Positions 1 to 64,000 of a stretch of 64,000 nucleotides of DNA are shown one piece after another (positions within the stretch are counted from its first letter, which is position 1; each line of letters opens with the position of its first letter). A model generated the notes under the pieces. That model had not been told where the DNA came from and ran no database searches. It was given only the letters and a program-made list of their open reading frames with translations. The stretch spans positions 4,529,001-4,593,000 of the forward strand of contig NZ_CP132910.1 of NCBI RefSeq assembly GCF_030846775.1. Direction: 5' to 3'. This stretch comes from Geothrix sp. 21YS21S-2 (GTDB lineage Bacteria; Acidobacteriota; Holophagae; Holophagales; Holophagaceae). A program made the translations under genes and the position numbers.

Positions 1-186
1 GGGGCCTATCCCCGGGAGGTCGCCGAGCACCTGCTCCGGGTGGAGGGCGAACTGGACCTGCCCTTCCTGCATGACGAGCTCCCGAAGGTCCTGGCCGAGT
101 CCATGGAGGGCCTGGCCACGGTCTCCCGCATCCTTGCGGCCATGCACCACGCGAATGCCGAAAAAGGGGAATCCCATGCCAGCTAG
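1..186 (+). CDS. C-terminal tail of a sensor histidine kinase-like protein (partial)
   Basis: An open frame runs from the first base to a TAG at 184-186, giving 61 residues. The segment with DELPKVLAESMEGLATVSRI resembles the second dimerisation helix of histidine kinases, where a hydrophobic E-G-x-x-x-V-x-x-I pattern is common. The reading frame stops soon after that helix, so no HATPase domain follows. The protein therefore looks like a kinase lacking its catalytic core, or a DHp-like partner protein. The 5' end lies outside the window. Its last 11 bases overlap the start of the downstream response regulator, which suggests translational coupling. The family assignment rests on a short stretch and is tentative. 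Confidence 0.5.
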   Translation, partial: GAYPREVAEHLLRVEGELDLPFLHDELPKVLAESMEGLATVSRILAAMHHANAEKGESHAS

Positions 187-1327
187 GGTCCTGTTCGTGG
201 ACGACAACCTTCTCCACCTGAAGGCCATGGAAAGGACCTTCCGGGACCTGTACGAGGTGACCGTGGCCGGGTCCGGCCACGAGGCCCTGGACCTCATCAT
301 GGATTCCCCCCCCTTCGCGGCCATCGTCTGCGACATGCGGATGCCCGGGATGGACGGCGTCGAGCTTCTGCAGGAGGTCCAGTCCCTGTCCCCCGACTCC
401 ACCCGGATCATGCTCACGGGCCAGGAGGACCAGCTGACCGCCGTGGAGGCCCTGAACAGCGGCAACGTCTTCCGCTTCCTCACCAAGCCCTGCGACAACC
501 GGGCCGTGGCCGCGGTGCTGGAGGCCGGCGTGCGCCAGTACGACCTGCTCTGCTCCAGCCGGGTCCTCCTCGAGGAGACCCTCGCCGGCAGCGTGCAGGT
601 GCTGGTGGACCTGCTGTCGGTGTTCGATCCCAAGGCCTTCGGCCAGGCCCAGGAGACCCGCGAGTACGCCCTGAGGATCGCCGGGAAGCTGGGCATCCCG
701 TCCCCCTGGGACCTGGGCCTGGCGGCCCTGCTCGCGCCGGTGGGGCGCATGGCCCTGCCCCTGCCGATCCAGTCCAAGCTGAACTGGTCGGAGCCCCTCA
801 CCCCGGCCGAACAGGCCGTATTCGTGCGGATACCCGAGAGCGGGGCCCGCATCGTGGGGAACATCCCCCGCCTGCAGCCCGTGGCCCGGATCATCCGGTA
901 CGCGACCAAGAACTTCGACGGCGCCGGCTACCCCGAGGACGGGGTCCGCGGCGAGGAGATCCCGCTGGAGTCGCGGATCCTGCGCGTGCTGACGGACTTC
1001 CTGGAGGGCCTCCGCCTGCGCCGGTCGAAGACGGTCGTGCTGGAGCAGCTCAAGCTGGCCAAGGGCGCCTACGACCCGCGGGTCCTGGGCGTGCTGGAGG
1101 AGCTCCTGCAGGTTCAGCCGCCGGCCGCCGAGGGCGCGGACCCCGGCCGCAGGCTCGTGGCCATCCGGGAGCTGACGCCCGGCATGTGCCTGGTCGAGGA
1201 CCTCTGCACCCCCGAGGGGGCCCTGGTCCTGGCCGCGGGCACGCGGCTGGCCCAGATCCACCTGGAGCGCCTGCGCAGCGTGGCCTCCATCGCGAGGCTG
1301 GTGGAGGCGATCCTGGTGGAGCAGTAG
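176..1327 (+). CDS. Response regulator with receiver domain and degenerate HD-GYP-like output domain
   Basis: This 383-residue cytoplasmic protein begins with a complete receiver domain (about residues 3-125): acidic pair D9/D10, phosphoacceptor D53 in CDMRMPGMDG, T81 and K104. The rest (about 140-380) aligns with HD-GYP domains but has lost the metal ligands. The HDIGK motif reads APVGR at 187-191, and the HHE motif before DGxGYP reads ATK, although DGAGYP (248-253) survives. It is probably a non-catalytic output or scaffold domain rather than a c-di-GMP phosphodiesterase. I chose ATG 176 because AAGGGGA lies just upstream and the receiver starts immediately. A longer in-frame start at 71 would add an unlikely Arg/Ser/Pro-rich leader. 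It overlaps the preceding kinase-like gene, a probable partner. Confidence 0.85.
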   Translation: MPARVLFVDDNLLHLKAMERTFRDLYEVTVAGSGHEALDLIMDSPPFAAIVCDMRMPGMDGVELLQEVQSLSPDSTRIMLTGQEDQLTAVEALNSGNVFRFLTKPCDNRAVAAVLEAGVRQYDLLCSSRVLLEETLAGSVQVLVDLLSVFDPKAFGQAQETREYALRIAGKLGIPSPWDLGLAALLAPVGRMALPLPIQSKLNWSEPLTPAEQAVFVRIPESGARIVGNIPRLQPVARIIRYATKNFDGAGYPEDGVRGEEIPLESRILRVLTDFLEGLRLRRSKTVVLEQLKLAKGAYDPRVLGVLEELLQVQPPAAEGADPGRRLVAIRELTPGMCLVEDLCTPEGALVLAAGTRLAQIHLERLRSVASIARLVEAILVEQ

Positions 1328-1350
1328 CCGGAGAAGTCGAGGATGACTGC

Positions 1351-1431
1351 TTTTCATCCTGCTTTCATCCCCGTCCATCCCCGTTCATCCCCGGCGAAAC
1401 AAGCGCTTGATTTGCCGGGGATGAACGGGGA
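1351..1431. repeat. Left arm, centre and inner right arm of a long intergenic palindrome
   Basis: The arms are about 54 nt each and centre on AAGCGCTT (1401-1408). Bases 1351-1404 pair with 1405-1431 and then, across the intron, with 3431-3457. The only mismatches are 1399/1410 and 1361/3447, plus G-T pairs at 1396/1413, 1363/3445 and 1352/3456. The arm is itself a degenerate 10-bp tandem repeat of the type TTCATCCCCG. It lies between a plus-strand gene ending at 1327 and a minus-strand gene ending at 3474, so it may act as a bidirectional terminator, although no clear T-run is present. A dispersed genomic repeat is the alternative. Confidence 0.85.
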
Positions 1432-2024
1432 GTGCGCCAGGCCAAGCCTGGGCGAGGAGGATGGATGACCTAAGACAGACTGAAACCTCGCAATGGAGCC
1501 CAGCGGGGAGGCAGCAAGCCCCGCCCGGCAAAGCTGGCCAGCAGCCGGAACCGAGTCTTGCGTGGGGAAGGGCGACCGACCTCGTGAAGCGTAGACAGGG
1601 AGTGCATGGGCCGTGTGATGGAGCCCCGAAAGCATCCAACCGTGGGAGTCGACGCCGTTCTCCGATCGGAAGACAGCACCCGAAGGTCGCAAGGGCCTGA
1701 CCGTAGGGTCCCACCGGGGTCATAGAGCAGGGCACGTGCACAGGGGTTCCCCAGGAACCTGGGAGATCCAGCCATCTCCGCCAACAACCCAGTGGTGAGG
1801 GAAGCCACGTAAAACGAACCCAGGCTCGCCGGGGGGTGCCGCCCCCGGCGGGAGCGAACAGCCGGCACAGGGCGGTACCGCAAACTGAAGGAAACGAAGG
1901 AGCGCGGGAGGGGTGGCCGGAAGTCGGAGCAGCTCATAGTAGCGATGATCGCGGGGAACCGGGCCGCCGGGACCCGCTGGAGCCAAGGAGCTGCCGGATC
2001 ACGGAACCGTTGAAGGGAAAGATA

Positions 2025-3353
2025 ATGGGTGCAATGACATCCAACAGCGTCTCCACGAAACAACAACGGATCGCAGAACTGGCCAGGATCCACCCGGAGG
2101 TGGCTTTCACCTCCTTGGCCTACCACATGGACCTGGACTGGATGAAGGAAGCCTTCGGGCGCACCCGCAAGGATGGGGCGACCGGGGTGGACGGCGTGAC
2201 GGGCAAGGAATACGGGGAAAACCTGGAGTCCAACCTCCAGAGCCTCCTGAACCGGGCTAAGAACGGCGACACCTACAAGGCCCCTCCAGTCCGGAGAACC
2301 TACATCCCGAAAGGGGATGGCAGCCAACGCCCCCTGGGCATTCCCGCCTTCGAAGACAAGGTCCTGCAAAGGGCCGTGGTGATGGTGATGGAACCGCTCT
2401 ATGAGCAGGACTTCCTGGACTGCTCCTACGGGTTCAGGCCCGGGCGCTCCGCGCACATGGCGCTGGAGGCGATTTGGCAGGGGTTGATGGACATGGGGGG
2501 AGGCTGGGTGCTTGACGTGGATATCCGTAAGTATTTCGATACTTTGGACCACGGGAAGCTGCGGGAAATCCTTGACCTGCGGATGAAGGACGGCGTTCTG
2601 AGGCGCCTGATCGGCAAATGGCTCAACGCGGGCGTGCTGGAGAAAGGATGCATCACGCACCCGGAAACCGGCTCGCCCCAGGGCGGGGTGGTCAGTCCGA
2701 TGCTCGCCAACATCTACCTCCACGAGGTGCTGGACGTGTGGTTTGAAAGGGAGGTCAAGCCCCGACTCCGGGGTCGGGCCTTCCTGGTGCGCTACGCGGA
2801 CGACTTCGTGATGGGCTTTGCCCAGGAGGAGGATGCCAAGCGGGTTATGGAAGTCCTGCCCAAGCGGTTCGAGCGGTATGGCCTGACGATCCACCCGGAT
2901 AAGACCCGGCTGGTGGAGTTCTGGAAGCCGAGGGAGCCCAGGGACCCCAATGGGGGACCAGGCCACTTCGACTTCCTGGGATTCACCCACTACTGGGCCA
3001 CGGCCAAGAACGGCCGGTGGGTGGTGAAGCGGAAGACCGCGAAGAGCCGGATGAGTCGGGCGCTCACGAAGATCGGGGAGTGGATGGCCAAACACCGCCA
3101 CCTCCCGGTGCGCGAGCAATGGCGGACGATCAACCAGAAACTGGTCGGTCACTTCAGGTATTACGGGATCACGGGGAACTCCAGGGCCCTGGCGCACTTC
3201 CGCTATGAAGTTGGGCGAAGGTGGCGTGGATGGCTCAACCGGAGGTCCCAGCGGGCCCGCATGACCTGGGATCGCATGAACAAGCTTCTGGCTCGGTTCC
3301 CACTGGCCCCAGCCATCAGTTACGCATCGAAACTACGTCCTCAGCGACCGTGA
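2025..3353 (+). CDS. Group II intron reverse transcriptase/maturase
   Basis: This 442-residue protein has a reverse transcriptase domain with the palm motifs FRPGRSAH, SPQGGVVSP and the catalytic YADD at 257-260. A maturase (GIIM) domain follows, with FDFLGFTHYW and later HFRYYGITGNSRAL. No HNH endonuclease domain follows the maturase domain, so it probably relies on target structure or nascent DNA for priming. It binds its own intron RNA to help splicing and copies it during retrohoming. I chose ATG 2025 because GAAGGGA lies 6-7 nt upstream. The frame stays open upstream to 1836, but that stretch is structural intron RNA. The catalytic motif and frame are intact, so the intron may be active. 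Confidence 0.95.
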   Translation: MGAMTSNSVSTKQQRIAELARIHPEVAFTSLAYHMDLDWMKEAFGRTRKDGATGVDGVTGKEYGENLESNLQSLLNRAKNGDTYKAPPVRRTYIPKGDGSQRPLGIPAFEDKVLQRAVVMVMEPLYEQDFLDCSYGFRPGRSAHMALEAIWQGLMDMGGGWVLDVDIRKYFDTLDHGKLREILDLRMKDGVLRRLIGKWLNAGVLEKGCITHPETGSPQGGVVSPMLANIYLHEVLDVWFEREVKPRLRGRAFLVRYADDFVMGFAQEEDAKRVMEVLPKRFERYGLTIHPDKTRLVEFWKPREPRDPNGGPGHFDFLGFTHYWATAKNGRWVVKRKTAKSRMSRALTKIGEWMAKHRHLPVREQWRTINQKLVGHFRYYGITGNSRALAHFRYEVGRRWRGWLNRRSQRARMTWDRMNKLLARFPLAPAISYASKLRPQRP

Positions 3354-3357
3354 CGAG

Positions 3358-3391
3358 GAGCCGGATGCGGTAGTCCCGCACGTCCGGATCT
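3358..3391 (+). ncRNA. Group II intron domain V
   Basis: This 34-nt hairpin starts GAGCCGGATGCGG and returns through CCGCACGTCCGGATC. It carries the AGC catalytic triad at the base of the stem (3359-3361) and begins 5 nt after the maturase stop codon, the expected place. The apical loop reads roughly TAGTC rather than a GNRA tetraloop, and the G of the triad faces A rather than U; both are slight departures from textbook domain V. Confidence 0.88.
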
Positions 3392-3430
3392 GAGGGGGGC
3401 CGGGGGCGCAAGCTCCCCGGCCTACCCGAC
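3392..3430 (+). ncRNA. Group II intron domain VI and 3' splice site
   Basis: A strong hairpin (GGCCGGGG paired with CCCCGGCC around a GCAA loop) is followed by TACCCGAC. A3424 can bulge opposite the basal GGG/CCC stem and is seventh from the 3' end, the usual spacing for the branch-point adenosine. The intron ends at C3430. Confidence 0.8.
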
Positions 3431-3457
3431 TGGACGGGGATGAAGGAAGGATGAAGA
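3431..3457. repeat. Outer right arm of the intergenic palindrome, displaced by the intron
   Basis: These 27 bases (TGGACGGGGATGAAGG and onward) are the reverse complement of 1351-1377 apart from one mismatch and two G-T pairs. They have been separated from the inner arm by the 1999-nt intron. They lie 17 bp downstream of the cusA-like stop codon, so transcripts of that operon would originally have run into this hairpin. Confidence 0.85.
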
Positions 3458-3473
3458 ACAGGTAATCCCCGCT

Positions 3474-6400
3474 CTAGACTGCCAGTGGAGATTCGGGGCC
3501 TTCGGACACTTCCTTCTTCTTCCACAGGTAGTAGACGGCGGGGTATACCAGCAGTTCGAGAAGGAAGCTCGTCGCCAGGCCTCCCACCATCGGCGCCGCG
3601 ATCCGCTTCATCACGTCGGCGCCGGTGCCCGTGGACCACATGATGGGCAAGAGGCCGATGAAGGCGGCGAAGACGGTCATGGCCTTGGGGCGCACGCGCT
3701 TGACGGCGCCGTGGATGATGGCCTCCACCAGGTCGCCGGTGGTGTTCAGGCGCCCGGCCTTCCTCGCTTCCTCATGGGAGAGGTCGAGGAAGAGCAGCAT
3801 GAAGACCCCGGTCTCGGCGTCCAGGCCCAGGAGGGCGATGAGGCCCACCCACACGGCGATCGACGTGTTGTAGCCCAGGATCCACATGAGCCAGAAGGCC
3901 CCGATGGCGGAGAACGGCACGGCCATCATCACCAGGGAGGCCTTGAAGGCGCTCCTGGTGTTGGCGTAGAGCAGGCCGAAGATGAGGACGAGCGTGATGG
4001 GGACGATGAGCTTCAGGCGCTCCTTCACCCGGATCATGTTCTCGAACTGGCCGCTCCAGTCCAGGCTGTAGCCGGCCGGGAGCTTGAGCTCCTTCTCGAT
4101 GGCGGCCTTGGCGTTCTTCACGTAGGTGCCCACGTCGGTCTTCGAGGTGTCGAAGTCCACCAGCACGTAGCCGTTGAGCATGGCGTTCTCGTCCCGGATC
4201 ATGCCGGGGCCCAGCACCAGCTTGAGGTCGGCGATGGCTTCCATGGGCACCGCGGAACCGTTGGGCAGGGGCACCAGGACGCGGCCCAGGGCGGCGGGAT
4301 TCTCCCGGTAGTCCCGGGCGTACCGCACGTTCACGGGGTAGCGGGCGCGGCCGTCGAAGATGGTGGTCTGGTTGTCGCCGCCGATGGCGGTCATGACCAT
4401 CATGTTGGCCTCCTCGACGCTCAGGCCGTAGCGGGCCAGCTCCTCCCGCTTGAGCTCGAAGTCCAGGAAGTAGCCTTCCGCGGTGCGCTCGGCCAGGGCG
4501 CTGCGGGTGCCCGGCACGTTGCGCAGGATGCCCTCGGCCTCCACGGCGATCTGCTGGATCACCTTCAGGTCGGCGCCGTTGACCTTCAGGCCCACCGGGG
4601 TGCGGATGCCCGTGGAGAGCATGTCGATGCGGGCCTTGATGGGCATGGTCCAGGCGTTGGGGATGGCCGGGAGCCGCACGGCGCGGTCCAGGTCGGCCAC
4701 GATGTCCTCCTCGGTGATGCGGTCGCGCCAGAAGGACCGCAGGACGGACTTGGCCCAGTTGGGCGCCCAGGAGGAGTACCAGCGCTTCGTCTCCCGCCAC
4801 TGCTCCTCGGGCTTGAGCTGGATCACCGTCTCCATCATGGAGAAGGGCGCGGGGTCCGTGGCGGTGTCGGCCCTGCCCGCCTTCCCGAAGACGCGCTCCA
4901 CCTCGGGCACGGTGCGGATGAGGCGGTCCTGCACCTGGAGGATGCGCTGGGCCTCGGTCTGGCTGAGTCCCGGCAGGGTGGAGGGCATGTAGAGGAGGGT
5001 GCCCTCCCCCAGGCGGGGCATGAACTCGGATCCCAGGCGCATGAACACGGGGATCGTGGCCACCACCATGAGCACGGCCACGGCGATGGTGGCCTTGGCG
5101 TGGCGCAGCACGAAGCGGCAGGGCCGCTCGTAGATGCGGTGGAGGAAGCGGCTGACGGGGTGCTTCTCCTCGGGGTAGTAGGTGCCCACGAGGGCCTGGG
5201 TGGCGGTCCAGGCCAGCCACTTCGGCTTGAAGGTGAAGGGGTCCATGCGGGCGAAGAGCATGCGCAGGGCGGGGTCCACCGTCAGGGCCAGGATGGCCGC
5301 GATGGCCATGGCCAGGTTCTTGGAGTACGCCAGGGGCCGGAAGAGGCGCCCCTCCTGGTCCACCAGGGTGAACACGGGCATGAAGGCGATGGCGATGACC
5401 AGCAGCGAAAAGAAGACGCTGGGTCCCACCTCCAGCAGGGCCTCCAGGCGCACCTTGTGGAAGTCGCCCACGCGGCCGCCGCTCACCCAGTGCTCCAGCT
5501 TCTTGTAGGCGTTCTCCACCTCCACGATGGCCCCGTCCACCAGCACGCCGATGGAGATGGCGATGCCGGCCAGGGACATGAGGTTGGCGTTCTGGCCCAT
5601 GAACAGCATGGGGATGAAGGCCAGGGCCACGCTCAGGGGGATGGTGACGATGGGCACGATGGCCGAGGGGATGTGCCAGAGGAAGATGAGGATGATGATG
5701 GAGACGACGATCATCTCCTCCACCAGCTTGTCCTTCACCGTGGCGATGGCCTTCTCGATGAGGGTGGAGCGGTCGTACACGGGCAGGACCTCCACGCCCG
5801 CGGGCAGCGAGGACTTGAGCTCCTTGAGCTTGTCCTTCACCCTGCCGATGACGGCCAGGGCGTTCTCGCCCTGGCGCATGACGACGATGCCGCCCACCAC
5901 GTCGCCCTGGCCGTCCAGGTCCGCCAGGCCGCGGCGCATCTCGGGACCCAGGCTGACGGTGGCCACGTCCGAGAGGCGCACGGGTGTGCCCCCCTCGACC
6001 TTGAGCACGGCGCTCTCCAGGTCCCTGGTGGTGCGGGCGTAGCCCCGTCCGCGCACCATGTACTCCCGGCCGCTGAACTCCACCAGGCGCCCGCCGCCCT
6101 CGTTGTTGGCGGCCTTCACCGCCGCGATGACCTTGTCGATGGTGATGCGGTAGGTGGCCATCTTGTTGGGATTGAGGCTCACCTGGAACTGGCGGGCCTG
6201 GCCGCCCACGGTGGCCACTTCGGCCACGCCGGGGACGGCCTGCAGGGCGTACCGGATGAACCAGTCCTGCGTGGACCGCAGTTCGTCGGTGCTGTGCCGG
6301 CCGCTCTTGTCCACGAGGGCGTACTGGTACACCCACCCCACGGCCGTGGCGTCCGGGCCCAGCTCGGTCTTGACGCCCTGGGGCAGGCTGGCGGTGATCT

Positions 6401-6743
6401 TGCTGAGGTATTCCAGGACGCGCGAGCGCGCCCAGTAGATGTCGGTGCCGTCCTCGAAGATGACGTACACGTAGCTGAAGCCGAAATCCGAGAGCCCGCG
6501 CACGGCCTTGACCTTGGGGGCCCCCAGAAGGCTGGTGACGATGGGGTAGGTGACCTGGTCCTCCACCTGGTCGGGACTGCGGTCCCACTTGGAGTACACG
6601 ATCACCTGGGTGTCGGAGAGGTCCGGCAGGGCGTCCAGGGGGATGGTGCGCATGGCCCAGAAGGACAGGACGAGGGCGACGAGGCCCGCCGCCAGCACCA
6701 GGAACTTGTTCTCCGCGGAGAACCGGATGATTCGCTGGATCAT
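3474..6743 (-). CDS. cusA: CusA/CzcA-family heavy-metal efflux RND pump, probably Cu(I)/Ag(I)
   Basis: This 1089-residue inner-membrane proton antiporter is the pump of a tripartite efflux complex. N-terminal TM1 (about 14-31) is followed by a large periplasmic loop and the TM4 motif GVLVDGAIVEVENAY, with the proton-relay Asp at 403. The second half has IDMLSTGIRTPVGLKVNG (about residue 675), typical of Cu/Ag-type pumps, in which a Met of this region is a metal ligand. GLDAETGVFMLLFL is also present. Length matches the family. It lies 7 bp after the adaptor gene and ends the operon, 17 bp before the palindromic element. Specificity for monovalent copper or silver is inferred from motif similarity and from the metal-binding module of the adaptor. 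Confidence 0.95.
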   Translation of the reverse strand: MIQRIIRFSAENKFLVLAAGLVALVLSFWAMRTIPLDALPDLSDTQVIVYSKWDRSPDQVEDQVTYPIVTSLLGAPKVKAVRGLSDFGFSYVYVIFEDGTDIYWARSRVLEYLSKITASLPQGVKTELGPDATAVGWVYQYALVDKSGRHSTDELRSTQDWFIRYALQAVPGVAEVATVGGQARQFQVSLNPNKMATYRITIDKVIAAVKAANNEGGGRLVEFSGREYMVRGRGYARTTRDLESAVLKVEGGTPVRLSDVATVSLGPEMRRGLADLDGQGDVVGGIVVMRQGENALAVIGRVKDKLKELKSSLPAGVEVLPVYDRSTLIEKAIATVKDKLVEEMIVVSIIILIFLWHIPSAIVPIVTIPLSVALAFIPMLFMGQNANLMSLAGIAISIGVLVDGAIVEVENAYKKLEHWVSGGRVGDFHKVRLEALLEVGPSVFFSLLVIAIAFMPVFTLVDQEGRLFRPLAYSKNLAMAIAAILALTVDPALRMLFARMDPFTFKPKWLAWTATQALVGTYYPEEKHPVSRFLHRIYERPCRFVLRHAKATIAVAVLMVVATIPVFMRLGSEFMPRLGEGTLLYMPSTLPGLSQTEAQRILQVQDRLIRTVPEVERVFGKAGRADTATDPAPFSMMETVIQLKPEEQWRETKRWYSSWAPNWAKSVLRSFWRDRITEEDIVADLDRAVRLPAIPNAWTMPIKARIDMLSTGIRTPVGLKVNGADLKVIQQIAVEAEGILRNVPGTRSALAERTAEGYFLDFELKREELARYGLSVEEANMMVMTAIGGDNQTTIFDGRARYPVNVRYARDYRENPAALGRVLVPLPNGSAVPMEAIADLKLVLGPGMIRDENAMLNGYVLVDFDTSKTDVGTYVKNAKAAIEKELKLPAGYSLDWSGQFENMIRVKERLKLIVPITLVLIFGLLYANTRSAFKASLVMMAVPFSAIGAFWLMWILGYNTSIAVWVGLIALLGLDAETGVFMLLFLDLSHEEARKAGRLNTTGDLVEAIIHGAVKRVRPKAMTVFAAFIGLLPIMWSTGTGADVMKRIAAPMVGGLATSFLLELLVYPAVYYLWKKKEVSEGPESPLAV

Positions 6744-6750
6744 GGCCGCC

Positions 6751-8019
6751 TCAGCTCTTTCCGGCGCCGTGCGCCATGTGAGAGAGGGCCGCCTTCAGGC
6801 GGGACTCGGAATCCACGAGGAAGTTCGCGCGGTTGACCACGCTCTCGCCGGCCTTGACGCCCGAGAGCACCTCCACCGACTCGCCCAGGTTCGCCCCCGT
6901 CTGCACCTCCCGGGGCTCGAACCGGCCGTCGCCCATGGCCACGAAGACGATCTTGCGGGTGCCGGCGTCCAGCACCGCGTCCACGGGCACCACCAGGCCC
7001 TTGCGGGCCTGGCTGCGGATCACCATCTCGCCGTACATCTCGGGCTTCAGGAGGCCGGAGGGGTTGGCGATCTCCACGCGGGCCTTGGTGGTGCGCGTCT
7101 TCGGGTCCACCTGGGGATCGATGAAGGCGACGCGGCCCGTGAAGGTCTTCCCGGGGAAGGCTCCGAGGGTGAGCGCGGCGGCCATGCCCACCTTGAGGCG
7201 CGGCAGCTCGGGCTCGTAGACGTCGGCGATGGCCCACAGGTGGCCCAGGTCGGTGATCTCGAACGGGATGTCCGCGGGGGTCAGGCGATTGCCCTCCACC
7301 GCCGTCTTGGCGGTGACCACGCCGGCGATGGGGGAGCGCAGGGTGAGGGACTTCCTGGCCTCGCCGGAGCGCTCCAGCTCGTCCAGCTCGGCCGGGGCCA
7401 CGTCCCAAAGGGCCATGCGGCGCCGGGCGGAATCCAGGAGATCCTGGCCGCTGTCCTCGCGCTCACCGCCCTTGAGGGCCTTGCGCGTGCGCAGGGCCAG
7501 GAGATACTCCTTCTGGGCCGAGACGAAGTCGGGGCTGTAGAAGGTGAACAGCGGCTGGCCCTTGGCCACCGGCATGCCCACGAAGTCCACGAACAGCTTT
7601 TCCACGTAGCCGTCCACCTTGACGTGCATGTGGCGGATCCGCGTCTCGTCCGGGGCGATGCGCGCGGTGGTGCGGATCTCGCCGCCCACCGCGCCTTCCG
7701 TCACGGGGGTGGTCGTGAGTCCGATGAGCTGCTGGCGCTCCAGGTCGATGGTGACGGTGGAATGGCCTTCGGGGCCGTCATGGCCGGAGGCGCCGGAACC
7801 GTCCATGGCCACCAGGGCCATGCCGCACAGGGGGCAGTCCCCCGGGTGGTCCTGGATGATCTGGGGATGCATGGGGCACTGGTACATGACCTTCTTGGGT
7901 TCCTGGCGGGCGGCCTCCTTGGGGTGGGGCCGGAGGAGGAGCGTGCCGCCCACGCCCGCGGCCAGGGCCAGGAGCATGAGGGCTGCGGTGCGGGGAAGGG
8001 AGGAGGTGGTGGGGCTCAT
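6751..8019 (-). CDS. cusB: CusB-like periplasmic adaptor with N-terminal heavy-metal-binding domain
   Basis: This 422-residue membrane fusion protein links the pump to the outer-membrane channel. An N-terminal membrane anchor (about 10-30) is followed by a short metal-binding module at 44-73 (MYQCPMHP and CPLCGM). Biotinyl-lipoyl-like, alpha-hairpin and beta-barrel segments of the RND adaptor family come next. The Cys/Met/His-rich module is typical of copper and silver adaptors and may hand metal to the pump, doing the job of a separate CusF chaperone, which is absent here. It is transcribed between the channel and the pump, with gaps of 10 and 7 bp. Confidence 0.95.
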   Translation of the reverse strand: MSPTTSSLPRTAALMLLALAAGVGGTLLLRPHPKEAARQEPKKVMYQCPMHPQIIQDHPGDCPLCGMALVAMDGSGASGHDGPEGHSTVTIDLERQQLIGLTTTPVTEGAVGGEIRTTARIAPDETRIRHMHVKVDGYVEKLFVDFVGMPVAKGQPLFTFYSPDFVSAQKEYLLALRTRKALKGGEREDSGQDLLDSARRRMALWDVAPAELDELERSGEARKSLTLRSPIAGVVTAKTAVEGNRLTPADIPFEITDLGHLWAIADVYEPELPRLKVGMAAALTLGAFPGKTFTGRVAFIDPQVDPKTRTTKARVEIANPSGLLKPEMYGEMVIRSQARKGLVVPVDAVLDAGTRKIVFVAMGDGRFEPREVQTGANLGESVEVLSGVKAGESVVNRANFLVDSESRLKAALSHMAHGAGKS

Positions 8020-8029
8020 GGCGTTCTCT

Positions 8030-9403
8030 CTACATGGATTTCATGGATGACGATTCGCTCGGGGTCCCCGCCGCAGCGCCCTTCCGGGCGCCTGCGGACG
8101 CGGAAGCCCCCCCGCCGCCGCCCAGGGCCGTGCCGCCCAGGGACGTGGCGCCGATGGGGGGAGCGGAGCCCAGGTTCAGTTCGCGGTGGGCGATGTGGAT
8201 GGCCTGGGCCCGGGCCTGGGCCTGGAGGAGCCCGCTCTGGTCGGCGATCCAGCCGTTGAGGGCCTCCAGCACCGACAGGAAGGGCACCTTGCCCACCTCG
8301 TACTGGGAGAGGGTCGCGCGAAAGCTGGTCTCGCTCTGCACCAGGAGTCCGCTCCGGTAGAGCCGGATGACGCCCAGGGCCGCGTCCATCTGGGCGGCCC
8401 GCTCCTGGACGCGCTGGCCCAGCAGGGCCTCGAGGCTCTCCACCTCGGAGCCCGAAGCCTTCCGGCGGTGCTCCTGCTCGGCGATGGCCTGGGACTGCTT
8501 GCGCTTCTGCCACACGGGGAGGGAGATGGAGACGCTGGCGGTCCACATGGGATCGAGGCCGCCCCTGGGCATGTAGCCCGCGCTCAAGGCGAAGTCCGGG
8601 CGCCGGTCCAGGTGGGCCAGCTCCAGGGACTTCCCGGCCTGGGTCACGCCGATGCGCGCCGCCTTCAGCTCGGGGCTGAGGTTCCGGGCGCTGGCCGCGG
8701 CCTCCGGTACGTCGATCGCGGGGGGCTCGGGCAGCTGCTCCAGGGTGCGCTCCGTGGGCAGCGGAGCGTCGGGGGGCAGGGCGCGCAGCCGGTTCAGGGA
8801 GGCCAGGGTGCCGCGCTCCTCGGACTGGAGGTCGAGCCGGGACTGTTCCAGCCGCGTGCGCTCCAGCTGGGCCCGCAGCAGGTCCGCCTGGGACCCCTGG
8901 CCCACCTCGTAGCGCGACCGGGCCGTGGCCTCGGCCTGGCGGAGGAAGAGGGCCTGTTCGTCCAGGAGCCGGAGCTGGCTCCGGGCGAGGAGCAGGGCCA
9001 CGTAGCCCCGGCGCACGTCGGCCTCCAGGGTGAGCCGCACGCGGCTCGAGGACTCCATGGCCGCCTGGGAGCCCATGCGGGCGATGTCCCCGCGCAGGCC
9101 CCGCTTGCCGGGCCAGAGCAGGGGCTGGGTGACCATGATCGAGTAGTAGCTGCTCTCCATCTGGCCGACCTGGATCTTCTTGAACCCGTCGTTCTGGATG
9201 CCGAGGGAGAGGACCGGGTCGGGAAGGGCCCCCGCCTGGGGGATGCGTTCCGCTTCGGCCTGGGCCATGGCCCGGGAGCGGGCCGCGTCAGGGTTGCGGG
9301 CGAGGGCCTCCTGGACGAGGGCCGAGAGCTGGGGGTCTTCGGGTGCCTGGGCCAGGCACGCCGCGGGGAGGAGGCCTAGGGCCAGAATGGGCGCCATGCG
9401 CAT
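8030..9403 (-). CDS. cusC: TolC-family outer-membrane channel of the metal efflux system
   Basis: This 457-residue outer-membrane efflux protein has a signal peptide (MRMAPILALGLLPAACLAQA). Two long coiled-coil repeats follow, typical of the OEP family, such as LVQEALARNPDAARSRAMAQ and the equivalent ARNLSPELKAARIGVTQAGK. I chose ATG 9403 because it begins the signal peptide directly and has GGAG upstream. The frame stays open for 175 further codons upstream, but that part is antisense to the small gene and lacks family similarity. The C-terminus is Gly/Ala-rich and unusual. It forms the exit duct for the CusBA pair. Confidence 0.92.
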   Translation of the reverse strand: MRMAPILALGLLPAACLAQAPEDPQLSALVQEALARNPDAARSRAMAQAEAERIPQAGALPDPVLSLGIQNDGFKKIQVGQMESSYYSIMVTQPLLWPGKRGLRGDIARMGSQAAMESSSRVRLTLEADVRRGYVALLLARSQLRLLDEQALFLRQAEATARSRYEVGQGSQADLLRAQLERTRLEQSRLDLQSEERGTLASLNRLRALPPDAPLPTERTLEQLPEPPAIDVPEAAASARNLSPELKAARIGVTQAGKSLELAHLDRRPDFALSAGYMPRGGLDPMWTASVSISLPVWQKRKQSQAIAEQEHRRKASGSEVESLEALLGQRVQERAAQMDAALGVIRLYRSGLLVQSETSFRATLSQYEVGKVPFLSVLEALNGWIADQSGLLQAQARAQAIHIAHRELNLGSAPPIGATSLGGTALGGGGGASASAGARKGAAAGTPSESSSMKSM

Positions 9404-9464
9404 GGAGAACTCCGTATGCTGGGACTGCGTGCTCGTGATGAAGCCTACGACAAGCGAACGCGTC

Positions 9465-9860
9465 TCAGATACGGAATTGGCTGAGTTGTGCCTGGGGATC
9501 CCGGCGGGTGGGAAGGGGCGGGGCGTGGGCGGGCGCCGCCTCCAGGAAGGCGGTCCGGCCTTCGGGGCGGGCGGCGACGGCGGGCCAGGGCGCGGGTTCC
9601 TTGCGGGGCGCGGCCTTCCGGATCTGCGCGGTGCGGACCCGGGACACCAGGGCGGCGGGCGCCACGGTGGACTGGGAGGCCCCGGTGGGGCAGCGGGGGG
9701 CGCAGGGGACCTTGGGCATGCCGCAGGGACTCGGGTCCTGGGCTTCTCCGCCGCAGCAGCAACAGGCGGCGGGCGGCGCGCCGGCAACCAGCAGGCCCTG
9801 GGCCGGCCCCGAAAGGACGAGGGCGAGCAGGGCGATGAGGTTGAGGAGATGGCGGACCAT
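9465..9860 (-). CDS. Small exported Cys-rich protein heading the cus operon
   Basis: This 131-residue protein has a clear signal peptide (about 1-28) and then a cysteine cluster: C33-C36 in a row, C46 in PCGMP, C53 and C57. The remainder is Pro/Ala/Arg-rich and probably disordered. I do not recognise a named family. Position at the head of a copper/silver efflux operon and thiol density suggest periplasmic metal binding or sensing. The gap to the channel gene is 61 bp. ATG 9860 is preferred; an in-frame GTG at 9866 is also possible. Neither has a strong ribosome-binding site. The long opposite-strand frame here lacks any recognisable domain. Confidence 0.65.
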   Translation of the reverse strand: MVRHLLNLIALLALVLSGPAQGLLVAGAPPAACCCCGGEAQDPSPCGMPKVPCAPRCPTGASQSTVAPAALVSRVRTAQIRKAAPRKEPAPWPAVAARPEGRTAFLEAAPAHAPPLPTRRDPQAQLSQFRI

Positions 9861-9866
9861 GGGCAC

Positions 9867-10044
9867 CAGAGATTCAGGATAGGGCCATCCGAAAGGAACG
9901 CAATCGTGGATTTTTCATCGAATTGCATGAATGAGGAATATGCATAAACCGGTCATTGGGGATTTGGAAATTCAGTTCACTTGAAAAATTCAAAGGGTCT
10001 ATCATTCATCGCAACCCCCCACAAATGCTAGGTTGCACCCACCC
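9867..10044. promoter_or_regulatory. Divergent intergenic region between cus operon and signalling operon
   Basis: About 180 bp of markedly AT-richer DNA separate the minus-strand metal-efflux genes from the plus-strand kinase genes, so promoters for both should lie here. TTGAAAAATTCAA (about 9980-9993) is a short inverted repeat. No confident -35/-10 pair or copper-regulator box was identified. Confidence 0.4.
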
Positions 10045-11916
10045 ATGAGCGTTCCCGCATCCCTCTCCGCCCCGCGCCGCATCGCTGCCGCACTCCTCCC
10101 CGTGGCGGCCTGCTTCATGCAATGGCTGTGCTGGCCGGTGATCGTCCCCTTCGTGTGGTTCCTGTTCTATCCGACGGTCTTCCTCAGCTCCTGGCTCGGG
10201 GGCTTCGCTTCGGGCCTGGCGGCCACCTTCCTTTCCACCGGGCTCGTGTGGTGGTTCTTCATGGAGCCCGTCCACACGCTCCTCAAGGCGCGGCCGGGCG
10301 CCTACGTCAATTCGGTCGCCTTCATCGGCATGGGCCTGCTCTTCTCCTCGTTCCACGAACGCCTGCGCAAGGCCAAGCTCGAGGCCGCCGAGGCCCGGCT
10401 CCGGGAACGGGACGGGCTGCTGGAGCGCACGAGCCGCACGGCCAAGGTGGGCGGGTGGGAGTTCGACGCGGCCACCCATGCGGGTTCCTGGACGGCGGAG
10501 GTCGCCCGGATCCACGACCTGGACCCCTCCACCCAGCCGAACGTGGAGATGGGCCTGGCCTACTATCTGGAGCGGGACCGCCCGGCCATCGCCGAGGCCG
10601 TGCGCCGCGCCGTGGAGGAGGGGATCCCCTACGCGCTCGAGCTGGAGCTCGTGAGCGCCGCGGGCAACCGCAAATGGGTGCGCACCACGGGCCAGCCCGT
10701 GGTGGAGGGCGGCCGGGTGGTGAAGGTGCAGGGCGCCATGCAGGACATCTCCGACCGCAAGGCCATGGAGCTGGCCCTGCGCGACAGCGAGGCGCGGTTC
10801 CGGGCCCTGTTCGAGCAGGCCGGGGTGGGGGTCGTGGAGGTGGACGCGGCCAGCGGCAGGTTCGTGCGGGTCAACGGCCGGTTCTGCGAGATCCTCGGCT
10901 ACGGCGAGGCGGAACTCCTGGGGATGCGGTTCCAGGAGGTGACCCACCCCGGCGACCTGGACCGGAACGTGACCGAGACCCAACGCCTGGCCAGGGGTGA
11001 GATCCAGGGCTTCGCCTCCGAAAAGCGCTACCTGCGCAAGGACGGAGCCACCGTGTGGGCCGCGCTCACCGTGAGACCCCTGACCGGGCCCGGGCAGGAG
11101 GCCATGCACTTCGTGAGCATCATCGAGGACATCTCCGCCCGCAAGCGGGCCGAGGCCGAGGTGCGGACCCTGAACGCGACCCTGGAGCGGCGCGTGGCCG
11201 AGCGCACCCTGGAGCTCCAGGCCGCCAACCAGGAGCTGGAGAGCTTCGCCTACGCCGTGTCCCACGACCTGCGGGCCCCGCTCCGGGCCATGGACGGCTT
11301 CAGCAACGCCCTCCTGGAGGACTGCGCCCCGTCCCTCGACGCCGAAGGCCGGGGCTACCTGGACCAGATCATCAAGGCCAGCCACGCCATGAGCGGCCTC
11401 ATCGACGGGATCCTGCTCCTCTCCAGGGCCACCCGGGGGGACCTGGAGCGGGTGCCGGTGGACATCTCCGCCCTGGCCGAAGGCGTGCTCGAGGGACTCC
11501 GGAAGGCCGACGGGGAGCGCCCCCCCCGCTGGCGGGTGGAACCCGGGATCCTGGCCGAGGGGGATCCCCGGATGCTGAGGGCGGCCTTCACCAACCTCCT
11601 GGGCAACGCCTGGAAGTACACCGGAAGGTCGCCCGATCCCCTCATCGAAGTGGACCGCGTCCAGGAGGGCGGGTCGGCCTGGATCCGCATCCGGGACAAC
11701 GGCTGCGGCTTCGACATGGCCTTCGCGGACAAGCTCTGGAAGCCGTTCCAGCGCCTGCACCGCCAGGACGAGTACCCGGGCCTGGGCATCGGGCTCGCCA
11801 CGACCCAGCGCATCGTGAGCCGCCACGGAGGGCGCCTGCGCGCCGAGTCCGCCCCCGGCCAGGGGGCCGCCTTCCTGGTCTCCCTTCCTTCCGCCGCACC
11901 CCAGGAGTCGCCATGA
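10045..11916 (+). CDS. Membrane-bound sensor histidine kinase with two PAS domains
   Basis: This 623-residue kinase has a hydrophobic N-terminal region of about three membrane segments (residues 5-105) resembling the DUF4118/KdpD-type module. PAS domains follow at about 125-240 and 250-370, then a coiled coil, a DHp domain with phosphoacceptor H407 in SHDLRAPL and an HATPase domain (NLLGNAWKY, DNGCGFD, GLGIGLA). The DHp and ATPase resemble those of phytochrome-type kinases. ATG 10045 is chosen; an in-frame TTG at 10033 would add four residues. Its stop overlaps the next gene's start (ATGA), so a phosphotransfer pair is likely. It is divergent from the cus operon, but nothing in the sequence proves it regulates that operon. 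Confidence 0.9.
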   Translation: MSVPASLSAPRRIAAALLPVAACFMQWLCWPVIVPFVWFLFYPTVFLSSWLGGFASGLAATFLSTGLVWWFFMEPVHTLLKARPGAYVNSVAFIGMGLLFSSFHERLRKAKLEAAEARLRERDGLLERTSRTAKVGGWEFDAATHAGSWTAEVARIHDLDPSTQPNVEMGLAYYLERDRPAIAEAVRRAVEEGIPYALELELVSAAGNRKWVRTTGQPVVEGGRVVKVQGAMQDISDRKAMELALRDSEARFRALFEQAGVGVVEVDAASGRFVRVNGRFCEILGYGEAELLGMRFQEVTHPGDLDRNVTETQRLARGEIQGFASEKRYLRKDGATVWAALTVRPLTGPGQEAMHFVSIIEDISARKRAEAEVRTLNATLERRVAERTLELQAANQELESFAYAVSHDLRAPLRAMDGFSNALLEDCAPSLDAEGRGYLDQIIKASHAMSGLIDGILLLSRATRGDLERVPVDISALAEGVLEGLRKADGERPPRWRVEPGILAEGDPRMLRAAFTNLLGNAWKYTGRSPDPLIEVDRVQEGGSAWIRIRDNGCGFDMAFADKLWKPFQRLHRQDEYPGLGIGLATTQRIVSRHGGRLRAESAPGQGAAFLVSLPSAAPQESP

Positions 11917-12359
11917 ACAACGTGCCCGTGATCCTCATGGTCGAGGACAACCCCCAGGACGAGATGCTCACGCTGCGCTCCCTGCGCAAGGTGAACCTGG
12001 GGAACCTGGTGGAGGTGGTCCGGGACGGCCAGCAGGCCGTGGACTTCCTGTTCCGGGAGGGGGAGTTCGCCGGCAGGCCCGGGCCGGACCTCCCGGCCCT
12101 GGTGCTCCTGGACCTGGGGCTCCCCCGCCTGGGGGGCCTGGAGGTGCTGGCCCGGATCCGCAAGGACGAGCGCACCCGGGCCCTGCCGGTGGTGATCTTC
12201 ACCTCCTCCAGCGAGGAGGAGGACCGCCTCGCGAGCCTGCTCGGAGGCGCCAACAGCTTCGTCCGCAAGCCCGTGGACTTCGCCGAATTCGCCGAGAAGG
12301 TGGGCAGGCTGGGGGTCTACTGGGTGGCGGTGAACGAGGCGCCGCGCTCATGGAGCTGA
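11913..12359 (+). CDS. Single-domain receiver (Rcp1/CheY-like response regulator)
   Basis: This 148-residue protein is only a receiver domain: acidic E11/D12, phosphoacceptor D67 in LLDLGLPRLGG, the FTSSSEEED loop and the KPVDF lysine. It has no DNA-binding output. Such Rcp1-like receivers usually pair with phytochrome-type kinases like the one upstream and pass phosphate on or act by protein contact. The ATG at 11913 overlaps the kinase stop and has AGGAG upstream. Its own 3' end overlaps the following hybrid kinase by 10 bp, so all three are probably co-translated. Confidence 0.93.
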   Translation: MNNVPVILMVEDNPQDEMLTLRSLRKVNLGNLVEVVRDGQQAVDFLFREGEFAGRPGPDLPALVLLDLGLPRLGGLEVLARIRKDERTRALPVVIFTSSSEEEDRLASLLGGANSFVRKPVDFAEFAEKVGRLGVYWVAVNEAPRSWS

Positions 12360-14260
12360 CGGTGCGGCCCCGGCTGAAGCTCCTGGTGGTGGAGGACTCC
12401 GAGGCGGACTTCTCCCTCCACGTCCGCAACCTCACGAAGCACGGCACGGTGGCCGACTTCCACAGGGTGGACACCCTGGCCGCCCTGGAGACGGCCCTGC
12501 AGGACCATGCGTGGGACGCCGTCATCTCCGACTACAGCCTGCCCCAGCTGGAGTTCACCCAGGTCCTGGCCCTGGTCCGCAGGAAGCTGCCCGACGTCCC
12601 CTTCATCCTGGTCTCCGGCAGCATCGGCGAGGAGGCCGCGGTGGAGCTCCTCCGGCAGGGGGTCTGGGATTTCGTTTGGAAGGACCGCCCGGCCCGGCTC
12701 AGCCAGGCCCTCGTCCACTGCCTGGAGGAGGCGCGCGGCCGCTCCATCCGCCTCGAGGCCGAGCGGGCCCTGCGGGCCAGCGAAAGCCGCTACCGGTCGC
12801 TGTTCGAGAACATGCTGGACGGCTACGCCCACGCCCGGATCATCCGGGAGCGCGGCGAGGCCGTGGACTGGGTCTACGTGGACGTGAACCCCGCCTTCGA
12901 GCGGCTCACGGGGTTCAGGGACGTGGTGGGGAAGAGGCTGACCGACGTCATTCCCGGAATCCTCGAGGCCGAGCCGAACTTCATGGAGGCCTTCGCCAGG
13001 GTCGCCGCGACGGGCGTTCCCGAGCGGCTCGAGCTGTTCGTTCAGACGACGGACACCTGGTATTCCAACTCCATCTACAGCCCGGCCCGGGACGAATTCG
13101 TGGTGGTCTTCGACAACATCACCCAGCGCAAGACGGAGGAGACCGCGCGCCGGGTCCTGGAAGAGCAGATCCGGCACACCGAGAAGCTGGAGAGCCTGGG
13201 CAGCCTCGCCACCGGCGTGGCCCACGACATGAACAACGTCCTGGCCGCGATCCTCGCCGTCGGCCAGGTCCTGCAGCTCAAATCCGAGGAGGACCCGGGG
13301 ATGGCCTCGGCCCTGGACACCATCATCAAGGCCGCCAACCGGGGCCGGGACCTGGTGCGGGGCCTCACCAACTTCGCCCGCAAGGACCTGCGTGCGGCCG
13401 AACCCCTGGACCTCAACCGCCTCGTCAAGGACGAGGCGGCCCTCCTGGAACGCACCCTCCGCCATAAGATCCGCCTGGAGGTGGACCTGCACGAGCCCCT
13501 GCCGCCCTTCCTGGGCGAGGCCGGCAACTTCGGGAGCGCCCTCATGAACCTCTGTGTGAACGCGGTGGACGCCATGCCCGATGGCGGCGTCCTGGCCCTG
13601 CGCACCCGGGACGCCGAGCCGGGGTGGATGGAGCTGATCGTGGAGGACTCGGGCACCGGCATGCCTCCCGAGGTCGTCAAGCGCGCCCTGGAGCCCTTCT
13701 TCACCACCAAGGAGGCCGGGAAGGGCACGGGGCTCGGCCTGGCCATGGTCCACGGCACCATAAAGGCGCACGGCGGCACCGTGGAGATCCGCAGCGCGGT
13801 GGGCCGGGGCACCCGGATCCACGTCCGCCTTCCCGCCGTGGCCGGGGCCGCCCTGGAAGAGCACGGCCACGGGGTCGCAGGCGCCCGGCGCCGGGCGCTG
13901 AGGATCCTGGTGGTCGACGACGACGAGCTGATCCAGGCGACCGTCCCGCTCCTGCTCCACCACCTCGGCCACACGCCCGTGGCCGCCATGAGCGGAGAGG
14001 AGGCCCTGGACCTGCTGGAGAAGGGCCTGGAGGCCGACGCGGTGATCCTGGACCTGAACATGCCCGGCATGGGCGGCGAGGCCGCCTACCTGCGCCTGCG
14101 CAGGCTGCGGCCGAAGCTTCCGGTGCTGGTGGCCACGGGCTTCATGGACCCTTCCACGGTCCTCCTGCTCCAGGGGGACGACAGGGCCGCGAGCCTGTCC
14201 AAGCCCTTCTCCCTGGAAGAGCTGCACCGGAAGCTGGAGGCGCTGGTCCCTCCAGGCTGA
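12350..14260 (+). CDS. Hybrid histidine kinase: REC-PAS-HisKA-HATPase-REC
   Basis: This 636-residue soluble protein carries an N-terminal receiver (D61 in ISDYSLPQ), a PAS domain (about 140-260), a DHp domain with H292 in GVAHDMNNVL, an HATPase domain (NLCVNAVDAM, DSGTGM, GTGLGLAM) and a C-terminal receiver with D568 in LDLNMPGMGG. The DHp/ATPase are NtrB-like. Receivers on both sides suggest it can be switched by the upstream kinase/receiver pair and relay phosphate onward. There is no membrane segment. The last base of the stop codon directly abuts the stop of the convergent emrB-like gene, leaving no room for a terminator. Confidence 0.93.
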   Translation: MELTVRPRLKLLVVEDSEADFSLHVRNLTKHGTVADFHRVDTLAALETALQDHAWDAVISDYSLPQLEFTQVLALVRRKLPDVPFILVSGSIGEEAAVELLRQGVWDFVWKDRPARLSQALVHCLEEARGRSIRLEAERALRASESRYRSLFENMLDGYAHARIIRERGEAVDWVYVDVNPAFERLTGFRDVVGKRLTDVIPGILEAEPNFMEAFARVAATGVPERLELFVQTTDTWYSNSIYSPARDEFVVVFDNITQRKTEETARRVLEEQIRHTEKLESLGSLATGVAHDMNNVLAAILAVGQVLQLKSEEDPGMASALDTIIKAANRGRDLVRGLTNFARKDLRAAEPLDLNRLVKDEAALLERTLRHKIRLEVDLHEPLPPFLGEAGNFGSALMNLCVNAVDAMPDGGVLALRTRDAEPGWMELIVEDSGTGMPPEVVKRALEPFFTTKEAGKGTGLGLAMVHGTIKAHGGTVEIRSAVGRGTRIHVRLPAVAGAALEEHGHGVAGARRRALRILVVDDDELIQATVPLLLHHLGHTPVAAMSGEEALDLLEKGLEADAVILDLNMPGMGGEAAYLRLRRLRPKLPVLVATGFMDPSTVLLLQGDDRAASLSKPFSLEELHRKLEALVPPG

Positions 14261-15817
14261 TCAGTGGATCTGCATCCCGCCCGACCCGCTGCCGGGGTCC
14301 TTGAGGAGCATCACGAACGGCAGACACACGATGTACACCAGCACCAGGAAGGCGAAGACGTCCACGAAGGCCATGACGTACGACTGGCGGAGCACCTCGA
14401 AGCCCAGCATGCCCTGGGCCAGCCTCCCGCTGCTCTGCGGGTCCAGGCCGGAGGAGGCGCCCAGGGCCAGGTGGAGCCGGTGGGCGCCCTGCTGGAGAGC
14501 GCCGCTGTAGGGCGTCATGTGCTCGGCGAGGCGGGCGTGGTGGAACTGGCTGCGGGTCTGCAGGAGGGTGGCGGCCACGGCGATGCCCACGCTGCCCCCC
14601 TCGTTGCGCATGAGGTTGAAGAATCCCGCGGCCACGCCCATGGCCTCCCGCGGGATCCGGCGCATGGCCACCGTGGCGATGGGCACGAAGACGAACCCCA
14701 GTCCCAGGCCCCGGAAGCACCAGGCGTAGACCAGGTAGCCCATGCCGGAATGCAGGTTGATCGACGTGAGCAGCCAGCTGGAATAGATCTGGGCGAGGAA
14801 GCCCGCCGCCACGGTGTACCTCACGTCGACCTTGCCCATGATCAGCCCGGCCACCATCATGGCCACCACGCTGGCGACGCCGCCCGGGCTCAGCATGATC
14901 CCCGCCCAGGTGGGGGTCCAGCCCAGGAAGGTCTGCACGAACAGCGGCAGCATGACGAAGGCCGCGTACATCCCGAAGCTCGCCCCGAAGATCAGGAACA
15001 TCCCCGACGCGTACTCCGGCAGCTTGAACATCCGCAGGTCGACCAGGGGCCGTTCGGCGGTGAAGGACCGCCACAGGAAAAGGATGATGCCCAGGGCCGA
15101 GCAGGCCGCGTAGAGCGTGACGGTCCGGCTCTCGAACCAGTCCAGGCGCTCGCCCCGGTTCAGGAAGAGCTCCAGGCACCCCAGCCCCACGGCGATGAAG
15201 ATCAGGCTCCAGTAGTCCATGGCGCCCTCGGGCTTGCGGTCCGGCGCCTCGTCCACGAAGGCCGAAGCCAGGGCGTAGGAGAGGATCCCCACGGGGATGT
15301 TGATCCAGAAGATCCAGGGCCAGCTCCAGTTGTCCGTGACCCAGCCGCCCACCAGCGGCCCCACGATGGGGCCGCAGATGACGCCGATGCCGAAGACCGC
15401 CGTGGCGATGCCCTGCTCGGAGCGGGGGAAGGCCTCCATGGTGATGGCCTGGGACATGGGCACCATGGCGCCGCCCGTGAGGCCCTGGATCACCCGGGCC
15501 GCGATGAGCAGGCCCAGCGTGGGCGCGGCCCCCGCCGCCAGGGAGGCCAGGGTGAAGCCCGTGAGGCAGAACAGGTAGAGCCGCTTGCGGCCGAACCGGT
15601 TGCCCAGCCACCCCGTGATGGGCAGGACGATGGCGTTGGCCACCAGGTAGCTGGTGAGCACCCAGGTGATCTCGTCCGTGCCCGCGGCGTAGGTGCCCTT
15701 CATGTGGGGCAGGGCCACGTTGGCCACCGAGGTGTCCAGCACCTCCATGAACGTGCCCAGCATCAGGGCGAGGGCGATGACCCACTTGAAGGGCGCGCCC
15801 CGGTCCGTCCCGCTCAT
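14261..15817 (-). CDS. emrB: DHA2-family (EmrB/QacA-type) multidrug MFS transporter
   Basis: This 518-residue inner-membrane proton-drug antiporter has about 14 predicted membrane segments. It has the DHA2 signature LDTSVANVALPHM in TM1 and GWLGNRFGRKRLYL, the loop 2-3 motif. The region RVIQGLTGGAMVPMSQA in TM4 and the GPIVGPLVGGW motif C of drug exporters are also present. It works with the adaptor encoded just upstream and a TolC channel. Start ATG 15817 overlaps the adaptor stop (ATGA). It is the last gene of a tetR-tolC-emrA-emrB operon. Confidence 0.95.
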   Translation of the reverse strand: MSGTDRGAPFKWVIALALMLGTFMEVLDTSVANVALPHMKGTYAAGTDEITWVLTSYLVANAIVLPITGWLGNRFGRKRLYLFCLTGFTLASLAAGAAPTLGLLIAARVIQGLTGGAMVPMSQAITMEAFPRSEQGIATAVFGIGVICGPIVGPLVGGWVTDNWSWPWIFWINIPVGILSYALASAFVDEAPDRKPEGAMDYWSLIFIAVGLGCLELFLNRGERLDWFESRTVTLYAACSALGIILFLWRSFTAERPLVDLRMFKLPEYASGMFLIFGASFGMYAAFVMLPLFVQTFLGWTPTWAGIMLSPGGVASVVAMMVAGLIMGKVDVRYTVAAGFLAQIYSSWLLTSINLHSGMGYLVYAWCFRGLGLGFVFVPIATVAMRRIPREAMGVAAGFFNLMRNEGGSVGIAVAATLLQTRSQFHHARLAEHMTPYSGALQQGAHRLHLALGASSGLDPQSSGRLAQGMLGFEVLRQSYVMAFVDVFAFLVLVYIVCLPFVMLLKDPGSGSGGMQIH

Positions 15818-16809
15818 TCGCGGGTATCGATGACGGCGGAGACGCTGAGGCCCAGGCGCAGCTTGTGGGCGGGGTCGCCGCCGGGAGCCAGGCGGATGCG
15901 CACCGGGACCCGCTGGACGACCTTCACCCAGTTCCCCGTGGCGTTCTCGGCCGGCAGCAGGCTGAAGGCGGATCCGGTGCCCGCCGCGAGGCTCTCCACG
16001 ACGCCCGGGAAGTCCCGGTCGTCGATGTCGGCGCGCAGGGTGACCTTCTGGCCCGGGCGCACGCGCCGGAGCTGGGTCTCCTTGAAGTTGGCCTCCACCC
16101 AGAGGTCGTCGCGGCCCAGGGGGACCACCGCCAGGAGCGGCTGGCCCGCGGCCACCACCATGCCGGCCTCGGCCAGCTTGCGGGTGACGTAGCCGTCGCA
16201 GGGGGCGGCGATGGTGCAGTAGCCCTTCTGGAGCCGCACCTGCTCGATGGAGGCCAGGGCCTGTGCCTCCTTGCTCCCGCTCACCTGAAGTCCGCCCTGG
16301 ATGGCGGCGACCTGCTTGCGGGCCGCGTCGAGCTGGGCGGTGGCGACCTGGTGGGCCGTGCGGGCCTGGTCCAGCTTCTGGCGCGGAATGGACTGCCGCT
16401 CCACCAGGATCTCCAGGCGCTGGCGCTCCAGGGCGGCCAGGCCCTCCTGGCTTTCCGCGGCGCGCACCTGGGCCTGGGCCTGGGCGATCTGGGACCGGTT
16501 GAGGGCCATGGAGGCCCGGGCTTCGGCCAGGGAGCCCTGGGCCTTGGCCTCGGCGGCCTCGAAGTCCTTGGGATCCAGGGTGGCGAGCACCTGCCCGGCC
16601 TTCACGGGGTCGTTCTCCTTCACCCCGAGGGTGAGGATGGCCCCCGGCACCCGGGAGGCCACGGCGACCACGGGGCCCTTCACGTACGCGTCGTCGGTGG
16701 CCACGAAGACCTCGTTGTGCCGCCAGCTGAGGAAGCCCCAGACGCCGGCGGCGGCCGCCAGCGCCAGGATCACGGCCAGGGAGACCCACATTCGGGTGCG
16801 CTTTTCCAT
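15814..16809 (-). CDS. emrA: EmrA/HlyD-family membrane fusion protein
   Basis: This 331-residue adaptor has one N-terminal membrane anchor (about 7-27), a lipoyl half-motif (DDAYVKGPVVAVASRVPGAI), a long Ala/Gln-rich coiled-coil hairpin (about 75-190), the returning lipoyl half and a C-terminal beta-barrel. It bridges the MFS pump to the outer-membrane channel. ATG 16809 starts 2 bp after the channel gene's stop; the open frame upstream of it is antisense-like and has no family similarity. The end overlaps emrB by 4 bp. Confidence 0.94.
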   Translation of the reverse strand: MEKRTRMWVSLAVILALAAAAGVWGFLSWRHNEVFVATDDAYVKGPVVAVASRVPGAILTLGVKENDPVKAGQVLATLDPKDFEAAEAKAQGSLAEARASMALNRSQIAQAQAQVRAAESQEGLAALERQRLEILVERQSIPRQKLDQARTAHQVATAQLDAARKQVAAIQGGLQVSGSKEAQALASIEQVRLQKGYCTIAAPCDGYVTRKLAEAGMVVAAGQPLLAVVPLGRDDLWVEANFKETQLRRVRPGQKVTLRADIDDRDFPGVVESLAAGTGSAFSLLPAENATGNWVKVVQRVPVRIRLAPGGDPAHKLRLGLSVSAVIDTRE

Positions 16810-16811
16810 GT

Positions 16812-18164
16812 TCAATGCTCCAGCGAACGGGTCGCGTAGAAGGTTTCCAGGTCCTCGCCCAGGAGGGACAGGAGTCCTGCCTGGATGGCGTAGGCGCGGC
16901 AGAGCCGGTCCGACAGGCTGAAGCGGCTCTCGGCCAGCACCGTCTCGGCGTCGAGCACGTCGGCGCTCTTGGCGTAGGCCTGCTGGTACTGCTCGCTCAC
17001 GATGCGCAGGTTCTCGAGGGCGGCCTCGACGTTCGCGCGGGCCGTCTCCATCTCGTTGAGGGCCTGGCCGTAGTCCCGCAGGGCCGCGGCCGCGGCGTTC
17101 TCCACCTGGCGCCGGGCCTCCATCAGCTCGCGGCGCGCCGAGCCTTCCTCGGCCCTGGACCGGCTCACGCGGGCGGAGCGCGCGCCGCCCTCCCAGAGCT
17201 TCCAGGTGAGCCCGAGGTAGAGGGTGGTCTGCTGGGGATGGGCCAGGAACCGGTTCTCCTCGTAGGAGTGGCCCACCTGGGCCACCACGCTGGGGGCGAA
17301 GTCGCGGCTGCGGAAGGCCACCTGGCCCTCCGCGGCCTGGACCTTGGCCTCCAGGGCCTTGACTCCCGCATTGGCCTGGGGGGCCCGGGCCCGCACCGCC
17401 GCCTCGTTCCAGGGCATGGCGGGCGGGGGGGGCAGGGTCTCCGGCAGGGCAAGGGGGGCGCCCGGGGCCTGGCCCATGGCGATGTTCAGGCTCTCCCGGG
17501 CGGAGACCAGGGCGTTGTCCAGGGTCCGTCCCGCGTCGTCCACGGCCCGCAGGGCCACTTCCGTGCGCAGGAGGTCGTTGCGCGCCACCACGCCCTGCTC
17601 GAACAGGGACCGCGCGTCGCGGAGGTGGTCCCCCAGCGCCTGGCGCCGCTGCTCCACCACGAGGCGCCGGGCCCGGATGTTGACGGTCGTCATGTACCGG
17701 GCCGCCACGTCGGCCTGGGCGCGATTGATGGCGTCCCTCCCGCCCAGGTCCACGGCCCGTTCCTTGGCCCGCGTGGCGGCGAGGGCGCTGCTGCGCCGGC
17801 CGAAGTCGTAGACCAGGTAGCTGGCGGTGAGGTGGTAGCGCCACGAGGATTTCTGGGCCACCGGCTGCTCCAGGGAGGGGACCGTGATGGAGCCCAGGAC
17901 CGGGATGGGCCCCACGGTGAAGGACTCCGTGCGCAGGGCCGCGTCGCGGTCCAGGTTCAGGTGCCCGCCCTTGAGCTCGATCTCGGGGAGGAAGGCGGCC
18001 TTCACCTCGTCCCGGTCGCCCTGGGCGCCCCGAAGGGACAGCGCGGCCAGGTCGGCCTGCACGGAGGTGGCCCCGGCCTGCCGCAGGGCCGCGGCCAGGG
18101 TGAGGGGCGCCTGCGCCGCCAGGGCGCCGGAGGCCAGGAGCAGGAGGAGGGCGGGCCGGATCAT
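16812..18164 (-). CDS. tolC: TolC-family outer-membrane channel of the EmrAB system
   Basis: This 450-residue protein has a signal peptide (MIRPALLLLLASGALAAQA) and two homologous OEP repeats with long amphipathic helices, giving the trimeric TolC barrel and tunnel. ATG 18164 overlaps the TetR stop (ATGA) and begins the signal peptide. Encoded between the regulator and the adaptor, it completes a dedicated three-part exporter. It differs from the cus channel at 8030-9403, so each pump has its own duct. Confidence 0.92.
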   Translation of the reverse strand: MIRPALLLLLASGALAAQAPLTLAAALRQAGATSVQADLAALSLRGAQGDRDEVKAAFLPEIELKGGHLNLDRDAALRTESFTVGPIPVLGSITVPSLEQPVAQKSSWRYHLTASYLVYDFGRRSSALAATRAKERAVDLGGRDAINRAQADVAARYMTTVNIRARRLVVEQRRQALGDHLRDARSLFEQGVVARNDLLRTEVALRAVDDAGRTLDNALVSARESLNIAMGQAPGAPLALPETLPPPPAMPWNEAAVRARAPQANAGVKALEAKVQAAEGQVAFRSRDFAPSVVAQVGHSYEENRFLAHPQQTTLYLGLTWKLWEGGARSARVSRSRAEEGSARRELMEARRQVENAAAAALRDYGQALNEMETARANVEAALENLRIVSEQYQQAYAKSADVLDAETVLAESRFSLSDRLCRAYAIQAGLLSLLGEDLETFYATRSLEH

Positions 18165-18781
18165 GACCGCACCTCCCGGGCCACGCCCCGCAGCAGGCAC
18201 TCCATGGCCCGGGCCACGGTGGCCCCGGCCTCCTCCCTGGGCACGCGGCTGTGCGCGAAGTGCAGGGAGGCCTGGATCACCTCCATGGCCAGCTGGGTGA
18301 GGAACTCAGGATCCAGGGGCCGCAGGAGCCCCTGGTCCAGCGCCTCCTGCACCAGGCCCTTCAGGCGGGCCCGCTCCACCCGGTAGATCTCCCCCAGGCT
18401 GGGCATGAACCGCGAGTCGAAGCCCCAGTCGAACTGCACCCGGTCCCGCACAAAGGTGGGCAGGGAGAAGGGACGGTCCTGGAAGGTCTCCGCGTACACC
18501 TGGGCCAGCGCCTCGATGCGGTCCATGGGCGAGCCCCCGCGTTCCGCCAGGGCCGCGTTCGCCCTCCGGTGGAAGCTCTCGGCCCGTTCCTGCACCACCT
18601 GCTCGTACAGCTCCTGCTTGGAGGCGAAATGCTCGTAGAGGCCCTGCATGCCGATCTCCGCTTCCGCGGCGACCTCCTGCATGGTGGCCTCGTCGAAGGG
18701 CTTGCGCCCGAAGACCCGGCCGGCGGCCTCGAGGAGCAATCCCCGGCGCTGGTGGCGTTCCTTTTCGCGGCGTGCGTTCAT
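18161..18781 (-). CDS. TetR-family repressor of the EmrAB-TolC operon
   Basis: This 206-residue regulator has an N-terminal helix-turn-helix (about 12-60, with the conserved pattern ATMQEVAAEAEIGMQGLYEHF followed by SKQELY) and a helical C-terminal ligand domain. It is the first gene of the efflux operon, so autorepression with relief by an exported compound is the simplest model. Palindromes lie in the 98-bp divergent spacer directly upstream and may be its operators. The divergent iron-sulfur flavoprotein may be under the same control. Confidence 0.93.
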   Translation of the reverse strand: MNARREKERHQRRGLLLEAAGRVFGRKPFDEATMQEVAAEAEIGMQGLYEHFASKQELYEQVVQERAESFHRRANAALAERGGSPMDRIEALAQVYAETFQDRPFSLPTFVRDRVQFDWGFDSRFMPSLGEIYRVERARLKGLVQEALDQGLLRPLDPEFLTQLAMEVIQASLHFAHSRVPREEAGATVARAMECLLRGVAREVRS

Positions 18782-18879
18782 GATGGAACCTCAAATCTAA
18801 ATTTAGAATATGGATTCTGAATTCTCAAGGAGGAATTTACAAGCCTTCGGTCTGCTAGGTTTGAATAAGGAGATCCGCC
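18782..18879. promoter_or_regulatory. Divergent promoter region with candidate TetR operators
   Basis: TCTAAATTTAGA (18796-18807) is a perfect 12-bp palindrome. It overlaps a second inverted repeat, AGAAT-ATGG-ATTCT (18805-18818), and GAATTC follows. The AT-rich stretch contrasts with the surroundings. An AAGGAG site (about 18867) serves the plus-strand gene. Assignment as operators is inference from symmetry and position. Confidence 0.6.
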
Positions 18880-19494
18880 ATGAAAGTCCTCGCCCTCAAC
18901 GGCAGTCCCAGGAAGAACGGCAACACGCGGCAGATGCTGGAGGCCGCCCTGGCGCCCCTCGCCAAGGCCGGCTGGGAGACCGAGGTCGTCCAGGTGGGCG
19001 GCAGGAACCTCCACGGCTGCCTCGCCTGCGGCCAGTGCTGGGAGAAGCGGGACAACCACTGCTCCTACGGGAAGGACGAGTTCAACGGGATCTTCGAGAG
19101 GATGCTGGCGGCCGACGCCATCCTCCTGGGTTCGCCCACCTACTTCGCGGGCGTCACCAGCGACCTGAAGGCCCTCATCGACCGGGCCGGGTTCGTGGCC
19201 ATGGCCAACGGCTGCGGCCTGGCCGGCAAGATCGGCGCCGCGGTGGTCGTCGCGCGCCGGGGCGGGGCCATCCACGTGTTCGACACCATCAACCACCTCT
19301 TCTTCATCTCCCAGATGGTGGTCCCCGGGTCCACCTACTGGAACATGGGCTACGGCCTGGAACCCGGCGACGTGGCCGCGGACGCCGAGGCCCTGCGGAA
19401 CATGGGGCACCTTGGCGAGGCCGTGGACTGGCTGGGGAAGGCCTTGGCGGCGAGCCCTGCGCCCTATCCCGTGCGGCGTTCCGGGGAAGCCTAG
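18880..19494 (+). CDS. Iron-sulfur flavoprotein of the NADPH-dependent FMN reductase superfamily
   Basis: This 204-residue flavodoxin-fold protein begins with the FMN phosphate loop (LALNGSPRKNGNT). It has the compact cysteine motif CX2CX2CX7C at C47, C50, C53 and C61, as in iron-sulfur flavoproteins that carry FMN and a [4Fe-4S] cluster. GSPTYFAGVTSDLKALIDR is the second FMN contact. Likely a cytosolic electron-transfer or quinone/nitro-reducing enzyme. Start ATG 18880 has AAGGAG at good spacing. It is divergent from the TetR-efflux operon and shares its promoter region, which would fit a detoxification role. The C-terminus (about 180-204) is Ala/Pro-rich and variable. Confidence 0.88.
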   Translation: MKVLALNGSPRKNGNTRQMLEAALAPLAKAGWETEVVQVGGRNLHGCLACGQCWEKRDNHCSYGKDEFNGIFERMLAADAILLGSPTYFAGVTSDLKALIDRAGFVAMANGCGLAGKIGAAVVVARRGGAIHVFDTINHLFFISQMVVPGSTYWNMGYGLEPGDVAADAEALRNMGHLGEAVDWLGKALAASPAPYPVRRSGEA

Positions 19495-19544
19495 CGTGCG
19501 TTTCTGGTTGCAATAAAGTTACTTAAATATCAATGTTGCATCTG

Positions 19545-19571
19545 TGGCATCACGATGTCACGATTGCGACA
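19545..19571. promoter_or_regulatory. Two overlapping imperfect inverted repeats before the AAA ATPase gene
   Basis: TGGCAT-CACG-ATGTCA (19545-19560) and TGTCAC-GATT-GCGACA (19556-19571) each match in five of six arm positions, overlap by 5 bp, and abut the ATG at 19572. The upstream 19500-19535 is AT-rich. A repressor or autoregulatory site is possible, but chance symmetry cannot be excluded. Confidence 0.35.
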
Positions 19572-20747
19572 ATGATTGACCGGGACCTCAAGCCAACCCT
19601 CCTCGCGGCGTTGGACCACATGCCGGCAGTGGCTCTGCTCGGGCCCCGGCAATCCGGGAAAACCACCCTCGCCCGGGAAATCCAGGCTATGCGGGGCGCC
19701 GTCTACCTTGATCTGGAATCCGAGGCGGACCGGATCAAGCTTGCGGACGCGGAATCGTTTCTGCCGAGTTTGTCCGGCCGCTTGGTGATCCTTGATGAGG
19801 TTCATCGAACTCCGGCGCTGTTCCCCATCCTGCGGGGCCTCATCGACCAGGCCCGGCACGCGGGGCAACGATCAGGTTTGTATCTCCTCCTTGGTTCCGC
19901 TTCCCTGGACATCCTCCATCAGTCCGGAGAATCCCTGGCCGGGCGGATCTCCTATCAGGAACTCGGACCCCTCAGCGCCCTCGAGGCTTCGCAACATCCC
20001 CTGGAGACCCTTTGGCTCAGGGGCGGTTTTCCGGACAGTCTGCTGGCGGAGGACGCCCGATGGAGCCTCCGCTGGCGACAGGATTTCATTCGCACCTACC
20101 TGGAACGCGACGTGCCCCTCTTCCATCCCAGGATGGGCGGGGACCCCCTGCGGCGCTACTGGACCATGCTCGCCCACAGCCAGGGAGGGCTCCACAACGC
20201 AGCCCTGTTTGCCCGCAATCTCGGGATCGACCAGCGGACTGCGGCCCGGTACCTGGATCTCCTGGAGGACCTGCTCCTGGTGCGCAGGCTGGCTCCATGG
20301 CATGCGAACGTGGGCAAGCGTCTGGTGAAGGCGCCAAAGGTCTATATCCGGGACAGCGGTCTGGTCCACGCCCTGCTGGGGATCCAGGACCTCGAGACGC
20401 TTCTGTCCCATCCGGTCCTGGGGGCGAGCTGGGAGGGGTTCGTGGTGGAAAACCTGATCTCCGCGGCGCCCGATACCGTCAGGCCTTATTTCTACCGGAC
20501 TGCCCGAGGCGCGGAGGTGGATCTGGTGCTGGAATGGCCAGGAGGGAACGTCTGGGTCATCGAGATCAAGCGGGGCCTCGCCCCCAAGGTGGAACGGGGA
20601 TTCCATGAAGCGATCGACGACCTCCGGCCGGAACAGGCCCTCGTCGTCTACCCCGGAGAGGATCCCTTTCCCATGCGGGGGAACATCCATGCCTTGGGGC
20701 TTCGCGCCATGATGCGTCTCCTGCGGGAGAAGGGGACAGGAGCCTGA
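19572..20747 (+). CDS. AAA ATPase of the DUF4143 family
   Basis: This 391-residue protein has Walker A GPRQSGKTT (about 22-30), Walker B LVILDEVH, and a C-terminal DUF4143 domain. That domain has the segment SWEGFVVENLI and the nuclease-like residues AEVDLVLEW and VIEIKRG. The E-V-D and E-I-K spacing resembles PD-(D/E)XK folds. The molecular role of this widespread family is unclear. These genes are often horizontally transferred. The start could also be ATG 19533, adding 13 residues; 19572 is the family-typical start but lacks a ribosome-binding site. It stands alone between unrelated units and its third-base GC looks lower than its neighbours'. Confidence 0.88.
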   Translation: MIDRDLKPTLLAALDHMPAVALLGPRQSGKTTLAREIQAMRGAVYLDLESEADRIKLADAESFLPSLSGRLVILDEVHRTPALFPILRGLIDQARHAGQRSGLYLLLGSASLDILHQSGESLAGRISYQELGPLSALEASQHPLETLWLRGGFPDSLLAEDARWSLRWRQDFIRTYLERDVPLFHPRMGGDPLRRYWTMLAHSQGGLHNAALFARNLGIDQRTAARYLDLLEDLLLVRRLAPWHANVGKRLVKAPKVYIRDSGLVHALLGIQDLETLLSHPVLGASWEGFVVENLISAAPDTVRPYFYRTARGAEVDLVLEWPGGNVWVIEIKRGLAPKVERGFHEAIDDLRPEQALVVYPGEDPFPMRGNIHALGLRAMMRLLREKGTGA

Positions 20748-20763
20748 GCCGGCCTTTCGGCTC
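20746..20763. terminator. Short hairpin between convergent genes
   Basis: GAGCCG-GCCTTT-CGGCTC forms a 6-bp stem across the stop codon of the ATPase gene and the gap before the convergent decarboxylase stop at 20768. No T-run follows, so terminator function is only suggested. Confidence 0.35.
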
Positions 20764-20767
20764 GCGG

Positions 20768-22150
20768 TCAGGCGAACAGATCCTCGTACCGGTCCCGCCG
20801 CGTCATCACCGTCACGTCCCCGTCCCCATGCACCAACACCCGAGGCGGCCGCGGATAGGCGTTCGCGTTGCTCGCCAAGAAGTGGGCCGTGTAGGCGCCG
20901 GTGTCGCGGATCAGCAGCGTGTCGCCGCGCCGGGGGCGCCGCCTCAGGCGGGTCTGGAACCTCGCCAGCAGGTCGCCCGAGAAGCAGAGGTTGCCGGCCA
21001 CGAACGTCTCGAAGGGCTCCGGGTCGTCGGCGCCCTCCAGCACGTCCCAGCGGTTTGGGAGGCCCTCCAGCATCGCGTCGGCGTGGTTCAGGACGCCCAT
21101 CTCCACGGTGACCAGGTTGTGGGCGCCCGCGGCCCTGCGCACGTGGGCGACGCGGCAGAGGGTGACCCCGGCGTCCTCGGCGATGGCGCGGCCCGGTTCC
21201 ACCAGGAGTTCGGGGGCGTCCAGGGACTCCAGGGCCTTCAGGGTGCCCAGGGTCTCGCCGTCCACGGTGACCTCGCCCTTCAGGACGGCTTCGAGCATCC
21301 GCTCCTTGGGCCAGGGGGAGAAATAGGCCTCGCCGTGCCAGGCGCCGCCAGCGTCCATGCCGGCCGTGCCCAGGTTCCAGCTGAACCCGTCCCGGGCGGC
21401 GGTGCGCCGGCGCAGCTCGTCCCAGGCCGCCTCCTCCAGGTAGTTGACGGGAAAGCCACCGCCCAGGTTCAGGATGGGGCAGGCGCCGGTGCGGTCCTTG
21501 AGCACCCGGCCCAGTTCCACCATGCGTCCCAGGACGGCCAGGTAGGGCTCGGGCCGGGTGATCTGGGAGCCGATGTGGGTGTGGAAGCCCAGGAAGCGCA
21601 CCGATGGGAAGCTGCCCAGGCTCTCCAGGACGAGCGGGACCTCCCCCAGGGGGATGCCGAACTTGGACCAGAGGCCGGCCGTGAAGATGTCGTCCCCCGT
21701 CACCCGGCCCAGGTCGAAGCCGGAGAGTCGTAGGAGGACCCTCGCGCGCCGGTCCATGCCCCGGGCCGTGGCCTCCACCAGGGCCAGTTCCTCTGCGGAG
21801 TCGGCCACGATGAGCATCCTCGAGCCGATGGCCTCCCGGATGAGTTCGTCCTCCTTGCAGTTGCCGTTGAGGTCCAGGGTGCGCGGGTCCATGCCGGCCT
21901 GCAGGGCCATGCGGGTCTCGAAGGGGGAGGCCACGTCCGCCCCGGCCCCCTCGGCGCGGATGGCGGCGAGCAGGACGGGGTGGGCGGAGGCCTTCACGGC
22001 GTACCGCAGGGCGCCCCGGGGATAGAGGTCCCGGAAGACCCGGGCGAAGGCCCGCACGTTCTCGCGGACCCGGGGCAGCCAGGTCAAGTGGAGGGGCAGG
22101 CCGTATTCGGCGATCCAGTCGCCGGCGGGCCGGCCCAGCAGTTCGGTCAC
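20768..22150 (-). CDS. PLP-dependent decarboxylase, fold type III (DAP/ornithine/arginine decarboxylase-like)
   Basis: This 460-residue enzyme has the alanine-racemase-type barrel with the PLP lysine K53 in RYAVKAS. Other family motifs are FHTHIGSQ (about 200), the phosphate-binding NLGGGFPVNY, and ELLVEPGRAIA. A C-terminal beta domain carries ETFVAGNLCFSGD. GTG 22150 overlaps the isoaspartyl dipeptidase stop (GTGA), so the two are translationally coupled. The substrate cannot be read from sequence. Given the cluster, an amino acid released from beta-aspartyl peptides (arginine, ornithine or lysine) is plausible. Lysine biosynthesis is less likely in this context. Confidence 0.85.
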   Translation of the reverse strand: MTELLGRPAGDWIAEYGLPLHLTWLPRVRENVRAFARVFRDLYPRGALRYAVKASAHPVLLAAIRAEGAGADVASPFETRMALQAGMDPRTLDLNGNCKEDELIREAIGSRMLIVADSAEELALVEATARGMDRRARVLLRLSGFDLGRVTGDDIFTAGLWSKFGIPLGEVPLVLESLGSFPSVRFLGFHTHIGSQITRPEPYLAVLGRMVELGRVLKDRTGACPILNLGGGFPVNYLEEAAWDELRRRTAARDGFSWNLGTAGMDAGGAWHGEAYFSPWPKERMLEAVLKGEVTVDGETLGTLKALESLDAPELLVEPGRAIAEDAGVTLCRVAHVRRAAGAHNLVTVEMGVLNHADAMLEGLPNRWDVLEGADDPEPFETFVAGNLCFSGDLLARFQTRLRRRPRRGDTLLIRDTGAYTAHFLASNANAYPRPPRVLVHGDGDVTVMTRRDRYEDLFA

Positions 22151-23310
22151 TCGAAGGTTCCCTTGACCAGGACCTTGCGCGCCTTCATGAGGACGCGGCC
22201 CTTGGCGATCATGGTGTGGATGGTGAGGTCCCGGGGGTCCAGGAGCACGATGTCGGCGTCCATGCCCGGGGCCAGCTGGCCCTTGCCCTGGAGCTTGAAG
22301 ATGCGCGCGGGGTTGGAGGTTATGACCCGCAGCGCGGTGGCCAGGGGGATGTCCTCCTTCAGGACCGCGTCGCGCACCTCCGGGAACAGGCTCGTGACCC
22401 GGCCCACGCCCACGCCCTGGATGCGCCCGTTGGCGTCGAAGTCGGGCAGGCTGCCCTGGCCGTCGGAGGTGAAGGTGATGTGGCCGGGGTCCACGCCGGC
22501 GTCCAGCATGCGCCGGAGGCCCTCCGAGGGCTTGATCTCGCCGGCCTCGACGAAGGCGGGGACGGTGGAGGTGGTGAAGTCCACGAAGCCCCCCGAGAGG
22601 GCGTAGGCGGTGCCCTCCTCGAAGAGGGAGGGGTTGCGGTTGATGTGGGTGGGCAGGAACTGGCGGGCCGGGATCTCGGTCTCCAGGAGCAGCCGCCTCA
22701 GGTACTCCAGGCCGCGCCGGCCGTCGCCCAGGTGGATGTTCACCACCCCGGCCTTGCCGGAGAGGATGCCGCCGCGGCGGGTCTCCCCGGCGAGCTGGGC
22801 GAAGGCCTCGAAGGTGGGCTGGGAGGAGCGGTGGTCGCTCAGGGCGACCTCGCCCACGCCCAGGATCTTCTCGATGCACAGGAGGTCCCCCTCGATGGTG
22901 CCCGTGAGGGTGCGCACCGGCACCGCATAGTGGCCGGTGAGGGCGAAGGTGGTGATGCCTTCGGCTTCGAGTCCCTGGGCCTTGGCCAGCAGGCCCGCCA
23001 TCGTGCGGGTGACCCCGTCGGTGCCCAGGCAGCCCACGATGGTGGTCACGCCGCCCATGACGGCGTCGGACAGGACCAGTTCCGGCGTTCGCGTGGCCGG
23101 ACCTCCCTCGCCGCCGCCGCCCATGATGTGGACGTGGCCGTCGATGAAGCCGGGCACGGCGATGAGGTTCCGGGCGTCGATGACGTCGCAGTAGCGGCGG
23201 GGGATCCGGATGTCCGGATGCATGCGCAGGATCTTTCCCCCGCCGGCGAGCAGGTCGCACCGGCCTTCGGGGGAAGGGGAATGGATTTCGGCGTTCTTGA
23301 TGAGGAGCAT
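22147..23310 (-). CDS. iadA: Isoaspartyl (beta-aspartyl) dipeptidase
   Basis: This 387-residue amidohydrolase should hydrolyse beta-aspartyl dipeptides in the cytosol. It has H59 and H61 (GHVH), E68 in GGGGEGG, Y128 in GHYAV, H193 in NIHLGDG, H222 in LPTHINRN and an Asp in TSDGQGS. It matches E. coli IadA along its length. One notable difference is that the bridging carbamylated lysine of the E. coli enzyme (K162, recalled from the known structure) aligns with E154 here, in GVGEVALSDHRS. A glutamate can bridge two metals without carbamylation. It sits between the exported peptidases and a decarboxylase, which fits the final cleavage of cyanophycin dipeptides. Confidence 0.93.
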   Translation of the reverse strand: MLLIKNAEIHSPSPEGRCDLLAGGGKILRMHPDIRIPRRYCDVIDARNLIAVPGFIDGHVHIMGGGGEGGPATRTPELVLSDAVMGGVTTIVGCLGTDGVTRTMAGLLAKAQGLEAEGITTFALTGHYAVPVRTLTGTIEGDLLCIEKILGVGEVALSDHRSSQPTFEAFAQLAGETRRGGILSGKAGVVNIHLGDGRRGLEYLRRLLLETEIPARQFLPTHINRNPSLFEEGTAYALSGGFVDFTTSTVPAFVEAGEIKPSEGLRRMLDAGVDPGHITFTSDGQGSLPDFDANGRIQGVGVGRVTSLFPEVRDAVLKEDIPLATALRVITSNPARIFKLQGKGQLAPGMDADIVLLDPRDLTIHTMIAKGRVLMKARKVLVKGTFE

Positions 23311-23330
23311 CGTGCGACTCCAGGGTCCGG

Positions 23331-24794
23331 CTAGAAGGCTCGCCAGACCGGAAGGGTACCATCGGGCAGGGCCAGGGTGCTGAAATCCCGGTAGCTGTAG
23401 AGCCCGTACAGGAGGCAGGGTTCGAGGATGCCGATGGCGCAGCGCGCCAGGGGCTGGTCGAGGGGCACCACGAGGGAGCCCTCCGGGAAGGCGTGGCCGG
23501 AGACGGGGTCCCGGGCCACGATCTGGCGGTTCTCATAGCGGCCGTAGAGATCGTCGTAGCCGGCCTCCACCCGGAGGAGGCGGCACCGCTCGGCCTGGAT
23601 GGGGGCGGCGCCGGTCCTGGCGTAGCGGATCCCGTGGCGGTCCAGGAGGGCCTTGAAGGTTTCTGCGGCCGCGGCGTCGATGACGTAGGCCCTGGGGGTG
23701 GGGACGCTTCCCTTCACCACCAGGTCGGTCATGAGGCCGGGGGAGGGGATGTCCAGCACCTTGCCCGTGGCGCGCTCCGTCACCTTCACGACGGGAGCCC
23801 GTCCATCCAGGCTGGCCCAGAAGAAGTTCGTGGGCAGGTAGGCCGGGAGGGGCTCCCTGCGGGCGGCTTCGCACAGGGCCTCCACCTTCCGCCGGGAGGC
23901 GGCGGTGCCCAGCAGGTGCCGGTAGAGCCGGGTGTAGGCGTCGGCGCGGGCCGGGAGGTCCTGGGGCGCGCCGGGCTGGCGCCGGGTGCCGGCCTCGATG
24001 ATGAAGGAGAGGGTGCCCATGCAGCCCAGGCTGTTGCGGCCGTCGTCCACCTCGGTGGTGGAAGGGCGGATCTCGTCCAGGGGGGGCAGGCCGCCCACGG
24101 TGTAGCGCGTGTAGGCGTAGCCGGCCTTCGCCATGACGGGCCGGGCGGATTCCACCCGGGCCAGGGCCTCCCTGCGCAGCGCCGCGGGGATCCAGGGGAC
24201 GTTCAGGCCGTCCATGGTGATCAGCGGCCAGCAGTCCCAGCCCTTGGCGTCCCAGTCCTTGCCGTCCCGGGTGAACTCGTGGCTGTCCACGGCCAGGTGG
24301 GGGAGGATGCGCCGGGCCACGGCGTGGAGGGCGCGGGTCTCCGGCTGCAGGAGGCGGATGTGGTCCCGGTTCAGGTCGGCCCCGGCGCCGTTGGTGCGCC
24401 GCCCGGCCTCGGCCCCGTCGGGGTTCATCATGGGCATGAGGTAGAGGTCCACGTCCTCCGGCAGGAGGGCGGGCTTTTCCGCGATGGCCCGGATCAGGCA
24501 GAGCTGGGCATCCTTGCCGGAGATCTCGTTGCCGTGCTGCTGGGCGTAGAAGAGGACCTTGAAGCGGGCCTTGGCGCCGCCCCGGTTCAGGCGCACCAGG
24601 CGGATGGCGCGGCCTTCGACGCTGCGGCCCTCCTCGGTGACCGTGATGAGGCCCGGCTTCGCCACCTCCGCCAGGAAGGCCTCCATGTCCGCGTAGGAGA
24701 TGGAGGCCTTCAGGCGGAGGGGATCGGCGGGGACGCGCTGCTCCCCGGGGGCGGCCATCAGGGTCGAGGCGAGGAGGAAGGGGAGGAGGCGCAT
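23331..24794 (-). CDS. Exported M14-family zinc carboxypeptidase
   Basis: This 487-residue protein has a signal peptide (about 1-15) and an M14 domain with zinc ligands H87 and E90 (QQHGNE) and H172 (DSHEF). The arginine/asparagine substrate motif is NPDGAEAGRRTN, and the catalytic Glu lies in FIIEAG. The 200-residue C-terminal extension is beta-rich and of unknown role. It probably trims peptides in the periplasm or outside the cell. The stop-to-start gap to the cyanophycinase gene is 1 bp, so they are co-transcribed. Confidence 0.92.
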   Translation of the reverse strand: MRLLPFLLASTLMAAPGEQRVPADPLRLKASISYADMEAFLAEVAKPGLITVTEEGRSVEGRAIRLVRLNRGGAKARFKVLFYAQQHGNEISGKDAQLCLIRAIAEKPALLPEDVDLYLMPMMNPDGAEAGRRTNGAGADLNRDHIRLLQPETRALHAVARRILPHLAVDSHEFTRDGKDWDAKGWDCWPLITMDGLNVPWIPAALRREALARVESARPVMAKAGYAYTRYTVGGLPPLDEIRPSTTEVDDGRNSLGCMGTLSFIIEAGTRRQPGAPQDLPARADAYTRLYRHLLGTAASRRKVEALCEAARREPLPAYLPTNFFWASLDGRAPVVKVTERATGKVLDIPSPGLMTDLVVKGSVPTPRAYVIDAAAAETFKALLDRHGIRYARTGAAPIQAERCRLLRVEAGYDDLYGRYENRQIVARDPVSGHAFPEGSLVVPLDQPLARCAIGILEPCLLYGLYSYRDFSTLALPDGTLPVWRAF

Positions 24795-24795
24795 G

Positions 24796-25617
24796 TCAGG
24801 GCTTCACCTTCCGGGTGGCCAGATCGATCGTGCCGCCCTTGCGGAGGAAGTGGAGCGTCAGGCCGGTGAAGCCGCCGTTCTTCAGCTGCATGCCCCTGGA
24901 GTCGAAGACCAGGACGCCGCTGGCGCCGTGCACCGTGCCCACGCCCTTGCGCACCACCAGCGCGGTGGTCTCGTCCACGCCGATGGCCAGGACGCCGGGG
25001 AAGGTCATGCCGATGCTGAGCAGGCGGTTCTCGCGGCCCCGCTTGATGAAGTGCTGGTCGATGACCACGTCGGGGGGCAGGAAACCCATGCCTTCGCGGG
25101 TGATGTAGGCCTTGGGCCCCATCTCGCGAAGTTCCAGTTTTCCGAAGATGTCCTCGCCCACGAGCATGATCTTCGACATGATGGCGGCGCCCGCGCTGGT
25201 GCCGCCCACGACGGCGCCGTCCTGGTACTTGTCCTTGATGAGCTTGTGGAGCGGCGTCCCAACGATCTTGTCGCCCACCAGGGCCTGGTCCCCGCCGGAG
25301 AACCAGAACCCCGTGCAGCGCGCGGCGGCCTCGAGCATGGCCGGGGTGGAGGAATCCTCGCGCTTGCGCACGTCCAGGGGCACCAGGGTGATGCCGTGGG
25401 GGGGAAGGGTCTCCTTCCAGTCCTTGAGTTCCCCCTCGGGGTCCGAGGTGGCGGTGGGGATGATTCCGATGATTCCTCCCCGCCCGCCGGCGCCCTTCAG
25501 GAAGGCGTCCATGATGTCGGGCGTGGTGCCGTGGCCGCCCACGATGACCAGGGTTCCCTTGGGAGCGGCCGCGCCCAGGAGGCACGTCAGGAGGAGGAGG
25601 CAGAGACTGCGGAGCAT
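24796..25617 (-). CDS. cphE: Exported cyanophycinase (peptidase S51)
   Basis: This 273-residue protein starts with a signal peptide (MLRSLCLLLLTCLLGAAAPK), unlike intracellular CphB enzymes. The S51 core includes the nucleophile S141 in GGTSAGAA, FSGGDQ at 107-112 and the substrate-pocket motif DQHFIKRGRENRLLSIG. Cyanophycinases release beta-Asp-Arg dipeptides from cyanophycin granule polymer. Neighbouring isoaspartyl dipeptidase would split that dipeptide. The symbol follows the extracellular enzyme class; the assignment of substrate is inference. AAAGGAAG precedes the start. It lies 72 bp after the TonB receptor gene. Confidence 0.88.
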   Translation of the reverse strand: MLRSLCLLLLTCLLGAAAPKGTLVIVGGHGTTPDIMDAFLKGAGGRGGIIGIIPTATSDPEGELKDWKETLPPHGITLVPLDVRKREDSSTPAMLEAAARCTGFWFSGGDQALVGDKIVGTPLHKLIKDKYQDGAVVGGTSAGAAIMSKIMLVGEDIFGKLELREMGPKAYITREGMGFLPPDVVIDQHFIKRGRENRLLSIGMTFPGVLAIGVDETTALVVRKGVGTVHGASGVLVFDSRGMQLKNGGFTGLTLHFLRKGGTIDLATRKVKP

Positions 25618-25689
25618 GACTTCCTTTCGGCGAGGCCGCGGGCGGGGGGTCCGGAGACCCGCCGCGCCGCGCCCGTTCTTCGGATCGGA

Positions 25690-28485
25690 CTAGAAATTAT
25701 AGCGGGCACCCAGCTGGAGGCGTCGGCCCGCATCGAGGGTGGAGGGATACTTGTAGTCGACGTAGACTCCGGAGGTGTCGCTGGTGCTGGAGTTCGCCCG
25801 GGTGATGTAGCTGGTGGCGGACTGGCGGTTCAGCACGTTGAGGACCTCGACGAAGACCTCCATGCGGGCCTTCTTGGTGAAGTTGAACATCTGGGTGACG
25901 CGCAGGTCCAGGAGGGTGCGGCTGGGATAGGTCTGGCTGCCCAGGGGCTCGAGGTTCACGGCGTAGCGGGTGCCGTTGTAGGAGTCGGTGCGGTAGGTGG
26001 GCGTCCAGTGGGTGCCGCTCAGGTAGGTGAACGTGCCGGAAACGCGCATGTTCCACGGAAGCTCGTACATCCCCCGGGCCTTGAACTCGTTGTCGTTGAC
26101 GCCCGGCAGGTTCCCGTAGGAGTTGGTCTGGAGGTTGGGGTTGTAGTAGACCTTGTCGTAGCTGTCCGCGCGCTGGATGTTGCCCTTGAGGGAAGCGTGG
26201 GTGTAGCTCATGTTCACGCTCCAGGCATTCGCCAGGATCCGGTCCAGGGTGACGGTGACGGCCTCGTACTTGCGCTTGGCACTGTCGTCGTTCTTGGTGA
26301 CGTAGTTGTGGCTCTCGAGGCTGAAGTCCAGGGCGGCGTCGTAGTAGGTGCCGGGCTTCCAGATGTTGATGTTCTGGTGGTTCAGGGGGTTCACGAAGAC
26401 GTTGTAGGCGCCCTTGGGGTCGACGCCCTGGTCGGTGCGGACCAGGCTGTCCTTGAAGTCGCGCGACACATAGGAGGCGCTGGCGCTCCAGAGGGTGCCG
26501 AGCTTCTGGTCGAGGGAGACCGTGGTCTCGATCGTGTAGGGCTGGCGGGCGTTGGGGTCCACCGCGGTGATGTCGTTCACGCGCCGGTACTCGTAGTTGT
26601 CCGCGGTGCCTGGGGTGTAGTCGGGCCAGTTCTTGGGGTCGAGGACGCTGTCGATGACCGGGTAGTTGCCCCAGCTGTAGTACCGCTTCATGGGGATGGC
26701 GGACTGGATGGCGCGGTCGATGAAGTAGGTGGAGTAGCCCGCGTAGTACTTGCCCCAGTGGGCCTTCAGCATGGTCTTCTGGTCCGCCGTGACGGCGTAG
26801 GCCAGGCCCAGGCGCGGAGCGTAGGTGTTCTTGTTCCAGAGGGTCTCGCCGCCGTAGAAGCGGGCTTTGAACTGCTCGAAGCGCACGCCGGGGCTGATGG
26901 TGAGGCGGTCGTTGACGTGCCAGGTGTCCTGGGCGAAGGCGGCGAGGCGGTCCACGCGCTGGCGCACGTTCCAGCCCCCGCCCTGGATGAGATAGTCGCC
27001 GTCCAGTTCCAGGGTGCCGTCGTTATACTCGTAGATCGTCGCGTTGAGGTTCAAGTTGCCGGGGAAGCGCTCCAGCTCCTCGTCCGACGCCTGTTCGCGC
27101 TCGATGCCGAAGCGGAAGGCGTGGCTGTCGCCGGGGGTGAACAGGCCGGTCTTGAACCAGTCGAAGGTGGCCTGCACCGTGGCCCTGGACCGGTAGTTGA
27201 AGTCCTCGTAGGTGGAGTTGTTGAAGAACTCCCGGGCCGGCTTGTTGGGGTCGTACTTCCAGAGGTCGGCGGTGTCCAGGCTGAGCGCGTTGCCGCCGTA
27301 GCCGGGCATGTCGTAGCGGCCGGAGTAGCCGAAGGCCTTGACGGTCAGGACCTTGTCCGAGCCCATGGTCTGGGTCCAGGTGAGGCTGAAGGAGCGGTTC
27401 GGGGCGGATTCCTTCTGGGTGGCGATGGGCATGGTGTACTTGTCGATGTAGCGCCGGTCCCGGCCCACGTAGTCGTGCTCGGCCAGGAACTCGATGGTGG
27501 TGCTGGTCGTGGGGGCCCAGGTGAGCTTGGCCAGGGCCATGACCTTCTGGTCGCGTTCGGGAAGCTCGGCGCCCGTGGGGGTGCTCTGGATCTCGGACCG
27601 CTCGGCGGAGACGAAGAACCACAGCTTGTCCTTGATGATGGGGCCGCCCACGCTGGCGGCCACGTCCCAGTTCTTGGAGGGGAGGATGTTCTTGTCCTCG
27701 GGCGGCAGGTCGGGGTGGTTGGCGTTGATTCGGGCCTGCCATTTGGAATCTGCGTAGTAGGCGCTTACCGTGCCTTCGAAGGTGTTGCCGCCGCGCTTGA
27801 CCAGGCCGTTGACGAAGCCGCCCATGTAGCCGCCGAATTCGGCGTTGGCGCCCAGGCCGGCCACCTGCACTTCGGAGAACCAGTCGATGTTGGGGTAGAT
27901 CCACACCGTGCCGCCGGAGGGATCGCTGATGTTCACGCCGTCCATCATGTAGGCGTTCTCGCCCGAGTAGCCGCCCCAGGCCCTGTTCCCGTTGACGCCG
28001 GGGGTCAGGTCCATGATGGCGGTGATCGTGCGGTCCACGGGCAGGGTGGCCAGGGCCGCGGTGTCGAAGTTCTGGGTCTGGCCCACCGCGGCGTCGTCGA
28101 CGCGGGCGGAGGTGGCCACCACCTCCACCGTGGCGCCGGCGTTGGCGGCCGGCAGCCGCCAGTTCACCGTGGCGGTGCGGCCCAGCTCCAGGAGGGCGGT
28201 CTGGGTCTGGGTCATCAGGCCCTTGGCCGACACGGCGATCCTGAAGGTGCCGGGAGGAAGGGCCGCGAAGCGGTAGAGGCCGTTCTCGGCGCTGACCGTG
28301 GACCTCTCGCCGCCGATCATGGTGGCGGAATTGATGCGGACCAGGGCGCCGGCCACGGGCTTGCCGGAGGCGTCCTTGATCACGCCGCTGAGGGCCGACG
28401 TGGAGCTGGTCTGCGCCACCAGGGCGGTGGGGACAGCCACGAGTGCGAATGCAAAAAGGGTAAGGGACCCACGAGATCTCGGCAC
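25690..28485 (-). CDS. TonB-dependent outer-membrane receptor with carboxypeptidase-regulatory-like N-terminus (Oar-like)
   Basis: This 931-residue outer-membrane protein has a signal peptide (about 1-24). A CarboxypepD_reg-like beta-sandwich follows (GVIKDASGKPVAGALVRI), then a plug domain with YMMDGVNISDPSGGT, then a long beta-barrel ending in an aromatic residue (LQLGARYNF). I chose GTG 28485 because AAAGGAGG sits 6-7 nt upstream; the ATG at 28536 would add a non-signal leader. It would import large substrates with TonB energy. Its position at the head of the cyanophycinase/peptidase genes suggests peptide uptake, which is inference. Confidence 0.92.
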   Translation of the reverse strand: MPRSRGSLTLFAFALVAVPTALVAQTSSTSALSGVIKDASGKPVAGALVRINSATMIGGERSTVSAENGLYRFAALPPGTFRIAVSAKGLMTQTQTALLELGRTATVNWRLPAANAGATVEVVATSARVDDAAVGQTQNFDTAALATLPVDRTITAIMDLTPGVNGNRAWGGYSGENAYMMDGVNISDPSGGTVWIYPNIDWFSEVQVAGLGANAEFGGYMGGFVNGLVKRGGNTFEGTVSAYYADSKWQARINANHPDLPPEDKNILPSKNWDVAASVGGPIIKDKLWFFVSAERSEIQSTPTGAELPERDQKVMALAKLTWAPTTSTTIEFLAEHDYVGRDRRYIDKYTMPIATQKESAPNRSFSLTWTQTMGSDKVLTVKAFGYSGRYDMPGYGGNALSLDTADLWKYDPNKPAREFFNNSTYEDFNYRSRATVQATFDWFKTGLFTPGDSHAFRFGIEREQASDEELERFPGNLNLNATIYEYNDGTLELDGDYLIQGGGWNVRQRVDRLAAFAQDTWHVNDRLTISPGVRFEQFKARFYGGETLWNKNTYAPRLGLAYAVTADQKTMLKAHWGKYYAGYSTYFIDRAIQSAIPMKRYYSWGNYPVIDSVLDPKNWPDYTPGTADNYEYRRVNDITAVDPNARQPYTIETTVSLDQKLGTLWSASASYVSRDFKDSLVRTDQGVDPKGAYNVFVNPLNHQNINIWKPGTYYDAALDFSLESHNYVTKNDDSAKRKYEAVTVTLDRILANAWSVNMSYTHASLKGNIQRADSYDKVYYNPNLQTNSYGNLPGVNDNEFKARGMYELPWNMRVSGTFTYLSGTHWTPTYRTDSYNGTRYAVNLEPLGSQTYPSRTLLDLRVTQMFNFTKKARMEVFVEVLNVLNRQSATSYITRANSSTSDTSGVYVDYKYPSTLDAGRRLQLGARYNF

Positions 28486-28705
28486 AGAGCCTCCTTTGGC
28501 TGTTGATTGGTGACTGAAAGAATAATTTCCATTCACGTGAAATCAAGAAAAAAAGTTACATGATTTCAAAATCGAGAAACTATTTTTCAAGTCATCTATT
28601 TTCAGCTTTTAGCAATGAGATTGAGACTCTGTATTTTGTTGCTTTCGGGTCACGGTTTTCAACAAGCGACAGACATGTAAAAAAAACTTCATTTCCGGCG
28701 CCCCG
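28486..28705. promoter_or_regulatory. AT-rich upstream region of the TonB receptor operon
   Basis: About 190 bp between the receptor start and the preceding same-strand gene are far more AT-rich than the surrounding coding DNA, with several A and T runs. It should hold the promoter of the receptor-peptidase cluster. Several TTGAAA-like hexamers occur, but no pair could be chosen with confidence. A 64-codon open frame here has no ribosome-binding site and is not called. Confidence 0.45.
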
Positions 28706-30196
28706 TCAGCCGTGGGCGCCGGTTCCCGTCACTTCCGGCGCCCCGTCCCGGTAGTCCGCGAACCACTCCGAGAGGGCCTGGACCTGGGCGAGGATGGCCT
28801 CCGGACGGGTGCCGTCCCGCCACGGGAGGAGCTGCCCGTCCAGCTTCAGCACCGCGCCGTGGGCCACCACCGTATCCACCTCCGAGCCGTCCGCGGCCCA
28901 GATGAGGTTCTCCGTGACGTTGTCCAGGCGGGTGGGGACCATGTTGGGCCGGGCCAGATCGACGAGCACCCAGTCCGCCTGCCGCCCCGGGGCCAGCTCG
29001 CCCTGGTTGAGGCGCAGGATCTGGTTGGGGGCGACCGTGATCATCTCCATCAGCTGCTGGGAGGGCAGGAGGGTGGCGTCCTGGTGCAGGGCCTTCTGGT
29101 ACTGGGAGGCCAGGCGCGCCGCGGCGAGGATGTTCTGGTTGTCGGCGGAGCCGGAACCGTCCGTGGAGATGGCGACGCGCACGCCGGCCTTGAGCATGTC
29201 GATGAGGGGGGGCATGCCCGAGCCGAGGATGGTGTTGGCCAGCGGGTTGTGCACCACCGCGGCGCCGCTGCGGGCGATGAGCTCGATGTCCCGCGGGCCG
29301 CAGTTCACCTGATGGGCCAGGACGGTGCCTTCGTCCAGGATGCCGATCTCCTGGAAGTACTCCACCGGCGTGAGGCCGGGCTCGATGGATTCCGTGAACC
29401 ACTTCGTGGTGCGCGGCTCCTCGGAACTGTGGATGTGGAAGAGGGTCCCGTGGTCCCGGGCCCAGGCCTTCTGGGGCACGAGCACGGCCCGGCTGTTGGA
29501 GAAGCACTGGTCGGGCCCGGGCACGAAGCGGGTGCGCTCGCACCCGGCCTGGATCTCCAGGGCCTTCTCCAGGCGCGCGACGGCGTCGCCGGGCCGGTCC
29601 AGGAGCTCCCTGGCGTAGAACCGGTCCTGGCCGCCCACCGCCACGATCATGGTGGTGCCCGCGGCCTCGTTGGCCTGGGCGATGTCCTCCAGGTGGTACT
29701 TGTTCCAGTTGCAGTGGTGGACCATGGAGGCGGTGATGCCGTAGTGGATGTCGCACAGGCGCGCCATGCGGTAGGTGGCCGCCTGGGGGGTGCAGCCCAG
29801 GCGCTCGCGGAGCTCCTCCCTCCGGGCGTTGAGGAAGCCCGTGAAGGGGTTCACGGCGTGGTCAAGCCAGGCGGTGAGGGGCTCGTCCCGGGCGATCCCG
29901 ATGAGGGGCTGCTCGTGGTCGTGGCCGTGGGCCTTCACGAAGGCGGGGAGCAGGACCATGTCCTGCATGGGCACCGGGTCGCCGGAGGGCACCTCCCGCC
30001 GGGTGTGCAGGACGCGCAGGCGGGTGCCCCAGGTATCGGCCAGGCGCCTGCCCACGGCCGGGTCGTAGGGGCCGGCCTCGAGGATCTCCCCGTTCCGGGC
30101 GAGGACGTAGCCGTCGTGGATCCGGAGGGACCGGTCCGGTGCGGCCAGGGGGAGCATGAAGCGGCAGCGGCAGACGAGGAGGTTGGGCTCGTTCAT
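28706..30196 (-). CDS. ATZ/TRZ-type amidohydrolase, probable nucleobase/aminohydrolase
   Basis: This 496-residue metal-dependent hydrolase has PAFVKAHGHDHEQ at strand 1, HIHSSEE, LAHQVNC and the catalytic STDGSGS Asp, as in guanine deaminase and chlorohydrolase-type enzymes. VVHNPLANTILGSGMPPLIDML is the family segment preceding it. It would remove an amino group or open an amide on a ring compound. Its divergent neighbours are a BMP-type transporter and a molybdenum hydroxylase, so a purine deaminase such as guanine deaminase is the favoured role. ATG 30196 has AGGAG at 5-6 nt. The exact substrate is unproven. Confidence 0.85.
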   Translation of the reverse strand: MNEPNLLVCRCRFMLPLAAPDRSLRIHDGYVLARNGEILEAGPYDPAVGRRLADTWGTRLRVLHTRREVPSGDPVPMQDMVLLPAFVKAHGHDHEQPLIGIARDEPLTAWLDHAVNPFTGFLNARREELRERLGCTPQAATYRMARLCDIHYGITASMVHHCNWNKYHLEDIAQANEAAGTTMIVAVGGQDRFYARELLDRPGDAVARLEKALEIQAGCERTRFVPGPDQCFSNSRAVLVPQKAWARDHGTLFHIHSSEEPRTTKWFTESIEPGLTPVEYFQEIGILDEGTVLAHQVNCGPRDIELIARSGAAVVHNPLANTILGSGMPPLIDMLKAGVRVAISTDGSGSADNQNILAAARLASQYQKALHQDATLLPSQQLMEMITVAPNQILRLNQGELAPGRQADWVLVDLARPNMVPTRLDNVTENLIWAADGSEVDTVVAHGAVLKLDGQLLPWRDGTRPEAILAQVQALSEWFADYRDGAPEVTGTGAHG

Positions 30197-30547
30197 GGGG
30201 GCTCCTGGCGGCGGAAGGGGTGTGACTGCTGTCATTTTCCGGGTGGGCGTGTTGATTTTAATATTGGTAATGATAAGGTTATAGACACGGTGCGACGGCT
30301 GGGGAAACCTGGGCGGTTCATGACTGAAAATATTTTGACACGATGGTCTCTTTTTTGTTTATCCTCACTTCCATACCGCGTCCAGTGACTCTTTCTCTTC
30401 CTGCCCTGCCTTGAAACGACCTCTCGGTCATAATTTAAGGCAACGCCATTGGGTTGGTGAAATAATCAATTAATACGGCGATCCTCCCGCAGCTCGGGAC
30501 TCGCCCGGAAGTTGCCGGACCGAACGTCAGCCTGTGTGGGATCACCA
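30197..30547. promoter_or_regulatory. 351-bp divergent intergenic region with structured leader
   Basis: The region separates the amidohydrolase (minus) from the transporter operon (plus). The left two thirds are AT-rich. TTGACA at 30335-30340 with TTTATC 17 bp later is a modest promoter candidate for the plus strand. Just before the transporter start are two hairpins. One pairs GGCGA (30477-30481) with TCGCC (30501-30505) around an inner TCCCG/CGGGA stem. The second is CCGG-AAGTTG-CCGG (30505-30518). I could not match a known purine riboswitch core. Confidence 0.5.
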
Positions 30548-32104
30548 ATGCCGAACGCGCAATCCGAGACACCGCGGCTAGTCATCAAGGGGGTCAGCAA
30601 GATCTACCCCTCGGTCATCGCCAACGACAACGTCGACCTGACGATCATGCCCGGGGAGATCCGGGCCGTCCTGGGCGAGAACGGGGCGGGCAAGTCGACC
30701 CTGATGAAGATCATCTATGGCGTCACCCGCCCGGACAAGGGCGAGATCCTCTGGGAGGGCAGGCCGGTGTCGGTGCAGAACCCCGCCCATGCCCGGGAAC
30801 TGGGCATCGGGATGGTGTTCCAGCACTTCTCCCTCTTCGAGACCCTCACGGTGGCCCAGAACGTGGCCCTGGCCGTCCCCGGCAGGCTCGACCTGGCCGG
30901 GCTCTCCAGGCGGATCGAGGAGATCTCGGAGAAGTACGGGCTGCCGGTGGACCCGCGCAGGCTGGTGCACGCCCTTAGCGTCGGCGAGCGCCAGCGGGTG
31001 GAGATCATCCGCTGCCTGCTGCAGAACCCCCGCCTGCTCATCCTGGACGAGCCCACTTCCGTGCTGACGCCCCAGGCGGTGCGCAAGCTCTTCGAGACGC
31101 TGCGCCAGCTGGCCTCGGAAGGGGTCAGCATCCTCTACATCAGCCACAAGCTGGACGAGATCCAGGAGCTGTGCCACACCGCCACGGTGCTGCGCAACGG
31201 CCGGGTGACGGGCCACTGCACCCCCTCCCAGGAGACCCCGAAGACCATGGCCCGCCTGATGATCGGCGAGGACCTGCCCACCTTCCGGCACGGGGAGCCC
31301 GAGGAGGGCCGGGAGGTGCGCCTGCGCATCGACGGCCTCACCGTCAAGTCCGACGACCCCTTCGGCGTGGACCTCAAGGACATCCGCCTGGAAGTCCACA
31401 GCGGCGAAATCGTGGGCATCGCCGGCGTCTCGGGCAACGGCCAGCAGGAGCTGCTCCGGGCCATCTCCGGCGAGGAGCCGGTGCTGGACAAGCGCTGGAT
31501 CCACGTCTGCGGCGTGCCCGCGGGCCGCATGAACGCCTCCAGGCGCCGGGCCCTGGGCATGTGCTTCGTGCCCGAGGAGCGCCTGGGCCGGGGCGCGGTG
31601 CCGCGCCTCTCCCTGACGGACAACGTGCTGCTCACCGCCTTCCGCCGGAAGATGGTGCGCTTCGGCATGATCCGCCGCAAGGCGGCCAAGAGCTTCGCCG
31701 ACGACTGCATCCGGCTGTTCGACGTCAAGTGCGGCGGGGCGGGGAGCGAGGCCAAGTCCCTGTCCGGCGGCAACCTCCAGAAGTTCATCGTGGGCCGGGA
31801 GATCCTCCAGGAGCCCAAGGTCCTGGTGCTGGCCCAGCCCACCTGGGGCGTGGACGTGGGCGCGGCCTCCTTCATCCGGCAGCAGCTGCTCGGCCTCCGG
31901 GAGACCGGCACCGCCGTCCTGGTGATCTCCGAGGAGCTGGACGAACTGTTCGAGATCTGCGACCGCCTCGTGGTGATCGCCAAGGGCCGCCTTTCGCCTT
32001 CCAAGGCCACCTCGGACACGGGCGTGGAGGAAGTGGGCGTCTGGATGAGCGGAATGTGGCCGGACGCGGAACCCGCCAAGGATGAGGCGCCTCATGTGGC
32101 TTAA
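30548..32104 (+). CDS. Nucleoside/purine ABC transporter, double ATP-binding protein (BMP-type)
   Basis: This 518-residue protein has two ABC domains in tandem. The first has Walker A GENGAGKST, signature ALSVGERQR and Walker B LLILDEPTS. The second has a degenerate Walker A (GVSGNGQQE), signature LSGGNLQK, and LAQPTWGVDVGA. One active and one degenerate site is typical of carbohydrate- and nucleoside-type importers. ATG 30548 is chosen; an in-frame TTG at 30512 lies inside the leader hairpin. No strong ribosome-binding site is seen. It powers the two permeases that follow. Confidence 0.94.
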   Translation: MPNAQSETPRLVIKGVSKIYPSVIANDNVDLTIMPGEIRAVLGENGAGKSTLMKIIYGVTRPDKGEILWEGRPVSVQNPAHARELGIGMVFQHFSLFETLTVAQNVALAVPGRLDLAGLSRRIEEISEKYGLPVDPRRLVHALSVGERQRVEIIRCLLQNPRLLILDEPTSVLTPQAVRKLFETLRQLASEGVSILYISHKLDEIQELCHTATVLRNGRVTGHCTPSQETPKTMARLMIGEDLPTFRHGEPEEGREVRLRIDGLTVKSDDPFGVDLKDIRLEVHSGEIVGIAGVSGNGQQELLRAISGEEPVLDKRWIHVCGVPAGRMNASRRRALGMCFVPEERLGRGAVPRLSLTDNVLLTAFRRKMVRFGMIRRKAAKSFADDCIRLFDVKCGGAGSEAKSLSGGNLQKFIVGREILQEPKVLVLAQPTWGVDVGAASFIRQQLLGLRETGTAVLVISEELDELFEICDRLVVIAKGRLSPSKATSDTGVEEVGVWMSGMWPDAEPAKDEAPHVA

Positions 32105-33152
32105 GTTCGAACAGCGTCCCGAACCCTCCCGGCTCATGCGCTACCTGTCCCCGCTCCTCGCGGTGGGCCTGATGGTGGCCTCGGGCATGCTCCTCTTCCA
32201 CCTCCTGGGCAAGAGCCCGGTCGAGGGGTTCAAGGTCTTCTTCCTGAACCCCATCCAGGACAAGTACGGCATCGCCGAGCTGTTCCTGAAGGCCACGCCC
32301 CTCATCCTCTGCGCGGTGGGCCTGGCGGTGGGCTTCCGGGGCAACATCTGGAACATCGGCGCCGAGGGCCAGCTGCTCATCGGCGCCCTGGCCGGGGGAG
32401 GCCTGGCCCTCCACTTCCACGACACCAGCAGCCTTCTCCTGCTGCCGGCCATGATCATCGCCGGGGCCCTGGGCGGCATGTTCTGGGCCGCCATCCCGGC
32501 CTGGCTGAAGACGCGGTTCAACGCCAACGAGATCCTCACGAGCCTGATGCTGGTCTACATCGCCGAGCTGATCGTGTCCTGGCTGGTGCACGGCCCCTGG
32601 ATGGACCCCGACGGGTTCAACTTCCCCCAGACCCGGCTGTTCCAGGCCAAGGCCACCATGCCCATCCTGGTGGCGGGCACCCGCGTGAACGCCGGACTCC
32701 TCATCGCCATCGGCGCGCTCATCGCGGGCTGGATCTTCATGAACCGCAGCTTCATGGGCTACCAGATGAAGGTCGCGGGCCAGGCGGAGAACGCCGGGCG
32801 CTACGCGGGCTTCTCGGCGCGGCGCACCGTGTGGATCGGCATGCTGGTGGGCGGGGCCATGGCCGGCATCGCGGGCGTGGCCGAGATCGCCGGTCCCGTG
32901 GGGCAGATCACCGAGCACATCTCGCCGGGGTACGGCTTCGCGGCCATGATCGTGGCCTTCGTGGGCCGCCTGGACCCCATCGGCATCTTCTTCTCCGGGC
33001 TCCTGATGGCCCTCCTCTACCTGGGCGGGGAGCAGGCCCAGCAGTACCTGGCCCTCCCCTACTCCATCTCGAAGGTGTTCCAGGGCCTGCTGCTGTTCTT
33101 CCTGCTCTGTTCGGACGTCTTCATCACCCATCGCATCCGCTGGAAGAAATAG
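32094..33152 (+). CDS. Nucleoside/purine ABC transporter permease 1
   Basis: This 352-residue integral membrane protein has about nine to ten membrane segments and the BPD_transp_2 signature region (GFRGNIWNIGAEGQLLIGAL). It overlaps the ATPase gene by 11 bp. ATG 32094 follows GAGG at good spacing; ATG 32082 would add four residues. With the second permease it forms the heterodimeric channel of a BMP-type importer (NupP/YufP-like). Confidence 0.93.
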   Translation: MWLKFEQRPEPSRLMRYLSPLLAVGLMVASGMLLFHLLGKSPVEGFKVFFLNPIQDKYGIAELFLKATPLILCAVGLAVGFRGNIWNIGAEGQLLIGALAGGGLALHFHDTSSLLLLPAMIIAGALGGMFWAAIPAWLKTRFNANEILTSLMLVYIAELIVSWLVHGPWMDPDGFNFPQTRLFQAKATMPILVAGTRVNAGLLIAIGALIAGWIFMNRSFMGYQMKVAGQAENAGRYAGFSARRTVWIGMLVGGAMAGIAGVAEIAGPVGQITEHISPGYGFAAMIVAFVGRLDPIGIFFSGLLMALLYLGGEQAQQYLALPYSISKVFQGLLLFFLLCSDVFITHRIRWKK

Positions 33153-33161
33153 GAGATCGTG

Positions 33162-34094
33162 ATGCAGCCAAGTCTCCTTTCCTCCATCCTGTTCGCCACC
33201 ATCGTGGCCGGCACCCCGCTGATCATCACCGCCGTGGGCGAGCTCGTCACGGAGAAGTCCGGCGTCCTGAACCTGGGCGCCGAGGGCATCATGTCCATGG
33301 GGGCCGTGGCCGCCTTCGCCGTCACCGTCCATACGGGCAATCCCATCCTGGGCATCCTGGCCGGCATGGTCGCGGGCATGGGCATGGGCCTCATCTTCGC
33401 CGTCGCGGCGCTGACCTTCATGGCCAACCAGGTCGCCTCCGGCCTGGCGCTGTCCATCTTCGGGGTGGGCCTTTCCGCCTTCATCGGCAAGCCCTACGAG
33501 TCCCAGACCCTGCCCAGCGTCGCCGCCTGGAACGTCCCGGGCCTGCACAAGATCCCCCTGCTGGGCCACGCGTTCTTCGAGCACCAGGGGCTGGTGTACT
33601 TCTCCTGGGCCCTCCTGGGCGCGGTGGCGTGGTTCCTGTACCGCAGCCGCCTTGGCCTCGTGCTGAGGGCGGTGGGCGAGGCCCCCGTGGCCGCTCATTC
33701 GGTCGGCTACAACGTGGTGCGGATCCGATACGTGGCTGTCATCTTCGGCGGCGCCATGGCCGGCATCGGCGGCGCCTTCCTGTCCGTCTTCTACACCCCG
33801 CTGTGGGTGGAGGGAATGGTGGCCGGCCGCGGCTGGATCGCATTGGCCCTGGTGGTTTTCGCCACCTGGCGGCCCGCGCGGGTGATGGTGGGCGCCTACC
33901 TGTTCGGTGGCTGCATGATCACCCAGATGTTCGTGCAGGGCTCCGGGATCCAGCTGAACATCCCGTCCCAATTCCTTTCGGCCCTGCCCTACGCGGCCAC
34001 TATCATTGTCCTGGTCATCATCTCCCACAACAAGAACACCATCCGGCTCAATTCCCCCGCTTCGCTGGGCCAGCCCTTCAGTCCCGAAGCCTGA
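33162..34094 (+). CDS. Nucleoside/purine ABC transporter permease 2
   Basis: This 310-residue membrane protein has about eight to nine membrane segments and the paralogous motif EKSGVLNLGAEGIMSMGAV near the N-terminus. ATG 33162 is placed 6 nt after AGGAG, which overlaps the preceding stop; a GTG at 33159 is the alternative. It pairs with permease 1. Confidence 0.93.
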   Translation: MQPSLLSSILFATIVAGTPLIITAVGELVTEKSGVLNLGAEGIMSMGAVAAFAVTVHTGNPILGILAGMVAGMGMGLIFAVAALTFMANQVASGLALSIFGVGLSAFIGKPYESQTLPSVAAWNVPGLHKIPLLGHAFFEHQGLVYFSWALLGAVAWFLYRSRLGLVLRAVGEAPVAAHSVGYNVVRIRYVAVIFGGAMAGIGGAFLSVFYTPLWVEGMVAGRGWIALALVVFATWRPARVMVGAYLFGGCMITQMFVQGSGIQLNIPSQFLSALPYAATIIVLVIISHNKNTIRLNSPASLGQPFSPEA

Positions 34095-34135
34095 ATTATT
34101 TCCCCCCCCCACCTCAATCCTTCTGGAGGAATCAC

Positions 34136-35236
34136 ATGAATTCCCGGAAAACCGTCGTGACCACCCTGGGCGGCCTGATCGCAGCCTCCGTCCTCGCCGC
34201 CGCGCCCCCCGCCGCCGCGCCCACCCAGGTAGGCTTCGTCTACGTCAGCCCGGTCGGGGACGCGGGCTGGACCTACCAGCACGACATCGGCCGCAAGGAG
34301 ATGGAGAAGGCCCTGGCCGGCCAGGTCACCACCAAGTTCGTCGAGAACGTCCCCGAAGGCGCCGATGCCGAGCGCGTGGTCCGCGGCCTCATCACCGGCG
34401 GCGCCAAGATCGTCTTCACGACCTCCTTCGGCTACATGAACCCCACCGAGAAGGTCGCCAAGGCCTTCCCCGACAAGTTCTTCTTCCACGCCACCGGCTA
34501 CAAGACCGGCCCCAACATGGGCATCTACAACGCCCGCTTCTATGAAGGCCGCTACCTGAACGGCGTCATCGCCGGCAAGATGACCAAGTCGAACATCGCG
34601 GGCTACGTCGCGGCGTTCCCCATCCCCGAGGTCATGCAGGGCATCAACGCCTTCACCCAGGGCATGCGCAGCGTCAACCCCAAGGCCGAAGTCCGCGTCA
34701 TCTGGGTCAACTCCTGGTTCGATCCCGGCAAGGAGCGCGAAGCCGCCCTCACCCTGATCTCCCAGGGCGCCGACATGATCACGCACCACACCGACTCCAC
34801 CGCCATCGTCCAGGCCGCCGAGGAGAAGCACAAGGAGAACAAGAACCTCTACGCCTTCTCCTACCACTCCGACATGAGCAAGTACGGCCCCACCGCCCAG
34901 CTCTCCGGCACCACGCACCACTGGGGCGCCTTCTACACCAAGACCGTCAAGGAGGTCCTGGCCGGCACCTGGAAGGGCACCAACGTCTGGGGCGGCTTCA
35001 AGGAGGGCATGATCAAGCTGGCCCCCCTCAACAAGGCCATCCCGGCCGACGTGAAGGCCCTGGTCGAGAAGGAGGAGAAGGCCATCGCCGCCGGCAAGCT
35101 GCATCCCTTCGCCGGCCCCGTGGTCGCGCAGGACGGCAAGGAGAAGGTCGCCAAGGGCAAGAACATGACCGACGCGGAGCTGGGCGCCATGGACTACTAC
35201 GTCCAGGGCGTGGCTTCCACCCTCCCCAAGAAGTAG
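34136..35236 (+). CDS. BMP-family periplasmic substrate-binding protein (nucleoside/purine)
   Basis: This 366-residue protein has a signal peptide (about 1-27) without a lipobox cysteine, so it is probably a free periplasmic protein rather than the usual lipoprotein. The BMP/PBP1 fold is shown by VGFVYVSPVGDAGWTYQHDIG, with conserved ligand-pocket Asp and Trp. TTSFGYMNPTEKVAKAFPD and AYSYHSD-like segments (YAFSYHSDMS) also fit. TGGAGGA lies 6 nt before ATG 34136. Members bind nucleosides, purines or related compounds. It ends the transporter operon before a strong hairpin. Confidence 0.94.
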   Translation: MNSRKTVVTTLGGLIAASVLAAAPPAAAPTQVGFVYVSPVGDAGWTYQHDIGRKEMEKALAGQVTTKFVENVPEGADAERVVRGLITGGAKIVFTTSFGYMNPTEKVAKAFPDKFFFHATGYKTGPNMGIYNARFYEGRYLNGVIAGKMTKSNIAGYVAAFPIPEVMQGINAFTQGMRSVNPKAEVRVIWVNSWFDPGKEREAALTLISQGADMITHHTDSTAIVQAAEEKHKENKNLYAFSYHSDMSKYGPTAQLSGTTHHWGAFYTKTVKEVLAGTWKGTNVWGGFKEGMIKLAPLNKAIPADVKALVEKEEKAIAAGKLHPFAGPVVAQDGKEKVAKGKNMTDAELGAMDYYVQGVASTLPKK

Positions 35237-35258
35237 CCGCAACAAGCTGAATGGCCCG

Positions 35259-35293
35259 GCGGGCGCCGAGGGGATTGGCCTCTCGGCGCCCGC
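35259..35293 (+). terminator. Strong hairpin after the transporter operon
   Basis: GCGGGCGCCGAGGGG pairs with CCTCTCGGCGCCCGC around ATTGG, giving a 15-bp stem with one G-T pair. It begins 22 bp after the binding-protein stop. There is no T-run after it, so it may be a Rho-assisted or partial terminator between the transporter and the oxidase genes. Confidence 0.65.
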
Positions 35294-35349
35294 TGAGTCA
35301 TACTGGACCCTGAAGATGAGTTTCAGGCGCAGGTTCCTGGGAGGTGGAC

Positions 35350-37590
35350 GTGATCGGGGCTTCTACCATTCGCAAGGAGGGCCGGGGCAAGGTCATGGGC
35401 TCCGCCAGATACACGGATGACGTGGAGCTGCCCGGCTGCTTGCTAGGCATGACCGTCCGCTCCCGCTGCGCCCGGGGCGTGCTCAAGGGCATCACCTTCC
35501 TCGAAGGGGTCCACTGGGACGAGATCACGGTGGTGACCGCCGCGGACATCCCCGGGAAGAACTTCGTCGCGGGCCATGTGGACGACCAGCCCTTCCTGGT
35601 GCCGGTGGGCGGCGTGATCGCCCACGCCGAGCAGCCCGTGCTCCTCCTGGCCCACGCGGACCGGTCCGTGGCCGAGAAGGCCCGGCGGCTGGTGAAGCTG
35701 GAGGTCGAGGAGCTCCCCCCGCTGCTCGACATCGAGGAGGCCCTGGCCTGCGCCCGGGTCATCCACGGCGAGCGCAACGTCCTCAAGGAGATCCGCATCG
35801 CCAAGGGCGACCCGGAGCCGGTCTGGGCGGGGGCCGCCCACGTCATCGAGGGGGTCTACCGCACCGGGGCCCAGGAGCAGCTCTACCTGGAGCCCAACGT
35901 CATGATCGGCACCGTGGAGCGGGGACCCGGGGGCCTCGAGGTCACCGTGTCGGGTTCGCTGCAGTGCCCCTACTACGTGCACGACGCCATGAAGCAGCTC
36001 TTCGGGATCCCCGGCGAGCAGGTGCGGGTGGTGGCCCTGGAGATGGGCGGCGCCTTCGGGGGCAAGGAGGACTACCCCTCCGTCATCGCCGGCCACGCCG
36101 CGCTGCTGGCCCTCAAGAGCGGCCGCCCCGTGAAGATCGCCTACGACCGCGAGGAGGACATGGCCGCCACCACCAAGCGCCATCCCTCGCGCACCCGCAT
36201 CCGTTCGGCCTTCGACGCCCAGGGCCGCCTCCTGGCGCTGGACATCGACTTCGCCCTGGACGGCGGCGCCTTCACCACCCTGTCCCCCGTGGTGCTGAGC
36301 CGGGGCGCCCTGCACGCCGCGGGCGTCTACCGCTGCCCCCACGTGCGGATCCTGGCCCGCGCCGTGGCCACCAACACGCCGCCCTGCGGCGCCTTCCGGG
36401 GCTTCGGCGCCCCCCAGAGCCTGTTCGCCATCGAACGCCACATGGACGTCTGCGCGCTCCGCATGGGGATGGATCCCGTGGACCTCCGGCGCCTGAACTT
36501 CCTGCACCAGGGCGACACCATGGCCACGGGCCAGCTCATGCGGGACGAGCCGGGCCTGGACGGCCTCATGGACCGCGCCATGGAGGAGATCCACTACCGG
36601 GAGCTGCAGAAGGCCTACGCCGTCCGCAACGCCTGGGACGACCCCGTCAAGCGGGGCGTGGGGCTCTCCGTGTTCATGCACGGCTGCGGCTTCACCGGCA
36701 GCGGCGAGGCCACCATGGCCTCCGTGGCCGGGGTCGAGGGGAAGAAGGACGGCACCGTCGCCATCCTGGCGGCCTCCACCGAGATGGGCCAGGGCAAGAA
36801 CACCGTGTTCTGCCAGATCGTGGCCGAGACCCTGGGCCTGCCGGTGGACATGGTGGACATGGCCGAGGTGGACACGAAGTTCGTGCCCAACAGCGGCCCC
36901 ACCGTCGCCTCCCGCAGCACCATGGTGGTCGGGCGCATCCTGGAGGACGCGGCCCGGGGCCTGCGCCTGGCGCTGGTGCAGGGCGGGTTCCTCGCCGAGC
37001 CCTACACGCCGGCTGGGTTCCGCGAGGCCATGCGGACCGCCCACGGCAGGCTCGGGTCCCTGAAGACCTACGGCCAGTACCGCGCCAACCCCGGCTTCGC
37101 CTGGGACGACAAGACCTACCAGGGCGACGCCTACCCCAACTTCTCCTGGGCCTGCTATGCGGCCGCGGTGGCCGTCGACCTGGTCACCTTCGAGGTCAAG
37201 GTGGAGGACTTCGCCACGGTCCAGGAGGTGGGCCGCGTGGTGAACCCGACGCTGGCCACCGGGCAGATCCAGGGCGGCGTGGCCCAGGGCATCGGCTGGG
37301 GGCTCTGGGAGGAGGTCACCTTCCGGGAAGGCCGCATGGCCAACAACCAGCTCACCAACTACATCATCCCCACGTCCGCCGACCTGCCCCACATCCGGGT
37401 GGCCTTCGTGGAGGGGGGGAGCCCCTTCGGCCCGGGCGGGGCCAAGGGCATCGGGGAACTGCCCATGGACGGCCCGGGCCCAGCCCTCCTCAACGCCCTG
37501 CGGGACGCCCTGGGCGACCTGCGCCTGGACGAGGTTCCCATGACCCCGGAACGGATCCTGAACCGCCTGGAGGAGGCCCGCCATGCCTGA
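35350..37590 (+). CDS. Xanthine dehydrogenase-family molybdopterin-binding large subunit
   Basis: This 746-residue catalytic subunit begins with the a/b hammerhead (GKVMGSARYTDDVELP). It has the molybdopterin motifs ALEMGGAFGGKE and GAFRGFGAPQS, EMGQGKNT, and the C-terminal catalytic glutamate in GAKGIGELPMDG. It would hydroxylate a purine or related ring at the Mo centre and pass electrons to the iron-sulfur and FAD subunits. GTG 35350 follows GGGAGG by 5 nt; GTG 35344 overlaps that site. The preceding purine-type transporter supports xanthine or hypoxanthine as substrate, but the substrate is not proven. No XdhC-type insertion chaperone is in the window. Confidence 0.92.
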   Translation: MIGASTIRKEGRGKVMGSARYTDDVELPGCLLGMTVRSRCARGVLKGITFLEGVHWDEITVVTAADIPGKNFVAGHVDDQPFLVPVGGVIAHAEQPVLLLAHADRSVAEKARRLVKLEVEELPPLLDIEEALACARVIHGERNVLKEIRIAKGDPEPVWAGAAHVIEGVYRTGAQEQLYLEPNVMIGTVERGPGGLEVTVSGSLQCPYYVHDAMKQLFGIPGEQVRVVALEMGGAFGGKEDYPSVIAGHAALLALKSGRPVKIAYDREEDMAATTKRHPSRTRIRSAFDAQGRLLALDIDFALDGGAFTTLSPVVLSRGALHAAGVYRCPHVRILARAVATNTPPCGAFRGFGAPQSLFAIERHMDVCALRMGMDPVDLRRLNFLHQGDTMATGQLMRDEPGLDGLMDRAMEEIHYRELQKAYAVRNAWDDPVKRGVGLSVFMHGCGFTGSGEATMASVAGVEGKKDGTVAILAASTEMGQGKNTVFCQIVAETLGLPVDMVDMAEVDTKFVPNSGPTVASRSTMVVGRILEDAARGLRLALVQGGFLAEPYTPAGFREAMRTAHGRLGSLKTYGQYRANPGFAWDDKTYQGDAYPNFSWACYAAAVAVDLVTFEVKVEDFATVQEVGRVVNPTLATGQIQGGVAQGIGWGLWEEVTFREGRMANNQLTNYIIPTSADLPHIRVAFVEGGSPFGPGGAKGIGELPMDGPGPALLNALRDALGDLRLDEVPMTPERILNRLEEARHA

Positions 37591-38062
37591 CACCATCCTG
37601 CTCACCCTCCAGGTCAACGGCGTGCGCCGCACGGTCGACACCCATCCCATGGCGCGGCTCCTGGACGTGCTCCGCGACGGCCTGCGCCTCACCGGCACCA
37701 AGGAGGGCTGCGGCGAGGGCGAGTGCGGGGCCTGCACGGTCCTGCTCAACGGCCGCGTCGTGAACAGCTGCCTCATTCCGGCCCTGCAGGCCCAGGACGG
37801 GGTGGTGGTGACCGTCGAGGGCCTGGCCGAGGGGGACGACCTCTCGCCCATCCAGGACGCCTTCCTCACCCACAACGCCGCCCAGTGCGGCTTCTGCACG
37901 CCGGGGATGCTGATGGCCGCCGACGACCTGCTGCGCCGCTGCCCGAACCCGGACAAGGAGCAGGTCCAGGAGGGCCTGGCCGGGAACCTCTGCCGGTGCA
38001 CCGGCTACTCCAAGATCGTGGACGCGGTGCGGTCCGTGGCCCGGCAGGGGGAGGGCCGATGA
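37583..38062 (+). CDS. Xanthine dehydrogenase-family [2Fe-2S] subunit
   Basis: This 159-residue protein has a plant-type ferredoxin cluster site (CGEGECGACTVL plus a later Cys in NSCL) and a C-terminal helical domain with the second cluster (CGFCTPGM and LCRCTGYSKI). It carries electrons from molybdenum to FAD. It overlaps the large-subunit gene by 8 bp and the FAD-subunit gene by 4 bp, so all three are coupled. Confidence 0.95.
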   Translation: MPDTILLTLQVNGVRRTVDTHPMARLLDVLRDGLRLTGTKEGCGEGECGACTVLLNGRVVNSCLIPALQAQDGVVVTVEGLAEGDDLSPIQDAFLTHNAAQCGFCTPGMLMAADDLLRRCPNPDKEQVQEGLAGNLCRCTGYSKIVDAVRSVARQGEGR

Positions 38063-38934
38063 GATCCTTCCTTCCCGACTACGCCATCCAGGCGCCCGGA
38101 ACCCTGGCCGAGGCCCTGCGCCTGATGGCCGCCGAGCCCGGCGCGTGGACCCCCATCGCCGGCGGCACCGACCTCATGGTGCTGTTCAACGCGGGCCGGC
38201 TCCAGGGCCGCAGGCTCCTGGACCTTTCCCGGATCTACGAGCTGCGCGGCATCGAGGACGACCCCGCTCGGCTCTCCCTCGGGTCCCTGATCACCTACAC
38301 CGAGCTGCTCGAGCAGCGCGCCGTTCACCAGTTCTTCCCCAACCTGGTGAAGAGCGCCCGTGCCACGGGCGCCCTGGCCATCCAGAACCGCGGCACCCTG
38401 GGGGGCAACATCGTCAACGCCAGCCCCGCCGCCGACACCCCCCCGAGCCTCCTGGCCTACGGCGCCGAGGTGCAGCTGGTCTCGGTGCGGGGCTCGCGCT
38501 GGGTGGCCTACGACGCCTTCCACCTGGACTACAAGAAGATGGACCTGGCCCCCGACGAGCTGGTGGCGCGCATCCGCCTTCCCAAGCCCCAGGGCCGGGG
38601 CTTCCACTTCTACCGCAAGGTGGGCACGCGCCAGGCCCAGGCCATCTCGAAGGTCTGCCTCGCCGCCTACGCCCGCATCGAGGGCCGCGTGGTGACCGAG
38701 CTGCGGGTGGGGCTGGGCTCCGTGGCCCCCGTGCCCCTGCGGGCGCGGCACGCCGAGGCGGTCGTGGCGGGCCGCGCGCTGGACGCGCTGCCCATCGAGG
38801 AGGCCCGCCGCGCGGTGCTGGAGGACATCTCCCCCATCGACGACATCCGCGCCTCCGCCCACTACCGGCAGGTGGTCACGGGCAACGTGCTGGCGCAGAT
38901 GCTGACGGAGCTGGGCCGGGCCAGGACGGTCTGA
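38059..38934 (+). CDS. Xanthine dehydrogenase-family FAD-binding subunit
   Basis: This 291-residue protein has the FAD-binding PCMH fold (PIAGGTDLMVLF and IQNRGTLGGNIVNASPAADTPP) and a CO-dehydrogenase flavoprotein C-terminal domain. It passes electrons to an acceptor such as NAD. The start overlaps the [2Fe-2S] gene stop (ATGA). It ends 4 bp before the stop of the convergent MocR-like gene. The gene order large, small, medium differs from the common medium-small-large order. Confidence 0.94.
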   Translation: MRSFLPDYAIQAPGTLAEALRLMAAEPGAWTPIAGGTDLMVLFNAGRLQGRRLLDLSRIYELRGIEDDPARLSLGSLITYTELLEQRAVHQFFPNLVKSARATGALAIQNRGTLGGNIVNASPAADTPPSLLAYGAEVQLVSVRGSRWVAYDAFHLDYKKMDLAPDELVARIRLPKPQGRGFHFYRKVGTRQAQAISKVCLAAYARIEGRVVTELRVGLGSVAPVPLRARHAEAVVAGRALDALPIEEARRAVLEDISPIDDIRASAHYRQVVTGNVLAQMLTELGRARTV

Positions 38935-38938
38935 TCCC

Positions 38939-40408
38939 TCAACCCCGCACGTCCTTCAGGGCGAGCGCCATGCGCGCGCAGGCCTCGTTCTGCTCGTCCA
39001 CGTCGTGGGCGGCGAAGCCCAGGCAGATCCAGGGGATCTCCCGGCGGTGGAAGTCGTAGAGGGAGCCGGGGTAGAAGACCACGCCCCGGGCCACGCAGCG
39101 CTCGGTCCACTTCGCCAGGGGGACGCTGTCGTCCACCCGGGCCCAGAGGGCCAGGCCCTCCTTGGGGTCCCGCACCTGCAGGGCGGGGTGGAGATGCAGG
39201 AGGAGGCGGTCCACCATGGTCTCGCGGCGCTCGTCGGCGAGCTTGCGGGTGCGGCGCAGGTGGCGGAGGACCTCGCCGTCCCGCAGGATCTCCTCGATGG
39301 TGGCCTCCTGCACCTGGTTCCCGGGCCAGTCCACCAGCTGGCGCTGCCGGGCCATCTCCTTGATGAGGTCGGCCGAGCCCGCCAGGAAGCCCACCTGGAG
39401 CCCCGGTGCCAGGATCTGCTCCAGGCCGCTGTAGTAGACGACGCGACCCTCGCGGTCCTCGCTGGCCAGGGGCAGGCTGGGGTTCTTCTCCCGGTGGAAG
39501 CCCAGCCAGGGGTCGGCCTCCAGGATGCGGAAGCCCCGGGTCCTGGAAAGCTCCAGGAGCCGCGCGCGCCCCGCGGCGTCCAGGCACGCCTGGGTGGGGT
39601 GCTGCGGGTTGGAGGACAGGCACAGGAGCCGGATGGGCTCCCGGCCCAGGAGCTCCTCCAGGGCGTCCAGGTCCAGTCCCCGGGGCCCCACGGGCACGGG
39701 ATGGAGCCGGGCCCCCGCGGCCCGCAGGGCCTCGGCCACGCGGAAGAACCCGGGGTCCTCGACGGCCACCGCATCGCCGGGGCCGAAGAGGGTGCGGGCC
39801 ACCAGGTTCAGGGTGGCCATGAGGCCGCGGGTGAGCACGAGGTTGCCGGGGTCCACGGAAAGCCCGCGCATGTCCCGGAGCATCTTGCAGAGCGAGAGCC
39901 GAAGATCCAGGAGGCCCCGGGGGTCCCAGGCGGGCTGCAGGAGCCGGCCCGGGTGGAGCTTGAGCACCCTTCCATAGGCGCGGTGGATGGCCGCGGTGGG
40001 CGCGTTGCGCAGGTCGGGCTGGTCGGGGATGAGGCGGAAGGTGTCCCGCTCGGGGGCGCCGGGCTGGAAGAACGCGTCCCCGGGGGTGGAGCGCCGCTTC
40101 CAGGAGGCCGAATCCACCGCCGAGATGCCGGGCTCCCCCTCCAGGTCCACGGGGAACTCCATGGCCACGAAGGTCCCCTTGTCGGGGGAGACCTCGATCC
40201 ACCCCTCGGCTTCCAGCTCGCGGTATGCGGCCAGCGCCGTGTTGCGGTTCACCCCGAGCTGGTCCGCCAGGGCCCGGGTGCCGGGCAGGGCCTGGCCCGG
40301 CCGGAACCGGCCCTTGCGGATGCCTTCCACGACGGACCCCACCACCTGGAGGTAGAGGGGCTCGTCCTTGCTGCGGTCAAGTGTTATGGCTAGATCCCAG
40401 TCGACCAA
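38939..40408 (-). CDS. MocR/GntR-type regulator with aminotransferase-like domain lacking the PLP lysine
   Basis: This 489-residue protein has a GntR winged helix (about 10-80: QVVGSVVEGIRKGRF, LPGTRALADQLGVNRNTALAAYRELEAEG). A class I aminotransferase-like domain follows. At the Schiff-base site the family pattern Y-x-G-T-F-S-K-x-L-A-P-G-L reads YYSGLEQILAPGL, so K is replaced by Q331 (codon 39416-39418). The following phosphate-contact Arg is also Gln, and the EDDY motif reads EADP. PLP binding by a Schiff base is therefore impossible, and another effector or none is likely. TTG 40408 follows CGGAG; a TTG at 40432 is the alternative. It is convergent with the xdh-like genes and could regulate neighbours, which is unproven. 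Confidence 0.88.
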   Translation of the reverse strand: MVDWDLAITLDRSKDEPLYLQVVGSVVEGIRKGRFRPGQALPGTRALADQLGVNRNTALAAYRELEAEGWIEVSPDKGTFVAMEFPVDLEGEPGISAVDSASWKRRSTPGDAFFQPGAPERDTFRLIPDQPDLRNAPTAAIHRAYGRVLKLHPGRLLQPAWDPRGLLDLRLSLCKMLRDMRGLSVDPGNLVLTRGLMATLNLVARTLFGPGDAVAVEDPGFFRVAEALRAAGARLHPVPVGPRGLDLDALEELLGREPIRLLCLSSNPQHPTQACLDAAGRARLLELSRTRGFRILEADPWLGFHREKNPSLPLASEDREGRVVYYSGLEQILAPGLQVGFLAGSADLIKEMARQRQLVDWPGNQVQEATIEEILRDGEVLRHLRRTRKLADERRETMVDRLLLHLHPALQVRDPKEGLALWARVDDSVPLAKWTERCVARGVVFYPGSLYDFHRREIPWICLGFAAHDVDEQNEACARMALALKDVRG

Positions 40409-40583
40409 GGGCGGGCTCCGGAAGGGACTCAAGGTTCGTATGGGTCCCGGCGTCCGTCAACAACTACCCGCCGTCCCGCCACCAGTGTCCGCGGAAGGGG
40501 CGCCCGGCGGCAGATCCGGTTTGAAAATGCGAACCCATCCGGAGGGTTGATGGCATGATGGTCCGCGTAACTCCGGAACCCGA

Positions 40584-41645
40584 ATGCCCATCCTCCGCTG
40601 GATCCCCATCCTGGCGTGCACCCTGGCCCTCGCCCAGGACGTCCCGTTCGCCGAGGAGGCGCGCGCGCCCTGGGTGCCGGCCTGGGAACTCACGGCCCGG
40701 ACCGAGAGCATCCGGGGGATCTTCGGCGACGGGCTGGTCCCCCTGGGGGACATCCGCAGGGAGGGCGTACAGGTGCGCCTGCGGTGGTACGCGGAATGGG
40801 GCGGCCTGGACTGGACGGCCGGGCTGCGTTCGGCGGTGGGGTCCGACGGCAACAGCAACAACCGGCCCCGGTGGGACCAGCAGCCCTCCAACGGCACCCA
40901 GCTGGACGTGGCGAGGGTGGAGCTGGCCGGAGTCACCGAGCGCCTTTTCGGGAAGGCGGCCCTCGGCTTCCAGGAGCTGGGCCTCATCGCCTCCCAGGCC
41001 ATGTGGGACCCGGACCTGCGCTTCCTGGGCGCGGGGGCCTCCGGCGGGATCCGCGGGGGGCTTGTGCAGGAGGCCTCGATGCGCACCGCCCTGGGCCGGG
41101 TGCGGACGGTCTACCCCCGCAACGACGTGGACCTCGCCGCCTTCCAGGCGGTGCTCAAGCTCGGCCTGGGGGCATTCTCCGGGACCTTCCACGCCGATCG
41201 CTGGAACCTCGCCTGGGACGAGGACGAGGGCCGCTTCAACGCCCCCGACTTCCGCGGCAGGGGGCGGCAGCGCTTGTCGCTCGACGGGGTGGGCGCGGCA
41301 GCGAAGTGGGAGGGCCCCGTGCCGCTGGAGGTGCGGTGGAACGGCAACCGGGAGCGTTCCACCCGGGACACCAGCGAGGAATTCCAGGTGCTCGCCGGCA
41401 GCCGCTCGCGGCCCTTCAGGCCCCAGGTCTCCTACACCTGGCAGCGCCTATCCTCCACGGGCGAGCTCTACGTCCTCAACAGCGACCAGTGGTGGTACTA
41501 CCGCGGCGCCAGGGGGCCCCGGGCGGAACTGGTCCTGCCCCTGCGGGGGCTCTGGAGCGTCTCGCTCGTGCACCTCCGGCAGAGCATCCGCAGGTCGCCC
41601 AAGGTGGCCGAAAAGACGATCTTCACCGTCCTCAAGCGCTTCTAG
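40584..41645 (+). CDS. Predicted outer-membrane beta-barrel protein of unknown function
   Basis: This 353-residue protein has a signal peptide (about 1-17: MPILRWIPILACTLALA). It then shows alternating hydrophobic/polar strands rich in Trp, Tyr, Gly and Arg, and ends in phenylalanine (VLKRF), as expected for BamA-recognised barrels. I do not recognise a family. The stop TAG shares the palindrome CTAG with the convergent cupredoxin stop. Shared surroundings with a cupredoxin and a sensor kinase hint at a common envelope process. No ribosome-binding site stands out before ATG 40584. Confidence 0.75.
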   Translation: MPILRWIPILACTLALAQDVPFAEEARAPWVPAWELTARTESIRGIFGDGLVPLGDIRREGVQVRLRWYAEWGGLDWTAGLRSAVGSDGNSNNRPRWDQQPSNGTQLDVARVELAGVTERLFGKAALGFQELGLIASQAMWDPDLRFLGAGASGGIRGGLVQEASMRTALGRVRTVYPRNDVDLAAFQAVLKLGLGAFSGTFHADRWNLAWDEDEGRFNAPDFRGRGRQRLSLDGVGAAAKWEGPVPLEVRWNGNRERSTRDTSEEFQVLAGSRSRPFRPQVSYTWQRLSSTGELYVLNSDQWWYYRGARGPRAELVLPLRGLWSVSLVHLRQSIRRSPKVAEKTIFTVLKRF

Positions 41646-42313
41646 TATCCCGTCTCGTCCGGGGGCGGAGGATAGTCCTTGCCGAACTTGTTCTTGTGGG
41701 GGGGCGTGGCGGGAAGCGTGGCCTCCAGGTCCCACGAGCCGCGGGTGGCCGCGCCGTCGATCCTGAGGGCCCAGGTGCGCTCCCCGGCCTCCGGATGCCA
41801 GAGGCGGAGGCGGTACGACCCGGGGGGGACGTTGTCGAAGCGGAGGTCCTTCCGGTGCTCCAGCACCTGGGCGAAGGGGGTCTCCACCACCCAGACGAAG
41901 GCGTTCATCTGGTGGTGCACGTTGCAGTAGAGCCGCACCAGGCCGGGGCCGGAGAGCCGCACCCTGGGGGAGTCCCCGGGCAGGTAGTGGCCCGTGTCGA
42001 ACCGGTTGCCGGGGGTCAGGCTGAAGACGTTGTGCAGGATGGAGTCCATGTTGGGGAAGCTCACCTCCGTTCCCGGCGTGGCGATGGAGACGCGGGGGGA
42101 GAACTCCTTGTTGGCCGTGCGGATCACCAGGGGCCGCGAGGGTCCGGGAGCGCGCACCGCGGCGTCCAGGGGCTCCAGGATGGCCACGCAGTCCTTCAGC
42201 GTGGGCCGGGGCCTGCCGTCCCTGTCCAGGATCCGCACCGGGCCCTGCAGGCTCCCCGCCGCGAGGACCGGACCCGCCGCCGCCAGCACCGCCTTGATGA
42301 GGAACGGCTTCAT
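41642..42313 (-). CDS. Exported cupredoxin-like protein (methylamine-utilisation-protein type)
   Basis: This 223-residue protein has a signal peptide (about 1-19) and a cupredoxin domain. The likely type 1 copper ligands are H94 in ILHNVFS, then C130, H133 (or H134) and M136 in YCNVHHQMNAF. Flanking beta segments (FDNVPPGSYRLRLWHPEAGE) resemble a carboxypeptidase-regulatory sandwich. It is probably a periplasmic electron carrier or copper-binding sensor partner. It lies divergent from the membrane Ser/Thr kinase with only 59 bp between start codons, so shared control is likely. The redox partner is unknown. Confidence 0.85.
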   Translation of the reverse strand: MKPFLIKAVLAAAGPVLAAGSLQGPVRILDRDGRPRPTLKDCVAILEPLDAAVRAPGPSRPLVIRTANKEFSPRVSIATPGTEVSFPNMDSILHNVFSLTPGNRFDTGHYLPGDSPRVRLSGPGLVRLYCNVHHQMNAFVWVVETPFAQVLEHRKDLRFDNVPPGSYRLRLWHPEAGERTWALRIDGAATRGSWDLEATLPATPPHKNKFGKDYPPPPDETGY

Positions 42314-42372
42314 TTATCGGTTCCTTCCGTCCATGGATCCAAGTATATCTTGAGGTCCGAGGAACCCCCACG

Positions 42373-44514
42373 ATGCGTTCGACGATGCGATGGTATCAGA
42401 CGCTGGCCTGGAAGTTCTTCCTGCGCCAGGCCGCGACGATCCTCGTGCTGGTCTCGGCGATGCTCTGGGTCGCCTACTACCAGGCGGGACGTTCCGCGCG
42501 GGATTCCGCCAGCGCCAGCCTCGTGGCCTACAGCCAGGTCCTGGAGCGGTTCCTGGCCCAGCAGGGCAGGGTCCTGGACGCGGGGCTGGAAGTGTTCACC
42601 CAGTACTCGGGCAACGTCTCCATCATCGAGACGGTGCTCAAGACCGGCGAGACGGGGAGCCTCGGGGACACGCTGGTGGACAACCTGCCGCGCCTGGGCG
42701 CCAGCCTCGCGATCGTGGTGAGGCCCGGCGGCACCCTGCTGGTCTCCACCGCAACCGGGGCCCCCACGGAATTCCAGGACGTGGGCGTCCTCCAGATGGC
42801 CCTGAACCCGGACGAGGCGCGCAATGCCGGGCACCCCGGCCCCTCCTACCGCGGCTTCCTGGACGTGCCCTGGGGGCCCCGGCCCGGCGTCTACCACGTC
42901 GTGGCCCGCACCCTGCGGTCCCCGGGGGGCGCCCTGCTGGGGGCCATGCTGGTGGGCAACCCCCTGGACGCCCAGGCCGCCACCGAGATCCGCGCCGAGA
43001 CGATCGCGGCGCCCCGGAAGGGCGTGCCCGCGGCCCAGGTGGCCCTGCTCAGCCATTTCCGGACCCTCGGTTCCACGCTGGCGCAGGCCGATCCCCTGGA
43101 CCGCCTCCTGGCGCGGGAACCCTCCTTCCTCTCGGCGCGCGCGGGCATCCTCGACGCCCGGCGGTCCCCGGTGCTGCCGCTGGTCCTGGACGGGCGCAGC
43201 TACCTGGGGATGATCTCCCCCATCCGGGGCGTCAACGCCCTGGACCTGGAGATGGCCTCGGCCCTGCTCCTGCCCACGGAGCCGCTGCTGGCGCCCTTCC
43301 GGACCCTGCAGCGGGCCATCCTGGTCGGGGGGGTGGCCGGCATCCTCCTGGCCCTGTGGCTGGGCCTGCGCTCCGCCCGCAGCGTCACCGCGCCGCTCCA
43401 GGCCCTGGCCTCGGCCGCGGGGGCGCTGGCGGAGGGCCACATGCCCGACATGCTGCCCCTGGTGCCGTCCCCGGACGAAGTGGGCGTCCTGACCCGCACG
43501 TTCCGGTCCATGCTCGCCGAGCTGAGGGCCAAGGACGACCTGCTGGGGCTCCTGGCCTCGGCGGGCCAGGCCGCGGACACCGCCTTTCCGGGGGCGCCGG
43601 CGGCGGAGGAGACCCGGGCCCTGGTGATCCCTCCCCGGGACGACGACGAGCCCCTGCCGCCCGCGCTCCGGGTGGGAGGGATCTTCGCCGGCCGCTACCG
43701 GGTGGACGGCGTGCTCGGCCGGGGCAGCATGGGCGTGGTCCTGAAGGTGTGGGACCTGCACCTGGAGGAGGACGTGGCCCTCAAGGTGGTGCGCGGGACG
43801 CTGGCCGCGGACCCGGGGTTCCTGGACCAGCTCAAGCAGGAGATCCGCCTGGCCCGGCGGATCACCCACCGGTTCGTGATGCGGACCCACGACTTCGGGG
43901 AGAGCGGCGGGGTGCCCTACGTCACCATGGAATACCTGAAGGGCGTGACCCTCCAGGGCCTCATGGACGGCCGGGGGCGCCTCCCGATGCCCCTGGTGCT
44001 GCGCATCGCGCGCCAGGTGGCGGAGGGCCTCGAGGCCGCCCACGCCGCCCAGGTCGTCCACCGGGACATCAAGCCCATGAACGTGCTCTTCGACGTGCGG
44101 GGCGACGCCAAGATCATGGATTTCGGACTGGCCGCGCCGGCCCGGGGCGGCGCCGCCCAGGGGGGCCAGACCGTGGGCACGCCGCGCTACATGTCGCCCG
44201 AACAGATCCGGGGCGAGCGGGTCGATGCCCGCTGCGACCTGTATTCCCTGGGCGTCATGCTGTTCGAGCTGTGCGCGGGCTTCCCGCCCTACGGCGAAAC
44301 CCGGGTTCCGGACCTCCTGAACCAGCACCTGGAGGCCCCGGTGCCCCTGCTGTCCGCCGTCTGCCCCGAGGCCCCGGAGGAGCTGTCCGCCCTGGCGGCG
44401 AGGCTCATGGCCAAGCGCAGCGAGGACCGCCCCCAGACCGCCGCGGAGGTGGTGGAGATCCTGAAGCTCATCTCCGCGGGGGCCAACGCCAGCCTCCAGC
44501 GCAGCGGCCGCTGA
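42373..44514 (+). CDS. Transmembrane Ser/Thr protein kinase with extracytoplasmic Cache-like sensor and HAMP
   Basis: This 713-residue protein has TM1 (about 20-38), a periplasmic region of about 270 residues resembling a double Cache domain, and TM2 (about 313-335). HAMP-like RSVTAPLQALASAAGALAEG and a linker follow, then a Hanks-type kinase (about 443-710). Catalytic residues are present: glycine loop GRGSMG, K471, HRDIKPMN with H563 and D565, and DFG D583, then GTPRYMSPEQ. In common Hanks kinases the sensor is C-terminal and outside; here it is N-terminal, as in chemoreceptors and histidine kinases. A propeller-type histidine kinase follows after 35 bp, and a cupredoxin gene is divergent. 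Confidence 0.92.
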   Translation: MRSTMRWYQTLAWKFFLRQAATILVLVSAMLWVAYYQAGRSARDSASASLVAYSQVLERFLAQQGRVLDAGLEVFTQYSGNVSIIETVLKTGETGSLGDTLVDNLPRLGASLAIVVRPGGTLLVSTATGAPTEFQDVGVLQMALNPDEARNAGHPGPSYRGFLDVPWGPRPGVYHVVARTLRSPGGALLGAMLVGNPLDAQAATEIRAETIAAPRKGVPAAQVALLSHFRTLGSTLAQADPLDRLLAREPSFLSARAGILDARRSPVLPLVLDGRSYLGMISPIRGVNALDLEMASALLLPTEPLLAPFRTLQRAILVGGVAGILLALWLGLRSARSVTAPLQALASAAGALAEGHMPDMLPLVPSPDEVGVLTRTFRSMLAELRAKDDLLGLLASAGQAADTAFPGAPAAEETRALVIPPRDDDEPLPPALRVGGIFAGRYRVDGVLGRGSMGVVLKVWDLHLEEDVALKVVRGTLAADPGFLDQLKQEIRLARRITHRFVMRTHDFGESGGVPYVTMEYLKGVTLQGLMDGRGRLPMPLVLRIARQVAEGLEAAHAAQVVHRDIKPMNVLFDVRGDAKIMDFGLAAPARGGAAQGGQTVGTPRYMSPEQIRGERVDARCDLYSLGVMLFELCAGFPPYGETRVPDLLNQHLEAPVPLLSAVCPEAPEELSALAARLMAKRSEDRPQTAAEVVEILKLISAGANASLQRSGR

Positions 44515-44549
44515 GCCCTGGTAGGCTTGAGGGACCGGACCCCTCCCCC

Positions 44550-47500
44550 ATGACGCGATCCCTCCTGGCAGCCTGCATGACCTTCGCGCTCGCCCTGGGC
44601 GGGCTCGGCGCGGACGTTCCCAGGGAGGCGGGCACGCCCTTCCTGCGTTCCTTCTCCCCCGGCGAGGCCGGGGGTTCCCATCCCCAGAACTGGGCCTTCG
44701 CGCAGGGCCCCGGAGGGCTCATCTACGTGGGGAACGGCCTGGGGGTGCTGGAGTACGACGGCGTGAAGTGGCGGCTCCTGGAGGCGGGCGGCACGGTACG
44801 CGCCCTGGCCTGGGGCCCGGACGGGAAACTCTACGTGGGCGGGGAAGGCGGCGAGACCGGGTGCATGGAGCCCGGCGTCACCGGAAGCCGCTACGTCTCC
44901 TTCGGCAAGCCCGAGGGGGCGTTCTCCGCGGTCCGCGGCATCCACCTGCTCCCCCAGGGCCTGTTCTTCGCCACCCGGGAGGGGCTCCTGCGCCGCGAGG
45001 GAGGCCGGACCTCGAGCCTCGTGGTGCCCGGCGGCGTCTGGAAGACCTTTTCCGTCGCGGGGCGGCTCTACCTCCAGGACCTGGCCGGGGACCTGTTCCT
45101 GTGGAGCGGAGAGGGGCTCCGGCCCGTGCCCGGCGCCGGCGCCCTGAAGGCCTTCCGCATCGCCTTCATGCTGCCCCTCGAAGGCCCGGACCTTCTCGTG
45201 GGCACCCGGGACCACGGGCTCTTCCGGTTCGACGGCCGGGTCCCGAGGCCCTTCATGACCGAGGTCGACGCCCTGCTGAGGCCCGGGCAGGTCTACAGCG
45301 GCACGCGCCTGGCCGACGGCGGTCTCGCCGTGGCCACCGTGAAGGCCGGGGCCTTCATCCTGGACCCCTCGGGCAGGCTGCGCTTCCATCTGGACCAGGC
45401 CTCGGGCCTGCGGGACGATACGGTCTACCAGGCCTTCCAGGACACCCAGTGGGGGATCTGGCTGGGGCTTAACAACGGCCTGGCCCGCATGGAGTGGCCG
45501 GTCCTGACCCGCTTCGACGAGCGCGCCGGTCTCCGGAGCTTCCCGTGGTCCATGGTGCGCCACAAGGGCGTCCTCTACGCCGCCACGGGGCAGGGGATCT
45601 CGTACCTCGACCCCCGCGGGCTGGCGCCGCGGTTCAGGGACGTCGCGGGCGTGGAGGGCCAGTGCCTCGCGTTGGCCGCGGCGGGCGACGACCTCCTGGC
45701 GGTCTGCAGCCAGCAGGGGGTCCTGGAGGTGCGGGAGGGCCGCGCGAAGGTCATCGCCCGGGGGATCCCGTTCCCGGCGTGCCTCCTGGCGTCCAGGGCC
45801 GATCCCTCGCGGGTCTTCATAGGCGGCCCGGCGGGCGTCGCCTCCATCCGGAGGAAGGCCGGCGGCGCCTGGACGGAGGAGGGCCTGGTCCCGGGCACGC
45901 AGGAGGACATCTTCGCCATGGCGGAGCCCGAGCCGGGCGTCGTCTGGGCCTCGAGCCGGTCCCGGGGGCTGCTCCGGATGACGTTCCCGCCCGGCGGGGG
46001 CCCCCCGGCACTGGCCCGGTTCGGCACCGCCCAGGGGCTTCCGGTGGACCGGTTCCTCTGGCTTTCGGACGTGGGGGGACGGCTCCTGGTGGGCACCTCC
46101 GCGGGCGTCTTCGCCCTCGACGGGGCCCAGGCGCGGTTCGTGCCGGAACCCGCCCTGGGCGCCCTCTTCCCCGAAGGGCCCCGTTCCGTCGAATTCCTGC
46201 GCCCCGGACCCGGCGGCCGCATCTGGATGCAGACCACGGACCGGGAGCGCAACGTCAAGGAGGCCGGCGCCGCCGTTCCGGACGGCCGCGGCGGCTACTC
46301 CTGGGAGGCGGCCCCCTTCCGGCGCTTCGCGGGGACCGACCTGGCCGAGATCCACCCCGGCGCCGACGGCGTGGTGTGGTTCTCGGGGCCCGACGGCCTC
46401 CTCCGGTACGACCCCGGCGTGGCCACCGGTTCCCGTGAGGGCCTGCGGGTGCGCCTGCGCCAGGTGCAGGGGGGCGACGGCGGGACCCTGGCCGGAACCG
46501 CCCCCCGGGTCCCCTACCGGAACCGGTCCCTTCGCTTCACCTTCGCCCTGCCCAGCTTCGACCGGGAGTCCGCCAACCGCTACCAGGTGCGCCTGGAGGG
46601 CTACGACCGGGACTGGTCCCCCTGGAGCGCGGCCCCGTTCAAGGAGTACACGAATCTCGCCGAGGGCGGCTACCGGTTCCGGGTGCGGGCCCGGGACGTC
46701 TACGGGATGGTGGGCCCCGAGGAGACCTTCCGGTTCCAGGTGCTGCCCCCGTGGTTCCGGACCTGGTGGGCCTACGCCGGCTTCCTGGGCTCCGCGTCCC
46801 TGGCGTTGTACCTGGCGTTGCGCGCACGCACCCGTTTCCTGCTCCGGCAGAACCAGGCCCTGTCCCTGCGCGTGGACGCCGCCACGGCGGAGCTGGTGCT
46901 GCGCAACCAGGAGCTCCACGGCCTGAACGCCCAGCTGAGCGATCTGAACGAGCAGAAGAACCAGCTCTTCGGCATCGCCTCCCACGACCTGCGCAATCCG
47001 CTCAATTCCATCGTGCTCTCCTCGGAGCTCCTGGAGGAGGAGATGGACCCGGGCCAGGTGAGGGAGATCTCGCGCCGGATCCGGGCCGAGGGCATGCGCA
47101 TGAGCGAACTCCTGGGCCGGTTCCTGGACTACGCGGCCATCGAGGCCGGCACCGTGAGGCCCGAGCCCGAGAGGTTCCCCCTGGCCCTGCTCTCGGCGCA
47201 CGTGGCCGCGCGGTTCGGTCCGGTGGCGGGCCGCAAGGGCATCGTCCTCCGGGTGGATCCGCCCGCCGACCATGAAGCCCATGCGGACCTGCGGTTCACC
47301 AAGGGGATCCTGGACAACCTCCTGTCCAATGCCATCAAGTTCTCCCGGCCCGGCACCACCGTGACCATGCGGGCCGAGGCCGACGGCGAGGGCGCGCTGC
47401 TGACCGTGGGCGACCAGGGCCCTGGATTCACCCCGGAGGACCTGGAGAAGGCCTTCCACCGCTTCACCCGGCTCAGCGCGCGCCCCACCGGAGGGGAGCA

Positions 47501-47639
47501 CTCCTCGGGCCTGGGGCTCTCCATCGTCAAGCACATGGCCGACGCCATGGGGGCCCGGCTGGAGCTCGAGACCGCCCCGGGCCAGGGGGCGACCTTCAGG
47601 GTGTACCTGGCCGGTCCAGCCGGTCCATCAGGGCCGTGA
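44550..47639 (+). CDS. Two-component sensor histidine kinase with periplasmic propeller and Y_Y_Y domain
   Basis: This 1029-residue kinase has a signal peptide, then about 650 residues of Reg_prop-like beta-propeller repeats (for example GLRDDTVYQAFQDTQWGIWL). A Y_Y_Y domain (YRFRVRARDVYGMVGPEETF) and one membrane segment (about 745-765) follow. A coiled coil, DHp with H812 in SHDLRNPLNS and an HATPase domain (NLLSNAIKF, DQGPGFT, GLGLSIV) complete it. No receiver or DNA-binding domain is attached, unlike HTCS proteins of Bacteroidetes. It follows the Ser/Thr kinase gene by 35 bp. Its last 44 bases overlap the end of the convergent decarboxylase gene. Confidence 0.92.
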   Translation: MTRSLLAACMTFALALGGLGADVPREAGTPFLRSFSPGEAGGSHPQNWAFAQGPGGLIYVGNGLGVLEYDGVKWRLLEAGGTVRALAWGPDGKLYVGGEGGETGCMEPGVTGSRYVSFGKPEGAFSAVRGIHLLPQGLFFATREGLLRREGGRTSSLVVPGGVWKTFSVAGRLYLQDLAGDLFLWSGEGLRPVPGAGALKAFRIAFMLPLEGPDLLVGTRDHGLFRFDGRVPRPFMTEVDALLRPGQVYSGTRLADGGLAVATVKAGAFILDPSGRLRFHLDQASGLRDDTVYQAFQDTQWGIWLGLNNGLARMEWPVLTRFDERAGLRSFPWSMVRHKGVLYAATGQGISYLDPRGLAPRFRDVAGVEGQCLALAAAGDDLLAVCSQQGVLEVREGRAKVIARGIPFPACLLASRADPSRVFIGGPAGVASIRRKAGGAWTEEGLVPGTQEDIFAMAEPEPGVVWASSRSRGLLRMTFPPGGGPPALARFGTAQGLPVDRFLWLSDVGGRLLVGTSAGVFALDGAQARFVPEPALGALFPEGPRSVEFLRPGPGGRIWMQTTDRERNVKEAGAAVPDGRGGYSWEAAPFRRFAGTDLAEIHPGADGVVWFSGPDGLLRYDPGVATGSREGLRVRLRQVQGGDGGTLAGTAPRVPYRNRSLRFTFALPSFDRESANRYQVRLEGYDRDWSPWSAAPFKEYTNLAEGGYRFRVRARDVYGMVGPEETFRFQVLPPWFRTWWAYAGFLGSASLALYLALRARTRFLLRQNQALSLRVDAATAELVLRNQELHGLNAQLSDLNEQKNQLFGIASHDLRNPLNSIVLSSELLEEEMDPGQVREISRRIRAEGMRMSELLGRFLDYAAIEAGTVRPEPERFPLALLSAHVAARFGPVAGRKGIVLRVDPPADHEAHADLRFTKGILDNLLSNAIKFSRPGTTVTMRAEADGEGALLTVGDQGPGFTPEDLEKAFHRFTRLSARPTGGEHSSGLGLSIVKHMADAMGARLELETAPGQGATFRVYLAGPAGPSGP

Positions 47640-49005
47640 GGTCGTCCCGCGTGGTGAGCGGGTTGATGAGGGTCGTGCGCAGCCAGGTGCGGCCCCGCAG
47701 CTGGGTCTTCACCAGATGGAAGGAGCCCTCGCGGACGATGGCCTCCCGTGCGGCGGACTGGAAGGCGTCGCCTCCGCCCCCGGCCCGGAAGCAGACGATG
47801 TTGCCCTCGGGGCGCACCGCAAGTTCCCAGCCGGGCCGCGCCTCGATGGCATCGGCGAACCAGGAGGCCAGGTCCACCCGGGATTCGAGGTACCGGGCGA
47901 AGTAGTCGGTGCCGAGCACCTGCAGGGCCACGTAGAGGTCCAGGCTCAGGAAGCGCTTGGTGCACTCGAGGGTGCGGTGGGCGAGGTTGTACCACTCCTG
48001 GCGGGCGCTGCGGTCGAAGAGGTACGAGGCCTGCTGGCTGAAGGTCTCGAACGAGTGGCCCTCGTCCCGGAACAGCACGGCCGTGGCCAGGGAAGGCATC
48101 ATCAGCATCTTGTGGGCGTCGATGACCAGGCTGTGGGCGCGCCCGATGCCCGCGAGCCGCGGACGAAGGCGGTCCGATACCAGGAAGGCGCCGCTGTGGG
48201 CGCCGTCCACATGGAACCAGACGCCCCGCGCCTCGCAGATGGCCGCGATGTCCTCCAGCGGGTCGATGGCCCCGGTGGCGGTGGATCCCGCGCTGCCCAC
48301 GACCGCCAGCACCCTCCGGCCCCGGGCTTCGGCCTCGTCCAGGGCCGCCTCCAGGGCTTCGGGGCGCATGCGGAAGCGTTCGTCGGTGGGCACCGCGATG
48401 ACGTTCCTCCCGCCCAGGCCCAGCACCTGGGCCGAGCGGCGCACGGAATAGTGGGTCTGGTCCGAGGCCAGCAGGCACAGGTCCATGGGGGCCCGGTAGC
48501 CCTCCTCCCACACGTCGTAGGGCGTGGAGGCCTGGCGCGCCGCGAGCAGCGCCGTGAGGTTGCCCGCGCTGCCGCCGTGGGTGAGGACGCCCCCGGCCCG
48601 GGCCGGATCGTAGCCCGCGAGGCCCGAGAACCACTGGACGAGGCTCCGCTCCATGGCGGTCGAGACCGGTCCCATTTCGTACACCGCGGTGCCGTTGTTC
48701 AGGAGGTCCGCGACCATGCCCAGGAGGGCGGTGAGGGGCAGGGGGGCCGAGCACTGATGGCCCACGTAGCGAGGATGCTGCAGATGGTGGGAGCCCTCCA
48801 GCACCCGGGCGATGAGGTGCATGGGATCGGCCCCGCCTCCGCGGGTGAAGTCCGCGGGCCAGGCCCGGAGGGACTCCGGGGGCTCCCGCCAGGGCAGCAC
48901 CGGCGGCGTCCCTCCCTGGACCTGGGCGAGGTGGTCGGCCAGGGCATCCACGGCGCGGTGGCCGAGCGCGCGAAAGGTTTCCGGATCGTAGGCGTTGTCG
49001 GGCAT
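47596..49005 (-). CDS. Group II PLP-dependent amino acid decarboxylase (aromatic/glutamate type)
   Basis: This 469-residue enzyme has the group II decarboxylase fold: LTHGGSAGNLTALLAAR, FHVDGAHSGAFL with PLP-contacting D267, and the Schiff-base lysine K299 in VIDAHKMLMMP. HPRYVGHQCSAPLP matches the substrate-side N-terminal region. It converts an L-amino acid to the amine; specificity among aromatic, glutamate, aspartate or diaminobutyrate substrates is not clear. ATG 49005 is the family-typical start. It diverges from an MFS gene 70 bp away. Its conserved C-terminus (LTALMDRLD) is encoded opposite the last codons of the histidine kinase. Confidence 0.9.
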   Translation of the reverse strand: MPDNAYDPETFRALGHRAVDALADHLAQVQGGTPPVLPWREPPESLRAWPADFTRGGGADPMHLIARVLEGSHHLQHPRYVGHQCSAPLPLTALLGMVADLLNNGTAVYEMGPVSTAMERSLVQWFSGLAGYDPARAGGVLTHGGSAGNLTALLAARQASTPYDVWEEGYRAPMDLCLLASDQTHYSVRRSAQVLGLGGRNVIAVPTDERFRMRPEALEAALDEAEARGRRVLAVVGSAGSTATGAIDPLEDIAAICEARGVWFHVDGAHSGAFLVSDRLRPRLAGIGRAHSLVIDAHKMLMMPSLATAVLFRDEGHSFETFSQQASYLFDRSARQEWYNLAHRTLECTKRFLSLDLYVALQVLGTDYFARYLESRVDLASWFADAIEARPGWELAVRPEGNIVCFRAGGGGDAFQSAAREAIVREGSFHLVKTQLRGRTWLRTTLINPLTTRDDLTALMDRLDRPGTP

Positions 49006-49075
49006 GGGTCCATCCTGCCACCTCCAGGATCGAACCGACAGGCCCCTCGGGCCACTCAGGGCGGAGGGGGTGCGC

Positions 49076-50227
49076 TTGAACCTGCGGATGGCGGCGCTGC
49101 TCATGGCCTTCCTGGTGATGGGCTTCGGGGACCTGAGGGGCAGCTTCCTGGGAATCGCCCGGGAGGTCTTCGGCATCTCCGCGGCCCAGGGGGCCCTGAT
49201 CCCCCTGGCCGGCGCCTCGGCCTTCGCCCTGTGTGCGCTGCCCGTGGGGCTCCTTGCCACCCGGAAGGGCAAGCGCTTCGTCCTCCAGGCCGGCCTGCTG
49301 CTTACCGCCGCCGCCCATGCCCTTCCCTGGGTCGTGCTGTCCCGCTATGAGCACCTTCTGGCCGCCATCTTCCTCATCGGCGTGGGGATGACGTTCCTGC
49401 TGGTGGCGGGCAATCCGCTGCTGCGGGATGTGACCGAACCCGCCCGCTATTCCCGGAACCTCACCTTCGCCCAGTTCTTCAAGAGCCTGGGCTCCATCGC
49501 GGGACCCTGCCTGCTGCCCCCGGTCGTGGCCCTCGGGCTCACCTGGAAGGGCGTCTTTCCGGTCTTCGCCCTGGCCTCGCTTGCCGTGTGGGCGGTCATC
49601 ACCTGGGTGCCCTTCCCCGTGACCCCCGCGGAGCGCCCCGCCACCCTGAAGGGCATGCTCGGCCTGCTGGGGGCGCCGCCGCTGCGCTGGAAGGTCCTGG
49701 GCATCTTCCTCCTCTCGGGTTCCGAAATGGGTATGAACAATTTCCTGGCCAGCCACATGGGGCTCACCTTCGGCATGGATATCCAGAAGGAGGCCATCAC
49801 CCTGGGGCAGGGCCTCTTCTGGGTGAGCCAGGGGGCGGGCCGGCTCGTCGGGGCGCTGGTCCTGGCCCGCGTGCCGACCCGGAGGTTCATGCTGACTTGC
49901 GCGGTCGCGTGCCTGGTCGGCCTATGCGGCCTGATCCTGGGTACCCGGGGGGTGGCCATCGCCTCCGTGGCGCTTTGCGGCATGGGCTTCTCGAACATCT
50001 GGCCCTGCCTGTTCGCCCTTTCCCTGGAGGCCCGGCCCGAGCGGTCCTCGGAGATCGGGGGCCTGGCCGTCATGGCCAATGTGGGGGGGGCCGTCCTGCC
50101 GCTCCTCATGGGCTGGGTGACGGACCTCAGCTCGGTGCGCTTTGCCTTCCTGGTCCCCCTGGCGGCCTTGGCCTACGTGGCGGGCCTGGCCCGGGTCAGG
50201 TGCGGAACTTCCGGATGCGCTCCATGA
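49076..50227 (+). CDS. Major facilitator superfamily transporter (FucP/FHS-like)
   Basis: This protein of about 383 residues has roughly twelve membrane segments. [19 protein letters not shown] in TM1 and the Gly-rich [20 protein letters not shown] loop resemble the sugar/FHS branch of MFS. The substrate is unknown. TTG 49076 is spaced 8 nt from GGAGG, whereas GTG 49070 is too close to it and ATG 49088 too far; the start is uncertain by a few codons. It shares a short divergent promoter region with the decarboxylase, so transport of a related substrate or product is possible. Its last 32 bases overlap the convergent chemoreceptor gene. Confidence 0.85.
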
Positions 50228-51803
50228 GGCCGTCGGCGGATTCGGACTGGTTCTGCGCGGTCTGCGCCACCACGGCCACGGTCCCGCTGAGGGCCTCGGC
50301 GGCCCGGGTGTCCCGGGCCAGACGCTCGACGACCCCCAGGGTCCGGCCCGCCACCTGCCGGCTGGCCTCGGCCTGGGTCTTGAGGGCCGCGTCCAGGTCC
50401 TGGATCCGTCCGGCCATGGTCTCCGTCTGGTCCCCGATGCGCCCCAGGGCCTCGACGATCCCGGCCACGGTGGACTCGCCCTCGGTCACGGTGGTGTCGC
50501 TCTCCTGGATGAGGGCGGAGATCTCCTTGGCCGCGGTGCTGGAGCGCTCGGCCAGCTTGCGCACCTCCTCGGCCACCACGGCGAAGCCCTTGCCCTGGGC
50601 CCCCGCCTTCGCCGCCTCGATGGCCGCGTTGAGGCTCAGGAGGTTGGTCTGCCGGGCGATGTCCTGGATGATGCGGACCGCCGAGGCCATCTTGCCGAAG
50701 CTGCTCCGGATGCCCGCCATGGCCCCGGAGGTGTCGTGGCCGTGCCGGGACCCCTGGGCAGCGGCCTCCAGCGTGGCCCGGGCCTGGCCGCGGGCCTCCT
50801 CGAGGCTGGCGGCCATGCCCTCCAGGGCGGTGGAGAGGCCTCCGATGGCCGCCGAGACCTCCTCGGCATCCCGGCGCCCCGCGTTCATCTCCAGGGAGAG
50901 TTGCTGGGTCTCCCGGGCCATGGACCCCGCGCTGGCCTGGAGCGTGGCCGCCTCCTCGTCCAGCCGGGCCGCCACGGCGCCCAGGTCCCTGACCAGCCCG
51001 CCGAAGGCGCCCACGGCCTGGTTGAAGGCCGTGGCCACGCGGCTCAGGTCGCCCGTGGACGTCTCGGCGGCGCTGACCCGCAGGTCCCCCCTGGAAAGCC
51101 CCTCCATCTGCTCCGTCAGGTTCCCGGCCAGGGAGGTCACGGGGCTGAGCACACGCTTGGCGAAAATCACCCCGTTGGCCAGGGCGACGAGGGTGGCGAT
51201 GGCCGTGAACAGGGCGATGCGGTTGCGGATCCCCGCGTACTCGCGCTGCACGTCGTCGATGTAGACCCCGTTCCCCACCATCCAGCCCCAGGGCAGGAAG
51301 GCCTTCACGTAGGAGATCTTGGGAACGGGGAGGTTCTCCCCCTGCCGGGGCCACAGGTAGGGGACGAACCCGCCCCCCTTGGCCCGGCAAACCGCCACCA
51401 TCTCGTTGAAGAGGAACCGGCCCGACGGATCCTTGCTCTGGCTCAGGTCCGTCCCGTCCAGCTCCGGCTTGTAGGGGTGCATGATCATCCGGGGGGTCAG
51501 GTCGTTGATCCAGAAATACTCGTTCTTGTTGTAGCGCAGGGACTTGATGATGGACATGGCCTGGGTCCTGGCCTGGGCCTGGGTGAGTTCCCCCCGGCCG
51601 GCCCGGGCGTCGAAATCCTGGAGGATCCCGAAGACGCTCTCCACCGCCACCCGGGTGGCGTTCTCCCGGTCCTCGGTCACCTGCTTCTCCACGGTGGGGA
51701 GGACCAGCAGGACGGTCACCAGGACGAGTGGCAGGAGGGACAAGGTCACCACCATCACGGTCTGGCCGAACAGGTTGAGCCTTCGTTTGGATTTCGTGGC
51801 CAT
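50196..51803 (-). CDS. Methyl-accepting chemotaxis protein with single Cache domain
   Basis: This 535-residue chemoreceptor has TM1 (about 12-38) and an sCache_2-type periplasmic domain (about 40-200; [20 protein letters not shown] and [12 protein letters not shown] are typical). TM2 and HAMP follow (about 200-270), then a long helical signalling domain with the hairpin tip around [20 protein letters not shown]. It should signal to CheA/CheW in response to a small ligand, often a carboxylate in this Cache type. No CheB/CheR pentapeptide is at the C-terminus. ATG 51803 follows CGGAG. No che genes are in the window. Confidence 0.94.
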
Positions 51804-51889
51804 GGGGGCTCCGGTCCCCAGGAACAACGGCAGAAACCCGCCTTTTGATTAATTTCGATGGAAACCCCATGAGGATCAATATTTGAAAT

Positions 51890-53278
51890 TCATTCTGCCG
51901 GCCGGTCCGGCGAGGCCCCGCCCATCCGGTAGATCCAGTCGAAGGCCGTGGGGATGGCCAGGAGGGCGCCCTCCACGTGGGTGATCCCGCCCCCGGGCCT
52001 GCCCAGGGGCAGGAAGGTGAACAGCCCCGTGGGGTCCGCGCCCTCCTTGCGCACGGCGCCCTCCAGGAGCCACCGGGCGGTGAGGGTGTTCGCGAGCGGC
52101 ACGTCCCGGTCGTCGGGGCTCTGGCAGAAGAGGATGGGACGGGTGGGGGTCCAGCCCTCCGCCACGTCGTTCTCCTCCAGGATCCCCTTCATCGGACTCG
52201 TGGCGAAGGCCGGATCCTCCAGGTCCCGGGCCACCCAGTCCGGGTTGAGCAGATCCCGGAGGACGACGGTCCCCGGGGCGCGTCCCATGCGGGCGGCGAT
52301 CCGGCCGTCCACCAGGGTCCCGTCCGTGAAACCGTTGATCCACTGAAGGATGTTCCCGTCCTCCCCGGTGGCGAGCAGCCGCGGGGTCAGGGTTTCCAGG
52401 GGGTCCATGATTCTCCCATAAATTGCGTTGTACCCCAGGAGCACGTAGGGGATGAAGAACGGATGCCTGAAAGGCTGGTTCCGGGCCAGGATCTGCCGGC
52501 GCGTGGTGCCCGAGATGTCGAAGGGCCCCGCCATGCAGGCCGAACCCGCAAGCTGGAAGGCCGCCTCCCCTCCGTACAGGGCCCGGTGGGTCTCCATCTC
52601 CCGCGCCGCCGCCAGGGAGGCGTAGCCGCCCTCCGAATAGCCCATGAGGAAGATCCTCCCGTCCCACGCGTAGTCGTTCCCCGCCACGTACGGGTCCTCG
52701 GTGAACCGGTCCCGTATGGCCTGGATCCCGTCCACGATGGCGTAGGCCAGGGACTTCCCGTGGCAGTAGGGGTGGAAGGAGGTCCCGTCCCCTCCCATCC
52801 CCGGCTGGTCGGGCATGGCCACGGCGAAGCCGTAGTAGGCGGCCGCCGCGGCGCCCAGGATCCATTCGTGGCCCCCGAACTGCGAGGCCACCCCCTCCTT
52901 GAGGAGGGACGTGCCGTGGGTGTAGATGACGATGGGCATGCGACGGTGCCCGCCCAGCCGCCAGGCCGGTGGGAAGAAGACCCGGCCGCTCTGGTGGATG
53001 GACGCGGTGCGCTGCACGCCCCGGTCGTCCAGGAGGGGGCGGCCCAGGTCGCCGTAGAGGGGTTTGCGGGCCGAGTAGCTGAGCAGGGAGGAGTGGACGA
53101 CCCAGTCCGGCATCCTGGGGCCCGCCCATTGTTCGACGAACTGGGCGCAGGCGATGAAGGTGCCCCAGCAGGCCGGGTCGCCCGGGCGGGTGGGAAGGAG
53201 GGTCGGGGACGGCTGGGCGCCCAGGGGACTGGCAAGGATGGCCAGGGCTGCGCCCATGGCCCGGAAGAGGCGTTTCAT
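51890..53278 (-). CDS. Exported alpha/beta-hydrolase, secretory lipase-like
   Basis: This 462-residue protein has a signal peptide (about 1-21) and an alpha/beta-hydrolase core. The oxyanion region is VIYTHGTS, the nucleophile S215 lies in GYSEGGY, and a late Asp and His follow (QSPDDRDVP and THVEGA). The ACMAGPFDISGT segment resembles fungal-type secretory lipases (LIP family). It is probably an extracellular or periplasmic esterase. It is divergent from the dienelactone hydrolase gene with 223 bp between them, and about 86 bp downstream of it lies the chemoreceptor. Confidence 0.87.
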   Translation of the reverse strand: MKRLFRAMGAALAILASPLGAQPSPTLLPTRPGDPACWGTFIACAQFVEQWAGPRMPDWVVHSSLLSYSARKPLYGDLGRPLLDDRGVQRTASIHQSGRVFFPPAWRLGGHRRMPIVIYTHGTSLLKEGVASQFGGHEWILGAAAAAYYGFAVAMPDQPGMGGDGTSFHPYCHGKSLAYAIVDGIQAIRDRFTEDPYVAGNDYAWDGRIFLMGYSEGGYASLAAAREMETHRALYGGEAAFQLAGSACMAGPFDISGTTRRQILARNQPFRHPFFIPYVLLGYNAIYGRIMDPLETLTPRLLATGEDGNILQWINGFTDGTLVDGRIAARMGRAPGTVVLRDLLNPDWVARDLEDPAFATSPMKGILEENDVAEGWTPTRPILFCQSPDDRDVPLANTLTARWLLEGAVRKEGADPTGLFTFLPLGRPGGGITHVEGALLAIPTAFDWIYRMGGASPDRPAE

Positions 53279-53501
53279 CTGCGGAAGGCTCCGTTGGATA
53301 GGGTTTTGAATGGGCGCTGCGGGGACCGGACCCATGGGGGCCCGGCCACGATTGTTACCACCCGGATCCCGGGCTGTCGATCCCCAAGTTGCGAATAATT
53401 GCACTTATCATTCATTTCGTCCGGGAGGGCCCTTGCCGGAAAAATACGCGTGAGGGTCAACCCAAACAGGAGTAGGCTTCCTCAAACTTCCGGAGGTGCC
53501 C
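53279..53501. promoter_or_regulatory. Divergent promoter region between two exported hydrolases
   Basis: This 223-bp spacer contains GC-rich and AT-rich portions (AT-rich around 53390-53425) and should hold promoters for both genes. GGAGG at 53492 is the ribosome-binding site for the plus-strand gene. No convincing operator or riboswitch was seen. Confidence 0.35.
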
Positions 53502-54269
53502 ATGCGCCGCGCCCATCTCTCCCTCGCCCTGGCCGCCCTCCCCATGCTGGCCGGCCAGCCTCTCGTCTACCAGGACGGGACCACCCGTCTCGCCGGCTAC
53601 CTGGCCACGCCCGCCGCCGGGAAGGGGAAGGCGCCCGGCATCGTCATCGTCCACCAGTGGATGGGTCCTACGGACCACGAGCGCCGCACCGCCGACGAGC
53701 TGGCGAAGCTGGGCTACGTGGCCCTGGCGGCCGACATCTACGGGGAGGGGGTCACGCCCAGGGACACCAAGGAGGCCGGGGCCCTGGCCGGCAAGTTCAA
53801 GGGGGACCGCCCCCTGTACCAGCGGCGGATCCGGGCGGCGCTCGACACGCTGAAGGCGCAGGGTTCGGTGGACCCGGGACGCCTCGCGGTCATCGGCTTC
53901 TGCTTCGGGGGAACCGGCGCCCTGGAGGCCGCCCGCGCCGGAATGCCCGTGAGGGGCGTCGTCTCGTTCCACGGGGGCCTGGACGTCCCCGCCGACCGTC
54001 CCGTGGGGCCCATCGCGGCCAAGGTCCTCGTCTGCCATGGCGCCGACGACCCCTTCGTGCCGGCCAAGGACGTGGCGGCCTTCCACGACGAGATGCGCAA
54101 GGCGAAGGCGGACTATACCTTCGTCGCCTACGGGGGAGCCGTCCATTCCTTCACCCAGAAGGAGGCCGGGGACGACCCGTCCAAGGGCGCGGCCTACCAG
54201 GAGGCTGCGGCCCGCCGGAGCTGGCAACATATGAAGGACTTTTTTGGCGAGTTGTTCGCTCGTCCTTGA
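53502..54269 (+). CDS. Exported dienelactone hydrolase-family protein
   Basis: This 255-residue alpha/beta-hydrolase has a short signal peptide (MRRAHLSLALAALPMLA). The dienelactone hydrolase nucleophile C134 lies in IGFCFGG, Asp in CHGADDPFVP and His in GAVHSFTQ. The family hydrolyses lactones and other esters; export suggests an envelope or extracellular ester substrate instead of aromatic catabolism. ATG 53502 lies 5 nt after GGAGG; GTG 53496 overlaps that site. It is followed by an AT-rich 177-bp spacer before the beta-oxidation operon. Confidence 0.9.
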   Translation: MRRAHLSLALAALPMLAGQPLVYQDGTTRLAGYLATPAAGKGKAPGIVIVHQWMGPTDHERRTADELAKLGYVALAADIYGEGVTPRDTKEAGALAGKFKGDRPLYQRRIRAALDTLKAQGSVDPGRLAVIGFCFGGTGALEAARAGMPVRGVVSFHGGLDVPADRPVGPIAAKVLVCHGADDPFVPAKDVAAFHDEMRKAKADYTFVAYGGAVHSFTQKEAGDDPSKGAAYQEAAARRSWQHMKDFFGELFARP

Positions 54270-54446
54270 AAAATTGAAAATACTATCTGGATATGCATAT
54301 CGTTAATAAGCTACAAAATCCATCAAAAGGCCTTGCCATTCATTAAAAAAAATGAATCAAAGTCGATGGAATATGCGGCTTGCCGGAGAGCCCTTTCTGA
54401 GTAGACTGGCTTCACCCGATCCCCACCCACCTTCAAGGGAATTGCG
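54270..54446. promoter_or_regulatory. AT-rich upstream region of the beta-oxidation operon with palindromes
   Basis: GATATGCATATC (54290-54301) is a perfect 12-bp palindrome. ATTCATT-(A)6-AATGAAT (54338-54357) is a second inverted repeat. Both lie upstream of the fadE-like gene in unusually AT-rich DNA, so they are candidate operators for a fatty-acid-responsive regulator. The second could also terminate the preceding gene. Confidence 0.45.
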
Positions 54447-56852
54447 ATGATCCAGTTCTACTCGGCGGCAACATTAATCGTGATCGCCTTCACCCTGGCC
54501 TATTTCCGGGCCGGGCTGGCCTTCTGGACAGCCCTGGCGGGCCTGGCGCTCGCGGCGTTCCAGATCCGCGCCGGCGTCCCGCCGGCAGCATGGGCCGCCT
54601 TCGGCGCGGCGGCCCTCGTCCTGAACCTGCCCCCCTTGCGCCGGGCCCTGGTCATGCGGCCCCTCCTGGCCGTCTTCAAGGGCAAGCTGCCCCCCCTGTC
54701 CCGCACGGAGCAGGAGGCCCTGGAGGCCGGGACCGTCTGGTGGGACGGCGAGCTGTTCAGCGGCCGGCCAGCCTGGAGGAAGCTGCTGGCCCAGCCCGCC
54801 CCCGTCCTCACCGCCGAGGAGCAGGCCTTCCTGGACGGGCCGGTGGAGGAGCTCTGCGGGATGCTGGACGACTGGCGGATCGTGGAGGACCTGAAGGACC
54901 TGCCCCCCGAAGTGTGGGCCTTCCTGAAGGAGAAGGGCTTCTTCGGGATGATCATCCCGCGCCAGTACGGCGGCCTGGGCTTCTCGGCCCTGGCCCATTC
55001 CCAGGTGATCATCAAGCTGGCCGGACGCAGCGCCGCGGCGGTGGTGACGGTCATGGTGCCCAATTCCCTGGGGCCCGCGGAGCTCCTGAACCACTACGGC
55101 ACCGAGGAGCAGAAGAACCATTTCCTGCCCCGCCTGGCCCGGGGGATCGACCTCCCGTGCTTCGCCCTCACCTCCCCCGAGGCGGGCAGCGACGCCGCCT
55201 CCATCCCCGACACCGGCGTGGTCTGCCGGGGCGTCTTCGAGGGCCGGGAGGTCGTGGGCATCCGCCTGAACTGGGACAAGCGCTACATCACGCTGGGCCC
55301 CGTGGCCACGCTCCTGGGGCTGGCCTTCCGGCTCACCGACCCCGGCCATCTCCTGGCCGAGGGCAGCGAGGGCATCACCCTGGCCCTCATCCCCACCTCC
55401 ACCCCGGGCGTGGTCATCGGCACCCGCCACGACGCCATGGGGATCCCCTTCCAGGTGGGGCCCAACTGGGGCAGGGACGTCTTCATCCCCACCGACTGGA
55501 TCATCGGGGGCGCCGCCCAGGCCGGCCGGGGCTGGAAGATGCTCATGGAGTGCCTGGCCGCGGGCCGCTCCCTTTCGCTGCCCGCCCTGTCCACCGGCGG
55601 CGGCAAGATCGTCGCCCTGGTGGTGGGCGCCTACGCGCGGGTGCGCAAGCAGTTCCGCCTGCCCATCGGGAAGTTCGAGGGCATCGAGGAGCCCCTGGCC
55701 CGCATCGCCGCCAACACCTACGTCATGGACGCGGCCCGCACCATGACCTGCGGCGCCCTGGACCAGGGCGAGCGCCCCTCGGTCATCTCGGCCATCGTGA
55801 AGTACCAGTGCACGGAGCGGAGCCGCCGGCTCATCTGCGACGGCATGGACGTGCTGGGAGGCAGCGGCATCTGCCTCGGGCCCCGCAACCTCCTGGGGCG
55901 GGCCCACCAGGCCATCCCCATCAGCATCACGGTGGAGGGGGCGAACATCCTCACGCGAACCCTCATCATCTTCGGACAGGGGGTCATCCGGTGCCACCCG
56001 CATGTGCTGAACGAGATGCGGTCCCTGCGCCACCCGGACGCCCTGGGCGAATTCGACCGGCACATGGGGGCCCACGTGGCCTTCACCCTCTCCGTCGCGA
56101 CGCGGTCCCTGGTCCACGGGCTCACGGGCGGCCTGCTGGCCGATGCCCCCGGAGGCCCCGCCCGGCGCTACTACCAGCGGGCGACCCGCTATTCCGCCGC
56201 CTTCGCCTTCGCGTCCGACATCGCCCTCCTCTCCCTGGGCGGCGGGCTGAAGCGCAAGGAGAAGCTCTCGGGCCGGTGCGCCGACATCCTCAGCAACCTG
56301 TACCTGATCTCCGCCTGCCTCAAGCAGTTCGAGGACCGGGGCCGGCCGGCGGGGGAATGGCCGCTCCTGCGCTGGGCCTGCGAGGACGGATTCCAGAAGA
56401 TCGAGGAGGCCTTCGACGGGCTGTTCAGGAACCTGCCCAACCGCCCCGCGGCCTGGATGCTCCGCTGGCTCACCTTCCCCACCGGGCGCCACTGCGCGGG
56501 GCCCAGCGACCAGCTTGGCCATCAACTGGCGGAGATCCTGCTGGAGCCGTCGGCCGTGCGGGACCGCCTCACCGCCGGCGCCTTCGTGCCCATGGACCCC
56601 CGGGAGCCGGTGGGCCGCCTCGAGGACGCCCTGCGCAAGGTCATCGCCGCGGAACCGGTGGAGAAGAAGCTCTGGTCCGCCGCCGCCAAGGGCGCGCTGG
56701 CCGCGGGTCCCGATGACGCCATGCTGGCGGACGGGATCAAGGCCGGCATCCTCACGGGACCCGAGGGGGAGACCCTTCGCAGGGCCCTGGAAGCCCGCCG
56801 CGAGGCCATCCGCGTGGATGACTTCCCCAGGATCGGCCAACCCAAGGAGTGA
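54447..56852 (+). CDS. fadE: FadE-like acyl-CoA dehydrogenase
   Basis: This 801-residue enzyme has two N-terminal membrane segments (about 5-60), then the acyl-CoA dehydrogenase fold. Motifs include FGMIIPRQYGGLGFS, CFALTSPEAGSDAAS and GRSLSLPALSTGGGK, plus a C-terminal DUF1974 extension, as in E. coli FadE (814 residues). It performs the first, FAD-dependent step of fatty acyl-CoA beta-oxidation at the membrane. It is followed directly by thiolase and multifunctional enzyme genes in one operon. Palindromes upstream are possible control sites. Confidence 0.95.
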   Translation: MIQFYSAATLIVIAFTLAYFRAGLAFWTALAGLALAAFQIRAGVPPAAWAAFGAAALVLNLPPLRRALVMRPLLAVFKGKLPPLSRTEQEALEAGTVWWDGELFSGRPAWRKLLAQPAPVLTAEEQAFLDGPVEELCGMLDDWRIVEDLKDLPPEVWAFLKEKGFFGMIIPRQYGGLGFSALAHSQVIIKLAGRSAAAVVTVMVPNSLGPAELLNHYGTEEQKNHFLPRLARGIDLPCFALTSPEAGSDAASIPDTGVVCRGVFEGREVVGIRLNWDKRYITLGPVATLLGLAFRLTDPGHLLAEGSEGITLALIPTSTPGVVIGTRHDAMGIPFQVGPNWGRDVFIPTDWIIGGAAQAGRGWKMLMECLAAGRSLSLPALSTGGGKIVALVVGAYARVRKQFRLPIGKFEGIEEPLARIAANTYVMDAARTMTCGALDQGERPSVISAIVKYQCTERSRRLICDGMDVLGGSGICLGPRNLLGRAHQAIPISITVEGANILTRTLIIFGQGVIRCHPHVLNEMRSLRHPDALGEFDRHMGAHVAFTLSVATRSLVHGLTGGLLADAPGGPARRYYQRATRYSAAFAFASDIALLSLGGGLKRKEKLSGRCADILSNLYLISACLKQFEDRGRPAGEWPLLRWACEDGFQKIEEAFDGLFRNLPNRPAAWMLRWLTFPTGRHCAGPSDQLGHQLAEILLEPSAVRDRLTAGAFVPMDPREPVGRLEDALRKVIAAEPVEKKLWSAAAKGALAAGPDDAMLADGIKAGILTGPEGETLRRALEARREAIRVDDFPRIGQPKE

Positions 56853-56854
56853 CC

Positions 56855-58153
56855 ATGGGCGCCTATGCCGGAGGGAGGCCCGTCCACATCGTCGACGGGG
56901 CCCGCACGCCCTTCCTCAAGGCACGGGGCGCCCCGGGCCCCTTCCGCGCTTCGGACCTGGCCGTGGCGGCGGGCAAGGCCCTTCTCGCACGGCAGCCCTT
57001 CCGGCCGGAGGCCCTGGACGAGGTCATCCTGGGTTGCATCGTCCCCGGCCCCGACGAGGCCAACATCGCGCGCCTGCTCGCCCTGCGCCTGGGGTGCGGG
57101 AAGGCGGTGCCCGCCTGGACCGTGCAGCGGAACTGCGGATCGGGCATGCAGGCCATCGATGCCGCCGCCCTGGACATCGCCTGCGGCAGGGCCGAGCTGG
57201 TGCTCGCAGGGGGCACGGAGGCCATGAGCCACTCCCCGGTGCTGTTCAGCGACGGGATGGTGCGGGTGCTGGCGGACCTGGGCCGCGCCCGGACCCTGTG
57301 GGCGAAGGTGAGGGCGGCAGCCCGGTTCCGGCCGGCGCACCTCAGGCCCGTCATCAGCCTGGCCAGGGGCCTCACCGATCCCCTCACCGGTCTGAACATG
57401 GGCCAGACCGCTGAGCTGCTGGCCAACCGCTTCGGGCTCACGCGGGAGCGCATGGACGCCTACGCCCTGGCCAGCCATCAGCGCCTCGCCCGGGCCCAGG
57501 ACGAAGGCCGCCTGGAGGAGCTGGCCCCCCTCTACGGCGACGACGGGACCTTCTACGACCGGGACGAGGGCCTGCGCCGGGAGGCGGACCTTGCGGGACT
57601 GGGGCGCCTCAGGCCCGCCTTCGATCCCCCCCACGGCCGGGTCACCGCCGGCAACAGCGCCCAGATCACGGACGGCGCCGCCTGCCTCCTCCTGGCCAGC
57701 GAGGAGGCCATGCGCCGGCACGGGCTCACCAGCCTGGGCCGGGTGGCGGACTGCCAGTGGGCGGGCCTGGAGCCCAGCCAGATGGGCCTGGGCCCCGTGC
57801 ATGCCATGGGCCCCATCCTCCTGCGGAACGGCCTGCGCACCGGGGACGTCGACTACTGGGAGATCAACGAGGCCTTCGCCGCCCAGGTCCTGGCCTGCCA
57901 GGAAGCCTGGGCGGACCGCGCCTACTGCCGGGACGAACTGGACGCCCCCGCCTTCGACGCCATCGACCCCGAGCGCCTGAACGTGGACGGGGGCGGCATC
58001 GCCCTGGGCCACCCCGTGGGCTGCAGCGGAGCCCGCATCGTCCTGCACCTCCTCCACGTGCTCCGGCGGAACGGCGCCCGGCGGGGCCTGGCCAGCCAGT
58101 GCATCGGAGGCGGGCAGGGCGGGGCCATGCTCCTGGAACGGGAGGGCGCCTGA
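56855..58153 (+). CDS. fadI: 3-ketoacyl-CoA thiolase (FadI/FadA-like)
   Basis: This 432-residue thiolase has the acyl-enzyme cysteine C94 in RNCGSGMQA and the central INEAFAAQVLA. The His motif is GGGIALGHPVGCSGAR and the second Cys lies in SQCIGGGQGG. Length resembles FadI more than FadA. ATG 56855 lies 5 nt after AAGGAG at the end of the fadE gene; GTG 56849 would overlap the fadE stop and is too close to it. It cleaves 3-ketoacyl-CoA in the last step of the cycle. Confidence 0.93.
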   Translation: MGAYAGGRPVHIVDGARTPFLKARGAPGPFRASDLAVAAGKALLARQPFRPEALDEVILGCIVPGPDEANIARLLALRLGCGKAVPAWTVQRNCGSGMQAIDAAALDIACGRAELVLAGGTEAMSHSPVLFSDGMVRVLADLGRARTLWAKVRAAARFRPAHLRPVISLARGLTDPLTGLNMGQTAELLANRFGLTRERMDAYALASHQRLARAQDEGRLEELAPLYGDDGTFYDRDEGLRREADLAGLGRLRPAFDPPHGRVTAGNSAQITDGAACLLLASEEAMRRHGLTSLGRVADCQWAGLEPSQMGLGPVHAMGPILLRNGLRTGDVDYWEINEAFAAQVLACQEAWADRAYCRDELDAPAFDAIDPERLNVDGGGIALGHPVGCSGARIVLHLLHVLRRNGARRGLASQCIGGGQGGAMLLEREGA

Positions 58154-60192
58154 TGTCCACGGCCTTCGACGGGTTCCGCCACTGGCGGGGGGAGGCGGGG
58201 GAGGACGGGATCCTGGACCTGGTCCTGGACCGGGCGCACGCCAGCGCCAACACCCTCTCCGCCGAGGTCCTGGAGGAGCTGGACCGGGTGCTGGACCGGG
58301 TGGCCGCGGGCGCGTGGAAGGGTCTGGTACTGCGCTCGGGCAAGGCCGGCGGGTTCATCGCGGGCGCCGACGTGTCCGAATTCGGGGGCCTGGCGGAGGC
58401 GGGGGAGGCCTCCGCGCGGATCGGCCGCGGCCAGGGCGTCTTCGCCAAACTGGAGGCCCTTCCCCTGCCGACGGTGGCCCTGGTCCACGGCTACTGCCTG
58501 GGGGGAGGCCTGGAACTGGCCCTGGCCTGCCGGTACCGGGTCGCCAGCGACGACCCCGGGACGCGGCTGGGCCTGCCGGAGGTCCTTCTGGGCATCCACC
58601 CGGGCTTCGGAGGGACCGTCCGCCTGGTGCGCCTTCTCGGACCCGTGGCGGCCCTGGATCTGATGCTCACGGGGCGGTCGGTTTCCGCCCGCAAGGCGCA
58701 CGAACTGGGGCTCGTGGACGAGGTGGTTCCGGAGCGCCAGCTCCCCAGGGCCGGGCGGGCCGCCCTGCTGCGGGCCGCGCCGCCCCGGCGGGCTTCCTGG
58801 GCCCGGCGGCTTCCCGGGATCTGGCCGCTGAGGCCACTCCTGGCCCGCTTCCTCCGGGGCCGCGCGGCACGGCTGGCCCCCCCGGCCCACTACCCGGCGC
58901 CTTCCGCCCTCATCGCCCTCTGGGAGGCCCAGGCGAGGGCCCCGGAGGCGGCCTATCCGGCCGAGGCGCGGTCCGTCGCCCAGCTCGTCACCGGTCCCGC
59001 CTCAAGGAACCTGGTGCGGGTCTTCCAGCTGCAGGAGCGGCTCAAGGACCTCGCCCGTGGCGGCCATCCCCCGGCGCGGTTCGTGCACGTGGCGGGCGCC
59101 GGGGCGATGGGCGGCGACATCGCCGCCTGGTGCGCCCTCCAGGGCCTCCAGGTGACCATCCAGGACGTGGACGGCCCGCGTCTGGCCCAGGTCATGAAGC
59201 GCGCCGCCGAACTCTTCCGCCGGAAACTCAAGGACCCCCGCCTGGTGGCCGCGGCCCTGGACCGCATCGGCGGGGACCTCGCCGGCGAGGGCGCCGCCCG
59301 GGCGGATGTTGTCATCGAGGCCATCTTCGAGGACGCCGACGCCAAGCGGGCCCTGTACCGGACCCTGGAACCGCGCATGAGGCCGGAGGCCCTCCTGGCC
59401 ACCAACACCTCCAGCATCCCCCTGGAGGAACTGGCCGGAGCCCTGGAGCATCCGGAGCGGTTCGTGGGCCTCCATTTCTTCAACCCCGTGGCCCGCATGC
59501 AGCTGGTGGAGGTGGTGTCCATGGCCTCCACGCCCGCGGGCGTCTCGGAGCGGGCCATGGCCTTCGTGGGCGCCATCCGCCGCCTGCCCCTGCCCGTACG
59601 GAGCACCCCGGGCTTCCTGGTGAACCGCATCCTCATGTCCTACCTCCTGGAGGCGGTGGCCCTGGAGGGGGAGGGCGTGCCGGCCCACGAGATCGACCGC
59701 GCGGCCCTGGCCTTCGGCATGCCCATGGGCCCGGTGCTCCTGGCCGACACCGTGGGGCTGGACGTGTGCCTTTCCGTGGCCCGGATCCTGGGGGCCAGCT
59801 TCGGGTGCGCGGTTCCCCGGCGCCTGGAGGAGCTGGTGGCCGCAGGCCGCCTGGGCCGCAAGACCGGACGGGGCTTCTATGACTACCGCGGCGACCGGCC
59901 CCGGATTCCCAAGGCCTCCCTGCCCACGCCGGGGGGCCCCGTGGAGCAGCGGCTGGTCCTGCGCCTCCTGAACGAGGCGGTGGCCTGCCACCGGGAACGG
60001 GTCACCCTGGACGCGGACCTCCTGGATGCCGGCATGATCTTCGGCACCGGCTTCGCCCCCTTCACGGGGGGCCCCATGAACCACAACCGGAACGAAGGGG
60101 CCGAGGTCCAGCGGGCCCGCCTCGAGGGCCTGGAGCATCGCCTCGGCAGCCGCTTCGCTCCGGACCCCGGCTGGCGGAGCCTCCCGGATTGA
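58153..60192 (+). CDS. fadJ: Bifunctional enoyl-CoA hydratase/3-hydroxyacyl-CoA dehydrogenase (FadJ-like)
   Basis: This 679-residue protein has an N-terminal crotonase domain (about 1-190: IAGADVSEF oxyanion loop, GYCLGGGLELALAC, and the catalytic Glu in LPEVLLGIHPGFGGT). A Rossmann NAD-binding domain follows (VAGAGAMGGD, about 314-321). The 3-hydroxyacyl-CoA dehydrogenase motif HFFNPVARMQLVEV and two C-terminal domains (GFLVNRIL, GMPMGPVLLADTVGLDV) complete it. The ATG overlaps the thiolase stop (TGATG). It performs steps two and three of beta-oxidation. It is convergent with the small cystatin-like gene, 10 bp away. Confidence 0.94.
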   Translation: MSTAFDGFRHWRGEAGEDGILDLVLDRAHASANTLSAEVLEELDRVLDRVAAGAWKGLVLRSGKAGGFIAGADVSEFGGLAEAGEASARIGRGQGVFAKLEALPLPTVALVHGYCLGGGLELALACRYRVASDDPGTRLGLPEVLLGIHPGFGGTVRLVRLLGPVAALDLMLTGRSVSARKAHELGLVDEVVPERQLPRAGRAALLRAAPPRRASWARRLPGIWPLRPLLARFLRGRAARLAPPAHYPAPSALIALWEAQARAPEAAYPAEARSVAQLVTGPASRNLVRVFQLQERLKDLARGGHPPARFVHVAGAGAMGGDIAAWCALQGLQVTIQDVDGPRLAQVMKRAAELFRRKLKDPRLVAAALDRIGGDLAGEGAARADVVIEAIFEDADAKRALYRTLEPRMRPEALLATNTSSIPLEELAGALEHPERFVGLHFFNPVARMQLVEVVSMASTPAGVSERAMAFVGAIRRLPLPVRSTPGFLVNRILMSYLLEAVALEGEGVPAHEIDRAALAFGMPMGPVLLADTVGLDVCLSVARILGASFGCAVPRRLEELVAAGRLGRKTGRGFYDYRGDRPRIPKASLPTPGGPVEQRLVLRLLNEAVACHRERVTLDADLLDAGMIFGTGFAPFTGGPMNHNRNEGAEVQRARLEGLEHRLGSRFAPDPGWRSLPD

Positions 60193-60202
60193 GGCGCGCC
60201 GA

Positions 60203-60547
60203 TCAGATGCGGTTCGCCGAAGTAAGATGCCATTTCCCGTCCAGGCTCTGGTACGCCACGAACTCCCAGTCCATGGTCCCCTCCTCGTCCAGCACCTTGG
60301 CCACCAGCTTGACGTTGATTCCGGCCACCACCTGGGTGTAGGCCCGGGTCACGTCCAGAAGGGTCAGGTTGGGGAGCTTTCGCTGGAGAAAACCTTTGGC
60401 TTCCAGGACCTGGGGTTGGTCGACGGGGGTGGGCCGGTAGTCCCCCACCCGGAGGACGTCGCCGGGCCCATCGGCAGGCCGGGCCGGGGACTGGGCGGAA
60501 AGGGAGAGGACGGGGCATAGGATGGCTGCGAGAACGGATGGGTTCAC
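60203..60547 (-). CDS. Small exported cystatin-like protein
   Basis: This 114-residue protein has a signal peptide (about 1-18). The mature part has VGDYRP near its N-terminus, a helix (VLEAKGFLQRKLP), then AYTQVVAGINVKLVAKV with the exact QVVAG first-hairpin motif of animal cystatins at 72-76, and KWHL near the end, where cystatins carry the second-hairpin Trp. The length suits a single cystatin domain (about 95 residues) after cleavage. It may inhibit papain-like cysteine proteases in the envelope or outside, or only share the fold. GTG 60547 is preceded by GGAG. No protease partner is adjacent. Confidence 0.78.
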   Translation of the reverse strand: MNPSVLAAILCPVLSLSAQSPARPADGPGDVLRVGDYRPTPVDQPQVLEAKGFLQRKLPNLTLLDVTRAYTQVVAGINVKLVAKVLDEEGTMDWEFVAYQSLDGKWHLTSANRI

Positions 60548-60686
60548 GGGGGTGCTCCAAGAAAGGCGGGGCCGTCGTTGCGGCGATCAGGAATATTTAA
60601 TTTATTTCCAACGCGAATCGAGCCTGCGACTCAATCCGCACTTCAAGTTTGGGGGACTTCATTGATCTTGTCAATAGATCTATAAA

Positions 60687-61241
60687 TTAGTTCGTTGGTA
60701 ATTCAACAGGTTCAAATGAAGGTAAAAAGGAATACGACTGCCCGAACGCTTTTATTCCTTTGAGAGATGCGTGATGAATAATGATGTTCCCACTTCCAAG
60801 CGTGATGGCATCCATGACGTATTGTTTGATGGCTCCATCATCCGATCGGTCCATGGGGGGCCCCACGTGGTGGTCCACAAGCTGGATCGAGATGTTCGGC
60901 GCCGACAGGAACTCGACGCTTGCCACATATTCCGCATAGAAGCCGAACGCGTCCTTGAGCAGGAAATCCCGGAAGAGGTAGCCCCCGCTGCGGTTGAAGA
61001 TCACCAGGAACCGCCCCTGGGGAGGCAGGGTGACGCTCTCCCCGACCTTCGCCAGTTCGGCCTGGACCTTTCCCGTGAACTTGTCCAGGAGGGTCAGGGA
61101 CCCCCTGCCGGGCTTCGCCCCCTCCGCGAGGGCGAGGGTCCAGGGCTGGCCCGACCGGTTCACGAGCTCCGTGCGATCCTGCCCCCAAAGCCCGGTTGCC
61201 AGGCCGATAACGAGCGGAAAAATGCGGATCGAAGGCGGCAT
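60687..61241 (-). CDS. Exported protein of unknown function
   Basis: This 184-residue protein starts with a hydrophobic leader (IRIFPLVIGLATGLW) ending near a QDRTE site. The mature part is a beta-rich single domain with GGYLFRDFLL and ITLGSGNIIIHHASLKG. I recognise no family. ATG 61241 is chosen as the start of the leader; in-frame starts further upstream (to 61326) would add an Arg/Ser-rich stretch. No ribosome-binding site is clear. It sits alone between two AT-rich gaps; lower GC at its 3' end suggests a different history from its neighbours. Confidence 0.6.
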   Translation of the reverse strand: MPPSIRIFPLVIGLATGLWGQDRTELVNRSGQPWTLALAEGAKPGRGSLTLLDKFTGKVQAELAKVGESVTLPPQGRFLVIFNRSGGYLFRDFLLKDAFGFYAEYVASVEFLSAPNISIQLVDHHVGPPMDRSDDGAIKQYVMDAITLGSGNIIIHHASLKGIKAFGQSYSFLPSFEPVELPTN

Positions 61242-61459
61242 GCGTGGACCCGTGCGCGCGGATGACCTGGAATGCTTGTCCCGCAATGGCATGAGAAGCC
61301 GAAGGTGTGAGGGCGAGGCGTTCATGCTGTTTCGGCACGGCTCCGGATGGGTGGGCGAGGTCGCCAGGGCTCCATGACCGGCCGTGGGGCAGGGATCCAG
61401 CACGGCGTCGCCCGGGAGCGCCCCGCTGCCTGGCATACCCCACAATATGTATTATTAAT
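61242..61459. other. Intergenic region with no identified feature
   Basis: About 218 bp between the unknown exported gene and the cupin gene, both on the minus strand. It would contain the 5' leader and promoter of the former. AT-rich bases at 61437-61465 mark the end of the cupin unit. I found no hairpin or repeat worth naming. Confidence 0.5.
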
Positions 61460-61828
61460 TTATTTGCACAAGGGGGATTTGGCGTCCTGCCGGGTGAGGA
61501 GGCCGAACAGCACGAGCCGCTCCCCGGAGTCGTTCACCAGCCCGTGGGAGTGCCCCGCCTTCAGGATGAAGAGATCGCCCGGGCCCACGGGGAACCGTTC
61601 CCCGTCCAGGATCCCCGTGCCGCGGCCCTCCATGATCAGGTAGAGTTCGTCCGTGTTGGGATGGGGATGCTCGCCGATGCTGGAGCCGGGCTCCAGCACG
61701 GTGCGCCCCGCGGCCAGGACGCCGTCCATGGCGCCCTGGCCGAAGTAGTCGCCGCTCAGCGCGGGTCCCGTCCCGCCCCGGATGGCCAGCTTGGGTTCCA
61801 TGGGCAGGTCGGAACATCTGCGGATCAT
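61460..61828 (-). CDS. Small cupin-domain protein
   Basis: This 122-residue single-domain cupin has the first metal motif in IGEHPHPNTDELYLIMEG and the second in HSHGLVN. The usual His-x-His, Glu and distal His metal ligands are present. Such proteins are isomerases, dioxygenases or ligand-binding sensors; no substrate can be read. GGAG precedes ATG 61828 at good distance. It lies 30 bp downstream of the alpha-mannosidase gene, so a sugar-related role is possible. Confidence 0.88.
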   Translation of the reverse strand: MIRRCSDLPMEPKLAIRGGTGPALSGDYFGQGAMDGVLAAGRTVLEPGSSIGEHPHPNTDELYLIMEGRGTGILDGERFPVGPGDLFILKAGHSHGLVNDSGERLVLFGLLTRQDAKSPLCK

Positions 61829-61858
61829 GCGTTCTCCAGATCCACAAGTATACGGCCG

Positions 61859-64000
61859 TCAGGGCCTGGAGAACCTCGCCTGGAAGGCCGCGTCCCGCAG
61901 GAGCTCCGGGAGGAAGGGACGGAGGGAGGCGCCGCCGGCGTTGTCCACCGTGGCGGCGGTGGCGGCGAAGACCTTCACGTTGCGGTCCCGGGGCAGGGTC
62001 AGGGTGGCCACGCCTTCCGGGATCTCCACGGGAACGGAGAACATGTAGCTGTACTCGTACACCCGGTCCTCGCCCTTGGCGTGGAGGTGCGAGGCCCACC
62101 ATGCCGGCCTGCCGGGAGCCAGGAACGCGGGATCCAGGCGCACCAGGGCGTTGTCCACGCTGTAGGTCTTGTCGGAGACCTCGCCGTCGAAGACCCGGTT
62201 GTCCCAGGACCCCACGTAGCCGGTCCAGGCCGGCACGGGCACCGTCACGGCGGAGGGGCCCGCGGTGAACACGGCGGTGGTGTTGCCCGCGGAGGCGGCC
62301 ATCAGCAGGTGCACCCGGCGCGCGCCCGCGGGCAGGGCCAGGGTCTGGCCGTCGCAGGCGACGGCATTGGGGCTGCGGGGGGCGCGGGGGCCCATCCGGA
62401 AGGTGACGCCCGCGGCCTGGACCGAATCCTCGATCATCTCGGCGGGGTAGCCCGTGAAGGCCCCGTCCATGGCGCCGTCCTCGCGGTGGCCGTCGGTGGT
62501 GAAGGCCTGCAGGTTGAAGGGCAGGTCCAGGGGCGTGGAGGCCGGGGCCGCCAGGGCCGCCGGCGCGTCCAGGCGCAGCCCGAGGGTGCGCAGCTGGTAG
62601 GGCTTGAAGGCCAGCTGGAGGGAGCCGTCCTTCACGGCCACGGAGCCCAGGGGGCGCTCCAGGCCGTCCAGTTCGCGGGCCGCAAGGACGGGGCCGGCGG
62701 CCTTCAGGGCCACGGACGCGGCGGCGCCGTCCAGTTCCTGGAGCCGCACCACGATGCCCTCGCCGTCCTCGGCGCGCTTCACGGCCTGGATGGCCACCTG
62801 GGCCCCCGAGACCTGCAGGAGGCTGAAGGCCCGGCCCAGGGGCCCCGCGTGCGGGGTGGCCTGGAAGGCCTCCAGGGGCCGGTCCTGGCGCTGGGCCAGC
62901 CAGGGGCTGCCGGCCTTGCGCCAGTCGCCCTTGTGCCCGGCGATGCCGTAGGTGAAGGCGTGCCGGCCCCAGTCCTGCCAGCGCTGCTCCCGGTAGTCCT
63001 TGTCCACGCCGGGCGTGTAGAGGAGGGTCAGGCGCAGGGTGTGGTCATCGGGCTTGTCGGAGCCGTACTTGGCGCCCGTGAGGACGGTGACGCCGTAGTC
63101 GCCCTTGGCGTCGGTGAGGTCCATCCAGCCGTGGGTGGGCACCTCGTACTTCTTCGGGTCGTTGTTGCCCCGCTGGATGGTGCCCAGGTCCCAGTTGTAG
63201 GTGGCCTGGGGGTTGGACACGGCCAGGGGCAGGTCGGCCTTGAGGGAGCTCTGGGAGGACTTCCAGTCCACGAGGTTGGCCACTTCCACGCGGTCGCCGC
63301 CCTGGGTGAGGCTGAAGGTCTGCTGGAAGCGCGAGTCCTCCGACTCCCGCTCCACCTGCAGCGAGACGCGCACGGGGCCGTTCTCCAGGACCGTGATGCG
63401 CGCGGGGCCCGAAACGAAGGCCCGGGCGGGTTTCTGGCGGTCGGTCCAGTCCATGTTCCAGGCCGGCCACCGGGAGGGCTTCTCGTGCTGGAAGGCCAGG
63501 CGCCCCGGCCCCGACAGGAGCTCGCGGCGGTTCACCTTGTCGTAGATGCCGCCGAGATCGCCGGAGTCCAGGACCGTGACGCGGTAGCGGGCGTTCTCCA
63601 GCACCCGGGCCGTGACGGAGAGTTCCCTGCCTTCGGCGGCCGGACCGGCCTGGAGGCCGAAGACCGCGAAGCCCACGGAAGGCACCTTGGCCCGGAAGAT
63701 CACGTGGCGCTTTCCGTCGGCGCCCACCGTGAGCTGGGTGGGCAGCTTGCGGCCGGCCCCGTCGGTTGCGACGAGGTTCCCGGCCCCGGCCAGGGCCGCG
63801 GGGACCAGGGCGTCCACCACGTCCTCCCGGGCGATGCCCAGGGGATTGAAGACCACCAGGGGCACGCCCGCCACCCGCGTGTCCAGTCCGCGCGTGACGG
63901 CGGCGACTCCGTCCTCCAGGCTCCCCTGGAAGGCCTTGGCCGCCAGGAGCTCGTCGTTCCAGGCGTATTCGTAGCTCTTGGGCAGGCAGGTGCCGGGCAG
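61859..64000 (-). CDS. Glycoside hydrolase family 38 alpha-mannosidase, C-terminal part
   Basis: The frame is open to the right edge of the window, so the N-terminal catalytic barrel is missing; 713 codons are seen. The visible part starts with ELLAAKAFQGSLEDGVAAVT, the end of the middle helical domain. The GH38 C-terminal beta-sandwich follows: PLVVFNPLGIAREDVV, NARYRVTVLDSGDLGGIYDK, GPVRVSLQVER and PYQLRTLGLRLD. A further beta-rich C-terminal domain of about 200 residues resembles those of long bacterial alpha-mannosidases. It would release mannose from glycans; whether it is exported cannot be judged without the N-terminus. An internal GTG at 63874 is not the start. Confidence 0.9.
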   Translation of the reverse strand: MPGTCLPKSYEYAWNDELLAAKAFQGSLEDGVAAVTRGLDTRVAGVPLVVFNPLGIAREDVVDALVPAALAGAGNLVATDGAGRKLPTQLTVGADGKRHVIFRAKVPSVGFAVFGLQAGPAAEGRELSVTARVLENARYRVTVLDSGDLGGIYDKVNRRELLSGPGRLAFQHEKPSRWPAWNMDWTDRQKPARAFVSGPARITVLENGPVRVSLQVERESEDSRFQQTFSLTQGGDRVEVANLVDWKSSQSSLKADLPLAVSNPQATYNWDLGTIQRGNNDPKKYEVPTHGWMDLTDAKGDYGVTVLTGAKYGSDKPDDHTLRLTLLYTPGVDKDYREQRWQDWGRHAFTYGIAGHKGDWRKAGSPWLAQRQDRPLEAFQATPHAGPLGRAFSLLQVSGAQVAIQAVKRAEDGEGIVVRLQELDGAAASVALKAAGPVLAARELDGLERPLGSVAVKDGSLQLAFKPYQLRTLGLRLDAPAALAAPASTPLDLPFNLQAFTTDGHREDGAMDGAFTGYPAEMIEDSVQAAGVTFRMGPRAPRSPNAVACDGQTLALPAGARRVHLLMAASAGNTTAVFTAGPSAVTVPVPAWTGYVGSWDNRVFDGEVSDKTYSVDNALVRLDPAFLAPGRPAWWASHLHAKGEDRVYEYSYMFSVPVEIPEGVATLTLPRDRNVKVFAATAATVDNAGGASLRPFLPELLRDAAFQARFSRP

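Follow-up and report, generated by a model that had tools for sequence, protein, structure and literature searches.

Introduction

Cyanophycin serves cyanobacteria and other microbes as a nitrogen store. That bacteria carry loci for its utilization, and that outer-membrane receptors can be paired with cyanophycinases, is in general terms already published. The cyanophycin utilization locus of Ben Hania et al. (2017), as described in PMC10206079, combines a cyanophycinase, iadA and a transporter. In Citromicrobium sp. JLT1363 a TonB receptor lies beside a cyanophycinase, an arrangement read as cyanophycin uptake (PMC3400609), and for Ca. Sulfomarinibacter, of the phylum Acidobacteriota, PMC8528874 reports a secreted cyanophycinase, no synthetase and, in one MAG, an isoaspartyl dipeptidase. 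A sequence-only reading of the DNA studied here had stated that extracellular cyanophycinases are usually considered alone; this is outdated, as these papers already describe utilization loci, a receptor pair and a pairing with IadA.

We analysed a stretch of 64,000 nucleotides (the window) from Geothrix sp. 21YS21S-2 (contig NZ_CP132910.1, positions 4,529,001 to 4,593,000), whose genome is a single contig of 5.25 Mb, and find in it what is likely an operon by which a Holophagaceae acidobacterium uses cyanophycin. Like the locus of Ben Hania et al., going by its description in PMC10206079, it joins a cyanophycinase-type enzyme, iadA and transport functions in a genome lacking cphA1, and points to scavenging of external polymer. 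By the same description it differs in two of its core members, a TonB receptor of the Oar-like type and an exported carboxypeptidase of family M14, and in using a YfcC/DcuC-family carrier that is linked to the unit in other genera, whereas in the window's genus it is unlinked and a decarboxylase occupies its slot. The Citromicrobium paper names only a cyanophycinase near the receptor (PMC3400609), whereas the window holds a conserved four-gene unit in a different phylum. Ca. Sulfomarinibacter shares with our organism the phylum, the secreted cyanophycinase, the isoaspartyl dipeptidase and the absence of a synthetase; the operon, receptor and M14 are not reported in the part of PMC8528874 available. 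To this our analysis adds the conserved M14, the carrier, the type of receptor, a contrast between makers and users of the polymer, and a genus-specific decarboxylase in the carrier's slot.

Organization of the locus

Five consecutive minus-strand genes span positions 20768-28536 of the window, in agreement with the sequence-only reading, which had claimed five same-strand genes and ended them at 28485, implying a later start codon for the receptor. The receptor gene (25690-28536) encodes a TonB-dependent protein with an N-terminal CarboxypepD_reg domain and an Oar-like/TonB beta-barrel (PF13620, PF25183, PF00593). It is followed by genes for an exported S51 peptidase of the cyanophycinase type (24796-25617), an exported M14 metallocarboxypeptidase with an extra C-terminal domain (23331-24794; PF00246), a cytosolic isoaspartyl dipeptidase, IadA (22147-23310), and a fold-type III PLP decarboxylase (20768-22150; PF02784/PF00278). 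By a simple hydrophobicity test the receptor, S51 and M14 carry export signals, the S51 N-terminus being signal-peptide-like, and IadA and the decarboxylase do not.

The M14 gene starts two bases past the S51 stop, and the GTG start of the decarboxylase (22150-22148) overlaps the TGA stop of IadA (22149-22147). The overlap makes translational coupling of the decarboxylase to IadA plausible, as had been proposed, and together with the S51-M14 spacing it suggests that the genes are likely to share one transcript. A single sigma-70-like promoter match lies upstream of the receptor gene on the same strand (28633-28662), but one match against 0.7 expected in shuffled sequences is not evidence of function, and a terminator scan gave nothing useful.

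Upstream of the receptor, at 28706-32104, lie a gene for a TRZ/ATZ-type amidohydrolase and, divergently oriented, one for a sugar/nucleoside-type ABC ATPase; both keep their position in all unit-bearing genomes of the window's genus. Neither the amidohydrolase (28706-30235) nor the divergent ABC transporter gene is counted here as part of the operon: we considered both and rejected them, as they are seen there only in this genus. Group II intron matches also occur in the window (1515-3430): D1-D4 span 1515-1729, and a second Intron_gpII match covers 3356-3430.

The predicted cyanophycinase and isoaspartyl dipeptidase

By every sequence test available, the S51 peptidase is a cyanophycinase. It scores 148.8 bits against TIGR02069, the NCBI cyanophycinase family (cut-off 126.6); among solved structures in the PDB, the cyanophycinases 3en0, 7uqv and 7uqw are nearest to it. 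The catalytic triad, S141 (in GTSAGA, of the GXSXG form), H189 (DQHF) and E216 (DE), and the substrate residues Q111, D187, Q188, R193, R195 and R198 are invariant in 29 aligned relatives. Besides the Ser-His-Glu triad, the residues critical in CphB are Gln101, Asp172, Gln173, Arg178, Arg180 and Arg183 (PMC3235067), and the window's S51 keeps equivalents of all of them; the arginine block is absent from 6nqc, an S51 relative described as a cyanophycinase-like exopeptidase. The enzyme also resembles CphE of Pseudomonas anguilliseptica and P. alcaligenes (PMC3235067) in its Sec-type export, Ser-His-Glu triad and binding residues. However, it is 273 residues long compared to about 420 for CphE, and it keeps CphB Gln173 where CphE has Thr.

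IadA scores 517.5 bits against TIGR01975 (cut-off 331.25) and aligns over its full length with solved IadA, the HVH, GGGGEGG, GTDG, GVGE and THINRN motifs included; the Glu of GVGE corresponds to E159 of Leucothrix IadA. Cleavage of beta-Asp-Arg is an established activity of this family, whose members are promiscuous and accept many beta-aspartyl dipeptides even when they belong to cyanophycin clusters (PMC10206079). Thus IadA alone is no proof of the substrate.

Conservation of the unit and its inner-membrane carrier

Among the 77 genomes of the order, 34 have the exported S51, and for 33 relative loci we read longer stretches. The receptor lies directly upstream of S51 in all 33, M14 comes next after S51 in 32 of the 33 (the unit of genome G029 has none), and IadA is next in 32 of 33, the remaining contig ending inside M14. 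Geothrix limicola (L113) is one of the organisms with the unit. Co-occurrence across the 77 genomes follows the same pattern: M14 is found in 33/34 S51-bearing genomes versus 1/43 others, and IadA at ≥65% identity in 34/34 versus 1/43. For the YfcC carrier, described below, the figures are 34/34 and 4/43. Because the Fisher probabilities for these three associations (below 1e-16) take no account of kinship, we rely on the counts, not the p-values, as the evidence. The gene order is conserved far beyond chance. An unlinking of the genes in all relatives, named in the sequence-only reading as evidence against it, did not occur; its question about conservation is answered in favour of receptor, S51, M14 and IadA, which stay together in that order across genera, and against the decarboxylase, which is confined to its own genus. 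In most Geothrix-like genomes a gene for an RpiR-family regulator (L049:2201-3043) lies directly upstream of the receptor; in the window's genus the surroundings of the unit showed no such gene.

In other genera the gene behind IadA, and coupled to it, encodes a YfcC/DcuC-family carrier (PF03606), whose best NCBIfam match is YfcC, below that family's cut-off. In the source genome such a carrier is encoded away from the unit, at 2145535-2146917, close to a murC-like gene. The carrier is a conserved fifth member of the unit that has been relocated in the window's genus, and the set of genes earlier put forward as a complete system had missed this inner-membrane component that the pathway needs. 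A literature search on the substrates of YfcC carriers returned nothing usable.

Beyond the order, we scanned GTDB contigs for the M14 family. In five loci of other Acidobacteriota (L123, L124, L126, L137 and L151) M14 follows a YfcC carrier, and a few kb off the opposite strand encodes an S51-receptor pair; a sixth (L136) has M14 and a nearby opposite-strand S51-receptor pair with no YfcC carrier. The S51 proteins of these loci keep GGDQ, DQHFxxRxRxxR and the hydrophobic N-terminal stretch. IadA was not found in the stretches read from these M14 loci, where it adjoins neither S51 nor M14. In L124 and L131, M14 and YfcC precede a gene whose product exceeds the menC cut-off (o-succinylbenzoate synthase / N-succinylamino-acid racemase), and M28 or M20 peptidase genes lie near M14/YfcC in L124, L131 and L137. 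A CapA/PGA_cap-family gene, with a lasso-peptide epimerase as best NCBIfam match far below cut-off, occurs near the operon in two Acidobacteriota groups (L045:12513-13883, L124:8921-10315 and L137:11888-13603), in L124 directly after S51.

Predicted makers and users of cyanophycin

No CphA1 is encoded in the whole source genome, the window included, where the best match reaches 230 bits against a cut-off of 850. The claim that there is no cyanophycin synthetase thus holds genome-wide; we considered whether the 230-bit match could be a hidden synthetase and rejected this, since it falls on the ATP-grasp domain of a glutathione enzyme that resembles GshAB. CphA1 exceeds the cut-off in five of the 77 genomes of the order and in none of the window's genus. 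In the CphA1 loci that we read, the adjoining S51 is a CphB with no signal, about 30% identical to the window's S51, and in some of them it stands behind an IadA of 44% identity. Two genomes, G029 and G047, have both a maker cluster and a user operon. In three Holophagaceae relatives (L071, L072 and L069) a signal-less CphB lies beside a CphA1 of about 1100 bits; in the clusters of L071 and L072 a shorter second gene follows; that of L071 has a match to cyanophycin synthetase in the Mur-ligase half only.

The M14 carboxypeptidase and a proposed pathway

The metal ligands of M14 (H87, E90 and H172) and its catalytic E267 fall in columns that are invariant among relatives. Its predicted model fits carboxypeptidases A/B, with human carboxypeptidase B as best match over residues 18-306 (Z 23.7, rmsd 3.0, 245 aligned). 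Carboxypeptidase-B-like (basic) specificity goes with an acidic residue in the S1' pocket; by hand alignment M14 has an invariant DD (250-251) close to that position, preceded by a poorly modelled segment (236-247). We know of no counterpart to an M14 step in the textbook two-step cyanophycin pathway.

The unit is probably a functional operon for the use of cyanophycin or beta-aspartyl peptides, judging from its conserved linkage and the sequence features of its S51, and in this respect the sequence-only reading, which had assigned that role to a receptor, exported cyanophycinase, M14 and IadA, appears to have been right. We propose that S51 would cleave the poly-Asp backbone in an extracytoplasmic step that yields beta-Asp-Arg, as its family and export signal suggest, and that the receptor would take oligomers or dipeptides through the outer membrane. 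With the fold and metal site of carboxypeptidases A/B, M14 may trim C-terminal residues of the products, perhaps the Arg, whose link is an isopeptide bond and whose carboxylate is free. The YfcC/DcuC-family carrier, from its linkage and co-occurrence, could then move products across the inner membrane, where IadA would split the dipeptide into Asp and Arg and feed central nitrogen metabolism. For the arginine, the genome encodes SpeA and an enzyme of the arginase/agmatinase family. Some observations weigh against this reading: IadA enzymes are promiscuous, the M14 step lies outside the two-step pathway, IadA is not beside S51 and M14 in the other Acidobacteriota loci, and the unit of G029 has no M14.

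The same enzymes could instead serve a general scavenging of beta-aspartyl (isoaspartyl) peptides, in which isomerised Asp/Asn peptides from dead cells are trimmed by S51 and M14 and finished by IadA, with no special role for cyanophycin. The many beta-aspartyl dipeptides accepted by IadA would suit such a role, the extra carboxypeptidase fits mixed peptides, and in other Acidobacteriota the neighbours of M14 include M28 or M20 peptidases as well as an enzyme resembling N-succinylamino-acid racemase. However, S51 has the full cyanophycin-binding set, including the three arginines that the cyanophycinase-like exopeptidase lacks, and scores above the cyanophycinase cut-off, and we regard this alternative as rather unlikely.

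It is a long shot, but M14 might be a side-chain (isopeptide) carboxypeptidase that takes arginine off cyanophycin or beta-Asp-Arg in the periplasm, which would be an undescribed second way of breaking down the polymer, and the genus-specific decarboxylase might use a beta-aspartyl product, not a free amino acid.

The decarboxylase is a genus-level addition

Returning to the proposed cyanophycin pathway, the sequence-only reading had placed the PLP decarboxylase at its end, acting on the released arginine (or ornithine or lysine). Its start codon does overlap the IadA stop, and it sits behind IadA, in the carrier's slot, in all five unit-bearing genomes of the window's genus, that is, in each of the four besides our own. 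These are, however, the only genomes of the 77 in the order that have it, and in a phylum sample of 396 genomes it is absent (E 1e-60) from the 394 of other genera. Genome G070, the sixth of the genus, has no S51, M14, decarboxylase or carrier, and its only IadA is distant (56% identity). The decarboxylase is thus not a conserved end of the path but a genus-level add-on.

The enzyme probably does not act on arginine, lysine or ornithine, at least not by the known mode of binding. Basic-amino-acid (ornithine, arginine) decarboxylases have an acidic residue at a position where the window's enzyme, with CFSGD, has Phe, and this loss argues against Arg, Orn and Lys. The Phe also takes the place of the Glu of DAP decarboxylases: in the genome's own LysA the motif reads CETGD, and where that protein has RPILYQA the decarboxylase has ADAMLEG and no RPxxY, so that it is unlikely to be a DAP decarboxylase. 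The enzyme scores 220 bits against TIGR01048 (LysA; cut-off 297.9) and 28.5 bits against TIGR01273 (SpeA; cut-off 624.1), and the genome has a separate LysA (443 bits) and SpeA (730 bits), as well as an arginase/agmatinase-family enzyme. We therefore rejected it as a second LysA or SpeA on both motifs and scores. Its AlphaFold model, built from 6 sequences, is poor (pLDDT 62.8).

A paralogue, 67% identical, is encoded at 594905 of the source genome, in an operon (L090:2689-8300, or 590688-596299 of the genome) with a TonB receptor and an enolase-superfamily enzyme with a leader. The latter is closest to L-Ala-D/L-Glu epimerases, below cut-off, and so is dipeptide-epimerase-like. The recurring company of a receptor and a dipeptide enzyme hints at a peptide-derived substrate for the decarboxylase. 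With its restriction to one genus, its Phe in CFSGD, a SpeA already in the genome and the paralogue in a different receptor operon, a route that ends in decarboxylation of the released amino acid is very improbable. We find hardly credible a salvage of cell-wall peptides, in which an MpaA-like M14, a LysA-like decarboxylase and IadA would recycle murein peptides with S51 incidental: M14 matches the MpaA family weakly (22 bits, cut-off 157), the decarboxylase has LysA ancestry, a dipeptide-epimerase-like gene adjoins its paralogue and YfcC lies near a murC-like gene in the window's genus, but the decarboxylase lacks DAP-recognition motifs, it is S51 and not the decarboxylase that is conserved, and neither S51 nor IadA has a known role in murein recycling.

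Discussion

For cyanophycin scavenging in Acidobacteriota, our analysis puts forward a concrete conserved operon of receptor, cyanophycinase, M14, IadA and YfcC-type carrier, and names M14 and the carrier as two components to which the pathway has so far assigned no role. An exported S51 beside a receptor serves as a marker that tells users from makers of the polymer inside one family. The operon may represent a route by which soil and sediment bacteria reuse nitrogen that cyanobacteria and other producers have stored.
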